Shown: positions 1 to 33,756 of the stretch, piece by piece
Layout: each line of letters begins with the position of its first letter
Position numbering within the stretch: position 1 is the stretch's first letter
DNA from: Microcaldota archaeon
GTDB taxonomy: Archaea > Micrarchaeota > Micrarchaeia > Micrarchaeales > CABMGC01
Direction: 5' to 3'
Assembly: GCA_028866835.1 (NCBI GenBank)
Contig: JAGWHJ010000012.1
Span: 1-33,756, forward strand
Length of the DNA: 33,756 nt
The notes under the pieces: model-generated
What the model saw: only the letters and a program-made list of their open reading frames with translations
What the model was told of the DNA's origin: nothing
The model's database searches: none
Translations under genes and position numbers: made by a program

Positions 1-1
1 T

Positions 2-523
2 ACTAATTATAGGGATCAGATATTCTCTGAAAACACTCTGGTTCAATCTAGGTCCGGCTCTTTTCTCATCGCCCTGTCATTCCTTGCAACTGCCTTTGCG
101 ATTTCAATTTATACTCCAGTTACAAATCAAATACCATTATACTTTCAAACGATATTCGGCCTTCCCATCTTCCAGACGGTCATAGCAATATCTGGATTTG
201 CGATTTCCATTCTATGGCTCTTGTTTATATTAAGGAACATAAACGTGGTCGGATGGATGAGCGAGAAAATAAGAAGGCTGGAAGAAATAAAGCCGAATTG
301 GATAGGCGCCTTGGACAGTTTTGGTAAGATATACTCCGAACATTCCGACCGTTACTATAATAAAAACCGGAAGGATCGCAAGGGATACTCTGTAAATTAT
401 ATCTTCAAGATATTGCCATTGATATTCGTGGGCTTATGGATTTTCATTATGTCGATAGTGAGTCTTCCGCTTGCTCTTGTTGCAATTCTTATAGCTGCTA
501 CAGTGCTGGTCATAACATGGTAA
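2..523 (+). CDS. 3' part of an unidentified integral membrane protein (5' end outside window)
   Basis: The frame is open from base 2 with no stop, so the gene starts upstream of the window and about 173 C-terminal residues are visible. A TTG at 221 could act as a start, but the upstream frame codes for convincing hydrophobic helices, so 221 is probably internal. Four hydrophobic segments are visible: two near the start of the visible part (around SFLIALSFLATAFA and TVIAISGFAISILWLLFIL), then a charged loop of about 60 residues rich in Lys, Arg, Asp and Tyr, then two closely spaced helices ending in VLVITW at the stop. The loop is probably cytoplasmic. I do not recognise the family. It is convergent with the threonine synthase gene, with 3 bp between them. 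Confidence 0.7.
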   Translation, partial: TNYRDQIFSENTLVQSRSGSFLIALSFLATAFAISIYTPVTNQIPLYFQTIFGLPIFQTVIAISGFAISILWLLFILRNINVVGWMSEKIRRLEEIKPNWIGALDSFGKIYSEHSDRYYNKNRKDRKGYSVNYIFKILPLIFVGLWIFIMSIVSLPLALVAILIAATVLVITW

Positions 524-526
524 GGG

Positions 527-1618
527 CTAATTGTTTCCGCTCACTATAACCACCGCCCTCTTCCCATCCAAACCGCGCCCATTCCGGCTAAAGGCCTTGA
601 ATCCTGCGTACGCCGTAGCTCCGCCCGCCTCCGCCTTAACCCCGTTCCTCGCAAGTTCCTTCCTTGCGTCCTTTATCTCATCGTCGCTGACCGCTATCGC
701 AACGCCTCGCGTCTCCTTAAGGGCGCGCATGCACTCGAAGCCGAAGGTCGGGTATCCGACAGCTATCGCGTCCGCGATGGTGCGCGGCACCATGTACGCG
801 ATATCCGTTCCTTCCTCGAATGCCCTCACAACTGGGTCGCAGCCCTTCGACTGGACCCCCATGAGCTTCGGCATCCTGGAGATGAGCCCGAAGCGCCTGA
901 ACTCGCGCAGGCTTTTGTATATGCTGGATATGAGCGTAGCGTTGCCTACGGGCATGAAGATGTAATCGGGCACTTCGTATCCAAGCTGCTCGGCTATCTC
1001 GAAGCCTATGCTCTTCTGCCCCTCCTTCCTGTAATGGTAGTCGCCGCAGACGAAGGCCTTGTTCCTTGTTGCAAATGATTCAGCCTCCTTAAGCGCCTTG
1101 TTGAAGTCGCCCTTCACCATGACCGTCCTTGCGCCCTGGGCCTCTATCTTTTTTATCTTTATCCTGTCCGCGTCGCTGCTTATGAATATTGTCGCGCCTA
1201 TCCCGTGCCTCTTTGCGTAGTAGGCCACCGAGAGGCCCATGTTTCCCGTAGATGCACAGCAGACATGAGAGAAATTCAGCTCGAGGGCCTTCGTTATCTC
1301 GATGACGGAGCCCCTGTCCTTGAACGTATTTGTCGGATTTTCCGTCTCCATCTTGAGATACAGGTCGGAGCCTGCGCCGATCTTGCTCTTCCTGACAAGA
1401 GGCGTGCCCCCTTCCCCGAGCGACGCGGCTATGCTTGCCACCGGGAAGAAAGGCAGATATTTCGATGTGGAGATCTTCTGCTTCCTGAAGTTCTTCGGCA
1501 GCTTCGCAGACGCATAGCTGTACTCTATCTCAAGTATCGAATGGCAGACATGGCACCTGAACGAGGAGTAATCCCTGGTTGCAGCACCGCACCTGGTGCA
1601 CCGCAATCCGTATCGCAT
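527..1618 (-). CDS. thrC: Threonine synthase (PLP-dependent)
   Basis: Converts O-phosphohomoserine to threonine and phosphate in the cytoplasm, the last step of threonine biosynthesis. With the start at 1618 it is 363 residues, normal for archaeal ThrC. The N-terminus carries a rubredoxin-like zinc knuckle (C7, C10, C22, C25), common in archaeal ThrC. LGEGGTPLV (about 68-75) and NPTNTFKDRG with the PLP lysine K100 are family signatures; ASTGNMGLSVAYYAKRHG matches the SxGN phosphate/substrate loop, and GGATAYAGF lies near the C-terminus. The frame is open further upstream (to 1672), but the ATG at 1618 begins directly before the Cys knuckle and sits about 26 bp from a TTTATCTT-like box, consistent with leaderless translation. 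No other threonine-pathway gene is nearby. A fold-type II relative such as a dehydratase is less likely because of the N-terminal knuckle and TFKDRG. Confidence 0.93.
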   Translation of the reverse strand: MRYGLRCTRCGAATRDYSSFRCHVCHSILEIEYSYASAKLPKNFRKQKISTSKYLPFFPVASIAASLGEGGTPLVRKSKIGAGSDLYLKMETENPTNTFKDRGSVIEITKALELNFSHVCCASTGNMGLSVAYYAKRHGIGATIFISSDADRIKIKKIEAQGARTVMVKGDFNKALKEAESFATRNKAFVCGDYHYRKEGQKSIGFEIAEQLGYEVPDYIFMPVGNATLISSIYKSLREFRRFGLISRMPKLMGVQSKGCDPVVRAFEEGTDIAYMVPRTIADAIAVGYPTFGFECMRALKETRGVAIAVSDDEIKDARKELARNGVKAEAGGATAYAGFKAFSRNGRGLDGKRAVVIVSGNN

Positions 1619-1672
1619 ACAGGGAAATGGCAGATAAGAAAGATAAACCTGAGCCCGGAACGCTATCAACAA

Positions 1673-1682
1673 GCTTAAATAT
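1673..1682 (+). promoter_or_regulatory. TATA box for the gene at 1711
   Basis: GCTTAAATAT, centred about 27 bp before GTG 1705 and 33 bp before ATG 1711, the usual archaeal TATA-to-TSS distance for a leaderless or near-leaderless transcript. Confidence 0.6.
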
Positions 1683-1710
1683 CACCATATCCAAGACCAT
1701 AATCGTGATT

Positions 1711-2523
1711 ATGATGGCATTACAGATGGCTAGGAACAAGGCGGTTCAGCATCTTCAGTGTCAAAGTGGCGGAATAATAGTGCCCCCTCAGGAGGAGAGT
1801 TTCATTCTTGATGCATTCTCTACTGCAAGGCAGCTGGGCGGCAGTCTTGCGTCATTCGAAAAGGCCATCCTCGACGTAGATGAATTGGCCAAGGCGTACA
1901 ACAACATGTACCGCCTGATTGTCGATTCCAGGGACATGCCAACGGAAAAAGGATATTACAGCGTATGTCATGAGCTCATTGGCAGAAGCCCAAGGGCGTT
2001 TTTGCCTATATCTGATGGAGAGGCGCGCGCCCTGATAGACGCAGGGCACGGCGAAAAGGTATTGCACATAGGTCATGAGGTGGGCGCTTCTCTTGCAAGG
2101 GAAGCCGAGCAAGCTACTCCGCATCATGCAGTGCAGCTGTCCCTTCCTGTAGCCCTGTTCTTTGTAAAGATGGGTGATACCGGGAAACGGGGATTTCTTA
2201 CTGTCGATTTTTATGTTGGCCTCAAGGGCGTCGTTGCGCTTTCAGGCAAGCAGACGTCAATATCGCTTTCAGACAGGGAAAGCATCGAGATAGTCGCGCG
2301 GGATGGCCAAGGCACGGAGAAGGTCTTCCCCGTAAGCGGGGCTGCAGAGGCAAGGCTGCTCCGAAAGGACAAAGGCACTGTTGCGCCAAAGGGGGATAAC
2401 ATAACCATAGCCATAGGAGAAGGGGAACGCCTGGAAATCGTCGTAAGGGACGGCCAGGGCGGCGAAAGAATCCTCCCCGTCGACGGCGCAGCGGGGTTAA
2501 GGGTGGCGCAGAGAATAGACTGA
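1711..2523 (+). CDS. Unknown soluble protein with a duplicated C-terminal beta motif
   Basis: I do not recognise this 270-residue protein. The first 175 residues look mixed alpha/beta, with no signal peptide or convincing membrane helix. The C-terminal third holds two copies of a roughly 36-residue motif about 49 residues apart (around 182-217 and 231-266). Each has the core IEIVARDGQG/LEIVVRDGQG followed by a (E/K)(R/V)(I/F)(L/F)PV(S/D)GAA tail, so the end of the protein is probably two small beta domains made by internal duplication. The frame is open upstream to 1579, but the TATA box at 1673-1682 puts transcription initiation near 1704, so the start is ATG 1711 (or 1714; GTG 1705 is also possible). 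The gene is divergent from threonine synthase and has no partner gene downstream. Confidence 0.8.
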   Translation: MMALQMARNKAVQHLQCQSGGIIVPPQEESFILDAFSTARQLGGSLASFEKAILDVDELAKAYNNMYRLIVDSRDMPTEKGYYSVCHELIGRSPRAFLPISDGEARALIDAGHGEKVLHIGHEVGASLAREAEQATPHHAVQLSLPVALFFVKMGDTGKRGFLTVDFYVGLKGVVALSGKQTSISLSDRESIEIVARDGQGTEKVFPVSGAAEARLLRKDKGTVAPKGDNITIAIGEGERLEIVVRDGQGGERILPVDGAAGLRVAQRID

Positions 2524-2658
2524 GCTCCAGCCAATTGGGCAGCGCCATTCTGTACGCCAATTATTGCGCTGAAATACAATTCGACGTCAAATGCCACCGA
2601 AGCATACCAAAAGATTTAAATATCTTATCCTTCCTTTAATCTATGCTGATTTTAGAAA

Positions 2659-2670
2659 GCTTTAAAAAAC
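2659..2670 (+). promoter_or_regulatory. TATA box for the TFB operon
   Basis: GCTTTAAAAAAC predicts transcription from about 2690 and a leader of roughly 30 nt before ATG 2720. A second AT-rich, nearly palindromic element (GATTTAAATATC, 2613-2624) lies upstream and could be a second promoter or an operator. Confidence 0.55.
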
Positions 2671-2719
2671 CGATTTGTGGTATACCGAGATTAAACCGAA
2701 TATTTCAAACGTGATACAA

Positions 2720-3778
2720 ATGGCAACTTCAAAGAAAAAGGGCATCAACAAGGCAGAGAAGCCGGTTAGGGGTAGCGCAGCGAGCATTCCAATGGAAAAC
2801 GAGGAGGACTTGAAGCCATCGTTCGAGCCATCAGGAAGGCTTGGCACGATAGGGGGCGCACGGGAGCGTGAGGAGATAAGGAAGTGCCCAAGCTGCGGAA
2901 GCACCGACATCATATTCGACAATGAGAAGGGGGAGTACGTCTGCAACAACTGCGGACTGATAATAGAGGAGAACGTCACCGATGTAGGGCCCGAGTGGCG
3001 CGCGTTCGACACGGACCAGAGGAACGCACGTGCCAGGACCGGAGCGCCGATAAAGTACATGAAGCCCAACAAGGGCCTCGTTACTGAGATAGACATGTAC
3101 AACAAGGACATAAGGGGCACCAAGCTTCCTTCGAAGAGGCAGGCCCAGCTCTACAGGATGAGGAAGTGGCACAAGAGGGCGAGCATAGCGAGCTCGAGCG
3201 AGAGGAACTACCTCATCGCGCTTCCGGAGCTCAACCGCGTGGCGAGCTACCTGGGGCTTCCTGACAACATAAGGGAGCAGGCGGCGCTTCTCTACAGGCA
3301 ATGCGTAAAGAACAACCTCATCAGGGGAAGGCCAATCGAGACAGTGGTCAACGCAGCGCTCTATGCTACATGCAGGAGTGCGGGAATGCCAAGGACCCTT
3401 GACGAGATTGCGCAGATATCCTCGGTTCCAAAGAAGGAGATCGGGAGGTCGTTCAGGGTCATCGCCCATGAACTGGGTCTCAAGATACCGCTTACAGATC
3501 CTTCAAGCTACGTCCCAAGATATGTATCGGCGCTCAAGCTGAGCGGCGATGCGCAGGAGCGTGCGATGGTGCTCCTGAGGCAGGCCATGAAGAAGGGCCT
3601 TGTCAGCGGGAGGAGCCCGACCGGCGTCTCCGCGGCCGCGGTGTACATCGCCGGCGCCCTGGTTGGCGAGAGGAGGACGCAGAAGGAGGTTGCCGACGTG
3701 GCGGGAGTAACTGAGGTAACGATAAGGAACAGGTACCGCGAGCTGAAGAAGGAGCTTAACATAGATGTAAATCTATGA
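2720..3778 (+). CDS. tfb: Transcription initiation factor TFB (TFIIB homologue)
   Basis: General archaeal transcription factor that binds the TBP-TATA complex and the BRE and recruits RNA polymerase. The order is: an N-terminal zinc ribbon with C56, C59, C75 and C78; a B-reader/linker region with DVGPEWRAFD and TGAP; then two cyclin-like repeats (about 155-250 and 250-345), the second ending in the helix-turn-helix VADVAGVTEVTIRNRYREL. ATG 2720 is chosen because it directly precedes a Lys-rich MATSKKKG start; upstream codons to 2675 fall in the promoter and leader. The 352-residue protein has about 55 residues before the ribbon, longer than the very short N-terminus of typical archaeal TFBs. 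It overlaps the next gene by 4 bp (ATGA) and heads an apparent operon with a membrane protein, malic enzyme and aquaporin, an unusual context for a basal factor. Confidence 0.95.
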   Translation: MATSKKKGINKAEKPVRGSAASIPMENEEDLKPSFEPSGRLGTIGGAREREEIRKCPSCGSTDIIFDNEKGEYVCNNCGLIIEENVTDVGPEWRAFDTDQRNARARTGAPIKYMKPNKGLVTEIDMYNKDIRGTKLPSKRQAQLYRMRKWHKRASIASSSERNYLIALPELNRVASYLGLPDNIREQAALLYRQCVKNNLIRGRPIETVVNAALYATCRSAGMPRTLDEIAQISSVPKKEIGRSFRVIAHELGLKIPLTDPSSYVPRYVSALKLSGDAQERAMVLLRQAMKKGLVSGRSPTGVSAAAVYIAGALVGERRTQKEVADVAGVTEVTIRNRYRELKKELNIDVNL

Positions 3779-4263
3779 TGGGTCATCAAGCGCGCCTGGC
3801 CTTGCCAATTGTGGTCATACTGGCCGCTGTCCTGATCCAGGCATCGGGCGCATCGAGCATAGGCTCCATAAGCGCAACGCGCCACGAGGCAAACCTGACA
3901 ATATCAAATGCAAGCAGTTACATAAGGACCGTCAACGAGAGCTCGTATCTGGTCTTCAGGCCGGACCTGTCGACAGCCTATTCGGACCTTGCGATAGCCG
4001 AGAGCTATGAGACTACGTCGCCGGGCCTCGCGATAGCGTACGCAGACGAGGCGCAGTCCGCAGCGCAGAGCGCCTACAACGGCACCGTGATGTGCCAGAG
4101 CCTTGCTGTTCCGATAAATTCTAACACAGGGGGCTGCTACAAGCGCCAGGTCTCGCTCATCGCGCTTGTATCCTTCACTGTCATGACAATAATCCTTCTG
4201 CGCATCTTCATGAGGCCCGTCAGCAAGAAGGTGCGCGCCAAGTACAACAGGTATACAAAATAA
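3775..4263 (+). CDS. Small exported protein anchored by a C-terminal membrane helix
   Basis: Unrecognised 162-residue protein. An N-terminal signal or anchor (LALPIVVILAAVLIQASGA, about 8-26) is followed by roughly 100 extracellular residues with several N-glycosylation sequons (NLT, NAS, NES, NGT) and Ser/Tyr/Ala-rich helices. Two Cys flank a short loop (MCQSLAV...GGCYKR), then comes one TM helix (SLIALVSFTVMTIILLRIFM) and a short basic cytoplasmic tail. The start overlaps the TFB stop (ATGA), so translation is probably coupled. The Ala/Tyr/Asp-rich ectodomain could form a helical hairpin. Its place between TFB and malic enzyme gives no functional clue. Confidence 0.75.
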   Translation: MMGHQARLALPIVVILAAVLIQASGASSIGSISATRHEANLTISNASSYIRTVNESSYLVFRPDLSTAYSDLAIAESYETTSPGLAIAYADEAQSAAQSAYNGTVMCQSLAVPINSNTGGCYKRQVSLIALVSFTVMTIILLRIFMRPVSKKVRAKYNRYTK

Positions 4264-4284
4264 GCTAGGCAAAAGGTGTTTTGG

Positions 4285-5550
4285 ATGGTTGAGAAAGAGG
4301 AGGTCCTGAAGGCCCATTCGGGGGGAAAGATCGAGGTGATCTCAAAGGTCCCCACCGATTCGGTGCGAGATCTGTCGATATACTACACGCCAGGGGTCGC
4401 CTATGTCTCGGAGGAGATAGCCCACAACAGGGAGCGTGTGTATGATTACACCTCAAAGGGCAATACCATCGCAATAATATCGGACGGCACAAGGATACTC
4501 GGGCTTGGCGACCTGGGCCCTTACGCGGCCATGCCCGTAATGGAGGGCAAGGCCCTCCTTTTCAAGAAGTTCGGAGGCGTTGACGCTGTGCCGATATGCG
4601 TCGACACAAAGGACGAGGCCGAGATAGTCAGGCTCGTGAAGGACATCGCCCCGACCTTCGGAGGCATAAACATCGAGGACATAAAGTCCCCAAGGTGCAT
4701 CACCATAGCGGAGAGGCTCTCGAAGGAGATCGACGTGCCAGTGCTCCATGACGACAGGCAGGGCACCGGGGTCGTAGTGCTCGCCGCTGCCATAAACGCG
4801 GTGAAGCTCGCCGGCAAGGACAGGAACGCCAGGATAGTCATAAACGGCGCAGGCGCCGCGGGATACGGCATTCTAGAGAGGCTCCACCATTACGGATTCA
4901 GGAACATAATCGTCGTGGATACCAAGGGCGCGATATTCGCCGGCAGGGCGGAGAACGACGACCTCAAGGAGCGCATCGCATCAATGACGAATCCGCAGAA
5001 GCTTGCCGGCTCCCTCCACGAGGTCGTTGCAGGGGCCGACATGCTCATAGGCGTCTCTTCAAGGGGAGCGTTCACCAGGGAGGACATCTCTAAGATGGCT
5101 TCAAAGCCCATAATATTCGCGCTTGCAAACCCGTACCCCGAAATATCCTACGCGGAGGCGAGGGAGGCCGGCGCCTACATCGTAGCGACGGGACGGAGCG
5201 ACACGCCCAACCAGGTCAACAACCTGCTTGCGTTCCCCGGGCTGATGCGCGGCATGCTGGACATAAGGGCGAAGGCGCTCAACGACGAGATGCTCGACGC
5301 CGCATCGATGGCGATATCTAAGGGCGTGGGCAAGCGGCTCTCCCCTGAATACATAATACCTGGCATACTCGAGAAGTCGCACGTCACGAGGGTTGTGCCC
5401 GACGTGGCCGCGGCCGTGGCAGAGGCGGGAATGCGTACGGGCCAGGCCCGCGTCATGGTCGCGAAGGAGCAGGTCAGGAAGCATGCGAAAGAGCTGCTGA
5501 AGCGCTACGGCCGGATCGAGAGAAAGGCGATCGGCGTCCGAAGGGTTTAA
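4285..5550 (+). CDS. Malic enzyme (oxaloacetate-decarboxylating malate dehydrogenase)
   Basis: Oxidatively decarboxylates malate to pyruvate with reduction of NAD(P) in the cytoplasm. At 421 residues it is the short malic enzyme without a phosphotransacetylase domain. Visible signatures are YTPGVAYVSEEIA (active-site Tyr), GLGDLGPYAAMPVMEGKALL (catalytic Lys region), INIEDIKSPRC and HDDRQGTG (about 155-162, metal-binding acids), the Rossmann motif GAGAAGYGI (about 189-197), and FALANPYPE with PNQVNNLLAFPG. I chose ATG 4285 over the in-frame GTG 4276 because AAAGGTG (4272-4278) forms a Shine-Dalgarno site 6 nt before it. NAD versus NADP preference cannot be read with certainty. It lies 21 bp after the previous gene, and its stop overlaps the aquaporin ATG by one base. 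Confidence 0.93.
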   Translation: MVEKEEVLKAHSGGKIEVISKVPTDSVRDLSIYYTPGVAYVSEEIAHNRERVYDYTSKGNTIAIISDGTRILGLGDLGPYAAMPVMEGKALLFKKFGGVDAVPICVDTKDEAEIVRLVKDIAPTFGGINIEDIKSPRCITIAERLSKEIDVPVLHDDRQGTGVVVLAAAINAVKLAGKDRNARIVINGAGAAGYGILERLHHYGFRNIIVVDTKGAIFAGRAENDDLKERIASMTNPQKLAGSLHEVVAGADMLIGVSSRGAFTREDISKMASKPIIFALANPYPEISYAEAREAGAYIVATGRSDTPNQVNNLLAFPGLMRGMLDIRAKALNDEMLDAASMAISKGVGKRLSPEYIIPGILEKSHVTRVVPDVAAAVAEAGMRTGQARVMVAKEQVRKHAKELLKRYGRIERKAIGVRRV

Positions 5551-6263
5551 TGGTAATCAATATGCAAAGCAAGACACCCCTAAGCAGGAAGCTTCTTGTA
5601 GAGGCGCTGGGCGCCTTCATCCTGGTGCTGATAGGGGTAGGCTCGATAATATCCGCTTCGCAGCTGGCATCGGGAAACGGCGTCGTGCAGCTTATCGGCA
5701 TAGCCATGGCGCACGGTCTGGCCCTCGCTCTCGCGGTCACTATCGCGATGGGAATCTCTGGGGGCCACATAAACCCCGCGGTCACCATCGCATTCACCAT
5801 CGCTAGGAGAATAAAGCCCGGCGAGGCGCTTGCGTACATACTGGCGCAGCTTGCCGGCGCAACGACCGCAGCCCTGTTCCTGACACTTCTTGTCCCGTCT
5901 GCATTTGGGGCAGCGGCAGGCTGGGGCGTGCCCGTGCCCGCCCAATCAGTTGGCGTGATGCAGGCGATCGGCGTCGAGGCGGTGATAACGTTCCTGCTCA
6001 TGCTCGCGGTTTACGCCACTGCCGTAGACCCAAGAGCGCCGCGCATGGCGGGGTTCGGCATCGGCATCATGCTCGCCATAGACATACTCGCATTCGGCCC
6101 GCTCACAGGGGCCGCGGCCAATCCTGCGAGGGCTCTCGGTCCGGAGATAGCCGCGGCCAACTTTTCGTACTGGTACGTCTACTGGATAGGGCCGGTCCTA
6201 GGCGCCATCGTCGCGGCGCTGCTTTACGAGAATTTGATACTTTCCGACAAGCGCCGCGCATAG
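5550..6263 (+). CDS. Aquaporin / MIP-family channel
   Basis: Six-helix membrane channel for water or small neutral solutes. Both half-helix NPA motifs are intact: HINPAVT with N75 and AANPARALGPE with N191. R194 directly after the second NPA is the conserved selectivity arginine. Its 237 residues and the SGGHINPAVT context match archaeal and bacterial MIP proteins. Water versus glycerol selectivity needs the aromatic/arginine positions from an alignment. The ATG overlaps the malic enzyme stop (TAATG); a second in-frame ATG at 5562 is possible. It is the last gene of the TFB-malic enzyme-aquaporin series, so expression is probably coupled to carbon metabolism and osmotic balance (inference). 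Confidence 0.93.
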   Translation: MVINMQSKTPLSRKLLVEALGAFILVLIGVGSIISASQLASGNGVVQLIGIAMAHGLALALAVTIAMGISGGHINPAVTIAFTIARRIKPGEALAYILAQLAGATTAALFLTLLVPSAFGAAAGWGVPVPAQSVGVMQAIGVEAVITFLLMLAVYATAVDPRAPRMAGFGIGIMLAIDILAFGPLTGAAANPARALGPEIAAANFSYWYVYWIGPVLGAIVAALLYENLILSDKRRA

Positions 6264-6300
6264 AATTGCCCGATGCTCCGCGTTGCGCCACGAAAATTAT

Positions 6301-6309
6301 TTATTTAAA
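6301..6309 (+). promoter_or_regulatory. TATA box for the large surface protein
   Basis: TTATTTAAA predicts transcription from about 6330, directly before the GAGGAG Shine-Dalgarno element at 6335-6340. Confidence 0.55.
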
Positions 6310-6348
6310 CCCTCCCTTCCCATACATACTTGCTGAGGAGTGGGCTTA

Positions 6349-9123
6349 GTGGTTGCATCTGCAAAAACGGTAAAGGCAAACGCCGACAAGAAATCTAAGA
6401 GGATGCAGACTGCGATAGAGTACCTGTCCATATATTCCTGGGCACTCATCATACTGATAATAGCGATAGTCGTCATCTCATATCTCGCCCTGAACAGGGG
6501 CAATACCGCCGAAACCTTCCTTCCCTCGACGTGCTACCTGAGCACGGAGCTTAACTGCCAGAACATAATCTTCATGTCCAACATGTCAGGCGCGAAGGCT
6601 CTCATAATCTTCAAGAACGACCTTCCCACCAACATCTCATTCGCGTCAAGCGCGTTCACCATAGTGCCGGGTTTTTCAGGCGCGTCGTACAAGGGCAATT
6701 GCTATCCTGCTAACGCCGTCCCCGGCTCCACCGTATCATGCACCGTCAATCTCGCCAACTACAACGCGCATCTCGGGGCGCAGCTCAATCCAAAGCTGGA
6801 GGTCAGCTACAAGCTCTGCGCAAACGGAAAGTGCGCTTCGCAGGTGAACACGTCGGGGAGCTCCACGGTGTACGTATCCTCCCTTGTCTCTGTTCGCGGC
6901 GTGACGCTGTACACGAACACCCGCACCGGCGATGTCTCGGTCAACGGCGTCCCGTACCCTTCCGGAACGACGGTGCTCTTCATAGGGAACCATACCTACG
7001 GCATCTCCGCTGTACCCCCGCCTAAATACTCTTTCGTTAACTGGACCTATTCATCAAGCATAACCCTCTCGTCTGCGGCTGCGCAGACGACAAACGCGAG
7101 CACGTCGTCAAACGGAACCATAACCGCAGTGTTCGTCGGTCCTCCTGGCGTCTCGCTCACCGCGCAGGAGACGAACACCACGCAGGGAAGCCATGACCTT
7201 CTGACCGCGCAGATAAACGGCGGCACGAGCCCCGACACTGTCGTGATATGCGGCAACTCTTCGGTGCTCGGCGCAATGAACAGCGGTTGCGTCGACCCTA
7301 ACGGCTATCTCGCGTCAAGCGGAGCATCGGGCTCCGGCACTTACGACACTGTAGGCCTGCCTTCTGGATTGTACACGATGCAGGCATGCGATGCCACGTA
7401 CCACAGCGAGACCGGCAAGACGGAATGCAGCAGCACGCTGAACCTTGTCATAGAGCCAGGCGTCAGCATATCGATACAGAGCACACAGGTTCTCATCGGC
7501 CAATCCGACATAGTAACGGGCAGTGCCACTAATGTATCAAACAATGTGACTGTGTGCGATGACTACAGCGGCCATGCGACATACTACGGCTGCGGCAACG
7601 TCGCTTACAACAAGAAGGCCGTATCGGGAATAGGGACGGCGAGCATCAACACCGACACCTATCCGCTGACATTCTACGGCAGGCTGCAGTTCGTGGCCTG
7701 CGACAGCTCCTTCTACAAGGCCACGGGAAGGCCCGACTGCACCGGCCCTCTCTCCCAGGACGTTTACGTAAAGCCCATCGTCACGCTGTCATTCTCCACT
7801 GGTTCCGCAACCTGGGGGTTGTCTGATCCTGGCACCGCGTACGTCAGGGACGGCGCCGGAAACATAGTGCCCGATACGGTGGTTATCTGCGGCACGTTCA
7901 ACTCGGGATCCGGGTATGCTGCGTGCGCAGCCCCGTACAACTACGGGCCGTATGCAAGCGGCACCGGCACTACCGCATGGGATGCAGGAACGGGCAACGG
8001 CTACGGCACATACACGTACGAGGCTTGCGACGCTTCATTCTACTACACGTGGGGCGTGCTCGACTGCAGCGCTCCGCAGACCGTTACCATAACCCCATTG
8101 ACGCTTACCGTCTCGATGTCGCCTGGCGGAGTGGTAGATCCATATGGCGTGTCATGCGTGGCAGCGAGATACTCGATATATCCGGGCAACGGCGGCGGCG
8201 CTTCGGGGCAGACGTGCGCAGGAGCAGGTTACCCCGACCCGTCAAGCCCGCAGTACGTGCCCTACGGGGCAGTTGTCGACTACGTCGCAACCGACATAGC
8301 GGGCCCGAGCAGCTGGGAATCGCCGTCAAGCGGATGGAGCCTGGCGGGCTGGTCAACCGGAGGCAATGCAAACCCCAGCGATCCCGAGATACCTATGACC
8401 GGGTCGGCGAATATCCAGGGCACATTCTATCCTTGCCTCACGACAGGCGCGGACTTCGGCGACCAATACGGGCCTGTGTACGCTGCCTGGGTGACTGGCG
8501 CAGGCTGCTATCCTTACGGCTCGACTGTTGGGGTGACGATAAAGCCGCCAGGAGGGAAACAGGTTTGCAGCGGATGCCTTGGCCTTTGGTATGACGGATG
8601 GGGCATAAACACGCTGCAGGTCTACGGAAGCTTTTCCGGAAATTCAGGCGGCTGCAACACCCCGTCACCTGTCGTCACTAGCGATTTCGTCACCTATGGG
8701 TACGTGCCTGCCTGCACCATATATTTCACCATAACCGGGCCTACATACGCCTACGAGCCCTTCATGCCATGCTATACTGCGCAGACGGGATCTTCAGGGC
8801 ACGGCCTTGTCCAGGTCAGCGGCGGCGCTTTTGTCAGTGATACGGATCCCCAGTGCAGTGCCTACGGCGACACTGCATACATAGGAGCGAGAGGCACCGC
8901 AGGGCATTCGTTCAACTTCTGGGACTGCTATAACGACGGAATGCAGCTCGCGGCATACGGCTATCAAACCCCCGTACCTGTCTACAATGCCTATGGATAC
9001 CAGTGCTATGGCGACCAGTACGACTGGAACACGCTGATAGATTACGGCACGTACGGAGGGCAGGCCGCTTCTGGGTCATTCACGCTGACTAATCCTGCCA
9101 TAGAGGTTGCGTACTTCACTTAG
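6349..9123 (+). CDS. Very large Cys-rich surface protein with a class III (pilin/archaellin-type) signal peptide
   Basis: The N-terminus KSKRMQTAIEYLSIYSWALI is an archaeal class III signal peptide: a basic stretch, a short QTAIEYL motif and then a hydrophobic helix. Such proteins are cut by a prepilin/preflagellin peptidase and assemble through the helix. Archaeal pilins are usually 100-300 residues; this protein has about 924. After the helix come roughly 135 residues, an InlB B-repeat-like domain (about 185-265, with YSFVNW and ITAVFV), three tandem Cys repeats of about 107-110 residues (about 265-366, 367-476, 477-584; each with VVICG-like, ACDAS(F/Y) and DCS-like cysteines), and further Cys/Gly/Tyr-rich domains to the end. 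GTG 6349 is preferred because GAGGAG lies 8 nt upstream; GTG 6340 overlaps it. Likely a cell-surface adhesin or filament tip, probably disulfide-bonded and glycosylated. Confidence 0.85.
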   Translation: MVASAKTVKANADKKSKRMQTAIEYLSIYSWALIILIIAIVVISYLALNRGNTAETFLPSTCYLSTELNCQNIIFMSNMSGAKALIIFKNDLPTNISFASSAFTIVPGFSGASYKGNCYPANAVPGSTVSCTVNLANYNAHLGAQLNPKLEVSYKLCANGKCASQVNTSGSSTVYVSSLVSVRGVTLYTNTRTGDVSVNGVPYPSGTTVLFIGNHTYGISAVPPPKYSFVNWTYSSSITLSSAAAQTTNASTSSNGTITAVFVGPPGVSLTAQETNTTQGSHDLLTAQINGGTSPDTVVICGNSSVLGAMNSGCVDPNGYLASSGASGSGTYDTVGLPSGLYTMQACDATYHSETGKTECSSTLNLVIEPGVSISIQSTQVLIGQSDIVTGSATNVSNNVTVCDDYSGHATYYGCGNVAYNKKAVSGIGTASINTDTYPLTFYGRLQFVACDSSFYKATGRPDCTGPLSQDVYVKPIVTLSFSTGSATWGLSDPGTAYVRDGAGNIVPDTVVICGTFNSGSGYAACAAPYNYGPYASGTGTTAWDAGTGNGYGTYTYEACDASFYYTWGVLDCSAPQTVTITPLTLTVSMSPGGVVDPYGVSCVAARYSIYPGNGGGASGQTCAGAGYPDPSSPQYVPYGAVVDYVATDIAGPSSWESPSSGWSLAGWSTGGNANPSDPEIPMTGSANIQGTFYPCLTTGADFGDQYGPVYAAWVTGAGCYPYGSTVGVTIKPPGGKQVCSGCLGLWYDGWGINTLQVYGSFSGNSGGCNTPSPVVTSDFVTYGYVPACTIYFTITGPTYAYEPFMPCYTAQTGSSGHGLVQVSGGAFVSDTDPQCSAYGDTAYIGARGTAGHSFNFWDCYNDGMQLAAYGYQTPVPVYNAYGYQCYGDQYDWNTLIDYGTYGGQAASGSFTLTNPAIEVAYFT

Positions 9124-9162
9124 GCAATTCCTTGTTGGGCACAATTCCGCCAAACGGAAAGG

Positions 9163-9173
9163 CTTTTAAATTT
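9163..9173 (+). promoter_or_regulatory. TATA box for the secreted protein at 9246
   Basis: CTTTTAAATTT predicts a start near 9194. A small inverted repeat, TTCCG-CCAAA-CGGAA (9145-9159), lies directly upstream of its BRE and could be an operator. Confidence 0.5.
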
Positions 9174-9245
9174 CGGATGCAATATTCATATACTTAGGTA
9201 TGCACTGGGATCTGGGGGGGGTGCATCATCTGAGAGGGCCATTCT

Positions 9246-10205
9246 ATGGCACAAAAAACGCGCCTGGCTGGCAGGCACATAGAAAGGGAAATAGAGAGGG
9301 ATGCAAGGATCTCCGACATTGCGTCTAGTGTCAGGGGCGGCATTGGAAATGCCAGCAGGGGATTATTAAAGAGATTAAGGAGGGGCGCGGGGATCGGCAC
9401 AAGGGCTGCAACTTTGTCTGCGGCCGCCCTGTTCGTGCCAGTGCCTCCAACTGCCGCAGTAGCCCAGACGGAGCCTCCAGTCGCAATAAAGATCCTTCAC
9501 CGGGACATGAATTACAGCTCATTCGGAATCCAGTTTTCCGTGATCTCTCCTCAGCCAGGCCCGATCACCTTCTCCTTATCGTACGAGCCGAAGGGATCAA
9601 GCACGCAGGCTTCTCTCGGCAGCTGGCTTAACGGCGCAAACCAGCTATCGCAGAGTGCCCAGCTGGGCTACCACGACCTCAAGGGCATGGCACCTGGGTC
9701 AACATACGTCATCATGGTCACTGCAACATATCAACTTTACACGCAAGGCAAGTACGGGTCCTACCCGACGCCGGGCAGCAGCCCCGTGCTTATAGGCATC
9801 GCATCAACCGACCTGACCGAGCCCAAACGGGGCCAGCTAAAGAATCCAAAGAACATCAGCGTCTATGGCGGTTTGGGAGGCAATGCAAGCATATCGCAGT
9901 CAGCAAGCAACACCGTAAAGGGGAGGAAACACAAGGTGATAGAGGTCTTCCTGCAAAACAGGCTGCCGAAAGTGGGCGATAGGGACCGGATAAAGATAGA
10001 GGCATTCGGCCACAGGGCCAGGGGCACCGTTCTCAGGCTCCAGATAAACCACCATACGGTCATGGTAAGCCGCAACAGGCTTATCGCGCACTACACTCTC
10101 ATCCCAACGCAGGGCGGTCCCGAGACCATAACGGCAACGAACCTCACCAGGGGGAACAGGGCTTCGGTAACCCTCAATGCGGATGCATACAAGCATGCCG
10201 GTTAA
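9246..10205 (+). CDS. Secreted beta-rich protein with an unusually long N-region before its hydrophobic stretch
   Basis: 319 residues, family not recognised. The first 50 residues are strongly charged (RHIEREIERDAR, KRLRRG); a signal-like hydrophobic stretch follows (ATLSAAALFVPVPPTAAVAQ, about 57-76) with a plausible cleavage site at AVAQ. RLRRG is twin-Arg-like but not a clean Tat motif. The remainder has a fibronectin III-like region (GPITFSLSYEP, LKGMAPGSTYVIMVTATYQ, about 105-175) and a basic C-terminal beta domain (RIKIEAFGHRARGTVLRLQI, GPETITATNLTRG) with no Cys. It is probably extracellular and may associate with the surface protein encoded just upstream (inference). An in-frame TGA at 9231 excludes earlier starts; GAGAGGG about 8 nt before the ATG can serve as the ribosome site. 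Confidence 0.75.
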   Translation: MAQKTRLAGRHIEREIERDARISDIASSVRGGIGNASRGLLKRLRRGAGIGTRAATLSAAALFVPVPPTAAVAQTEPPVAIKILHRDMNYSSFGIQFSVISPQPGPITFSLSYEPKGSSTQASLGSWLNGANQLSQSAQLGYHDLKGMAPGSTYVIMVTATYQLYTQGKYGSYPTPGSSPVLIGIASTDLTEPKRGQLKNPKNISVYGGLGGNASISQSASNTVKGRKHKVIEVFLQNRLPKVGDRDRIKIEAFGHRARGTVLRLQINHHTVMVSRNRLIAHYTLIPTQGGPETITATNLTRGNRASVTLNADAYKHAG

Positions 10206-10230
10206 CGCTGTCACAAGACGGAATGCCAAG

Positions 10231-10240
10231 GTTTAAATAA
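10231..10240 (+). promoter_or_regulatory. TATA box for the tandem Alba gene
   Basis: GTTTAAATAA predicts a start at about 10262 and a leader of about 35 nt to ATG 10297. Confidence 0.55.
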
Positions 10241-10296
10241 TATCAGCGCGATTAATAGTAGGGGAACTCAGTAGTGTCCGCTTAACGGTCGATAAC

Positions 10297-10917
10297 ATGG
10301 CAGAAGAAATCGAGAGCAGCAGGTCGGAGGGTGCAATGCCTGAGAATGTGGTGCTCATCGGAAAGAAGCCGCCAATGAACTACGTGCTCGCAGTGGTCAC
10401 GCAGTTCAACAACGGCGTCAAGTCCGTGAAGATACGCGCCAGGGGAAACGCCATCTCAAGGGCTGTCGACGTCGCCGAGATCGCAAGGCACAGGTTCGTC
10501 CAGGACCTAGGCAATCCGAGCAGCGAGAGGATAAACATCGGCTCGGAGGAGATAACGAACGAGGACGGGACCAAGTCAAAGGTAAGCTCCATAAGCATAA
10601 TACTCAGCAAGAGCGCAGGCGCAAAGGTCGCGGACGTTCCGCAGGACAGCGTTGTCCTGATAGGAAAGAAGCCGCCGATGAACTACGTGCTTGCCGTAGT
10701 CACGCAGATAAACGGTGGCAAGGATTCCGTGATGATAAAGGCAAGGGGAAACGCCATCTCAAGGGCCGTTGATGTTGCCGAGATCGCAAGGCACAGGTTC
10801 GTCCAGGACCTAGGCAATCCGAGCAGCGAGAGGATAAACATCGGCTCCGAGGAAATCACGAACGAGGACGGCACAAAATCAAAGGTCAGCTCGATAGAGA
10901 TAACGCTCTCAAAGTAG
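10297..10917 (+). CDS. albA: Tandem (two-domain) Alba chromatin/RNA-binding protein
   Basis: Alba (Sac10b) is an abundant archaeal DNA/RNA-binding chromatin protein, normally about 90-100 residues and working as a dimer. Here two full Alba domains are fused in one 206-residue chain. Both contain [19 protein letters not shown], the RNA/DNA-contacting KKP Lys pair, [21 protein letters not shown], and the [16 protein letters not shown] hairpin. Their period is 101 codons, and 71 bp (10474-10544 and 10777-10847) are identical in DNA, so the duplication is recent or maintained by gene conversion. The chain is likely a covalent pseudo-dimer. Two starts are possible: ATG 10297, or ATG 10336, which follows GGAGG (10326-10330) by 5 nt and would remove a 13-residue acidic N-tail. 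Monocistronic, with its own TATA box and a T-rich end. Confidence 0.95.
10474..10544 (+). repeat. 71-bp exact direct repeat, copy 1 (Alba domain 1)
   Basis: Identical to 10777-10847, offset by 303 bp. It encodes the AEIARHRF-to-NIGS part of each Alba domain; the rest of the two domains has diverged, including at synonymous positions. Confidence 0.9.
10777..10847 (+). repeat. 71-bp exact direct repeat, copy 2 (Alba domain 2)
   Basis: Second copy of the segment at 10474-10544, in the C-terminal Alba domain. Confidence 0.9.
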
Positions 10918-10921
10918 CAAC

Positions 10922-10930
10922 TCTTTTTCT
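10922..10930 (+). terminator. Possible T-rich terminator after Alba
   Basis: TCTTTTTCT begins 4 bp after the Alba stop. Archaeal termination commonly uses such T tracts without a hairpin. Only a weak signal. Confidence 0.35.
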
Positions 10931-10950
10931 GCGGTCTGTGTATCTGCATG

Positions 10951-10960
10951 CTTTATATAT
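10951..10960 (+). promoter_or_regulatory. TATA box with a downstream AGACCTTA element
   Basis: CTTTATATAT predicts a start near 10982, 10 nt before ATG 10992. AGACCTTA (10970-10977) lies 7 nt past TTATATATGA; the same pair with a 6-nt spacer occurs before the gene at 32649. Confidence 0.6.
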
Positions 10961-10991
10961 GAGGCAATGAGACCTTAGTGCGTGATGATAT

Positions 10992-11681
10992 ATGCAGGCC
11001 CAAAGAACTTTGCGACCAAGGACTTATGTCGAATTTGATAGAGGTGACATGGCTAATGCCACACTACCAATGGCTGCGGGCAGAGACATAGGTGCCGCAC
11101 TAGGAATGCTGCCTTTCGGAACGACCTCCCTGAGGTTCTTCGAGAGGTTCGAGGTGCAACCTTCACTGGAGATTAATGGATCCAAACCCTTCCATCTGGT
11201 ACAAGGCGAACTTATTGTCGGAGACTTGAAAGGTCAGCTGCTCGGTGATGTAAGGCAGCAGACATACGTTGAGTTCCGCATGCCAGGCGCCCGCACAAGG
11301 GAGATGGAGAGCGCTCCTGTGCCAGTTGAAGGCAGAAGCCTAGCATCCATACTTGAGATGATGCCGCCCAGTGCGGTTGGGTTCAGGCTCTTCGACAGAT
11401 TCGAGACGGGGCACGGCAGCGGCAGGGCAATGAGCGCAAGGATCAACGAAACAGGCATATTCTATCCCGGCGGCAGGATAATGGACATCGAGGATGTGCG
11501 CCGCGAGGAACCAGAAGCAACGGCTCTTATCGCCAAGATGGAGGACGGTGACATTCCTATGATGGTAGAGGCGCGCCAGGTCGGCACGGCCAGGCCTGCA
11601 AGGCACACTTTTTATGGGCGGGATTTCGTATTCTCCGAGGAAAGGCTCAGGGAGCTTCGTCCTGCTTTGCGTCTGCTCTAA
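10992..11681 (+). CDS. Unknown soluble protein made of two tandem ~80-residue repeats
   Basis: I do not recognise this 229-residue protein. It has a clear internal duplication: residues 11-90 and 91-170 both begin TYVEF, continue with an (A/V)(A/E)GR(D/S)(I/L)(G/A)(A/S) helix, then LPFGTTSLRFFERFEV or MPPSAVGFRLFDRFET, and end in a short beta stretch with an (E/R)I(V/M)(G/D) core. The last 60 residues (EEPEATALIAKMEDGDIPMM onward) are not repeated. There is no signal peptide or TM helix and no Cys. The transcript is near-leaderless (10-nt leader). The fold may resemble a pseudo-dimeric small-molecule binding module, but nothing in the sequence fixes a function. Confidence 0.78.
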   Translation: MQAQRTLRPRTYVEFDRGDMANATLPMAAGRDIGAALGMLPFGTTSLRFFERFEVQPSLEINGSKPFHLVQGELIVGDLKGQLLGDVRQQTYVEFRMPGARTREMESAPVPVEGRSLASILEMMPPSAVGFRLFDRFETGHGSGRAMSARINETGIFYPGGRIMDIEDVRREEPEATALIAKMEDGDIPMMVEARQVGTARPARHTFYGRDFVFSEERLRELRPALRLL

Positions 11682-11701
11682 ATATGGCGGAGCGGAAACT
11701 A

Positions 11702-11720
11702 ACCTTTAAAGCCCTTTATA
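11702..11720 (+). promoter_or_regulatory. Two adjacent TATA-like boxes before aspS
   Basis: ACCTTTAAA (11702-11710) and CCCTTTATA (11712-11720). The second places initiation at about 11742, so the TTG at 11744 would begin a leaderless mRNA. Confidence 0.5.
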
Positions 11721-11743
11721 CTGCATGATAATAAGGGGTTTCC

Positions 11744-13045
11744 TTGGACACTTCATACAGGGACTACTACGTTTCGGAACTCGGCCCGGAGATGGACGGG
11801 AAGGAGGTGCGCATCGCCGGCTGGGTCCACGAGGTACGCAACATCGGCAAGATAGTGTTCCTAATACTCCGCGACCACAGCGGCCTCGCGCAGGTAATCG
11901 CAAAGGAGGGCACCGCAAGCGAGAAGCTTATGAAGGAGATGAACCTGCCGAAGGAGAGCGTAATCGCGGTGCGCGGCAAGGTGAAGAAGAACTCAGAGAG
12001 CAAGTACAACGGGATAGAGATAGAGCCGTCGGAGCTGATGGTTCTCAATCCTCTCTCATCGCAGATACCATTCGAGGTCACTGGCAAGGTCCCCGCAGAC
12101 ATCGAAGTGAGGCTTGACAACAGGCACATAGACCTCCGCAGGCTCGAGACGACCTCCGTGTTCAATATCCAGTCAACGATACTGAACTCCTTCAGGAGCA
12201 CCGCAATAAAAGCAGGGTTCAACGAGATACGCACCCCGTCCATAGTCGAGGCTGCAACCGAGGGCGGAGCCGACCTTTTCGGGATAAATTATTTCGAAAA
12301 GACTGCCTTCCTCGCGCAGTCGCCCCAGCTCTACAAGCAGCTTGCCGTCGTAGGGGGCATGGACCGAGTCTTCATGGTCGTTCCGGTCTTCAGGGCGGAG
12401 AAGCACAACACCGTCTACCATCTAAATGAGATAACGCAGATGGACATGGAGATGGGATTCGCGGATCACAACGATGCGATAGCGATGCTCAAGAAGGTCG
12501 TGAAGAACATACTTGCGGATGTATCGAAGAGGAACGCGGATGACCTCCGCAGGCTCGGCATCGAGCTGAAGAAGGGCAAGATCATAGAGATAACGTACAA
12601 GAAGGCGGTATCGAAGCTCAATTCGAACGGCATAAAGATAGAGTTCGGGCAGGATTTCAACCGCGAGCACGAGGAGATGCTCTGCGGCCTCCTTGGGGAG
12701 ATGGTCGTAGTCAAGGAGTATCCATCGAGCATAAGGGCCTTCTACAGCATGCCAAACCAAAAGGACAAGGAGATATGCAACAGCTTTGACATGCTCTACA
12801 AAGGCCTGGAGATCTCGAGTGGTGCGCAGCGTATACACCTCCCCGATGTCCTCATTCAATCGATCACTGCGCGCGGCCTGGATCCGAGCAACTTCGATTT
12901 CTACATCAATGCCTTCAGGCAGGGCGCGCCGCCGCACGCCGGATGGAGCCTGGGCCTCGAGAGGCTCACGATGAAGATAACCGGCATGAGCAACATACGC
13001 GAGTGCTCGATGTTCCCAAGGGACAGGGTAAGGCTCAAGCCGTGA
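11744..13045 (+). CDS. aspS: Aspartyl-tRNA synthetase, probably non-discriminating
   Basis: Charges tRNA with aspartate. The 433-residue protein has the archaeal/eukaryotic layout: an N-terminal OB anticodon-binding domain (about 1-105), then the class II catalytic core with AQSPQLYKQL, motif 2 FRAEKHNT...HLNEITQMDMEM, EISSGAQRIH, and motif 3 GWSLGLERLT near the end. In Thermococcus AspRS a Trp in GWVWEV enforces specificity for tRNA-Asp; here the same place is His (H29 in GWVHEV), the residue found in non-discriminating enzymes that also make Asp-tRNA-Asn. This implies Asn-tRNA is finished by a GatCAB-type amidotransferase elsewhere. TTG 11744 is the only start that keeps the conserved N-terminus and fits the TATA spacing. 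It begins an operon with nth and EndoQ. Confidence 0.95.
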   Translation: MDTSYRDYYVSELGPEMDGKEVRIAGWVHEVRNIGKIVFLILRDHSGLAQVIAKEGTASEKLMKEMNLPKESVIAVRGKVKKNSESKYNGIEIEPSELMVLNPLSSQIPFEVTGKVPADIEVRLDNRHIDLRRLETTSVFNIQSTILNSFRSTAIKAGFNEIRTPSIVEAATEGGADLFGINYFEKTAFLAQSPQLYKQLAVVGGMDRVFMVVPVFRAEKHNTVYHLNEITQMDMEMGFADHNDAIAMLKKVVKNILADVSKRNADDLRRLGIELKKGKIIEITYKKAVSKLNSNGIKIEFGQDFNREHEEMLCGLLGEMVVVKEYPSSIRAFYSMPNQKDKEICNSFDMLYKGLEISSGAQRIHLPDVLIQSITARGLDPSNFDFYINAFRQGAPPHAGWSLGLERLTMKITGMSNIRECSMFPRDRVRLKP

Positions 13046-13049
13046 TGCG

Positions 13050-13706
13050 ATGCCCTTCAAAAAACTGGACCAGGAGCAGGCAACAAAGGCGATCGAGGCG
13101 CTGGAGAAGGAGTACAAGGACGCCCACTACTACCTCAACTTCAGGACGCCTGTCGATCTCGTGGCGGCTGCAATACTGTCGGCACAGACCCACGACGAGG
13201 TGGTTAACGCGGTCACTCCTGAGCTCTTCAAGAAGTACAAGACCGCAAAGGATTACGCCGGCGCTGACACCGAGGAGCTCATGGGATACGTAAAGCGCGT
13301 GACCTTTGCGGGCAACAAGGCCAGGAACATAATCAACACGTTTAAGATCATTGAGGAGAAGTACGGAGGCAAGGTGCCGAACAAGATGGAGCAGCTTGTC
13401 GAGCTTCCTGGCATAGGCAGGAAGACTGCCAACACGATACTGATAAACGCGTACGGGATAGTCGAGGGCATACCAGTGGACACCTGGGTGATAAAGCTGT
13501 CCGGGAGAATAGGGCTGTCGGCATCGAAGGACCCCGACGACATAGAGCAAGATCTCATGAAGACGGTAGACAGGAAGTACTGGAAGAACATCACCTACGT
13601 ATTCAAGACGCACGGGAAGAAGGTATGCCAGTCGCAGATCCCTGTCTGCAGCATGTGCCTGATAAACAGGACATGCCCAAGGAACAACGTCGCGAAGAGC
13701 AAGTGA
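13050..13706 (+). CDS. nth: Endonuclease III (bifunctional DNA glycosylase/AP lyase)
   Basis: Excises oxidised pyrimidines and nicks the resulting abasic site during base excision repair. Its 218 residues match the family length. The helix-hairpin-helix LPGIGRKTANTIL contains the catalytic lysine K125, and D144 in IPVDTW is the conserved catalytic Asp. C193-X6-C200-X2-C203-X5-C209 is the complete [4Fe-4S] cluster loop. In the region after D144 the usual VDTHVxR is VDTWVIK, so the His and Arg there are replaced by Trp and Lys, a possible change in lesion preference. It begins 4 bp after aspS and ends 4 bp before EndoQ, so the three genes are probably co-transcribed. Confidence 0.95.
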   Translation: MPFKKLDQEQATKAIEALEKEYKDAHYYLNFRTPVDLVAAAILSAQTHDEVVNAVTPELFKKYKTAKDYAGADTEELMGYVKRVTFAGNKARNIINTFKIIEEKYGGKVPNKMEQLVELPGIGRKTANTILINAYGIVEGIPVDTWVIKLSGRIGLSASKDPDDIEQDLMKTVDRKYWKNITYVFKTHGKKVCQSQIPVCSMCLINRTCPRNNVAKSK

Positions 13707-13710
13707 ATTA

Positions 13711-14982
13711 ATGGAATACATAACCGATTTGCATATGCATTCAAAGTATGCAGGCGCCTGCAGCGAGCACCTCAATCTCGAGAGCATCGGCGGCACTGCT
13801 GCCGAGAAGGGCATAAGGATCGTGGGCACCGGAGACTTCACTCACCCGCTCTGGTTCAGCGAGATAAAGGAGAAGCTCACGGAAGCGGAGGAGGGCAGCG
13901 GCCTGTTCAAGCTCGGCAACTCTCCCACAAGATTCATGCTCAGCTCCGAAGTATGCACGATCTTCGAGCACAAGGCCGCAGCAAGGAAGATACACCACGT
14001 CATACTCGCGCCTGGAATCGAGGTCGTCGAGCAGATAAATGCCTCGCTCTCGAAGTACGGGAGCCTGCAGAGCGATGGCCGTCCGATCCTTAACAAGATG
14101 ACGCCAGCGCATCTCGTAGAGATAGTGATGGGCATAAGCAAGGATGCGTTTGTCTTCCCCGCGCATACCTGGACGCCATGGTACGGTGCCCTCGGCGCTT
14201 TTTCCGGCTTCAACTCCATCAAGGATGCTTACGAAGACCAAGCTAGGCACATACACGCGCTCGAGACCGGCCTGTCGAGCGATCCACCGATGAACTGGAG
14301 GATCTCGGAGCTTGACAAGTACACGCTGATCTCAGGCAGCGATGCCCATTCCCTTCCAAAGATGGGCAGGGAGGCCATAATCGTCGACATGGATGAGAGG
14401 CCTTCCTACGGCAAGGTCATAAGCTCGATAAAGGAGAAGAAGCTGAAGATGACCATCGAGTTCTATCCTGAGGAAGGAAAGTACCACTTCGACGGCCACA
14501 GGAACTGCAACGTGTCGCTGAGCCCAGACGCAGCACGCAAGTACAACGGCAGGTGCCCTGTCTGCGGGAAGAGCCTGACCATCGGCGTTCTGCACAGGAT
14601 CGAGGAACTTGCAGACCGTGAGGAGGGATTCGTTCCTAAAGGCTCGATACCGTACGTGCATGCTATACCGCTGCAGGAGGTGATAGCCTACGTGACCGGC
14701 AAGGGCGAGGGCACGGCGTACGTGCACGACACATACGGCAAGCTGATGGCGGAATTCGGCAGCGAGTTCAACGTGCTCCTGAAGAGCGATCCTGAATCGA
14801 TCGGCAATGTCGACAAGGAGCTGGGCAGGGCCATATCGAACGTACGCGAGGAGAAGGTGAGCATAACGCCGGGCTATGACGGCGTGTTCGGCATCATCGA
14901 CATATTCAACAGGGTAAAGAAGGAGAAGAAACAGGGAAGGCAGAGCGTCATGAAGGACTTCCCAAGCGGAGCCTCGCAGTAA
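13711..14982 (+). CDS. Endonuclease Q (EndoQ)-family PHP-domain repair nuclease
   Basis: EndoQ, known from Thermococcales, some other archaea and a few bacteria, nicks DNA on the 5' side of deaminated bases (uracil, hypoxanthine, xanthine) and abasic sites. The N-terminal PHP metal site TDLHMHSKY (H8, H10) is followed by VGTGDFTHPLW, a family hallmark, then PAHTWTPW and SGSDAHS, which supply further metal ligands. A zinc-binding module (GHRNCNVSL, RCPVCGKSLT, GVLHRIEELADR) lies at about 265-310, and a C-terminal helical arm completes a length (423) typical of EndoQ. Its tight linkage to endonuclease III makes a two-gene base-damage repair unit. The confident reading is family membership; substrate range is inferred from characterised members. 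Confidence 0.9.
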   Translation: MEYITDLHMHSKYAGACSEHLNLESIGGTAAEKGIRIVGTGDFTHPLWFSEIKEKLTEAEEGSGLFKLGNSPTRFMLSSEVCTIFEHKAAARKIHHVILAPGIEVVEQINASLSKYGSLQSDGRPILNKMTPAHLVEIVMGISKDAFVFPAHTWTPWYGALGAFSGFNSIKDAYEDQARHIHALETGLSSDPPMNWRISELDKYTLISGSDAHSLPKMGREAIIVDMDERPSYGKVISSIKEKKLKMTIEFYPEEGKYHFDGHRNCNVSLSPDAARKYNGRCPVCGKSLTIGVLHRIEELADREEGFVPKGSIPYVHAIPLQEVIAYVTGKGEGTAYVHDTYGKLMAEFGSEFNVLLKSDPESIGNVDKELGRAISNVREEKVSITPGYDGVFGIIDIFNRVKKEKKQGRQSVMKDFPSGASQ

Positions 14983-15003
14983 AGCCGAAATCACTGTATA
15001 AGC

Positions 15004-15012
15004 CTTTTAAAT
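15004..15012 (+). promoter_or_regulatory. TATA box for the Lon-like protease
   Basis: CTTTTAAAT is centred about 28 bp before ATG 15036 and supports a leaderless start there rather than at TTG 15018. Confidence 0.6.
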
Positions 15013-15035
15013 GCTTCTTGCGCAAGTGTAGTAAT

Positions 15036-16883
15036 ATGCTAAAGAATTACATGGCATTAGCCATCATGCTGGTCATGCTATCGGGCATAAGCAGCGCCTA
15101 CGTCTCAAGCATACATGCGCCTGCCGTGCTCCTAAATGAGGACAAGGGCACCCTTACAATAATAAAGCTGAATCTTACTCCCGGCAACGGAACAGTGACG
15201 GTGAACAACGGCACTGGCGTTGCGCAGTCAACGATACAGTCCGCAGCCATAGCCGCTGCATACGCATCGAACTACACCGGGGTAAATGACCTGCGGTACA
15301 ATTTCAACTACAACATCAATTCGAACTCCTCAAACGTATCCGGGCCCAGCGCCGGCCTTGCGATGACGCTTCTTGCGATATCGGCGATACAGCACAGGCC
15401 GCTGCCCACCAATTTCACCGTCACCGGTACGATAAATCCGAACGGTACTGTCGGCGAGATCGGCGGCGTGTACGACAAGGTGGGCGCCGCAAACGCATCC
15501 AGGCTGGACTTTGCGATAGTGCCATGGGCTCCGAACGACAGCCTGGAATACCTGCTCTACTACATCTCTCAGCAGCACTATGACATGCCGCTCGTCATGG
15601 CGAGGAACGTCTCGCAGGCGCTCAGGTATGTCTACGGGCAGTCGGCAGTGAAACCCCTCCAGTACAACATCTCGCAGGACCTTCATGCAAACCTTCTCCA
15701 GAATGCCAGCGCAACATGCAACGCCTGCGACAACGGGACATTCTCGCTCCTTGCAAATTACACGTTCAACACCACCAAGTCGGAGATAGACCTGATAAAC
15801 GGCAGCCGCTACGGCAACGTTAAGCTGCAGATGCTGAGCCAGCTCCGCCAGTACGAGGCGATAGCAAGGAAGGGATACCTGTACGTCGGCGCAGACTACG
15901 CCTTCCTGGAGTACCAGGAGGCATTCATCTTCGCCAATGCGGACAACTTCAACACCGCGAACGCCACAACCGTCCTTGATGGCGCGACGTCGTTCTGCAG
16001 ATCGGTGATTCCGCCGCAGCTGACAAGCACCAATTACGAATACATAGTCGGAGGCGAGCTAAGGCAGTCGTGGGCGAACATCACGATAGCAAACGCACAC
16101 ACTGTGCTCAACGATTCCCAGTCAACTGACGAGATAATAACCGCCCTGTACACCGTCGCCCCGGCATACGGATGGTGCCAGGGCGCGCACGTCATGTACT
16201 CGATAGCGGGGCTTATCGGCGGAACCCCGATAGCGTTTTCGAATTCCCTCAAGGCCCGGGCATCTAATGCGTATCAGAACTCTTCCGCATTGCCTCCAGA
16301 CCTGTACACTGAGGCCGTGATGGGCAATTACCGCCTCAACGATTATGCCGCCACGATATACGCGAGCGCTTATTCCAGCGCATTCGGCACACCTGCGCCC
16401 GCGATCTCATCAAGCAGGAGCGGCGCAGCTGCCGTAGGCAGCATGGTAAGGAACGCATCGGCAAACTCCCTCGGCGTATGGTCGCAGCAGTTTGCTGACG
16501 AGGCCCAGTTCTACATGAACGAGGCGAACCTGTCATCCAATTCCACTTACAAGAAAGGACTCCTGCTCAATGCCTACACCACCGCCGTCCTCTCCGAATA
16601 CATCTCGTCCGCGAACAGGCTTCTCATGTCGAACCTGGATTATAATGTGACGACGATAACGCCGGTCAATGCTAGCCTGCAGGCGCAGGTGAACCAGCTT
16701 TCGCAGTCGCTCAATTCATCACAGGAAGACGTCGCGAAGCTCTCAGCGGAGGTCTTCAACGAGCAAATACTGATACTGGCAATCATCGTGATACTCATCA
16801 TAGTCGTCATGATGCAGCTGCGAATCCTCAAGAGGCAGCAGCAACAGTTCCAGAGGCGCCCGGCAAGGAGGCAAAGCCGATGA
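15036..16883 (+). CDS. Secreted, membrane-anchored Lon-type (S16) serine protease
   Basis: An N-terminal signal peptide (YMALAIMLVMLSGISSA) is followed by a Lon-type proteolytic domain facing outside. The catalytic Ser is S105 in SGPSAGLAMTL and the Lys is K148 in GEIGGVYDKVGAA; their 43-residue separation equals that of E. coli Lon (S679/K722). There is no AAA+ ATPase module, so this is the ATP-independent archaeal Lon-like type (similar to COG1750). The middle 350 residues are helical with many N-glycosylation sequons and a pair of Cys in TCNACD. A coiled coil (SLQAQVNQLSQSLN) precedes the C-terminal TM helix (ILILAIIVILIIVVMMQLRI) and a Gln/Arg-rich cytoplasmic tail. It overlaps the HIT gene by 4 bp (ATGA). 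Probably processes or degrades surface proteins. Confidence 0.9.
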   Translation: MLKNYMALAIMLVMLSGISSAYVSSIHAPAVLLNEDKGTLTIIKLNLTPGNGTVTVNNGTGVAQSTIQSAAIAAAYASNYTGVNDLRYNFNYNINSNSSNVSGPSAGLAMTLLAISAIQHRPLPTNFTVTGTINPNGTVGEIGGVYDKVGAANASRLDFAIVPWAPNDSLEYLLYYISQQHYDMPLVMARNVSQALRYVYGQSAVKPLQYNISQDLHANLLQNASATCNACDNGTFSLLANYTFNTTKSEIDLINGSRYGNVKLQMLSQLRQYEAIARKGYLYVGADYAFLEYQEAFIFANADNFNTANATTVLDGATSFCRSVIPPQLTSTNYEYIVGGELRQSWANITIANAHTVLNDSQSTDEIITALYTVAPAYGWCQGAHVMYSIAGLIGGTPIAFSNSLKARASNAYQNSSALPPDLYTEAVMGNYRLNDYAATIYASAYSSAFGTPAPAISSSRSGAAAVGSMVRNASANSLGVWSQQFADEAQFYMNEANLSSNSTYKKGLLLNAYTTAVLSEYISSANRLLMSNLDYNVTTITPVNASLQAQVNQLSQSLNSSQEDVAKLSAEVFNEQILILAIIVILIIVVMMQLRILKRQQQQFQRRPARRQSR

Positions 16884-17350
16884 CCGAGTTCGACCCGTTC
16901 TGCTCAAGGGAAGCCTTCGGAAAGACCGTATTCTTCGAATCGAGGCACTTCATGGCCCTGTACGATATCAACCCGGTCGTAAGGGGCCACATCCTTCTGG
17001 TTCCGAGGAGGCACGTTACGGATCCGCTCCAGCTTACTGCAGAGGAATCCGATGACTCGAGAAAGGCAATGCGGAGAGTGGTCCCTCGAATACTCGATAT
17101 ATACGATGCAAGCGAGGGCTCATACAACATGACCATGCAGGTAGGCCCTTACTCGGGAAGGTCGATATCACACATACACATGCACATAATACCGCGGAAC
17201 AGGTCGGACCCGTATCACGGCAAGGGCCTCGGCATATACAAGGACATAGAGAGGAATGTGCCGCGCTTCGGCTGGGATGAGGTAAGCAGGGAGATAAAGA
17301 TGCTCAGGAAGGAATTCAAATATGGGGCAGGGCGGCAGACACAAGAATAG
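16880..17350 (+). CDS. HIT-family nucleotide hydrolase/transferase
   Basis: Histidine-triad protein that acts on nucleoside phosphoramidates or dinucleotides. The active-site motif is H98-I-H100-M-H102 in SISHIHMHIIPR, and GHILLVPRRHVTDPLQLT is the typical upstream strand and loop of HIT proteins. Length is 156 residues with a short C-terminal helical tail. Hint-like, Fhit-like and GalT-like subfamilies cannot be separated here. Its ATG overlaps the protease stop, suggesting co-translation, although a functional link between the two is not obvious. Its last 35 bp overlap the 3' end of the convergent UbiA gene. Confidence 0.9.
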   Translation: MTEFDPFCSREAFGKTVFFESRHFMALYDINPVVRGHILLVPRRHVTDPLQLTAEESDDSRKAMRRVVPRILDIYDASEGSYNMTMQVGPYSGRSISHIHMHIIPRNRSDPYHGKGLGIYKDIERNVPRFGWDEVSREIKMLRKEFKYGAGRQTQE

Positions 17351-18182
17351 CGAGTATGGCGATGCCCATACCGAGCAGCGAGACGTTCCTGAGCCTTGAG
17401 TGCTCCTTTGCGGTGTGCTTTTCCTTCATGTAGGCGCAAGCGGCGTAGGCGAGCATAAAGTCCGATACCGCTATTATGATCCCGTATGCCGGGTTAAGCA
17501 TGAATGGCGGCGTATAAATGAAAAGGTACGCGCTCATCAGTATGGCGATCAGGTAGAGAGCGGCCGCGACTGCTGCCGCGTTCCTGACGCCTATCTTCTG
17601 CGGCAGGCTGGCAACGCCGCGCTCCCTGTCGCCCTTGTAGTCCCTTATGGTCCCGTGTATCTCGCGCGCCAGTCCGCTGAAGAAGACCATGACTGACACG
17701 AGCATCGCTGCGTTGCCTACGTACTGCGATACCACGTAGCTCCCGTAGATGAACGGTATCACCATCGTAAAGGCTATGTATACGTTCCCCAGCAGCAGGA
17801 TCTCCTTAAGCTTCCAGCTGTAGGCTATCGAAAGTATTGCGAATACCAGCGCGATCAGGAGCGCGTTCGCCCCCAGCGGTATGCTTGCGCCTATGCCTAT
17901 CGTCATCGCCGCATCCGCCACGAAGAGCGCTCCTATGGGCGATATGGTGCCCCTGACCAGCGGCCTGTGGATCTTGCCGTTCTTCCTGTCGACCTCTATG
18001 TCGAAGTAGTCGTTTATCGCGAACGAGCCCATGCTTATGAACACTGGCGTGATCAGGCTGAGTACCAGCACAGGCAGCTGCGGAAGGCCTCCAGCGAGGA
18101 ACTCGGCCGCAATGACCGCAAAGACGAGCATCGCGCTGTGCTCTATCCTTGTCAGTTTGAGTATCTCGATGACCTTACCCAT
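17316..18182 (-). CDS. ubiA: UbiA-family prenyltransferase, probably digeranylgeranylglyceryl phosphate synthase
   Basis: Polytopic membrane enzyme that attaches a prenyl chain to an acceptor; in archaea the usual UbiA family member makes the second ether bond of membrane lipids (DGGGP synthase). Both Asp-rich Mg/diphosphate motifs are intact: N57-D-Y-F-D61-I-E-V-D65 followed by RKNGKIHRPL, and D181-Y-K-G-D185 followed by RERGVASLP. About eight or nine hydrophobic segments span the 288 residues. The start ATG at 18182 lies about 26 bp from the TATA box, so the mRNA is probably leaderless. A quinone- or haem-type UbiA is possible, but the archaeal context and length favour the lipid enzyme. 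Convergent with, and overlapping by 35 bp, the HIT gene. Confidence 0.88.
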   Translation of the reverse strand: MGKVIEILKLTRIEHSAMLVFAVIAAEFLAGGLPQLPVLVLSLITPVFISMGSFAINDYFDIEVDRKNGKIHRPLVRGTISPIGALFVADAAMTIGIGASIPLGANALLIALVFAILSIAYSWKLKEILLLGNVYIAFTMVIPFIYGSYVVSQYVGNAAMLVSVMVFFSGLAREIHGTIRDYKGDRERGVASLPQKIGVRNAAAVAAALYLIAILMSAYLFIYTPPFMLNPAYGIIIAVSDFMLAYAACAYMKEKHTAKEHSRLRNVSLLGMGIAILAILVSAALPHI

Positions 18183-18202
18183 GGGTGAATCTGGTTAGGA
18201 GA

Positions 18203-18213
18203 GCTTTATATCC
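18203..18213. promoter_or_regulatory. Shared divergent TATA region between ubiA and gnd
   Basis: GCTTTATATCC reads as a TATA box in both directions: about 26 bp from the ubiA ATG (minus strand), and about 25 bp before a predicted plus-strand start near 18232 for gnd. No second box is seen for either gene. Confidence 0.5.
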
Positions 18214-18218
18214 TTATT

Positions 18219-18234
18219 CGTAGAGATATCTACG
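18219..18234. promoter_or_regulatory. Inverted repeat CGTAGA-GATA-TCTACG at the gnd promoter (possible operator)
   Basis: Perfect 6-bp arms with a 4-bp centre, ending at the predicted gnd initiation point and just downstream of the shared TATA box, where a bound repressor would block initiation. Confidence 0.4.
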
Positions 18235-18274
18235 CAGTGGATGGTTTTCAATCGCACAACGTGGAGGTGTGCCT

Positions 18275-19189
18275 ATGAAAGACAAAAGCATTGGAATAGT
18301 CGGACTAGGGAAGATGGGAGGGAACATAGCGCTGAGGCTTATAAGCAAGGGATACAGCGTATCCGCGTTCAACAGGTCAAAGGAGCCCCTCGACGAGGTC
18401 GCAAGGAAGGGCGCGAAGCCGTTCTCGTCCCTTGAGGAACTTGTCAATTCACTTGATAAGCCGAGGATTGTGTGGCTCATGCTTCCTGCAGGAGAGGTCA
18501 CGCTGTCCCATGCAAGGGAGCTCCTTAAGCTCTGCAGCAGCGGCGACATCGTGATAGACGGATCGAACTCGTTGTACAGCGAGGCGAAGACGCTTCACGG
18601 GGAACTCAAGGCCAAGGGCGTAGACTTCCTCGATGCCGGATGCAGCGGCGGCCCAGGCGGCGCCCTCAACGGCATGTCGATAATGGTCGGCGGAGACAAG
18701 GACGTCTTCGCAAGGATGGAGTATCTGTTCAAGGACCTCGGCGTTGAGAATGGCTACCTGTACGTCGGAGCTGCCGGCTCCGGGCACTTCACGAAGATGG
18801 TGCACAATGCGATAGAGTACGGGATGATGCAGGCAATCGGGGAAGGCCTGGAGCTCATAGAGCGCGGCCCTTACAAGGGCATAGATGCGGCTGGCCTCTG
18901 CAACCTCTGGAACAACGGCTCGGTAATACGCGGCTACCTGATAGAGCTCGCCGGGAGGGCCATGCTAAAGGATCCGCACCTCTCGAACACCGCGCCTTAC
19001 GTCGAGGATACCGGAGAGGGAAGGTGGGCCGTCCAGACGGCGATAGAGTACGACGTCCCATTCAATGTCATAACGAGCTCGCTCTACGAGCGCTTCAGCT
19101 CGAGATCAGCTTACAGGTTCAACCACAGGGTCCTGGCGGCGCTGAGGCATGAATTCGGGGGGCATTCGACAAAGCCGGCGGAGAAGTGA
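18275..19189 (+). CDS. gnd: 6-phosphogluconate dehydrogenase, short (GntZ/YqeC-like) type
   Basis: Oxidatively decarboxylates 6-phosphogluconate to ribulose 5-phosphate. The N-terminal Rossmann motif is GIVGLGKMGGN (G10, G12, G15); DAGCSGGPGGALNG is the family substrate loop, and GHFTKMVHNAIEYGMMQAIGEG carries the catalytic Lys and Asn. At about 304 residues it is the short type usually linked to NAD-dependent enzymes, not the 470-residue form. ATG 18275 is chosen because GGAGGTG (18263-18269) is an excellent Shine-Dalgarno site 5 nt away; the in-frame GTG 18269 overlaps that site. The next gene, an oxidoreductase, begins 4 bp after the stop. Oxidative pentose phosphate steps are uncommon in archaea, so the pair deserves attention. 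Confidence 0.9.
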   Translation: MKDKSIGIVGLGKMGGNIALRLISKGYSVSAFNRSKEPLDEVARKGAKPFSSLEELVNSLDKPRIVWLMLPAGEVTLSHARELLKLCSSGDIVIDGSNSLYSEAKTLHGELKAKGVDFLDAGCSGGPGGALNGMSIMVGGDKDVFARMEYLFKDLGVENGYLYVGAAGSGHFTKMVHNAIEYGMMQAIGEGLELIERGPYKGIDAAGLCNLWNNGSVIRGYLIELAGRAMLKDPHLSNTAPYVEDTGEGRWAVQTAIEYDVPFNVITSSLYERFSSRSAYRFNHRVLAALRHEFGGHSTKPAEK

Positions 19190-19193
19190 TCCA

Positions 19194-20315
19194 ATGACTT
19201 ACAATCTCGGCGTGGTAGGCGTAGGCCACTGGTTCGAGCGCCTCTACGCGGGCATGGTAAAGACCAATGACATACGCCTACTGAAGGTGGCAAGCGCAAG
19301 CGGCATAGAGAAGAAGCGCGACCAGATCTCGCGCCTCGGCGTCCCCGAGGAGAACTACTACAAGATCGATGGTTTCGACATAAACGACGGCTTCTTCGAC
19401 GGCATCGATGCAGTCCAGATCTCCGACCCTGTCGAATTCCACGCGAGCCAGACGCTCCAGGCGCTCTCCAGGGGCGTCGCTACAATAACGGAGAAGTCGT
19501 GGGCTGCAAACAGGGCCGACTTCGACAAGGTCGTGAAGTACATAACCGCCAATGGCCTTGAAGAGAAGAGCTACCTGCACCTCCATTACCTCCACAAGCT
19601 TCTGACCATAGAGCTCCCAGAACTGCTGACCAAGTTCACCGGCGAGCACGGCAGGATAGTCGGGACATCGGCCACCTTCTTCGAGGTAGAGAACCTCGGG
19701 GAGCAGACAAAGAGGAAATGGCTCTTCTCGATGAACAACGGCGGCCTCTTCATGGACTGGATCCATCCCTTCGAGGTATATTTCAGGGGCGCTGGCGCAG
19801 CAAGGATGGACCTCTCCGACATAACGAACTACATGGTCAACGACAAGTACAGCACTGTCAATCCCACAGGGGTTTACGCCCATTCGGGGCTCGAAGGCGA
19901 GTTCTTCAAGAAGCGCGTGCACGCAAAGATAAGGATAGCGAAGGGCGTCGGCGTCGGGCAGCAGAAGGAGGCGATGGCATTCGTCTTCGAATCGGGCCAC
20001 CGCCTCGGCCTGAACTTCATCCACTCCGAGATAGAGTTCACGTCGGACATACGCGGAACATGGGAGCTTTACGATGCAGACGGCCTCCTTGTAGATTCCG
20101 GCGCGCCGAAAGGCCCGACCTCATCCGACATACTCGTCAATGACATCGTGTGCCTCTGCAAGGGGAAGAACCTGGGCCTCACCGTGCAAGATGTTGCATT
20201 CCTGTTCAAGCCGCAATGGCAGTACCAGGATTCGGTAAGCAAAAGCGGAGAACTCGTCAAGGACAGGAACGAGGTCGAGGGCTTCATCAGCGATGGGCTT
20301 GCCAACAAGGTGTAG
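19194..20315 (+). CDS. Gfo/Idh/MocA-family NAD(P)-dependent oxidoreductase
   Basis: The N-terminal Rossmann fold (YNLGVVGVGHWFERL) and typical IDAVQISDPVEFHASQTLQAL segment identify the glucose-fructose oxidoreductase / inositol dehydrogenase family; the usual EKP motif is modified to TEKSWA. The C-terminal half is the mixed alpha/beta substrate domain (NNGGLFMDWIHPFEVYFRG). Length is 373 residues from ATG 19194, which immediately precedes the first strand; upstream in-frame codons lie inside gnd. These enzymes oxidise or reduce sugars, sugar phosphates or related polyols. Placement 4 bp behind 6-phosphogluconate dehydrogenase suggests a sugar(-phosphate) substrate feeding 6-phosphogluconate, which is inference only. 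Confidence 0.85.
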   Translation: MTYNLGVVGVGHWFERLYAGMVKTNDIRLLKVASASGIEKKRDQISRLGVPEENYYKIDGFDINDGFFDGIDAVQISDPVEFHASQTLQALSRGVATITEKSWAANRADFDKVVKYITANGLEEKSYLHLHYLHKLLTIELPELLTKFTGEHGRIVGTSATFFEVENLGEQTKRKWLFSMNNGGLFMDWIHPFEVYFRGAGAARMDLSDITNYMVNDKYSTVNPTGVYAHSGLEGEFFKKRVHAKIRIAKGVGVGQQKEAMAFVFESGHRLGLNFIHSEIEFTSDIRGTWELYDADGLLVDSGAPKGPTSSDILVNDIVCLCKGKNLGLTVQDVAFLFKPQWQYQDSVSKSGELVKDRNEVEGFISDGLANKV

Positions 20316-20340
20316 AAATCTGCCAATCATGCACAGCAGG

Positions 20341-20349
20341 TATTTATAG
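20341..20349 (+). promoter_or_regulatory. TATA box for the gene at 20373
   Basis: TATTTATAG is centred about 28 bp before ATG 20373, giving a leaderless or near-leaderless transcript. Confidence 0.55.
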
Positions 20350-20372
20350 TTTGCAGTGGAATAATATGGAAT

Positions 20373-20645
20373 ATGCCAAATAATCCGGCCAGAGGTTACG
20401 GCGACATAAGCGAACCTCCGGAGAAAGTGGTGTACGTCAACTCCGCAGAGGACAGCGAATACTCGTACGACCCTCCCGACCCTGTGACCACCGGCGGGGG
20501 CATCAATGCGCAGAACACTTCCGATCCCGCGGACCCTCCGGCAAAGAAGTCGGGCGGCGGCAAATGGCTTATGCTGATGCTGGTCATACTGATAATCGCT
20601 GCAGCCTTATACGTCTTCTACTTCCATGTGAACATAAAGGTGTGA
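20373..20645 (+). CDS. Small tail-anchored membrane protein with a Pro/Gly/Ser-rich head
   Basis: 90 residues, unrecognised. A disordered, acidic, Pro/Ser/Gly-rich N-terminal 63 residues (DPPDPVTTGGG, DPADPPAKKSGGG) precede one C-terminal TM helix (WLMLMLVILIIAAALYVFYF) and a six-residue tail. The topology could be tail-anchored with the head in the cytoplasm. It heads a two-gene unit with the rhodanese-like gene, whose Shine-Dalgarno site lies inside its last codons. Confidence 0.7.
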   Translation: MPNNPARGYGDISEPPEKVVYVNSAEDSEYSYDPPDPVTTGGGINAQNTSDPADPPAKKSGGGKWLMLMLVILIIAAALYVFYFHVNIKV

Positions 20646-20649
20646 TGAA

Positions 20650-21000
20650 TTGCCGCAGTACGGGCTTGAGATAGACGAGCGCGAAGCGAAGGAGATAGCA
20701 GGAGCTGGCGCGAAGGTCTTCGTCTTCTGGAACAGCCAGCACGACCTCGAATACGTCGAGCAGGTTCTCGGCGCCAGGCCCGGCAATGTCGAAGGCATGG
20801 ACATAGAGGCGGCAAGGCGCATAGTCATGGGGGGCGAGGCTGCCAGCGAGGTAAGGAAGATCGGCAGCCGTTTCGATGGCGCCGTGATAGTCTGTCCCCA
20901 TGGCAACACGTCAAGGAGGTTCGCAGAGGCGCTCTCCGCGGCCGGGATCAAGTCGTACAGCCTAAGGCGCGGACTCGAGGGCCTGAGGGGCAGGGCCTGA
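20650..21000 (+). CDS. Rhodanese-like small protein
   Basis: 116 residues. The last third, FDGAVIVCPHGNTSRRFAEA followed by LSAAGIKSYSLRRGLEGL, matches the rhodanese active-site strand, loop and following helix; C82 is the candidate catalytic or persulfide cysteine. The loop CPHGNTSR departs from the usual six-residue CRxGx(R/T/S) loop, and the first half is not a textbook rhodanese domain, so sulfurtransferase activity is uncertain and a Cdc25/phosphatase-like role cannot be excluded. Start is TTG 20650, preceded by AAAGGTG with a spacing of about 7 nt. Cytoplasmic; co-transcribed with the small membrane protein upstream. Confidence 0.7.
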   Translation: MPQYGLEIDEREAKEIAGAGAKVFVFWNSQHDLEYVEQVLGARPGNVEGMDIEAARRIVMGGEAASEVRKIGSRFDGAVIVCPHGNTSRRFAEALSAAGIKSYSLRRGLEGLRGRA

Positions 21001-21006
21001 GAATGG

Positions 21007-21016
21007 GTTTTAAAAA
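21007..21016 (+). promoter_or_regulatory. TATA box for the gene at 21037
   Basis: TTTTAAAAAC lies about 26 bp before GTG 21037, consistent with a leaderless GTG start; ATG 21049 would have a 12-nt leader. Confidence 0.5.
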
Positions 21017-21036
21017 CCTTCCTTGCGCTATCTATT

Positions 21037-21438
21037 GTGGGTATAGGTATGGCAAAAGGGAATAAACCTAATCACGTAGCGTTCACATTCGAGTTCGTCG
21101 GGGCATTCATGTTCCTTGTTATACTGATCGGTGTGGTTGCATCTGGCGCGAGCTACGGCAGCGTCATCGGGCAGCTGGCGCAGTCGTCCAACTCGTTCTG
21201 GCTGCCTATAGTCTACGGCGTCGCAGTGGCGGGCACGATCTCGCTCTTCTGCATAAGCTTCACCAACCTGACAAGGGAGAATCCGGCGTTCAAGTACGCT
21301 CCCTACATAGCGGTCGCGAACGGGTCCGCATGGGCCGTCCTTGCGGCAGGTAACACCTTCCTAAGCGCGCTGGCGCTGATATCGTTCGGACTTTCGCTCG
21401 CGGGCGCACTGATAGGCCTGAGCGAGGTTGCAAACTGA
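21037..21438 (+). CDS. Small four-helix integral membrane protein
   Basis: 133 residues (129 from the alternative ATG 21049), family not recognised. Four hydrophobic helices cover most of the chain: about 19-38, 57-80, 90-110 and 112-128. Loops are short and weakly charged, with NLTRENPAFKY between helices 2 and 3. No channel, transporter or enzyme motif is visible. Monogenic, convergent with the minus-strand gene at 21502. Confidence 0.7.
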   Translation: MGIGMAKGNKPNHVAFTFEFVGAFMFLVILIGVVASGASYGSVIGQLAQSSNSFWLPIVYGVAVAGTISLFCISFTNLTRENPAFKYAPYIAVANGSAWAVLAAGNTFLSALALISFGLSLAGALIGLSEVAN

Positions 21439-21501
21439 AAAGGAACAGCCCGAAGGAGTAGAACCCTAAGATAAGAGGACTAGCCCTGCTTCTGTGCCGG
21501 C

Positions 21502-21825
21502 TTATCCGCCCCTTCTCGCATTCCTCAGGGCCATTCTTAATTCGCGCGCGCTGTTTACTGCATTGTTCAGCTTGTATGTTATTGCCATTCCCGCTAATGT
21601 CAAAGCGTCAGCTGTTGCCGAAAAGATGTTGAACGTCTGGAACTGGTCATGCCCTACGCCCTTCACGTTAAGGTATGCTGCGCATATGCCTGCGATGCCT
21701 GTGCCTAGCATTGCAGCTCCCCTTCCCCTCCTCAGGCTCCTTATGCTTCTTTCCAGTTCTGTCTGGTTTACCGCGGAAACATTAACTTCCTGCCTTTGTA
21801 CGACCCTCAAATTTGCTGTATTCAT
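21502..21825 (-). CDS. Small membrane protein with a TM hairpin
   Basis: 107 residues, unrecognised. A polar N-terminus (VVQRQEVNVSAVNQTELE) leads into a basic helix (RSIRSLRRGRG), two hydrophobic segments (AAMLGTGIAGICAAYL and FNIFSATADALTLAGMAITY) and a basic C-terminal helix ending RNARRGG. The TATA box on the minus strand (gttatatttaag, 21853-21864) and hydrophobic pattern support this strand over the opposing open frame. The hairpin-plus-basic-helix layout resembles the C-termini of the proteins at 26953 and 30153. Confidence 0.6.
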   Translation of the reverse strand: MNTANLRVVQRQEVNVSAVNQTELERSIRSLRRGRGAAMLGTGIAGICAAYLNVKGVGHDQFQTFNIFSATADALTLAGMAITYKLNNAVNSARELRMALRNARRGG

Positions 21826-21852
21826 TTTACCACAGTATACAAAGTGACTTTA

Positions 21853-21864
21853 GTTATATTTAAG
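21853..21864 (-). promoter_or_regulatory. TATA box for the minus-strand gene at 21825
   Basis: CTTAAATATAAC on the minus strand predicts initiation about 7 nt before the ATG. Confidence 0.55.
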
Positions 21865-21930
21865 GCTTTGCATATATCTCCGTCATCAATCCAAGCATAT
21901 GGCCATCCGTAAGTACCAGCAATGCTGGCT

Positions 21931-22680
21931 TCAGAGCTCCTTCTCGAGTATCTCGTTCGCCACGGCCAGGTCGGGGTTTATTATCTGCTGGTTGCTGCCC
22001 TTCGCTATGTCCTGGAAGTACCCCTCCATGTCCTTGTCCCTAACTATGACGCGTATCCTTGTCTTAGGGCCCGAAAGGCTCCTTGCGGCAAGGAAGACGT
22101 ACATTGCTAGCGTCTTGTCCTGCAGGTCTATCACGACGCTCTCTGCGAAGCCGATGCCGTACCTCTTTATCGCCTCCTTTGACGTGAGGTTCGTGACGTG
22201 TATCGGGTAGTTGAGCTCGCGCAGCTCCTCGAAGCGCTCCCTGCTGTTTGTCAGCACCACGAACCTCCTCTTCTTCGCGGCCAGCTGGCTGGCGAGATAC
22301 ATGTTGACGTTGTCTATGCCGAAAAGCACCACATGTCCCCTCAGCTTCCTCGCATCCGAATCTGATATGCCTCCCGTCAGCTTGTTTATCCTTCCCTCCA
22401 TCACATCGGTCGTTACCATCGTTAGTGCACCTATAAATATGCTTATGCCCGAAAGCTCGAGAACAATCGTGAATGCCTTTGCAGTTCCGCTGACCGGTAT
22501 TATGTCGCCGTAGCTGTTGGTCGAGAGCGTCGATATCGTGTAGTATATTGAGTTGAGCAGGTCAAGATGGCTCACGTTGAAGCCGCCGTACAGGCTCAGT
22601 GCGTAGCTGACTATGCTGCCCACGGCGATTATGATTGCGGCTACCGATGAATATAGCAGGAGCCTCTCCAGCAGTCCCAT
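21931..22680 (-). CDS. Two-TM ion channel with an RCK (TrkA-N) domain and altered selectivity filter
   Basis: Laid out like MthK-type potassium channels: TM1 (about 8-30), pore helix and filter (YYTISTLSTNSYGDIIPVS, about 46-64), TM2 (about 70-92), then a cytoplasmic RCK-N Rossmann domain from about 114 (GHVVLFGIDNVNMYLA). The canonical filter T-V-G-Y-G-D is here T54-N-S-Y-G-D59, so a hydrophobic Val and the first filter Gly are replaced by Asn and Ser. K+ selectivity may be altered or lost. At 249 residues there is no RCK-C domain, so gating may differ from MthK. Start ATG 22680 is leaderless relative to the TATA box at 22701-22712. Confidence 0.88.
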   Translation of the reverse strand: MGLLERLLLYSSVAAIIIAVGSIVSYALSLYGGFNVSHLDLLNSIYYTISTLSTNSYGDIIPVSGTAKAFTIVLELSGISIFIGALTMVTTDVMEGRINKLTGGISDSDARKLRGHVVLFGIDNVNMYLASQLAAKKRRFVVLTNSRERFEELRELNYPIHVTNLTSKEAIKRYGIGFAESVVIDLQDKTLAMYVFLAARSLSGPKTRIRVIVRDKDMEGYFQDIAKGSNQQIINPDLAVANEILEKEL

Positions 22681-22700
22681 GAGATGGTATTGTCAGATAA

Positions 22701-22712
22701 ATTATTTAAGCC
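22701..22712 (-). promoter_or_regulatory. TATA box for the RCK channel gene
   Basis: On the minus strand GGCTTAAATAAT lies about 26 bp before the ATG at 22680, giving a leaderless transcript. Confidence 0.6.
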
Positions 22713-22725
22713 CTTTAGGAGGTCC

Positions 22726-23535
22726 TCACTCCGAAGGGATCCTTGGCAGCAACGCCGAAGATTTGTCTAGCGATATGGCCGCAGGGTTGCGCGCAGCTCC
22801 ATTCTCCCTCTTCTCCGTGTACATTTCGGCATCAGCCTCTTTTACCATCCTTTTCGCCAATCTCAGTGGATTGGAGCCGCCGACGACCCTGCCGTCATCG
22901 CCTCTCCTTGTAAGGGTGGTTATGCCTGCAGAGAACTCCACATAGATCATGACGCTGTTCACCTGGATTGGGGCCTGTGCCAGTGCCTGCCTTGCGCTTT
23001 TGACGAAAGCCTCTGCGCCCTTTGCGTCGGCTCCGGAAAGTATCACCACGAACTCATCCCCACCGATCCGTGCAACTGTGTCAGTGGGCCTGGATGTGGC
23101 CTGAAGGACCGCTGCCACGTGCTTGAGCATCTCGTCCCCAGCGTCGTGCCCGAGGTCCGGATGGTCATTCACCGCTTTGAGTCCATTGAGGTCCAATAGC
23201 ACGAACGATAGCGGCCTTTGATCGCCTCTGCTGCGCCTGCTTATCTCGAGCCTCGCGTGGTCGTACATGTAGCGCCTGTTGCCAACGCCGGTGAGCTCGT
23301 CTATGTAGGCAACGCTCTCCAGATGCCTTATCCTGCCATCCTTTGACCTGCTGTCGCGTTCGAGCCTGCTTATCTTTATCTCCCTGTCCGCCAGCTCGCC
23401 CTCAAGCTCAGCTATGCGCTGGTCCTTTGCATTATCCCTTCTTGCAAGCCCTTTCAAGCCGGTGGCTTCTGCGCCATTCCGCTGGCCATTTACTTCAGTA
23501 GTAGATGCAGCCTTACCTGCCCGCCTAACCGCCAT
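22726..23535 (-). CDS. GGDEF-domain diguanylate cyclase (cytoplasmic, coiled-coil N-terminus)
   Basis: Predicted to make c-di-GMP from two GTP. The catalytic GGDEF motif is intact (G158-G-D-E-F162 in ARIGGDEFVVIL), as are IDELTGVGNRR (about 78-88), the metal/substrate segment LLDLNGLKAVND (D115) and LGHDAGDEML, and KEADAEMYTEK near the end. R149-P-T-D152 lies exactly five residues before GGDEF, the position of the allosteric inhibitory I-site. Residues 35-75 (RIAELEGELADREIKISRLE) form a coiled coil, as expected for a dimerising cyclase, and no sensor, TM or HAMP domain is present. ATG 23535 is used because initiation from the TATA box at 23578-23589 lies downstream of TTG 23574. GGDEF proteins are rare in archaea, and I see no EAL, HD-GYP or PilZ protein in the window. 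Confidence 0.93.
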   Translation of the reverse strand: MAVRRAGKAASTTEVNGQRNGAEATGLKGLARRDNAKDQRIAELEGELADREIKISRLERDSRSKDGRIRHLESVAYIDELTGVGNRRYMYDHARLEISRRSRGDQRPLSFVLLDLNGLKAVNDHPDLGHDAGDEMLKHVAAVLQATSRPTDTVARIGGDEFVVILSGADAKGAEAFVKSARQALAQAPIQVNSVMIYVEFSAGITTLTRRGDDGRVVGGSNPLRLAKRMVKEADAEMYTEKRENGAARNPAAISLDKSSALLPRIPSE

Positions 23536-23577
23536 AAAATTATGTCCTCTATCAATTGAATAAATACGTCGCAAGTA

Positions 23578-23589
23578 GTATATATAGCT
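23578..23589 (-). promoter_or_regulatory. TATA box for the GGDEF gene
   Basis: AGCTATATATAC on the minus strand; predicted initiation about 23557, giving a leader of about 22 nt. Confidence 0.6.
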
Positions 23590-23596
23590 TTAGGCG

Positions 23597-23616
23597 ACGA
23601 CAGCGTCGGCTGTCGT
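23597..23616. promoter_or_regulatory. Inverted repeat centred between two divergent TATA boxes (candidate operator)
   Basis: ACGACAGC-GTCG-GCTGTCGT has perfect 8-bp arms and a 4-bp centre. The flanks are nearly symmetric too: reading outward, each side has TTA, an (A)AG(G/C)C-type BRE-like block and a TATATA box (23578-23589 and 23621-23629). A dimeric regulator here could control the GGDEF gene and the helical-protein gene together. Confidence 0.6.
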
Positions 23617-23620
23617 AAGG

Positions 23621-23629
23621 CTTATATAT
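23621..23629 (+). promoter_or_regulatory. TATA box for the gene at 23704
   Basis: CTTATATAT predicts initiation near 23651 and a leader of about 53 nt. A weaker TTTAGATTTAT (about 23665-23675) would give a leader under 10 nt. Confidence 0.5.
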
Positions 23630-23703
23630 CAAGAGCAACATTATCTGATAGGCAATCAGTACGGTTTAGATTTATCAATTCTTACTGTGGGGCGGTTATC
23701 CAT

Positions 23704-24168
23704 ATGGTCGAAGGAAGGCAATCACGCAAGGTAGTAAGGCTGGCAGACGGCCTAGAGGAGCGAGCGCTTGCCGCTGCCGAACGGAGCGAGCACATGAATG
23801 CAGCGTATCTTCTTTTCGGCGCGGCGCAGAGGGTGGAGCACGAGGGCAACAGAAGGATCGCAGGGACGCTATACCTAGATGCCGCAAGATTGTCCCTGAT
23901 GGAAGAGGATATCGAGGCAACAACGGCATGCCTCCAACTCGCGCATGAAAACAATCCTGACCTGGCCGATGCCGTAAAGGAGCTTATCCGCGATGCGCAG
24001 GCCATTGCGAAAGGCGTCGACATTTATAAGGCGCATAGGACTGCGATTCTTGGCACCGAAGCCTTCAGGGGAGACTCGCATGAGGAGGAGACACCGATGG
24101 GCGATGTGATTGGATTCGAGGCCGAGAAGGAGCGCAGGCGCAAAGGCGGCGCCAGGATAGGGCCATAG
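23704..24168 (+). CDS. TPR-like helical protein of unknown function, divergent from the GGDEF gene
   Basis: 154 residues, not recognised. Residues about 15-100 are a run of amphipathic helices with small residues at TPR-like positions (MNAAYLLFGAAQRVEHEG, RIAGTLYLDAARLSL, IEATTACLQLAHENNPDLA), so a short TPR-type or other alpha-solenoid is likely. The C-terminus is charged and probably disordered (EAEKERRRKGGARIGP). There is no signal or TM segment. It shares the symmetric intergenic region with the diguanylate cyclase, which suggests co-regulation; nothing shows it binds c-di-GMP. Confidence 0.7.
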   Translation: MVEGRQSRKVVRLADGLEERALAAAERSEHMNAAYLLFGAAQRVEHEGNRRIAGTLYLDAARLSLMEEDIEATTACLQLAHENNPDLADAVKELIRDAQAIAKGVDIYKAHRTAILGTEAFRGDSHEEETPMGDVIGFEAEKERRRKGGARIGP

Positions 24169-24238
24169 AGCTCGCCGTTAGCATACTGCCAAGCACAGAC
24201 TGCCCCAATGGCGTCGCAGGTTCTTTGCAAGGGGAAGC

Positions 24239-24249
24239 AATAAATACGA
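24239..24249 (+). promoter_or_regulatory. TATA-like box for the gene at 24277
   Basis: AATAAATACGA lies about 30 bp before ATG 24277, with initiation expected near 24268-24270. Confidence 0.4.
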
Positions 24250-24276
24250 CAAGATTCTAATCCTCCTTTGGTCGTC

Positions 24277-24699
24277 ATGGGCATAATTCAGAAGATCAGG
24301 GGGCCAAGGCCTGATCCAAATCCTGAGGAAACACAGGCCAAACATGAGGATAGGCTGAGAAGATATACCGACGCGCTTCATGAAGGGCGCCTTTACAAAG
24401 CCAGGTTCATCGGCCGCAGGCTAAGCCCAAAGGACAGGCTAGGCCCTCTCAGCGATGCGCTGGAGCACTGGAGAGCAACTGAGTACGAATACGGACCCAA
24501 CAAATATCCTTTCGCCAAGTGCATAGCAACTGCTTATTTTGTGCCTGTCGATGACAGGGTGTACCGCTCGCAGAGCCTTGCGAAACTGGTAAGGCGGACA
24601 CAGGGGAGAATGGAGCGGGAGGAGGCAAAGGAGGAATTCGCGCAGACGTTGCGAGACATACACGGATGGTCCGGGGACATAAGGCAGTGGGACTGGTAA
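24277..24699 (+). CDS. Unknown small basic/acidic helical protein
   Basis: 140 residues, unrecognised, rich in Arg, Asp and Glu. The segment YTDALHEGRLYKARFIGRRL (about 29-48) fits the L-x-(E/D/Q)-G-x-(L/Y/V)-x-x-A helical-hairpin pattern shared with several neighbours. The remainder is predicted helical (LAKLVRRTQGRMEREEAKEE) with a Trp-rich end (HGWSGDIRQWDW). ATG 24277 is preferred over the in-frame TTG 24268 from TATA spacing. Cytoplasmic; no partner domain recognised. Confidence 0.65.
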   Translation: MGIIQKIRGPRPDPNPEETQAKHEDRLRRYTDALHEGRLYKARFIGRRLSPKDRLGPLSDALEHWRATEYEYGPNKYPFAKCIATAYFVPVDDRVYRSQSLAKLVRRTQGRMEREEAKEEFAQTLRDIHGWSGDIRQWDW

Positions 24700-24727
24700 C
24701 GCAGCTAATTCTGAACTCCGGCAAAGC

Positions 24728-24737
24728 AATATATATC
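24728..24737 (+). promoter_or_regulatory. TATA box for the gene at 24766
   Basis: AATATATATC predicts initiation about 8 nt before ATG 24766. Confidence 0.55.
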
Positions 24738-24765
24738 ATGCAATCGGAGAGAGCTAAGTGATTGT

Positions 24766-25011
24766 ATGCCACCTAGGAAGAAGGTACGGGCCGCAAAGGC
24801 TGCAGTGAAAGAGCCTGTTGGCGACGAGCCGATAAGGCTGAGCGACATCTTCATAAGGGACGGGACCGATTACTTCAGGGCAATGGCCTTGCATGATGAC
24901 GGCAAGGAACTCAGCCTGATGTCAATGCAGACAAAGGAGAGCCTGAGGATCCCTGCCACCGAGCTGCAGAAAGCATTGCGGGACGGCTCCGGCTGGGAAA
25001 GGATGCGCTAA
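24766..25011 (+). CDS. Small unknown protein with a Lys-rich N-terminus
   Basis: 81 residues, unrecognised. A basic, Ala-rich N-terminus (PPRKKVRAAKAAVKE) precedes a compact region with alternating strands (IRLSDIFIRDGTDYFRAM, GKELSLMSMQTKESLRI) and a final helix (TELQKALRDGSGWERM). It could be a small beta-barrel nucleic acid-binding domain with a basic tail, but no family motif supports this. It has its own TATA box. Confidence 0.6.
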   Translation: MPPRKKVRAAKAAVKEPVGDEPIRLSDIFIRDGTDYFRAMALHDDGKELSLMSMQTKESLRIPATELQKALRDGSGWERMR

Positions 25012-25092
25012 TGTAGCAGCAGCTAGGGGCAAAAGACATCAATGGATATGGCTGAGACGGAATTGTCGCGAGAGCCAGAAGCTGCTTAACGC

Positions 25093-25311
25093 TTAAGCCT
25101 TTGCCTCTGCTTCTTGCGGCGATGAGATCTCATGCAGCGGCGCGAATCTCGCTATCCTGCGGAACGGGAGCCTCTCCTTCAATGGGGCCTGCTCTCCTTC
25201 CTTCTCTGCGGCTCCTCTTTTAGCATCAATTAAGGGTCTTACTCCTGGGATCTCTTCTGCTATATGTGCGGCCTGCTGCTTAAGTCGGGCGGTTCTCCTC
25301 TGGGTCTCCAT
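25093..25311 (-). CDS. Small unknown Arg/Glu/Ala-rich protein
   Basis: 72 residues, unrecognised, on the strand opposite to its neighbours. Composition is Arg, Glu, Ala and Gln rich with helical stretches (RTARLKQQAAHIAEEI, KRGAAEKEGEQAPLKERL) and an unstructured end. A clear minus-strand TATA box (CCTTTTAAAGC) about 33 bp upstream supports expression; without it the ORF alone would be weak evidence. Confidence 0.5.
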   Translation of the reverse strand: METQRRTARLKQQAAHIAEEIPGVRPLIDAKRGAAEKEGEQAPLKERLPFRRIARFAPLHEISSPQEAEAKA

Positions 25312-25338
25312 TTAATCACAAATCTCATTTGTAACAGG

Positions 25339-25349
25339 GCTTTAAAAGG
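25339..25349 (-). promoter_or_regulatory. TATA box for the minus-strand gene at 25311
   Basis: CCTTTTAAAGC on the minus strand; initiation expected near 25319. Confidence 0.5.
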
Positions 25350-25394
25350 CTTTGGCCATGGTTCGGAAAAGCCACTATTCAGGCGCCTCATAGC

Positions 25395-25405
25395 CTTTAA
25401 ATATC
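25395..25405 (+). promoter_or_regulatory. TATA box and ~120-nt leader before the gene at 25547
   Basis: CTTTAAATATC predicts initiation near 25426, leaving an untranslated leader of about 120 nt, the longest in the window. I see no tRNA, box C/D or known riboswitch signature in it. Confidence 0.45.
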
Positions 25406-25546
25406 AGGGATGCCGCAATTAAATCAGAAAACAAGCTCCCTAAACTGCACGCCGCACACAGTAATCCCTTGCATTCGTTGACGCCGGTGGGCATTTGCTT
25501 TGTGCAAAAGTGACAAGACCATAACAAGCAGGCAAAGGTGTTCATT

Positions 25547-26401
25547 ATGAGATTAAGGAGAAACGGGACGGAGAGGGCAATCTACAAAGAGATCATGAGG
25601 GAAACCTATGAATTCGGCCAGGCAAGGACCTTCGCTCCTGACGAGAAAGAGCATTTTGACAACGCAGTAAGAAGAGCTATCAAGAGAACATGGCTTTATG
25701 CTAGGATTGACCATATAAATGACACCATATTTAGGCGGTCCTCGTCAGGAACAGCCCATACATTTCTGCATGAACTTGGGGACAGAGGCATTCTGAACCC
25801 TCCACTGGAACACGATACAAAAATCGTTGGCGGGGATCACGAAGTGGTAAGGCAGGTCCTGGTAGGGATAATATGCAAAGAGATCAAAAGAGCCAATCTG
25901 CGGGGCGCAGACTACTTGCTGCATTACCTAAAAATCGAGCACACCGAGCCAAGGGTGGAAGATGCTGCTCTAGAATTGATAAAAGCAAGATTGGCGGATG
26001 GCGATGTGGCTTCGGCCAAGGAAATACTGAGACATATTAAAGTCTCGAAGGGCAGGCTCGGCGAATTGCTAGTCGAATTGGGCCCTGAGCTTAACAAGAG
26101 GAAGAAATTTTACGATCCCGTGAAGATTGGCGAGATGCTCGGCATATCTAGGGAGCACATGCAGCAGGTTGCTGATAGCTACTATGCAAGCCTTCGCAGG
26201 AACGGCAACAAGGTCGGCGCTGCCGTTGTGGGCCGCGAGGCAGATGAGGATGAAAGCGAACTGGGCCCGCTGCAGCTCGATGCATACCGCAGCCTGCTCC
26301 GGCAGGGCAACTACCCTGATGCCGCTACATTTGCGGAGCAGGAACTAAGGGACAAGGAGCTCTCCAGCGTTGCAGCGACGCTTGCTAGAAGGATAAAATA
26401 G
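25547..26401 (+). CDS. Unknown all-helical protein with TPR-like hairpins and an HTH-like segment
   Basis: 284 residues, family not recognised, predicted nearly all alpha. LIKARLADGDVASAKEILRH (about 143-162) and YRSLLRQGNYPDAATFAEQE (about 247-266) match the hairpin pattern shared with neighbouring ORFans. PVKIGEMLGISREHMQQVAD (about 191-210) resembles a helix-turn-helix, but might be another helical repeat. The start is ATG 25547: AAAGGTG (25534-25540) is a Shine-Dalgarno site 6 nt before it, so the in-frame GTG 25538 lies within the ribosome site. The HEAT-like gene follows after 11 bp, so the two probably form an operon and may interact. Confidence 0.72.
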   Translation: MRLRRNGTERAIYKEIMRETYEFGQARTFAPDEKEHFDNAVRRAIKRTWLYARIDHINDTIFRRSSSGTAHTFLHELGDRGILNPPLEHDTKIVGGDHEVVRQVLVGIICKEIKRANLRGADYLLHYLKIEHTEPRVEDAALELIKARLADGDVASAKEILRHIKVSKGRLGELLVELGPELNKRKKFYDPVKIGEMLGISREHMQQVADSYYASLRRNGNKVGAAVVGREADEDESELGPLQLDAYRSLLRQGNYPDAATFAEQELRDKELSSVAATLARRIK

Positions 26402-26412
26402 GTGACAAACAT

Positions 26413-26904
26413 ATGAAGAGAGCCCTCACAATAAGATCGCCCCATGATTTTGTCCGCATAGCCCTTGAAGCCGAGGATGCTGCAGACAGAAAGGCTGCCC
26501 TCATAGGCGTCTCCAATATAACGGTGCTTGCCGGCATAGCAAGAAACGGCGAACAAAATCCATCCGTAAGGATCACCGCGATAAGGAAGCTGAACGATAA
26601 GGCCGTTCTACATGCGATAATACGTGATGCCCATGACTATCCCTCTGTAAGGACGGAAGCGGTAAACAGGCTTGCATGGATAGAGTTCCCCGATTACATG
26701 CCCGTCATCATGGAGATACTAAATGGTTCAGTCGACATAAGGTTCCTCCGCAGGCTTTCGGGCAATGGATTTAGCGTTGAAATCATGAAGGCTGCAGAGG
26801 CAAGGCTGAGCGATGCGCTAAAGGCCGCGCAGGCAGAATACAAAAAAGCCCAAGTTGCCCATGAAGAGGTCCCAGCGGCCAATGCAGCTGAAATCGGATC
26901 CTAG
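26413..26904 (+). CDS. HEAT-like repeat protein A
   Basis: 163 residues. Several HEAT/Armadillo-like repeats are visible from their L-x-x-I-A...(P/E)-x-V-R-x-x-A-(I/V)-x-x-L pattern: VLAGIARNGEQNPSVRITAI, then LHAIIRDAHDYPSVRTEAVN, then a diverged third with a C-terminal helix (AEARLSDALKAAQAEYKKAQ) that may be a coiled coil. HEAT repeats are binding scaffolds, and no catalytic residues are expected. It follows the all-helical gene by 11 bp. The protein at 28328 is a paralogue with the same repeat spacing. Confidence 0.72.
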   Translation: MKRALTIRSPHDFVRIALEAEDAADRKAALIGVSNITVLAGIARNGEQNPSVRITAIRKLNDKAVLHAIIRDAHDYPSVRTEAVNRLAWIEFPDYMPVIMEILNGSVDIRFLRRLSGNGFSVEIMKAAEARLSDALKAAQAEYKKAQVAHEEVPAANAAEIGS

Positions 26905-26912
26905 TTTTCATA

Positions 26913-26925
26913 GCATTTAAATATG
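26913..26925 (+). promoter_or_regulatory. TATA box for the gene at 26953
   Basis: GCATTTAAATATG predicts initiation near 26945, about 8 nt before the ATG. Confidence 0.6.
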
Positions 26926-26952
26926 ACAAAATTCATCAGAAAAGCGATGTAA

Positions 26953-27678
26953 ATGGCCAGACTTATGCAGCGTGCCGCCAACGGCCCAAGGCTGCTCCTT
27001 GCACATACCGAAAGGGAGGACATTGCCCACAGGATGGTTAGCGAGTACTACAGGGCGTTGGACACCTCGGCGTCGATAAGGGACAACGTCTCCAGGCTGC
27101 TGAGGTCCGAGCTCTGCCCCGATGACGAGAAATTCAAGTACATGCTCGAGGTCGTGGTCGAACAGGCCCAGAACCATGCGGTCCTGATGCTCGAGTTCGC
27201 GGACAGGTACATGGATGTGCCTAAAAGGCAGGACGAGCATGTCGAGACAGCGAAGAAGCTCATCAAGGTGCGCGGTATGGCAATAACATACCAGGATCTT
27301 CTTGACGAAAGCTCCTTCTATGGCGGCGTCAATTCGAAGCTCGAGCGCATTCTGGGCGGCGAGTTCGGTCACGAGGGCATGGAGTTCAAGAGGCTTCATC
27401 CTGTCGCCAACAGGATCATGTGCATTGGAGTCGGCGGCATGGCCGTTGCGATGTCCTACCTCGGATACAGGCAGGGAACTGTCAGCGGTCCTTACGAGAC
27501 TGCCGTTGACCTTGGCATCGCGGGATTCATCTACACGAAACTGCTCTATATCCCCTACACCAACCTCAGAACTGAGCGCGCTGCCGATGCCTTCAGGGAG
27601 GCTATGCAGGAGAGGTTCGGGGAGAGGCAGATAGAGGAGATCGCGAAGGCCGGAAGGGACCGCGCCAGGCACGTATAG
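26953..27678 (+). CDS. Membrane-anchored helical protein with a C-terminal TM hairpin (type A)
   Basis: 241 residues, unrecognised. The first 150 are soluble helices (RLLLAHTEREDIAHRMVSEY, EQAQNHAVLMLEFADRYMDV). Two hydrophobic segments follow (RIMCIGVGGMAVAMSYLGY, about 156-174, and AVDLGIAGFIYTKLLYIPY, about 183-203), then an amphipathic helix containing AMQERFGERQIEEIAKAG. The layout and the MxERFGxR motif match the protein at 30153. Its stop overlaps a possible GTG of the next gene (TAGTG), pointing to coupled translation. Topology suggests a large cytoplasmic domain held at the membrane. Confidence 0.7.
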   Translation: MARLMQRAANGPRLLLAHTEREDIAHRMVSEYYRALDTSASIRDNVSRLLRSELCPDDEKFKYMLEVVVEQAQNHAVLMLEFADRYMDVPKRQDEHVETAKKLIKVRGMAITYQDLLDESSFYGGVNSKLERILGGEFGHEGMEFKRLHPVANRIMCIGVGGMAVAMSYLGYRQGTVSGPYETAVDLGIAGFIYTKLLYIPYTNLRTERAADAFREAMQERFGERQIEEIAKAGRDRARHV

Positions 27679-28313
27679 TGGCTACCATGAGCAGGAGAAT
27701 TTTCGACATCGATAGGAAAAGGAAGGTCGCTGTCGAGGGCGTGAGGGTGGATTCTGTCGACCTCGTCGATGCGGCGCAGGAGGCTCTCAGGCGCAACGGA
27801 AGGGAGGATTCAAACAGGCTCGATATGCTTGTGATAGTCAGGGCAGGCGCTGCGGAGAATGGCGGCGTGCTTTACAGCTTCGGCGGAGTGCAGCTTTCGA
27901 ACGGGGGATACAGTTTCCATATCGACACGGGCGGAGAGAGCGGCAGGCATTTCTTTGCGCGCTCGGGTCCCGACGGAGTGACGCTTAACGTCGGCGAAAG
28001 GGTTTCATTTGCACCACATAACGGCCAAGGCAGCTACGAGACCTCCGAGATAACCGAGATCTTCAGGCTGACGGGCGCAATGCACGGCGGGCAAGACATG
28101 ACGGTCAGGGCGCTTATGGCGAAAGCCCACCGCCGATTCTCGAGGACACGCACGGTAACGACGTTGATGGCGGAACTTGGGAGCCAGAGCGCCAATGATG
28201 ACCCCCGGCTTGTTAGTCCCAACGGGACCACACATTCCTCTTTAAATGATATGCCTGCCGTCGGACTTGGGCCTTGGCAGCACAACCTTTATAGACCAGG
28301 CCATCCAGAGTAA
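27678..28313 (+). CDS. Unknown protein with a central beta domain, co-translated with the gene upstream
   Basis: 211 residues (208 from the alternative ATG 27687), unrecognised. A short helical N-terminus (DLVDAAQEALRRNGR) is followed by a Gly-rich beta region at about 48-125 (LDMLVIVRAG, GVLYSFGGVQLSNGGYSFHI, VTLNVGERVSFAPHNGQGSY) that may be a small beta-barrel or sandwich, then a helical and disordered end. GTG 27678 shares its G with the previous stop (TAGTG); ATG 27687 is the safer start if coupling is not used. No signal or TM segment. Probably acts with the TM-hairpin protein because the genes abut. Confidence 0.65.
   Translation: MATMSRRIFDIDRKRKVAVEGVRVDSVDLVDAAQEALRRNGREDSNRLDMLVIVRAGAAENGGVLYSFGGVQLSNGGYSFHIDTGGESGRHFFARSGPDGVTLNVGERVSFAPHNGQGSYETSEITEIFRLTGAMHGGQDMTVRALMAKAHRRFSRTRTVTTLMAELGSQSANDDPRLVSPNGTTHSSLNDMPAVGLGPWQHNLYRPGHPE
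28286..28294 (+). promoter_or_regulatory. TATA box for the gene at 28328
   Basis: ACCTTTATA lies inside the last codons of the previous gene; initiation expected near 28316. Confidence 0.55.
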
Positions 28314-28327
28314 TTTTGGGTAGTTCA

Positions 28328-28828
28328 ATGGGAATCCTCAGGGCACGCGAAACCAGACGGCTGGCACAAGCCAGGGATATCGATGCCGCTTTCAATGCAG
28401 AATATGCCTCGCAGAGAGCCCGAGCAGTTGGGAAAATCAAAAACCAGTCCGTGCTCGGCGCACTGGCCTTGGGCGCCGATAATCCAACACGGGCAAGGGT
28501 GGCTGCCGTTGAAAGGCTTAAGGGATCGGGCATGCTTATGTCGATAGCGCAGGATTACAGCGAGAACTCAGAAGTCAGGGCTGCGGCTATAAGGAGGATG
28601 GGCGGGAGGATAACTGTCAGAGGAAGGGTCCTGGCCAGCCTGGCTGGGGATACCAGAAACCCGACAAATGTAAGGCTTGCTGCTCTCGAGGGCATACGAG
28701 ACCCAGGATTTCTGAGAGGGGTAAGTGAGCGCGAATCCGATCCGTTGATAAAGGGCGCTGCGGCAGCAAGGTTGGATTTCCTCAGGGAACTGAATGACAT
28801 AGCCCGTACGCAGGCCCTATACCTTTAA
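28328..28828 (+). CDS. HEAT-like repeat protein B
   Basis: 166 residues, with three or four HEAT-like repeats of about 29-32 residues: VLGALALGADNPTRARVAAV, LMSIAQDYSENSEVRAAAIR, VLASLAGDTRNPTNVRLAAL and FLRGVSERESDPLIKGAAAA. Each has the N-P/S-x-(V/A)-R-x-x-A turn typical of HEAT solenoids. It is a paralogue of the protein at 26413 and has its own TATA box. ATG 28328 is used because the in-frame TTG 28316 is at the predicted transcription start. Likely a cytoplasmic protein-binding scaffold. Confidence 0.75.
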   Translation: MGILRARETRRLAQARDIDAAFNAEYASQRARAVGKIKNQSVLGALALGADNPTRARVAAVERLKGSGMLMSIAQDYSENSEVRAAAIRRMGGRITVRGRVLASLAGDTRNPTNVRLAALEGIRDPGFLRGVSERESDPLIKGAAAARLDFLRELNDIARTQALYL

Positions 28829-28832
28829 ATAT
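28821..28832 (+). promoter_or_regulatory. TATA box for the gene at 28863, overlapping the previous stop codon
   Basis: ACCTTTAAATAT overlaps the HEAT-B stop; initiation expected near 28853, about 10 nt before ATG 28863. Confidence 0.55.
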
Positions 28833-28862
28833 TAGGAAATTAGATTGCTCTTGTGTGAGAAA

Positions 28863-29213
28863 ATGTCATCAACAATGCTGGCCAGGAGGCGCGCAGCGAG
28901 GAATTTCGGAGTCCAGATGAATAACGTTACCGCAGTCCTGCATGAGGCAAGTTCATATTTACGAGAGGGAAAGTTAGAGCCGGCTGAGACAAGCCTGGCC
29001 ATAGCGGAAAGGCGCCTTGAACCTTCGTCAGCTTCTGATGCCTTGGTGAAGATGGGCAGGGGCGCAGCTAGGTCCGTAGGCGGGATGTATGCTGACAACA
29101 GCGCCCTTGCGAGAAGCCTGAGGACGCAGGTCGACGGCGAAAGGACGAGACAGTCGATAGTTACGATGACCGGCGGAAGGTCGATAATGACCGGCGGAAG
29201 GGCGGAGCAGTAG
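28863..29213 (+). CDS. Small TPR-like helical protein with a C-terminal MTGGR repeat
   Basis: 116 residues, unrecognised. A basic N-terminus (LARRRAARNFG) precedes a TPR-like hairpin (LHEASSYLREGKLEPAETSL, about 26-45) of the pattern shared with neighbouring proteins, then a Ser/Ala/Arg-rich region. The end carries two tandem copies of MTGGR(S/A) encoded by a 15-bp exact repeat. The gene lies 10 bp before the next open frame. ATG 28863 is preferred to TTG 28845, which is upstream of the predicted transcript start. Confidence 0.6.
   Translation: MSSTMLARRRAARNFGVQMNNVTAVLHEASSYLREGKLEPAETSLAIAERRLEPSSASDALVKMGRGAARSVGGMYADNSALARSLRTQVDGERTRQSIVTMTGGRSIMTGGRAEQ
29166..29201 (+). repeat. 15-bp tandem direct repeat encoding MTGGR
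   Basis: ATGACCGGCGGAAGG occurs at 29166-29180 and 29187-29201, 21 bp (seven codons) apart and in frame, a slippage-prone coding repeat. Confidence 0.85.
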
Positions 29214-29223
29214 CCATTGCCAG

Positions 29224-29499
29224 ATGTTGGTGCGGATGGAGGGGAACCTGAAGATGCGTTCGGTAAAGGGCAGGATGGCCCTGGAGGAGGCTTCAAGGCT
29301 GAAACTGGACGGGGATCTCGCATGGGCAGATGAGATTCTCTCGCAGATGCGAAAGGGCGACATTGATTATGCTTTCGAGATATCGACAAGGTCGCTAGCA
29401 AGAAGGGATATGAAGATTGAAGGGAATTCTGGGGACACGCCACTTGGCAGGGAGATAGAATCCGACCTAAGGGCGCTGCTGGAGCATGGGTCCCAATGA
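29224..29499 (+). CDS. Small TPR-like helical protein
   Basis: 91 residues from ATG 29224; ATGs at 29236 and 29254 are alternatives. MALEEASRLKLDGDLAWADE (about 18-37) followed by DYAFEISTRSLARRDM resembles two TPR-like helical hairpins; the end is acidic. No TM or signal segment. It begins 10 bp after the preceding gene and overlaps the next by 14 bp, so the three probably form one transcript from the promoter at 28821. Confidence 0.6.
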   Translation: MLVRMEGNLKMRSVKGRMALEEASRLKLDGDLAWADEILSQMRKGDIDYAFEISTRSLARRDMKIEGNSGDTPLGREIESDLRALLEHGSQ

Positions 29500-30037
29500 G
29501 ATATATTGGTTTGGTGTGGTACCGATGCCCGTACTGGTATTAGGGGATGGAAATCCTGCATTTTCAAGGTCAAGGGCAGCTCGCGCTGCCGTTGTTGCAG
29601 AAGAGAACGGCATGGAATTGATGTTGCTGTTAGGAACCAGGAGGCAGCAAGGCGCCATGAAGTCATTGCTCAGGGATAGACCCGTGCAGGGTAACGGGTT
29701 TCTGGCGATTGCAGCAGAGGCTTCCTCGACCACCATAGGGAATGCAAGGACTGCTGCATCTGCAGTAGGCTACTTGAGGTCGGCGCGTCTGATAGTAGTC
29801 ACGCATCAGTTCCATGAATCGCCTGTTCCAGGCATCAACAGGGTGTCAAGGATATTCTCTGCGCAGTTTCCAGAGAGCAAGATAGAGCTGGAGCTGCTGC
29901 CAGGTTCGTATCCCATGCACAGGCTTCTTCATGCTGCCGTCGGCGCTGAGGATCCACTGGTGCTTGCAATGCGCAACGGCAGGGCAAGGATATCAGAAGC
30001 CGCTCTTAAATTGACCGGCAATGCCAAGACCACGTGA
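29486..30037 (+). CDS. DUF218 / YdcF-like protein, cytoplasmic form
   Basis: 183 residues. The fold is suggested by the N-terminal strand PVLVLGDGNPAFSRSRAARA, the EASSTTIGNARTAA motif (YdcF/SanA proteins have E-x-x-S-x-(N/T)-T-x-x-N-A), and the strand-turn LIVVTHQFHESPVPGINRVS, matching the family's LLVTSxFHxxRA. YdcF can bind S-adenosylmethionine, and SanA-type members affect envelope permeability; most have TM segments, but this one has none. The start may be ATG 29486, which overlaps the previous gene by 14 bp, or ATG 29525, directly before the first strand. Activity remains unknown. Confidence 0.65.
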   Translation: MGPNEIYWFGVVPMPVLVLGDGNPAFSRSRAARAAVVAEENGMELMLLLGTRRQQGAMKSLLRDRPVQGNGFLAIAAEASSTTIGNARTAASAVGYLRSARLIVVTHQFHESPVPGINRVSRIFSAQFPESKIELELLPGSYPMHRLLHAAVGAEDPLVLAMRNGRARISEAALKLTGNAKTT

Positions 30038-30120
30038 AGACGCCTTTCCAGTCGGTTCTTGAATATTCCTAGCCATTCTAAATATATCTTAGAACATCTG
30101 CCGTCATACTGCGTTATAAT

Positions 30121-30130
30121 GTTTTATATA
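30121..30130 (+). promoter_or_regulatory. TATA box for the gene at 30153
   Basis: GTTTTATATA is centred about 27 bp before ATG 30153, giving a leaderless transcript. Confidence 0.6.
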
Positions 30131-30152
30131 TGAGAAAAGGCGAGATTAAACT

Positions 30153-30929
30153 ATGGCGGCCAGCACCTTAACTAGGAGGGTTAGAGAACGATTCACTGAC
30201 AGAGAGACTGGAGAATCGCTGAGGACGGATATCGCAGAGGCGTTGAAATCCATAAGAAGGGACTACTCCCTCAAGCATGCGAAGGCAGAGTTCTACAAGG
30301 AGGTGCGGTACAGGGCAAATGTGCTCGATGCGGTGTCCCTCGCGATGGACGCGTGCGCAGAGCAGACCCATGAGGACAGGGCAAGGCTTTTCAGGATGGC
30401 CCTTTTGCTGATGAAGCAGGCGGACGAGGAGCTGCTCAATGGCAATGGCAAGCTCGAGACGAAGACCACCGAGCACAGGTTCATAATGGAAGTGTCCAGG
30501 ATAATTGAAAGGGATTTCGAGAAAGAGGGCAGGAAAGTAATGGGGCAGGTGTTCAAGGATTCAAGGCGCCCCCTGACCACTGAAGAGGAAGCCCAGATAC
30601 GGGCGTTCGTGCAGGGGAAGGAGTCGTCGGATACAAGGGATTACGTGAACGATAAGATCAGGGAGAAGAGGGTAAAGAGCCTGAGGCACACTATGTTCTC
30701 TGCACTCACCGGAGTGGCCTCTGTAGCGTCTTTCGCGGTAAGCTTCTTCGATGCAGGGATTGCGGAGCCGCTAAGGTCGGTCTCTGCTGTCATGGCCCTT
30801 CCTGCAGCGCATCAGGGCTATATAGCCCGCATGGAGTATGCAAAGCTCAAGGCAGCTGTCGTTTTCATGGAGGAGAGGTTCGGCATAAGGAAGCCTGAAC
30901 TTAAAGCTCCTGAAAAGCAGGCAGCATAA
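30153..30929 (+). CDS. Membrane-anchored helical protein with a C-terminal TM hairpin (type B)
   Basis: 258 residues, unrecognised. About 180 residues of charged helices (DIAEALKSIRRDYSLKHAKA, HEDRARLFRMALLLMKQADE, DFEKEGRKVMGQVFKD) are followed by two hydrophobic segments (MFSALTGVASVASFAVSFF, about 186-204, and PLRSVSAVMALPAAHQGYI, about 211-229), then an amphipathic helix containing VVFMEERFGIRKPELKAP. The overall plan and MxERFGxR motif parallel the protein at 26953. The leaderless start is fixed by the TATA box. Probably a cytoplasmic helical domain held at the inner face of the membrane. Confidence 0.72.
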   Translation: MAASTLTRRVRERFTDRETGESLRTDIAEALKSIRRDYSLKHAKAEFYKEVRYRANVLDAVSLAMDACAEQTHEDRARLFRMALLLMKQADEELLNGNGKLETKTTEHRFIMEVSRIIERDFEKEGRKVMGQVFKDSRRPLTTEEEAQIRAFVQGKESSDTRDYVNDKIREKRVKSLRHTMFSALTGVASVASFAVSFFDAGIAEPLRSVSAVMALPAAHQGYIARMEYAKLKAAVVFMEERFGIRKPELKAPEKQAA

Positions 30930-30961
30930 AATATCCTGAAAAGTCTAAAATAATCTTGGTT

Positions 30962-31546
30962 ATGATACTTATGTTATCTGCAACAGAGCGAAACAGAAGG
31001 ATACAGAAATGCGAAGGCACTATGCAATCCAACTGCATCGGCACAGCAATGTATCTTGTAGGCATGCAGCCCGAGGACAGATACGTTGGCGACGACAGGA
31101 GAAGGGTATTCGAGGACATACTAAAATCGCTGCAGAGAATAGACGAACCAAGAAAGGGCTGCCTCGTCTCCTGGCAGAGGGAGGACCATGACGGCACTGT
31201 CGACGTGATACACGTGGCGGTTGTAACTTCTGCACAACCGCTTTTAGTAATGCACAGGGCAGGGGCTTACGAGCCGTTCTACAAAGGTATAGACATTTCC
31301 GTGCCTGATGGAGTATACTGGGATTATGGCAGGGTATGCTACATCCCTGACACAAGCATTGCAATACCGGAGGAGCTTCATTACCCCGAGATTCAAAAGC
31401 AATACAACGACCTGCTTAGGGAGGCTGTGGAGGCATTTAGTCAAATAGCAGCAAGGCAGATGATCGAGCTGCTCAGGGAGAGCGGCGATTTGCCGCCCAA
31501 ATTGATCGAATTGCTCAGGGAGAGCGGCGATCTTCCGCCCAAATAA
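30962..31546 (+). CDS. Possible NlpC/P60- or papain-like protein with a C-terminal 14-residue tandem repeat
   Basis: 194 residues from ATG 30962; ATG 30971 or 31022 are alternatives, as the upstream TATA-like TCTAAAATAAT (about 30943-30953) is weak. QSNCIGTAMYLVGM resembles the catalytic-Cys helix of NlpC/P60 folds; GCLVSWQRED and VDVIHVAVVT fit the following beta strands, with His in IHVAVV a candidate second residue, and LLVMHRAGAYEPF a third strand. This is a pattern-level guess; cleavage activity is unproven and there is no signal peptide. The C-terminus is two copies of (M/L)IELLRESGDLPPK, possibly a short docking tail. No close partner gene follows. Confidence 0.6.
   Translation: MILMLSATERNRRIQKCEGTMQSNCIGTAMYLVGMQPEDRYVGDDRRRVFEDILKSLQRIDEPRKGCLVSWQREDHDGTVDVIHVAVVTSAQPLLVMHRAGAYEPFYKGIDISVPDGVYWDYGRVCYIPDTSIAIPEELHYPEIQKQYNDLLREAVEAFSQIAARQMIELLRESGDLPPKLIELLRESGDLPPK
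31460..31543 (+). repeat. Two tandem 42-bp coding repeats
   Basis: Units 31460-31501 and 31502-31543 encode (M/L)IELLRESGDLPPK twice, ending directly at the stop codon. They differ at only a few, mostly synonymous, positions, so the duplication is recent. Confidence 0.9.
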
Positions 31547-31595
31547 GTCTAAAATTCTGCTAGAAATCCCAAGTTATTGTTAGATATAAACTGCT

Positions 31596-31630
31596 GTCTT
31601 ATTTTATGGACTATCCATCGATAGTAAGAC
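31596..31630. repeat. Imperfect hairpin next to a promoter (terminator or operator)
   Basis: The left arm GTCTT (31596-31600) plus ACTAT (31610-31614), with a 9-nt bulge between them, pairs with the continuous right arm ATAGTAAGAC (31621-31630) around CCATCG. It ends 1 bp before the TATA box at 31631. Confidence 0.4.
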
Positions 31631-31642
31631 ATATATATAAAA
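31631..31642 (+). promoter_or_regulatory. TATA box for the gene at 31689
   Basis: ATATATATAAAA predicts initiation near 31663 and a leader of about 26 nt that contains GGGGCG. Confidence 0.5.
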
Positions 31643-31688
31643 ACAAACAATATTCTTCTACATTTCAGTGGGGCGTGTGTGATACAAA

Positions 31689-32516
31689 ATGTCGATAAGA
31701 TATTATCGGAGTGGCGGATTCGGTATACGAAAGAGATCACCAGTGGCATCTGCAACTGAGGAACCTGCTAAACCTTTAGTGGACAGCATAAGAAAATGCG
31801 CGCCTTCGATAGTAGCTAAGGCGGAAACTACCGAAGTTCCAATAAAGAGCGAGAAAGAGTTGCGTGCCGACCTGAAGGCTGCAAAGAAGGAACTTAGAAG
31901 AGCCAAGAGCCAACATGATTCCACGGCAGTTCAGCAAGCAAACCAGGAGATTATTGCTATAAGAAAGAGAATTGAAATGGCTAAGGAAGTGGCGAAGCTC
32001 CGCGCTGTGAGGGAACAGCAGCAGGAAATCAGGGAACGACAGGAAGCCGAAAAGATCAGAGTAAGAGAGGCAGCTGAACAAGATGAAGCAAGAAGGCGTG
32101 GGATAGGCGTAGATGATATTAGGTTGGAAAAGAGGCTGAAAGAAGTAAGGGAGACCCTTTATGCTGCTAGTAGGGAACTTGGCATAGCTGAGCGATCAAA
32201 TGACGAAGAGGGAATAGTAAATGCACGGGCCACTATAATTAAAATGCAAGGTATACTAAGGGCGCATGATCACGATATCAAGCGGATAGCCCGCGGAGTA
32301 ATTAGCGATGCAGAACTAGAACGGAGAAGGGAAGCAAATAGTGTAATGGAATCTATAATGGAGTACAACGCCAGAAACGGGCAGGGGTCATCATCAACTT
32401 CAACAACGCCTGCGCCAACGCCGAAACCAGATCCGCCTGGCAGCTATCATCCATTCTACGGCCCAAACTACAACGCCGATGGCACAGCAAAGGGATATCC
32501 AACTGGTTCGATATAA
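31689..32516 (+). CDS. Coiled-coil protein with a Pro-rich C-terminal tail
   Basis: 275 residues, unrecognised and visibly more AT-rich in its codons than the genes before 21 kb. Residues about 53-135 are a long charged coiled coil (AAKKELRRAKSQHD, EQQQEIRERQEAEKIRVREA). A second helical section at about 143-205 repeats the plan of the first (KEVRETLYAASRELGIAERS then a V/I-x-x-A-x-x-x-I helix), suggesting an internal duplication of a helical hairpin. The last 50 residues are disordered, Ser/Thr/Pro-rich, then Tyr/Gly/Pro (HPFYGPNYNADGTAKGYP). No signal or TM segment. Possibly a structural or scaffold protein. Confidence 0.68.
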   Translation: MSIRYYRSGGFGIRKRSPVASATEEPAKPLVDSIRKCAPSIVAKAETTEVPIKSEKELRADLKAAKKELRRAKSQHDSTAVQQANQEIIAIRKRIEMAKEVAKLRAVREQQQEIRERQEAEKIRVREAAEQDEARRRGIGVDDIRLEKRLKEVRETLYAASRELGIAERSNDEEGIVNARATIIKMQGILRAHDHDIKRIARGVISDAELERRREANSVMESIMEYNARNGQGSSSTSTTPAPTPKPDPPGSYHPFYGPNYNADGTAKGYPTGSI

Positions 32517-32607
32517 TTCTTGCCTTGATAATAATATTATATTAGTTATTCCAAGATAATGTTAGAAAACACAAAACGCCTCTTTATCTGCGATTAGGAA
32601 AGGGCCC

Positions 32608-32638
32608 AAGACCTTATATATGAAAAATAAGACCTTAT
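32608..32638 (+). promoter_or_regulatory. TATA box embedded in a 21-bp-spaced AAGACCTTAT direct repeat
   Basis: AAGACCTTAT occurs at 32608-32617 and 32629-32638, exactly two helical turns apart; the first copy runs into the TATA box CTTATATAT (32613-32621). Initiation is expected near 32643, about 6 nt before ATG 32649. Confidence 0.5.
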
Positions 32639-32648
32639 GTTGGATATA

Positions 32649-33599
32649 ATGGCAACACATCCGGCAAGAATGGTTACAAGGGTATCGGATCTCTCGCAAC
32701 TGAGCGAGGCGGAGATGCAGGAAACCAGGGCCTTCATAATTGCAGGACGCCATTACAATGGAAGGGACGCGGATTTCAGGATTGGGGTACTGGATGCAAT
32801 AAGGGGTAGCGTAAGACGCTTCGACATATTTGAGGAGATACCTAAGGAACGCAGAAACGCTGAGCTACTTGCCACATTGAAAATCCGAAGCAAGAGGAAG
32901 GTTTCGGAATTGGCGGGATCATTTGCAATGGCTCCAAGAGAATTCCTCGGACCGATGCTGCTCGAATACAAGAGGCTTGCGGAAAGGCACGGGAGCAGGG
33001 TCTATCCAATAGGGAACAGCATAAGGACGGCTGATAGGGAGATCAGGGAAGAATTTGCGGCTATCGTGACGGAGATCAGGCGCGCCTCTTCAGAAGGCTC
33101 TGCGCTTGAGGATTTTGAGTCAAAAATTCCTTCACGAGTTGAATTTCTGCTTGCTGTCGGGCGCCTTGCGGATCTGGACAACCCCATATTCACGAGAAAC
33201 ATAAACGAGGTTTCGGTTACGCTCAACATACCGTTTGTGGTCAGCGTGGGCTCAAACCATGCTGAATATATAGCAGCGAACCTTGAAGGAGGGGGAAATG
33301 TTGTAATCGTGATGCATGAGGTCATGCGCGCCCTCTCCGATCTCCTGCAGCAGAGCGTTGCGATAGCGAGGAGGGGAGGGCCCGAAAATGCCGATGAGAT
33401 TCTGGTGCTGGCAAAGAATGAGGCGAGCGAGATAATATTCATGAACGACAACATAGGCATGGATTACATGCGATCCCTCATGAATGCCAGAACCCTTCTA
33501 GGAGTAGAAGCCCTTGCCAATGAGATGCGCGCCATCTCCAGGTCCGATGATAATCCTGATATAGATGTAGAGCGGTTCTACAGGGCTGTCAAGTACTAG
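32649..33599 (+). CDS. Unknown, mostly helical protein of the ORFan island
   Basis: 316 residues, unrecognised. The N-terminal 160 residues are helical and Arg/Glu-rich (SEAEMQETRAFIIAGRHYNG, DFRIGVLDAIRGSVRRFDIF, KVSELAGSFAMAPREFLG). The middle has a mixed segment with strands (FTRNINEVSVTLNIPFVVSV, NVVIVMHEVMRALSDLLQQS), and the end is helical again. No signal, TM or enzyme motif is visible. ATG 32649 is used; the in-frame TTG 32637 lies upstream of the predicted transcript start. The promoter shares the AGACCTTA element with the duplicated gene at 10992. Confidence 0.65.
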   Translation: MATHPARMVTRVSDLSQLSEAEMQETRAFIIAGRHYNGRDADFRIGVLDAIRGSVRRFDIFEEIPKERRNAELLATLKIRSKRKVSELAGSFAMAPREFLGPMLLEYKRLAERHGSRVYPIGNSIRTADREIREEFAAIVTEIRRASSEGSALEDFESKIPSRVEFLLAVGRLADLDNPIFTRNINEVSVTLNIPFVVSVGSNHAEYIAANLEGGGNVVIVMHEVMRALSDLLQQSVAIARRGGPENADEILVLAKNEASEIIFMNDNIGMDYMRSLMNARTLLGVEALANEMRAISRSDDNPDIDVERFYRAVKY

Positions 33600-33705
33600 G
33601 ATAATCTTAGCAAGTCCAATATATTCTGGGCCATTCCTGATTATCTCTTTATCTGCGTTTTAAGGGCACATTGCATAGGGCACACAATTCATCAAAAGGA
33701 AAATA

Positions 33706-33756
33706 ATGCCTCAAGGAAGGGTCTATTGCATGCAATATTTTAACGTCGTTGAATTG
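33706..33756 (+). CDS. Possible start of the next gene (truncated by the window end)
   Basis: ATG 33706 opens a frame that runs 17 codons to the window edge without a stop (MPQGRVYCMQYFNVVEL). AAAGGA (33695-33700) lies 5 nt upstream, and a TTTTAAGG box lies about 45 bp upstream. Too short to be sure. Confidence 0.3.
   Translation, partial: MPQGRVYCMQYFNVVEL

Follow-up and report, generated by a model that had tools for sequence, protein, structure and literature searches.

The window, by which we mean the whole stretch of 33,756 nucleotides analysed here, carries on its minus strand a gene for a coiled-coil GGDEF protein, with a potassium channel gene lying just downstream. The features of this locus are as follows:

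22726..23574, minus strand: coiled-coil GGDEF protein, 282 aa from TTG, or 269 aa from ATG at 23535
23305..23466, minus strand: single 54-residue N-terminal helix, a predicted parallel coiled coil (AlphaFold model, heptad profile)
22804..23310, minus strand: GGDEF domain (Pfam match, profile search)
23080..23091, minus strand: RPTD, the RxxD primary I-site (from the translation; also conserved in relatives)
23050..23064, minus strand: GGDEF signature of the A-site (from the translation)
21931..22680, minus strand: two-TM K+ channel with an RCK_N/TrkA_N domain, 45 bp downstream of the GGDEF gene
20650..21000, plus strand: 116-aa protein (cluster c2) with no Pfam or NCBIfam match

The open reading frame matched the GGDEF profile PF00990 with 116.4 bits (E 1.4e-33, cut-off 23.8) over positions 1-157 of 161, and reached 118 bits with NCBIfam TIGR00254 (cut-off 37.4). 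Its longest form begins at a TTG 13 codons before the ATG at 23535, the latter being the start used in the preliminary description. The translation contains LLDLNGLKAVND, GHDAGDEML and RPTD-TVARI-GGDEF, so that RxxD and GGDEF are separated by exactly five residues, the spacing already reported in that description. With active-site positions mapped to PleD D327, N335, D344, GG[D/E]E and K442, the A-site of the 282-aa protein was found to be complete, comprising the metal Asp (D128), the guanine-contact Asn and Asp (N136, D147), GGDEF itself (G171-F175) and the C-terminal Lys (K255). Structurally, the AlphaFold model has a mean pLDDT of 87, the GGDEF part lying mostly at 92-98, and its N-terminal helix, which spans residues 24-77 in the numbering of the 269-aa form (pLDDT ~92-98), runs into the DELTGVGNR turn, with no further domain on the protein. 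The GGDEF fold is supported by ~170 aligned columns at 1.9-2.3 Å to PleD and to a T. maritima GGDEF domain, and the top Foldseek matches were SiaD (7e6g, E 4.7e-15), followed by WspR and the GCN4-WspR fusion 3i5c. The complete cyclase domain with I-site described previously is therefore upheld by profile score, A-site and RxxD, and the coiled coil, taken there to be the only added domain, corresponds to the one modelled helix. Cyclase activity of the window protein is predicted from residues alone.

Whether archaeal GGDEF genes are real at all was left open in 2018 (Galperin 2018, PMC5847659) and again in a 2022 review (PMC10086821), and bacterial contamination of an archaeal bin might be held to explain such a gene. 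Bins of this kind can indeed be contaminated: a GGDEF-EAL fusion from another genome of the phylum (G201, L097/L117), lying on a 6.4-kb contig that is likely a contaminant, groups with Pseudomonadota. The GGDEF gene of the window, on the other hand, shares its contig with characteristic archaeal genes:

2675..3778, plus strand: transcription factor B (TFB), NCBIfam 444 bits, cut-off 384
10297..10917, plus strand: two-domain Alba protein, AlbA 229 bits, cut-off 90
11744..13045, plus strand: archaeal-type aspartate--tRNA(Asn) ligase (AspRS), 536 bits, cut-off 353

The 16S fragment of the bin fits the archaeal model best (1151 bits), and the GC content of the GGDEF gene, 56%, compares with 54% for the window. 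Its third-position GC is 63%, against 73-78% in five other genes tested, a mild hint of either foreign origin or weaker codon selection. Elsewhere on the contig, positions 6340-9123 of the plus strand encode a 927-aa protein without a Pfam or NCBIfam match. Contamination, on which the preliminary description had made its reading depend, was thus checked through contig genes and 16S; it is ruled out for the window by the archaeal gene content of the contig, and as an explanation of the gene it is left with a negligible probability, all the more so as the gene occurs in 44 of 79 related genomes, often on contigs of more than 20 kb with a common gene order.

These related genomes come from a survey of 295 genomes of the phylum, including the 79 of the window's own family (f1); a related family is referred to as f2. 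GGDEF matches above the cut-off were present in 109 of the 295 genomes, and within f1 any GGDEF match was found in 17 of 27 genera, with at least 25 of the f1 genes on contigs over 20 kb. Among the 53 distinct f1 and f2 proteins, 37 keep every tested active-site residue, 35 of these also having RxxD, while the remaining 16 have lost at least one; in some of the latter lineages the domain may perhaps serve as a binding module only. One syntenic slot of the gene is common to at least six genera (g9, g15, g16, g18, g19 and g22); in most of them HMG-CoA reductase lies upstream, and on the downstream side follow genes for a HemK-like methyltransferase, an AP endonuclease and a HerA-like ATPase. Genera g17, g23 and g42 have the gene in separate slots of their own. 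Relatives of the c2 protein adjoin the GGDEF gene in several f1 genera. At one locus (L126, G035) several paralogous genes of cluster 7 (7629-12602, ~200-260 aa) lie beside GGDEF and have motifs resembling those of kinases (HGDINWGNV in relatives). For the GGDEF gene, dN/dS was 0.08-0.35 in close pairs whose dS is unsaturated. Together, gene order, dN/dS and residue conservation indicate that the gene is under purifying selection and in use in the lineage. It is also dispensable, since many f1 genomes are without it.

Regarding its origin, a domesticated transfer had been suggested. A transfer is plausible, but this is no isolated case: a gene held by 44/79 genomes of the family and 109/295 of the phylum, syntenic and under purifying selection, is not a lone recent arrival, and that scenario is ruled out by the family survey. 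The transfer was thus plausibly old, dating at least to the ancestor of part of the order. The GGDEF phylogeny proposed in the preliminary description answered this in part. Constraining the f1 and f2 sequences to one clade was not rejected (AU p 0.918), the constrained tree being 42 lnL better than the free-search tree, and neither was a single clade of all archaeal GGDEF sequences minus one, the G201 GGDEF-EAL fusion (p 0.736). The window protein itself has no firm place in the tree. Of the 103 inner branches, 52 fall below 80; on so weak a backbone only the one-clade tests are informative, and an attempt to name a bacterial donor failed.

None of the usual partners of such a cyclase was found in the family. 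Profile searches of the 79 f1 genomes returned no EAL, no HD-GYP (HD_5) and no MshEN domain, and PilZ was found in none of the 295 genomes of the phylum, where the only EAL match (1/295) was that of the probable contaminant contig in G201. The earlier statement that the window lacks EAL, HD-GYP and PilZ was correct, and a search of its whole bin (G000, 88% complete) for these three was likewise empty. A search for the c-di-GMP-I riboswitch gave 0/79 matches with its control silent too; the controls of all other partner searches were positive. Gaps in draft genomes are a very unlikely cause of 0/79. HD-GYP exceeded the cut-off in 24 of the 295 genomes, all outside f1, and the full HHExxDGxGYP motif was present in three of six loci read (L122-L124, in G202, G168 and G136), which belong to families of this archaeal class other than f1. 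Genomes that combine HD-GYP with GGDEF, such as G202, may possess a complete pair for making and breaking c-di-GMP. Judged by its gene content, f1 would produce c-di-GMP, or has at any rate retained what is needed to produce it, with none of the degrading and receiving domains that we tested.

The missing EAL, HD-GYP, PilZ and MshEN proteins could also be understood if the GGDEF domain no longer made a signal, having become a sensor of c-di-GMP or GTP or a dimerising scaffold that takes up c-di-GMP from neighbouring bacteria or works together with the host. Sister lineages with degenerate motifs (GADEF, TGDEF, D344-to-N) would fit this explanation, as would a second, near-universal protein of the family:

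4267-5481 of contig C23 in G000 (locus L221:4246-5574, minus strand): regulator with a winged-helix-like (wHTH) N-terminus, REC and a degenerate GGDEF domain

This protein of ~400 aa has weak GGDEF matches, with NGDDF at the signature and without RxxD, and is very conserved (~60-70% identity). It is a close match to the WspR-like REC-degenerate-GGDEF regulator of Ca. Micrarchaeum (PMC5847659), and such a match is found in 69/79 f1 genomes, including that of the window; this resemblance points to Micrarchaeota as the probable phylum. It is possibly a nucleotide-sensing transcription regulator; its AlphaFold model is of low confidence (pLDDT 62). The window protein differs from it as a separate and intact family, whereas the regulator combines NGDDF and a lost RxxD with REC and the winged-helix-like part. 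Moreover, the window protein and most of its relatives keep the metal, base and catalytic residues, which a pure sensor would not need, and we consider a sensor or scaffold unlikely for the window protein.

Diadenylate cyclase (DAC), the enzyme that forms c-di-AMP, is common in archaea. In f1 it was detected in only 3 of 79 genomes (G001, G048 and G050), with three control archaea positive; two of these three also have the GGDEF gene, with GADEF as its motif. The gap so left could be filled if the GGDEF enzyme made another product, be it 3',3'-cGAMP, c-di-AMP or a linear dinucleotide. Relatives in genus g23 (L160, L162, L163 and L164) have Asn in place of the base-contact Asp and RxxE in place of RxxD, and these proteins may use another substrate or be inactive. 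The window protein, by contrast, retains that Asp (D147, GHxxGD, here GHDAGD) and the Asn of AVND, and has no counterpart of the Ser of Hypr cGAMP synthases, the residue that promiscuous GacA-type enzymes carry at the base-contact position (PMC8041772). We therefore give a different product only a slim chance.

The near absence of a c-di-AMP cyclase also bears on the adjacent K+ channel, as the two genes might form a functional pair in which c-di-GMP from the neighbouring cyclase regulates the channel and so takes over the control of K+ that c-di-AMP exerts elsewhere. In the window both genes lie on the same strand across a 45-bp gap, four f2 genomes (genus g42) have the channel directly beside GGDEF in divergent orientation, and several f1 genera have it within ~6.5 kb. 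In the g42 loci (L174-L177), a prepilin/preflagellin peptidase-like gene, recognised by eye, lies directly behind the channel. The syntenic block of the channel, however, also exists without GGDEF (G031, locus L224), and the two genes are apart in most GGDEF-bearing genomes of g17, g23 and g24. The channel itself has RCK_N only and no RCK_C, and the window's copy, which sits on a very long branch, has an altered pore filter, STNSYGD rather than STVGYGD, unique among ~37 archaeal copies compared (the others being T[VI]GYG). The block without GGDEF weakens the idea that an operon of GGDEF and K+ channel is the chief explanation; a working pair has a small probability, and the link is only a lead.

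We consider it probable, then, that the gene encodes a soluble, sensorless and product-inhibited c-di-GMP synthase, a genuine and long-kept gene inherited within the order whose signal is received outside the known receptor families. More than 300 BLAST hits for GGDEF in other archaea, many from DPANN and Asgard, have been mentioned in a single sentence, and two archaea tested chemically contained no c-di-GMP (PMC8646023). Diguanylate cyclase genes have also been counted, without detail, in pooled ultra-small bacteria and archaea (PMC9938205). In the open papers searched we found none that examines archaeal GGDEF proteins for their residues, synteny, selection or partners. The enzyme family itself is known, and the novelty lies in where it occurs: this archaeal lineage has a cyclase that looks intact and sensitive to feedback, alongside none of the partners we tested for. 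With the contig archaeal and the gene in about half of the family, archaeal c-di-GMP becomes directly testable, and these genomes offer a set in which new c-di-GMP receptors can be sought without a background of EAL, HD-GYP and PilZ. Because the usual binding and degrading proteins were not found, we propose a c-di-GMP circuit proper to archaea. In its widest form, an old, always-on and feedback-limited cyclase, retained for as long as the archaeal order has existed, would be coupled to new families of receptors and degraders, possibly including the RCK K+ channel, with c-di-AMP largely given up, a scenario that we put forward tentatively and regard as rather doubtful.

How such a cyclase could be active without a sensor may be read from its coiled coil. 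In the DgcR linker two registers have been described, a/d in the inactive and a/e in the activated state, and high activity has been reported for a GCN4-WspR fusion whose coil interface adopts the active register (PMC8041772). We counted heptads back from the DxLT turn in 43 archaeal proteins, using an alignment of uneven depth. In these coils one of LIVMF occupies position a in 47-74% (Leu-rich) and position e in 37-67%, and the d positions are charged, with LIVMF at 5-16% except in the last heptad (44%); the heptad pattern of bacterial control coils is weaker and less regular. The window coil has V, R, D, K and E at d and A, I, S, I and L at e, but K and R at two of its five a positions count against the register reading. 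Since Leu at a, a hydrophobic e and a charged d correspond to the activated register of DgcR, we infer a dimer in the active register with product feedback. Two copies would pair through the parallel coiled coil, poised 'on' in the activated register, and condense two GTP to c-di-GMP, with binding of this product to RxxD as the main brake. The product would act on receptors outside the PilZ and MshEN families and be removed by enzymes outside the EAL and HD-GYP families.

The closest known system is SiaD of P. aeruginosa (7e6g, NF038266), both the best fold match and the best named equivalog of the window protein. Both proteins consist of one N-terminal stalk helix and a GGDEF domain with a canonical I-site and no sensor. 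The stalk helices of SiaD form a parallel pair to which SiaC binds, and inhibition by c-di-GMP acts at the I-site (PMC8457831); the enzyme is inactive alone and switched on by SiaC, and a coil-binding protein may possibly also limit the archaeal cyclase, as SiaC does for SiaD. Yet the window protein is archaeal and misses the NCBIfam equivalog cut-off (99.4 vs 290 bits), so that it is at most SiaD-like in its working. With WspR and GCN4-WspR (3i5c) and with DgcR (6zxb/6zxc/6zxm) it shares a coiled coil immediately preceding the DxLT turn and an RxxD inhibition site, and the archaeal coils match the heptad positions of the DgcR linker. Natural WspR and DgcR shift the register of this coil by means of a REC domain, which the archaeal proteins do not have; the charged d positions of the archaeal coils would disfavour the inactive register.
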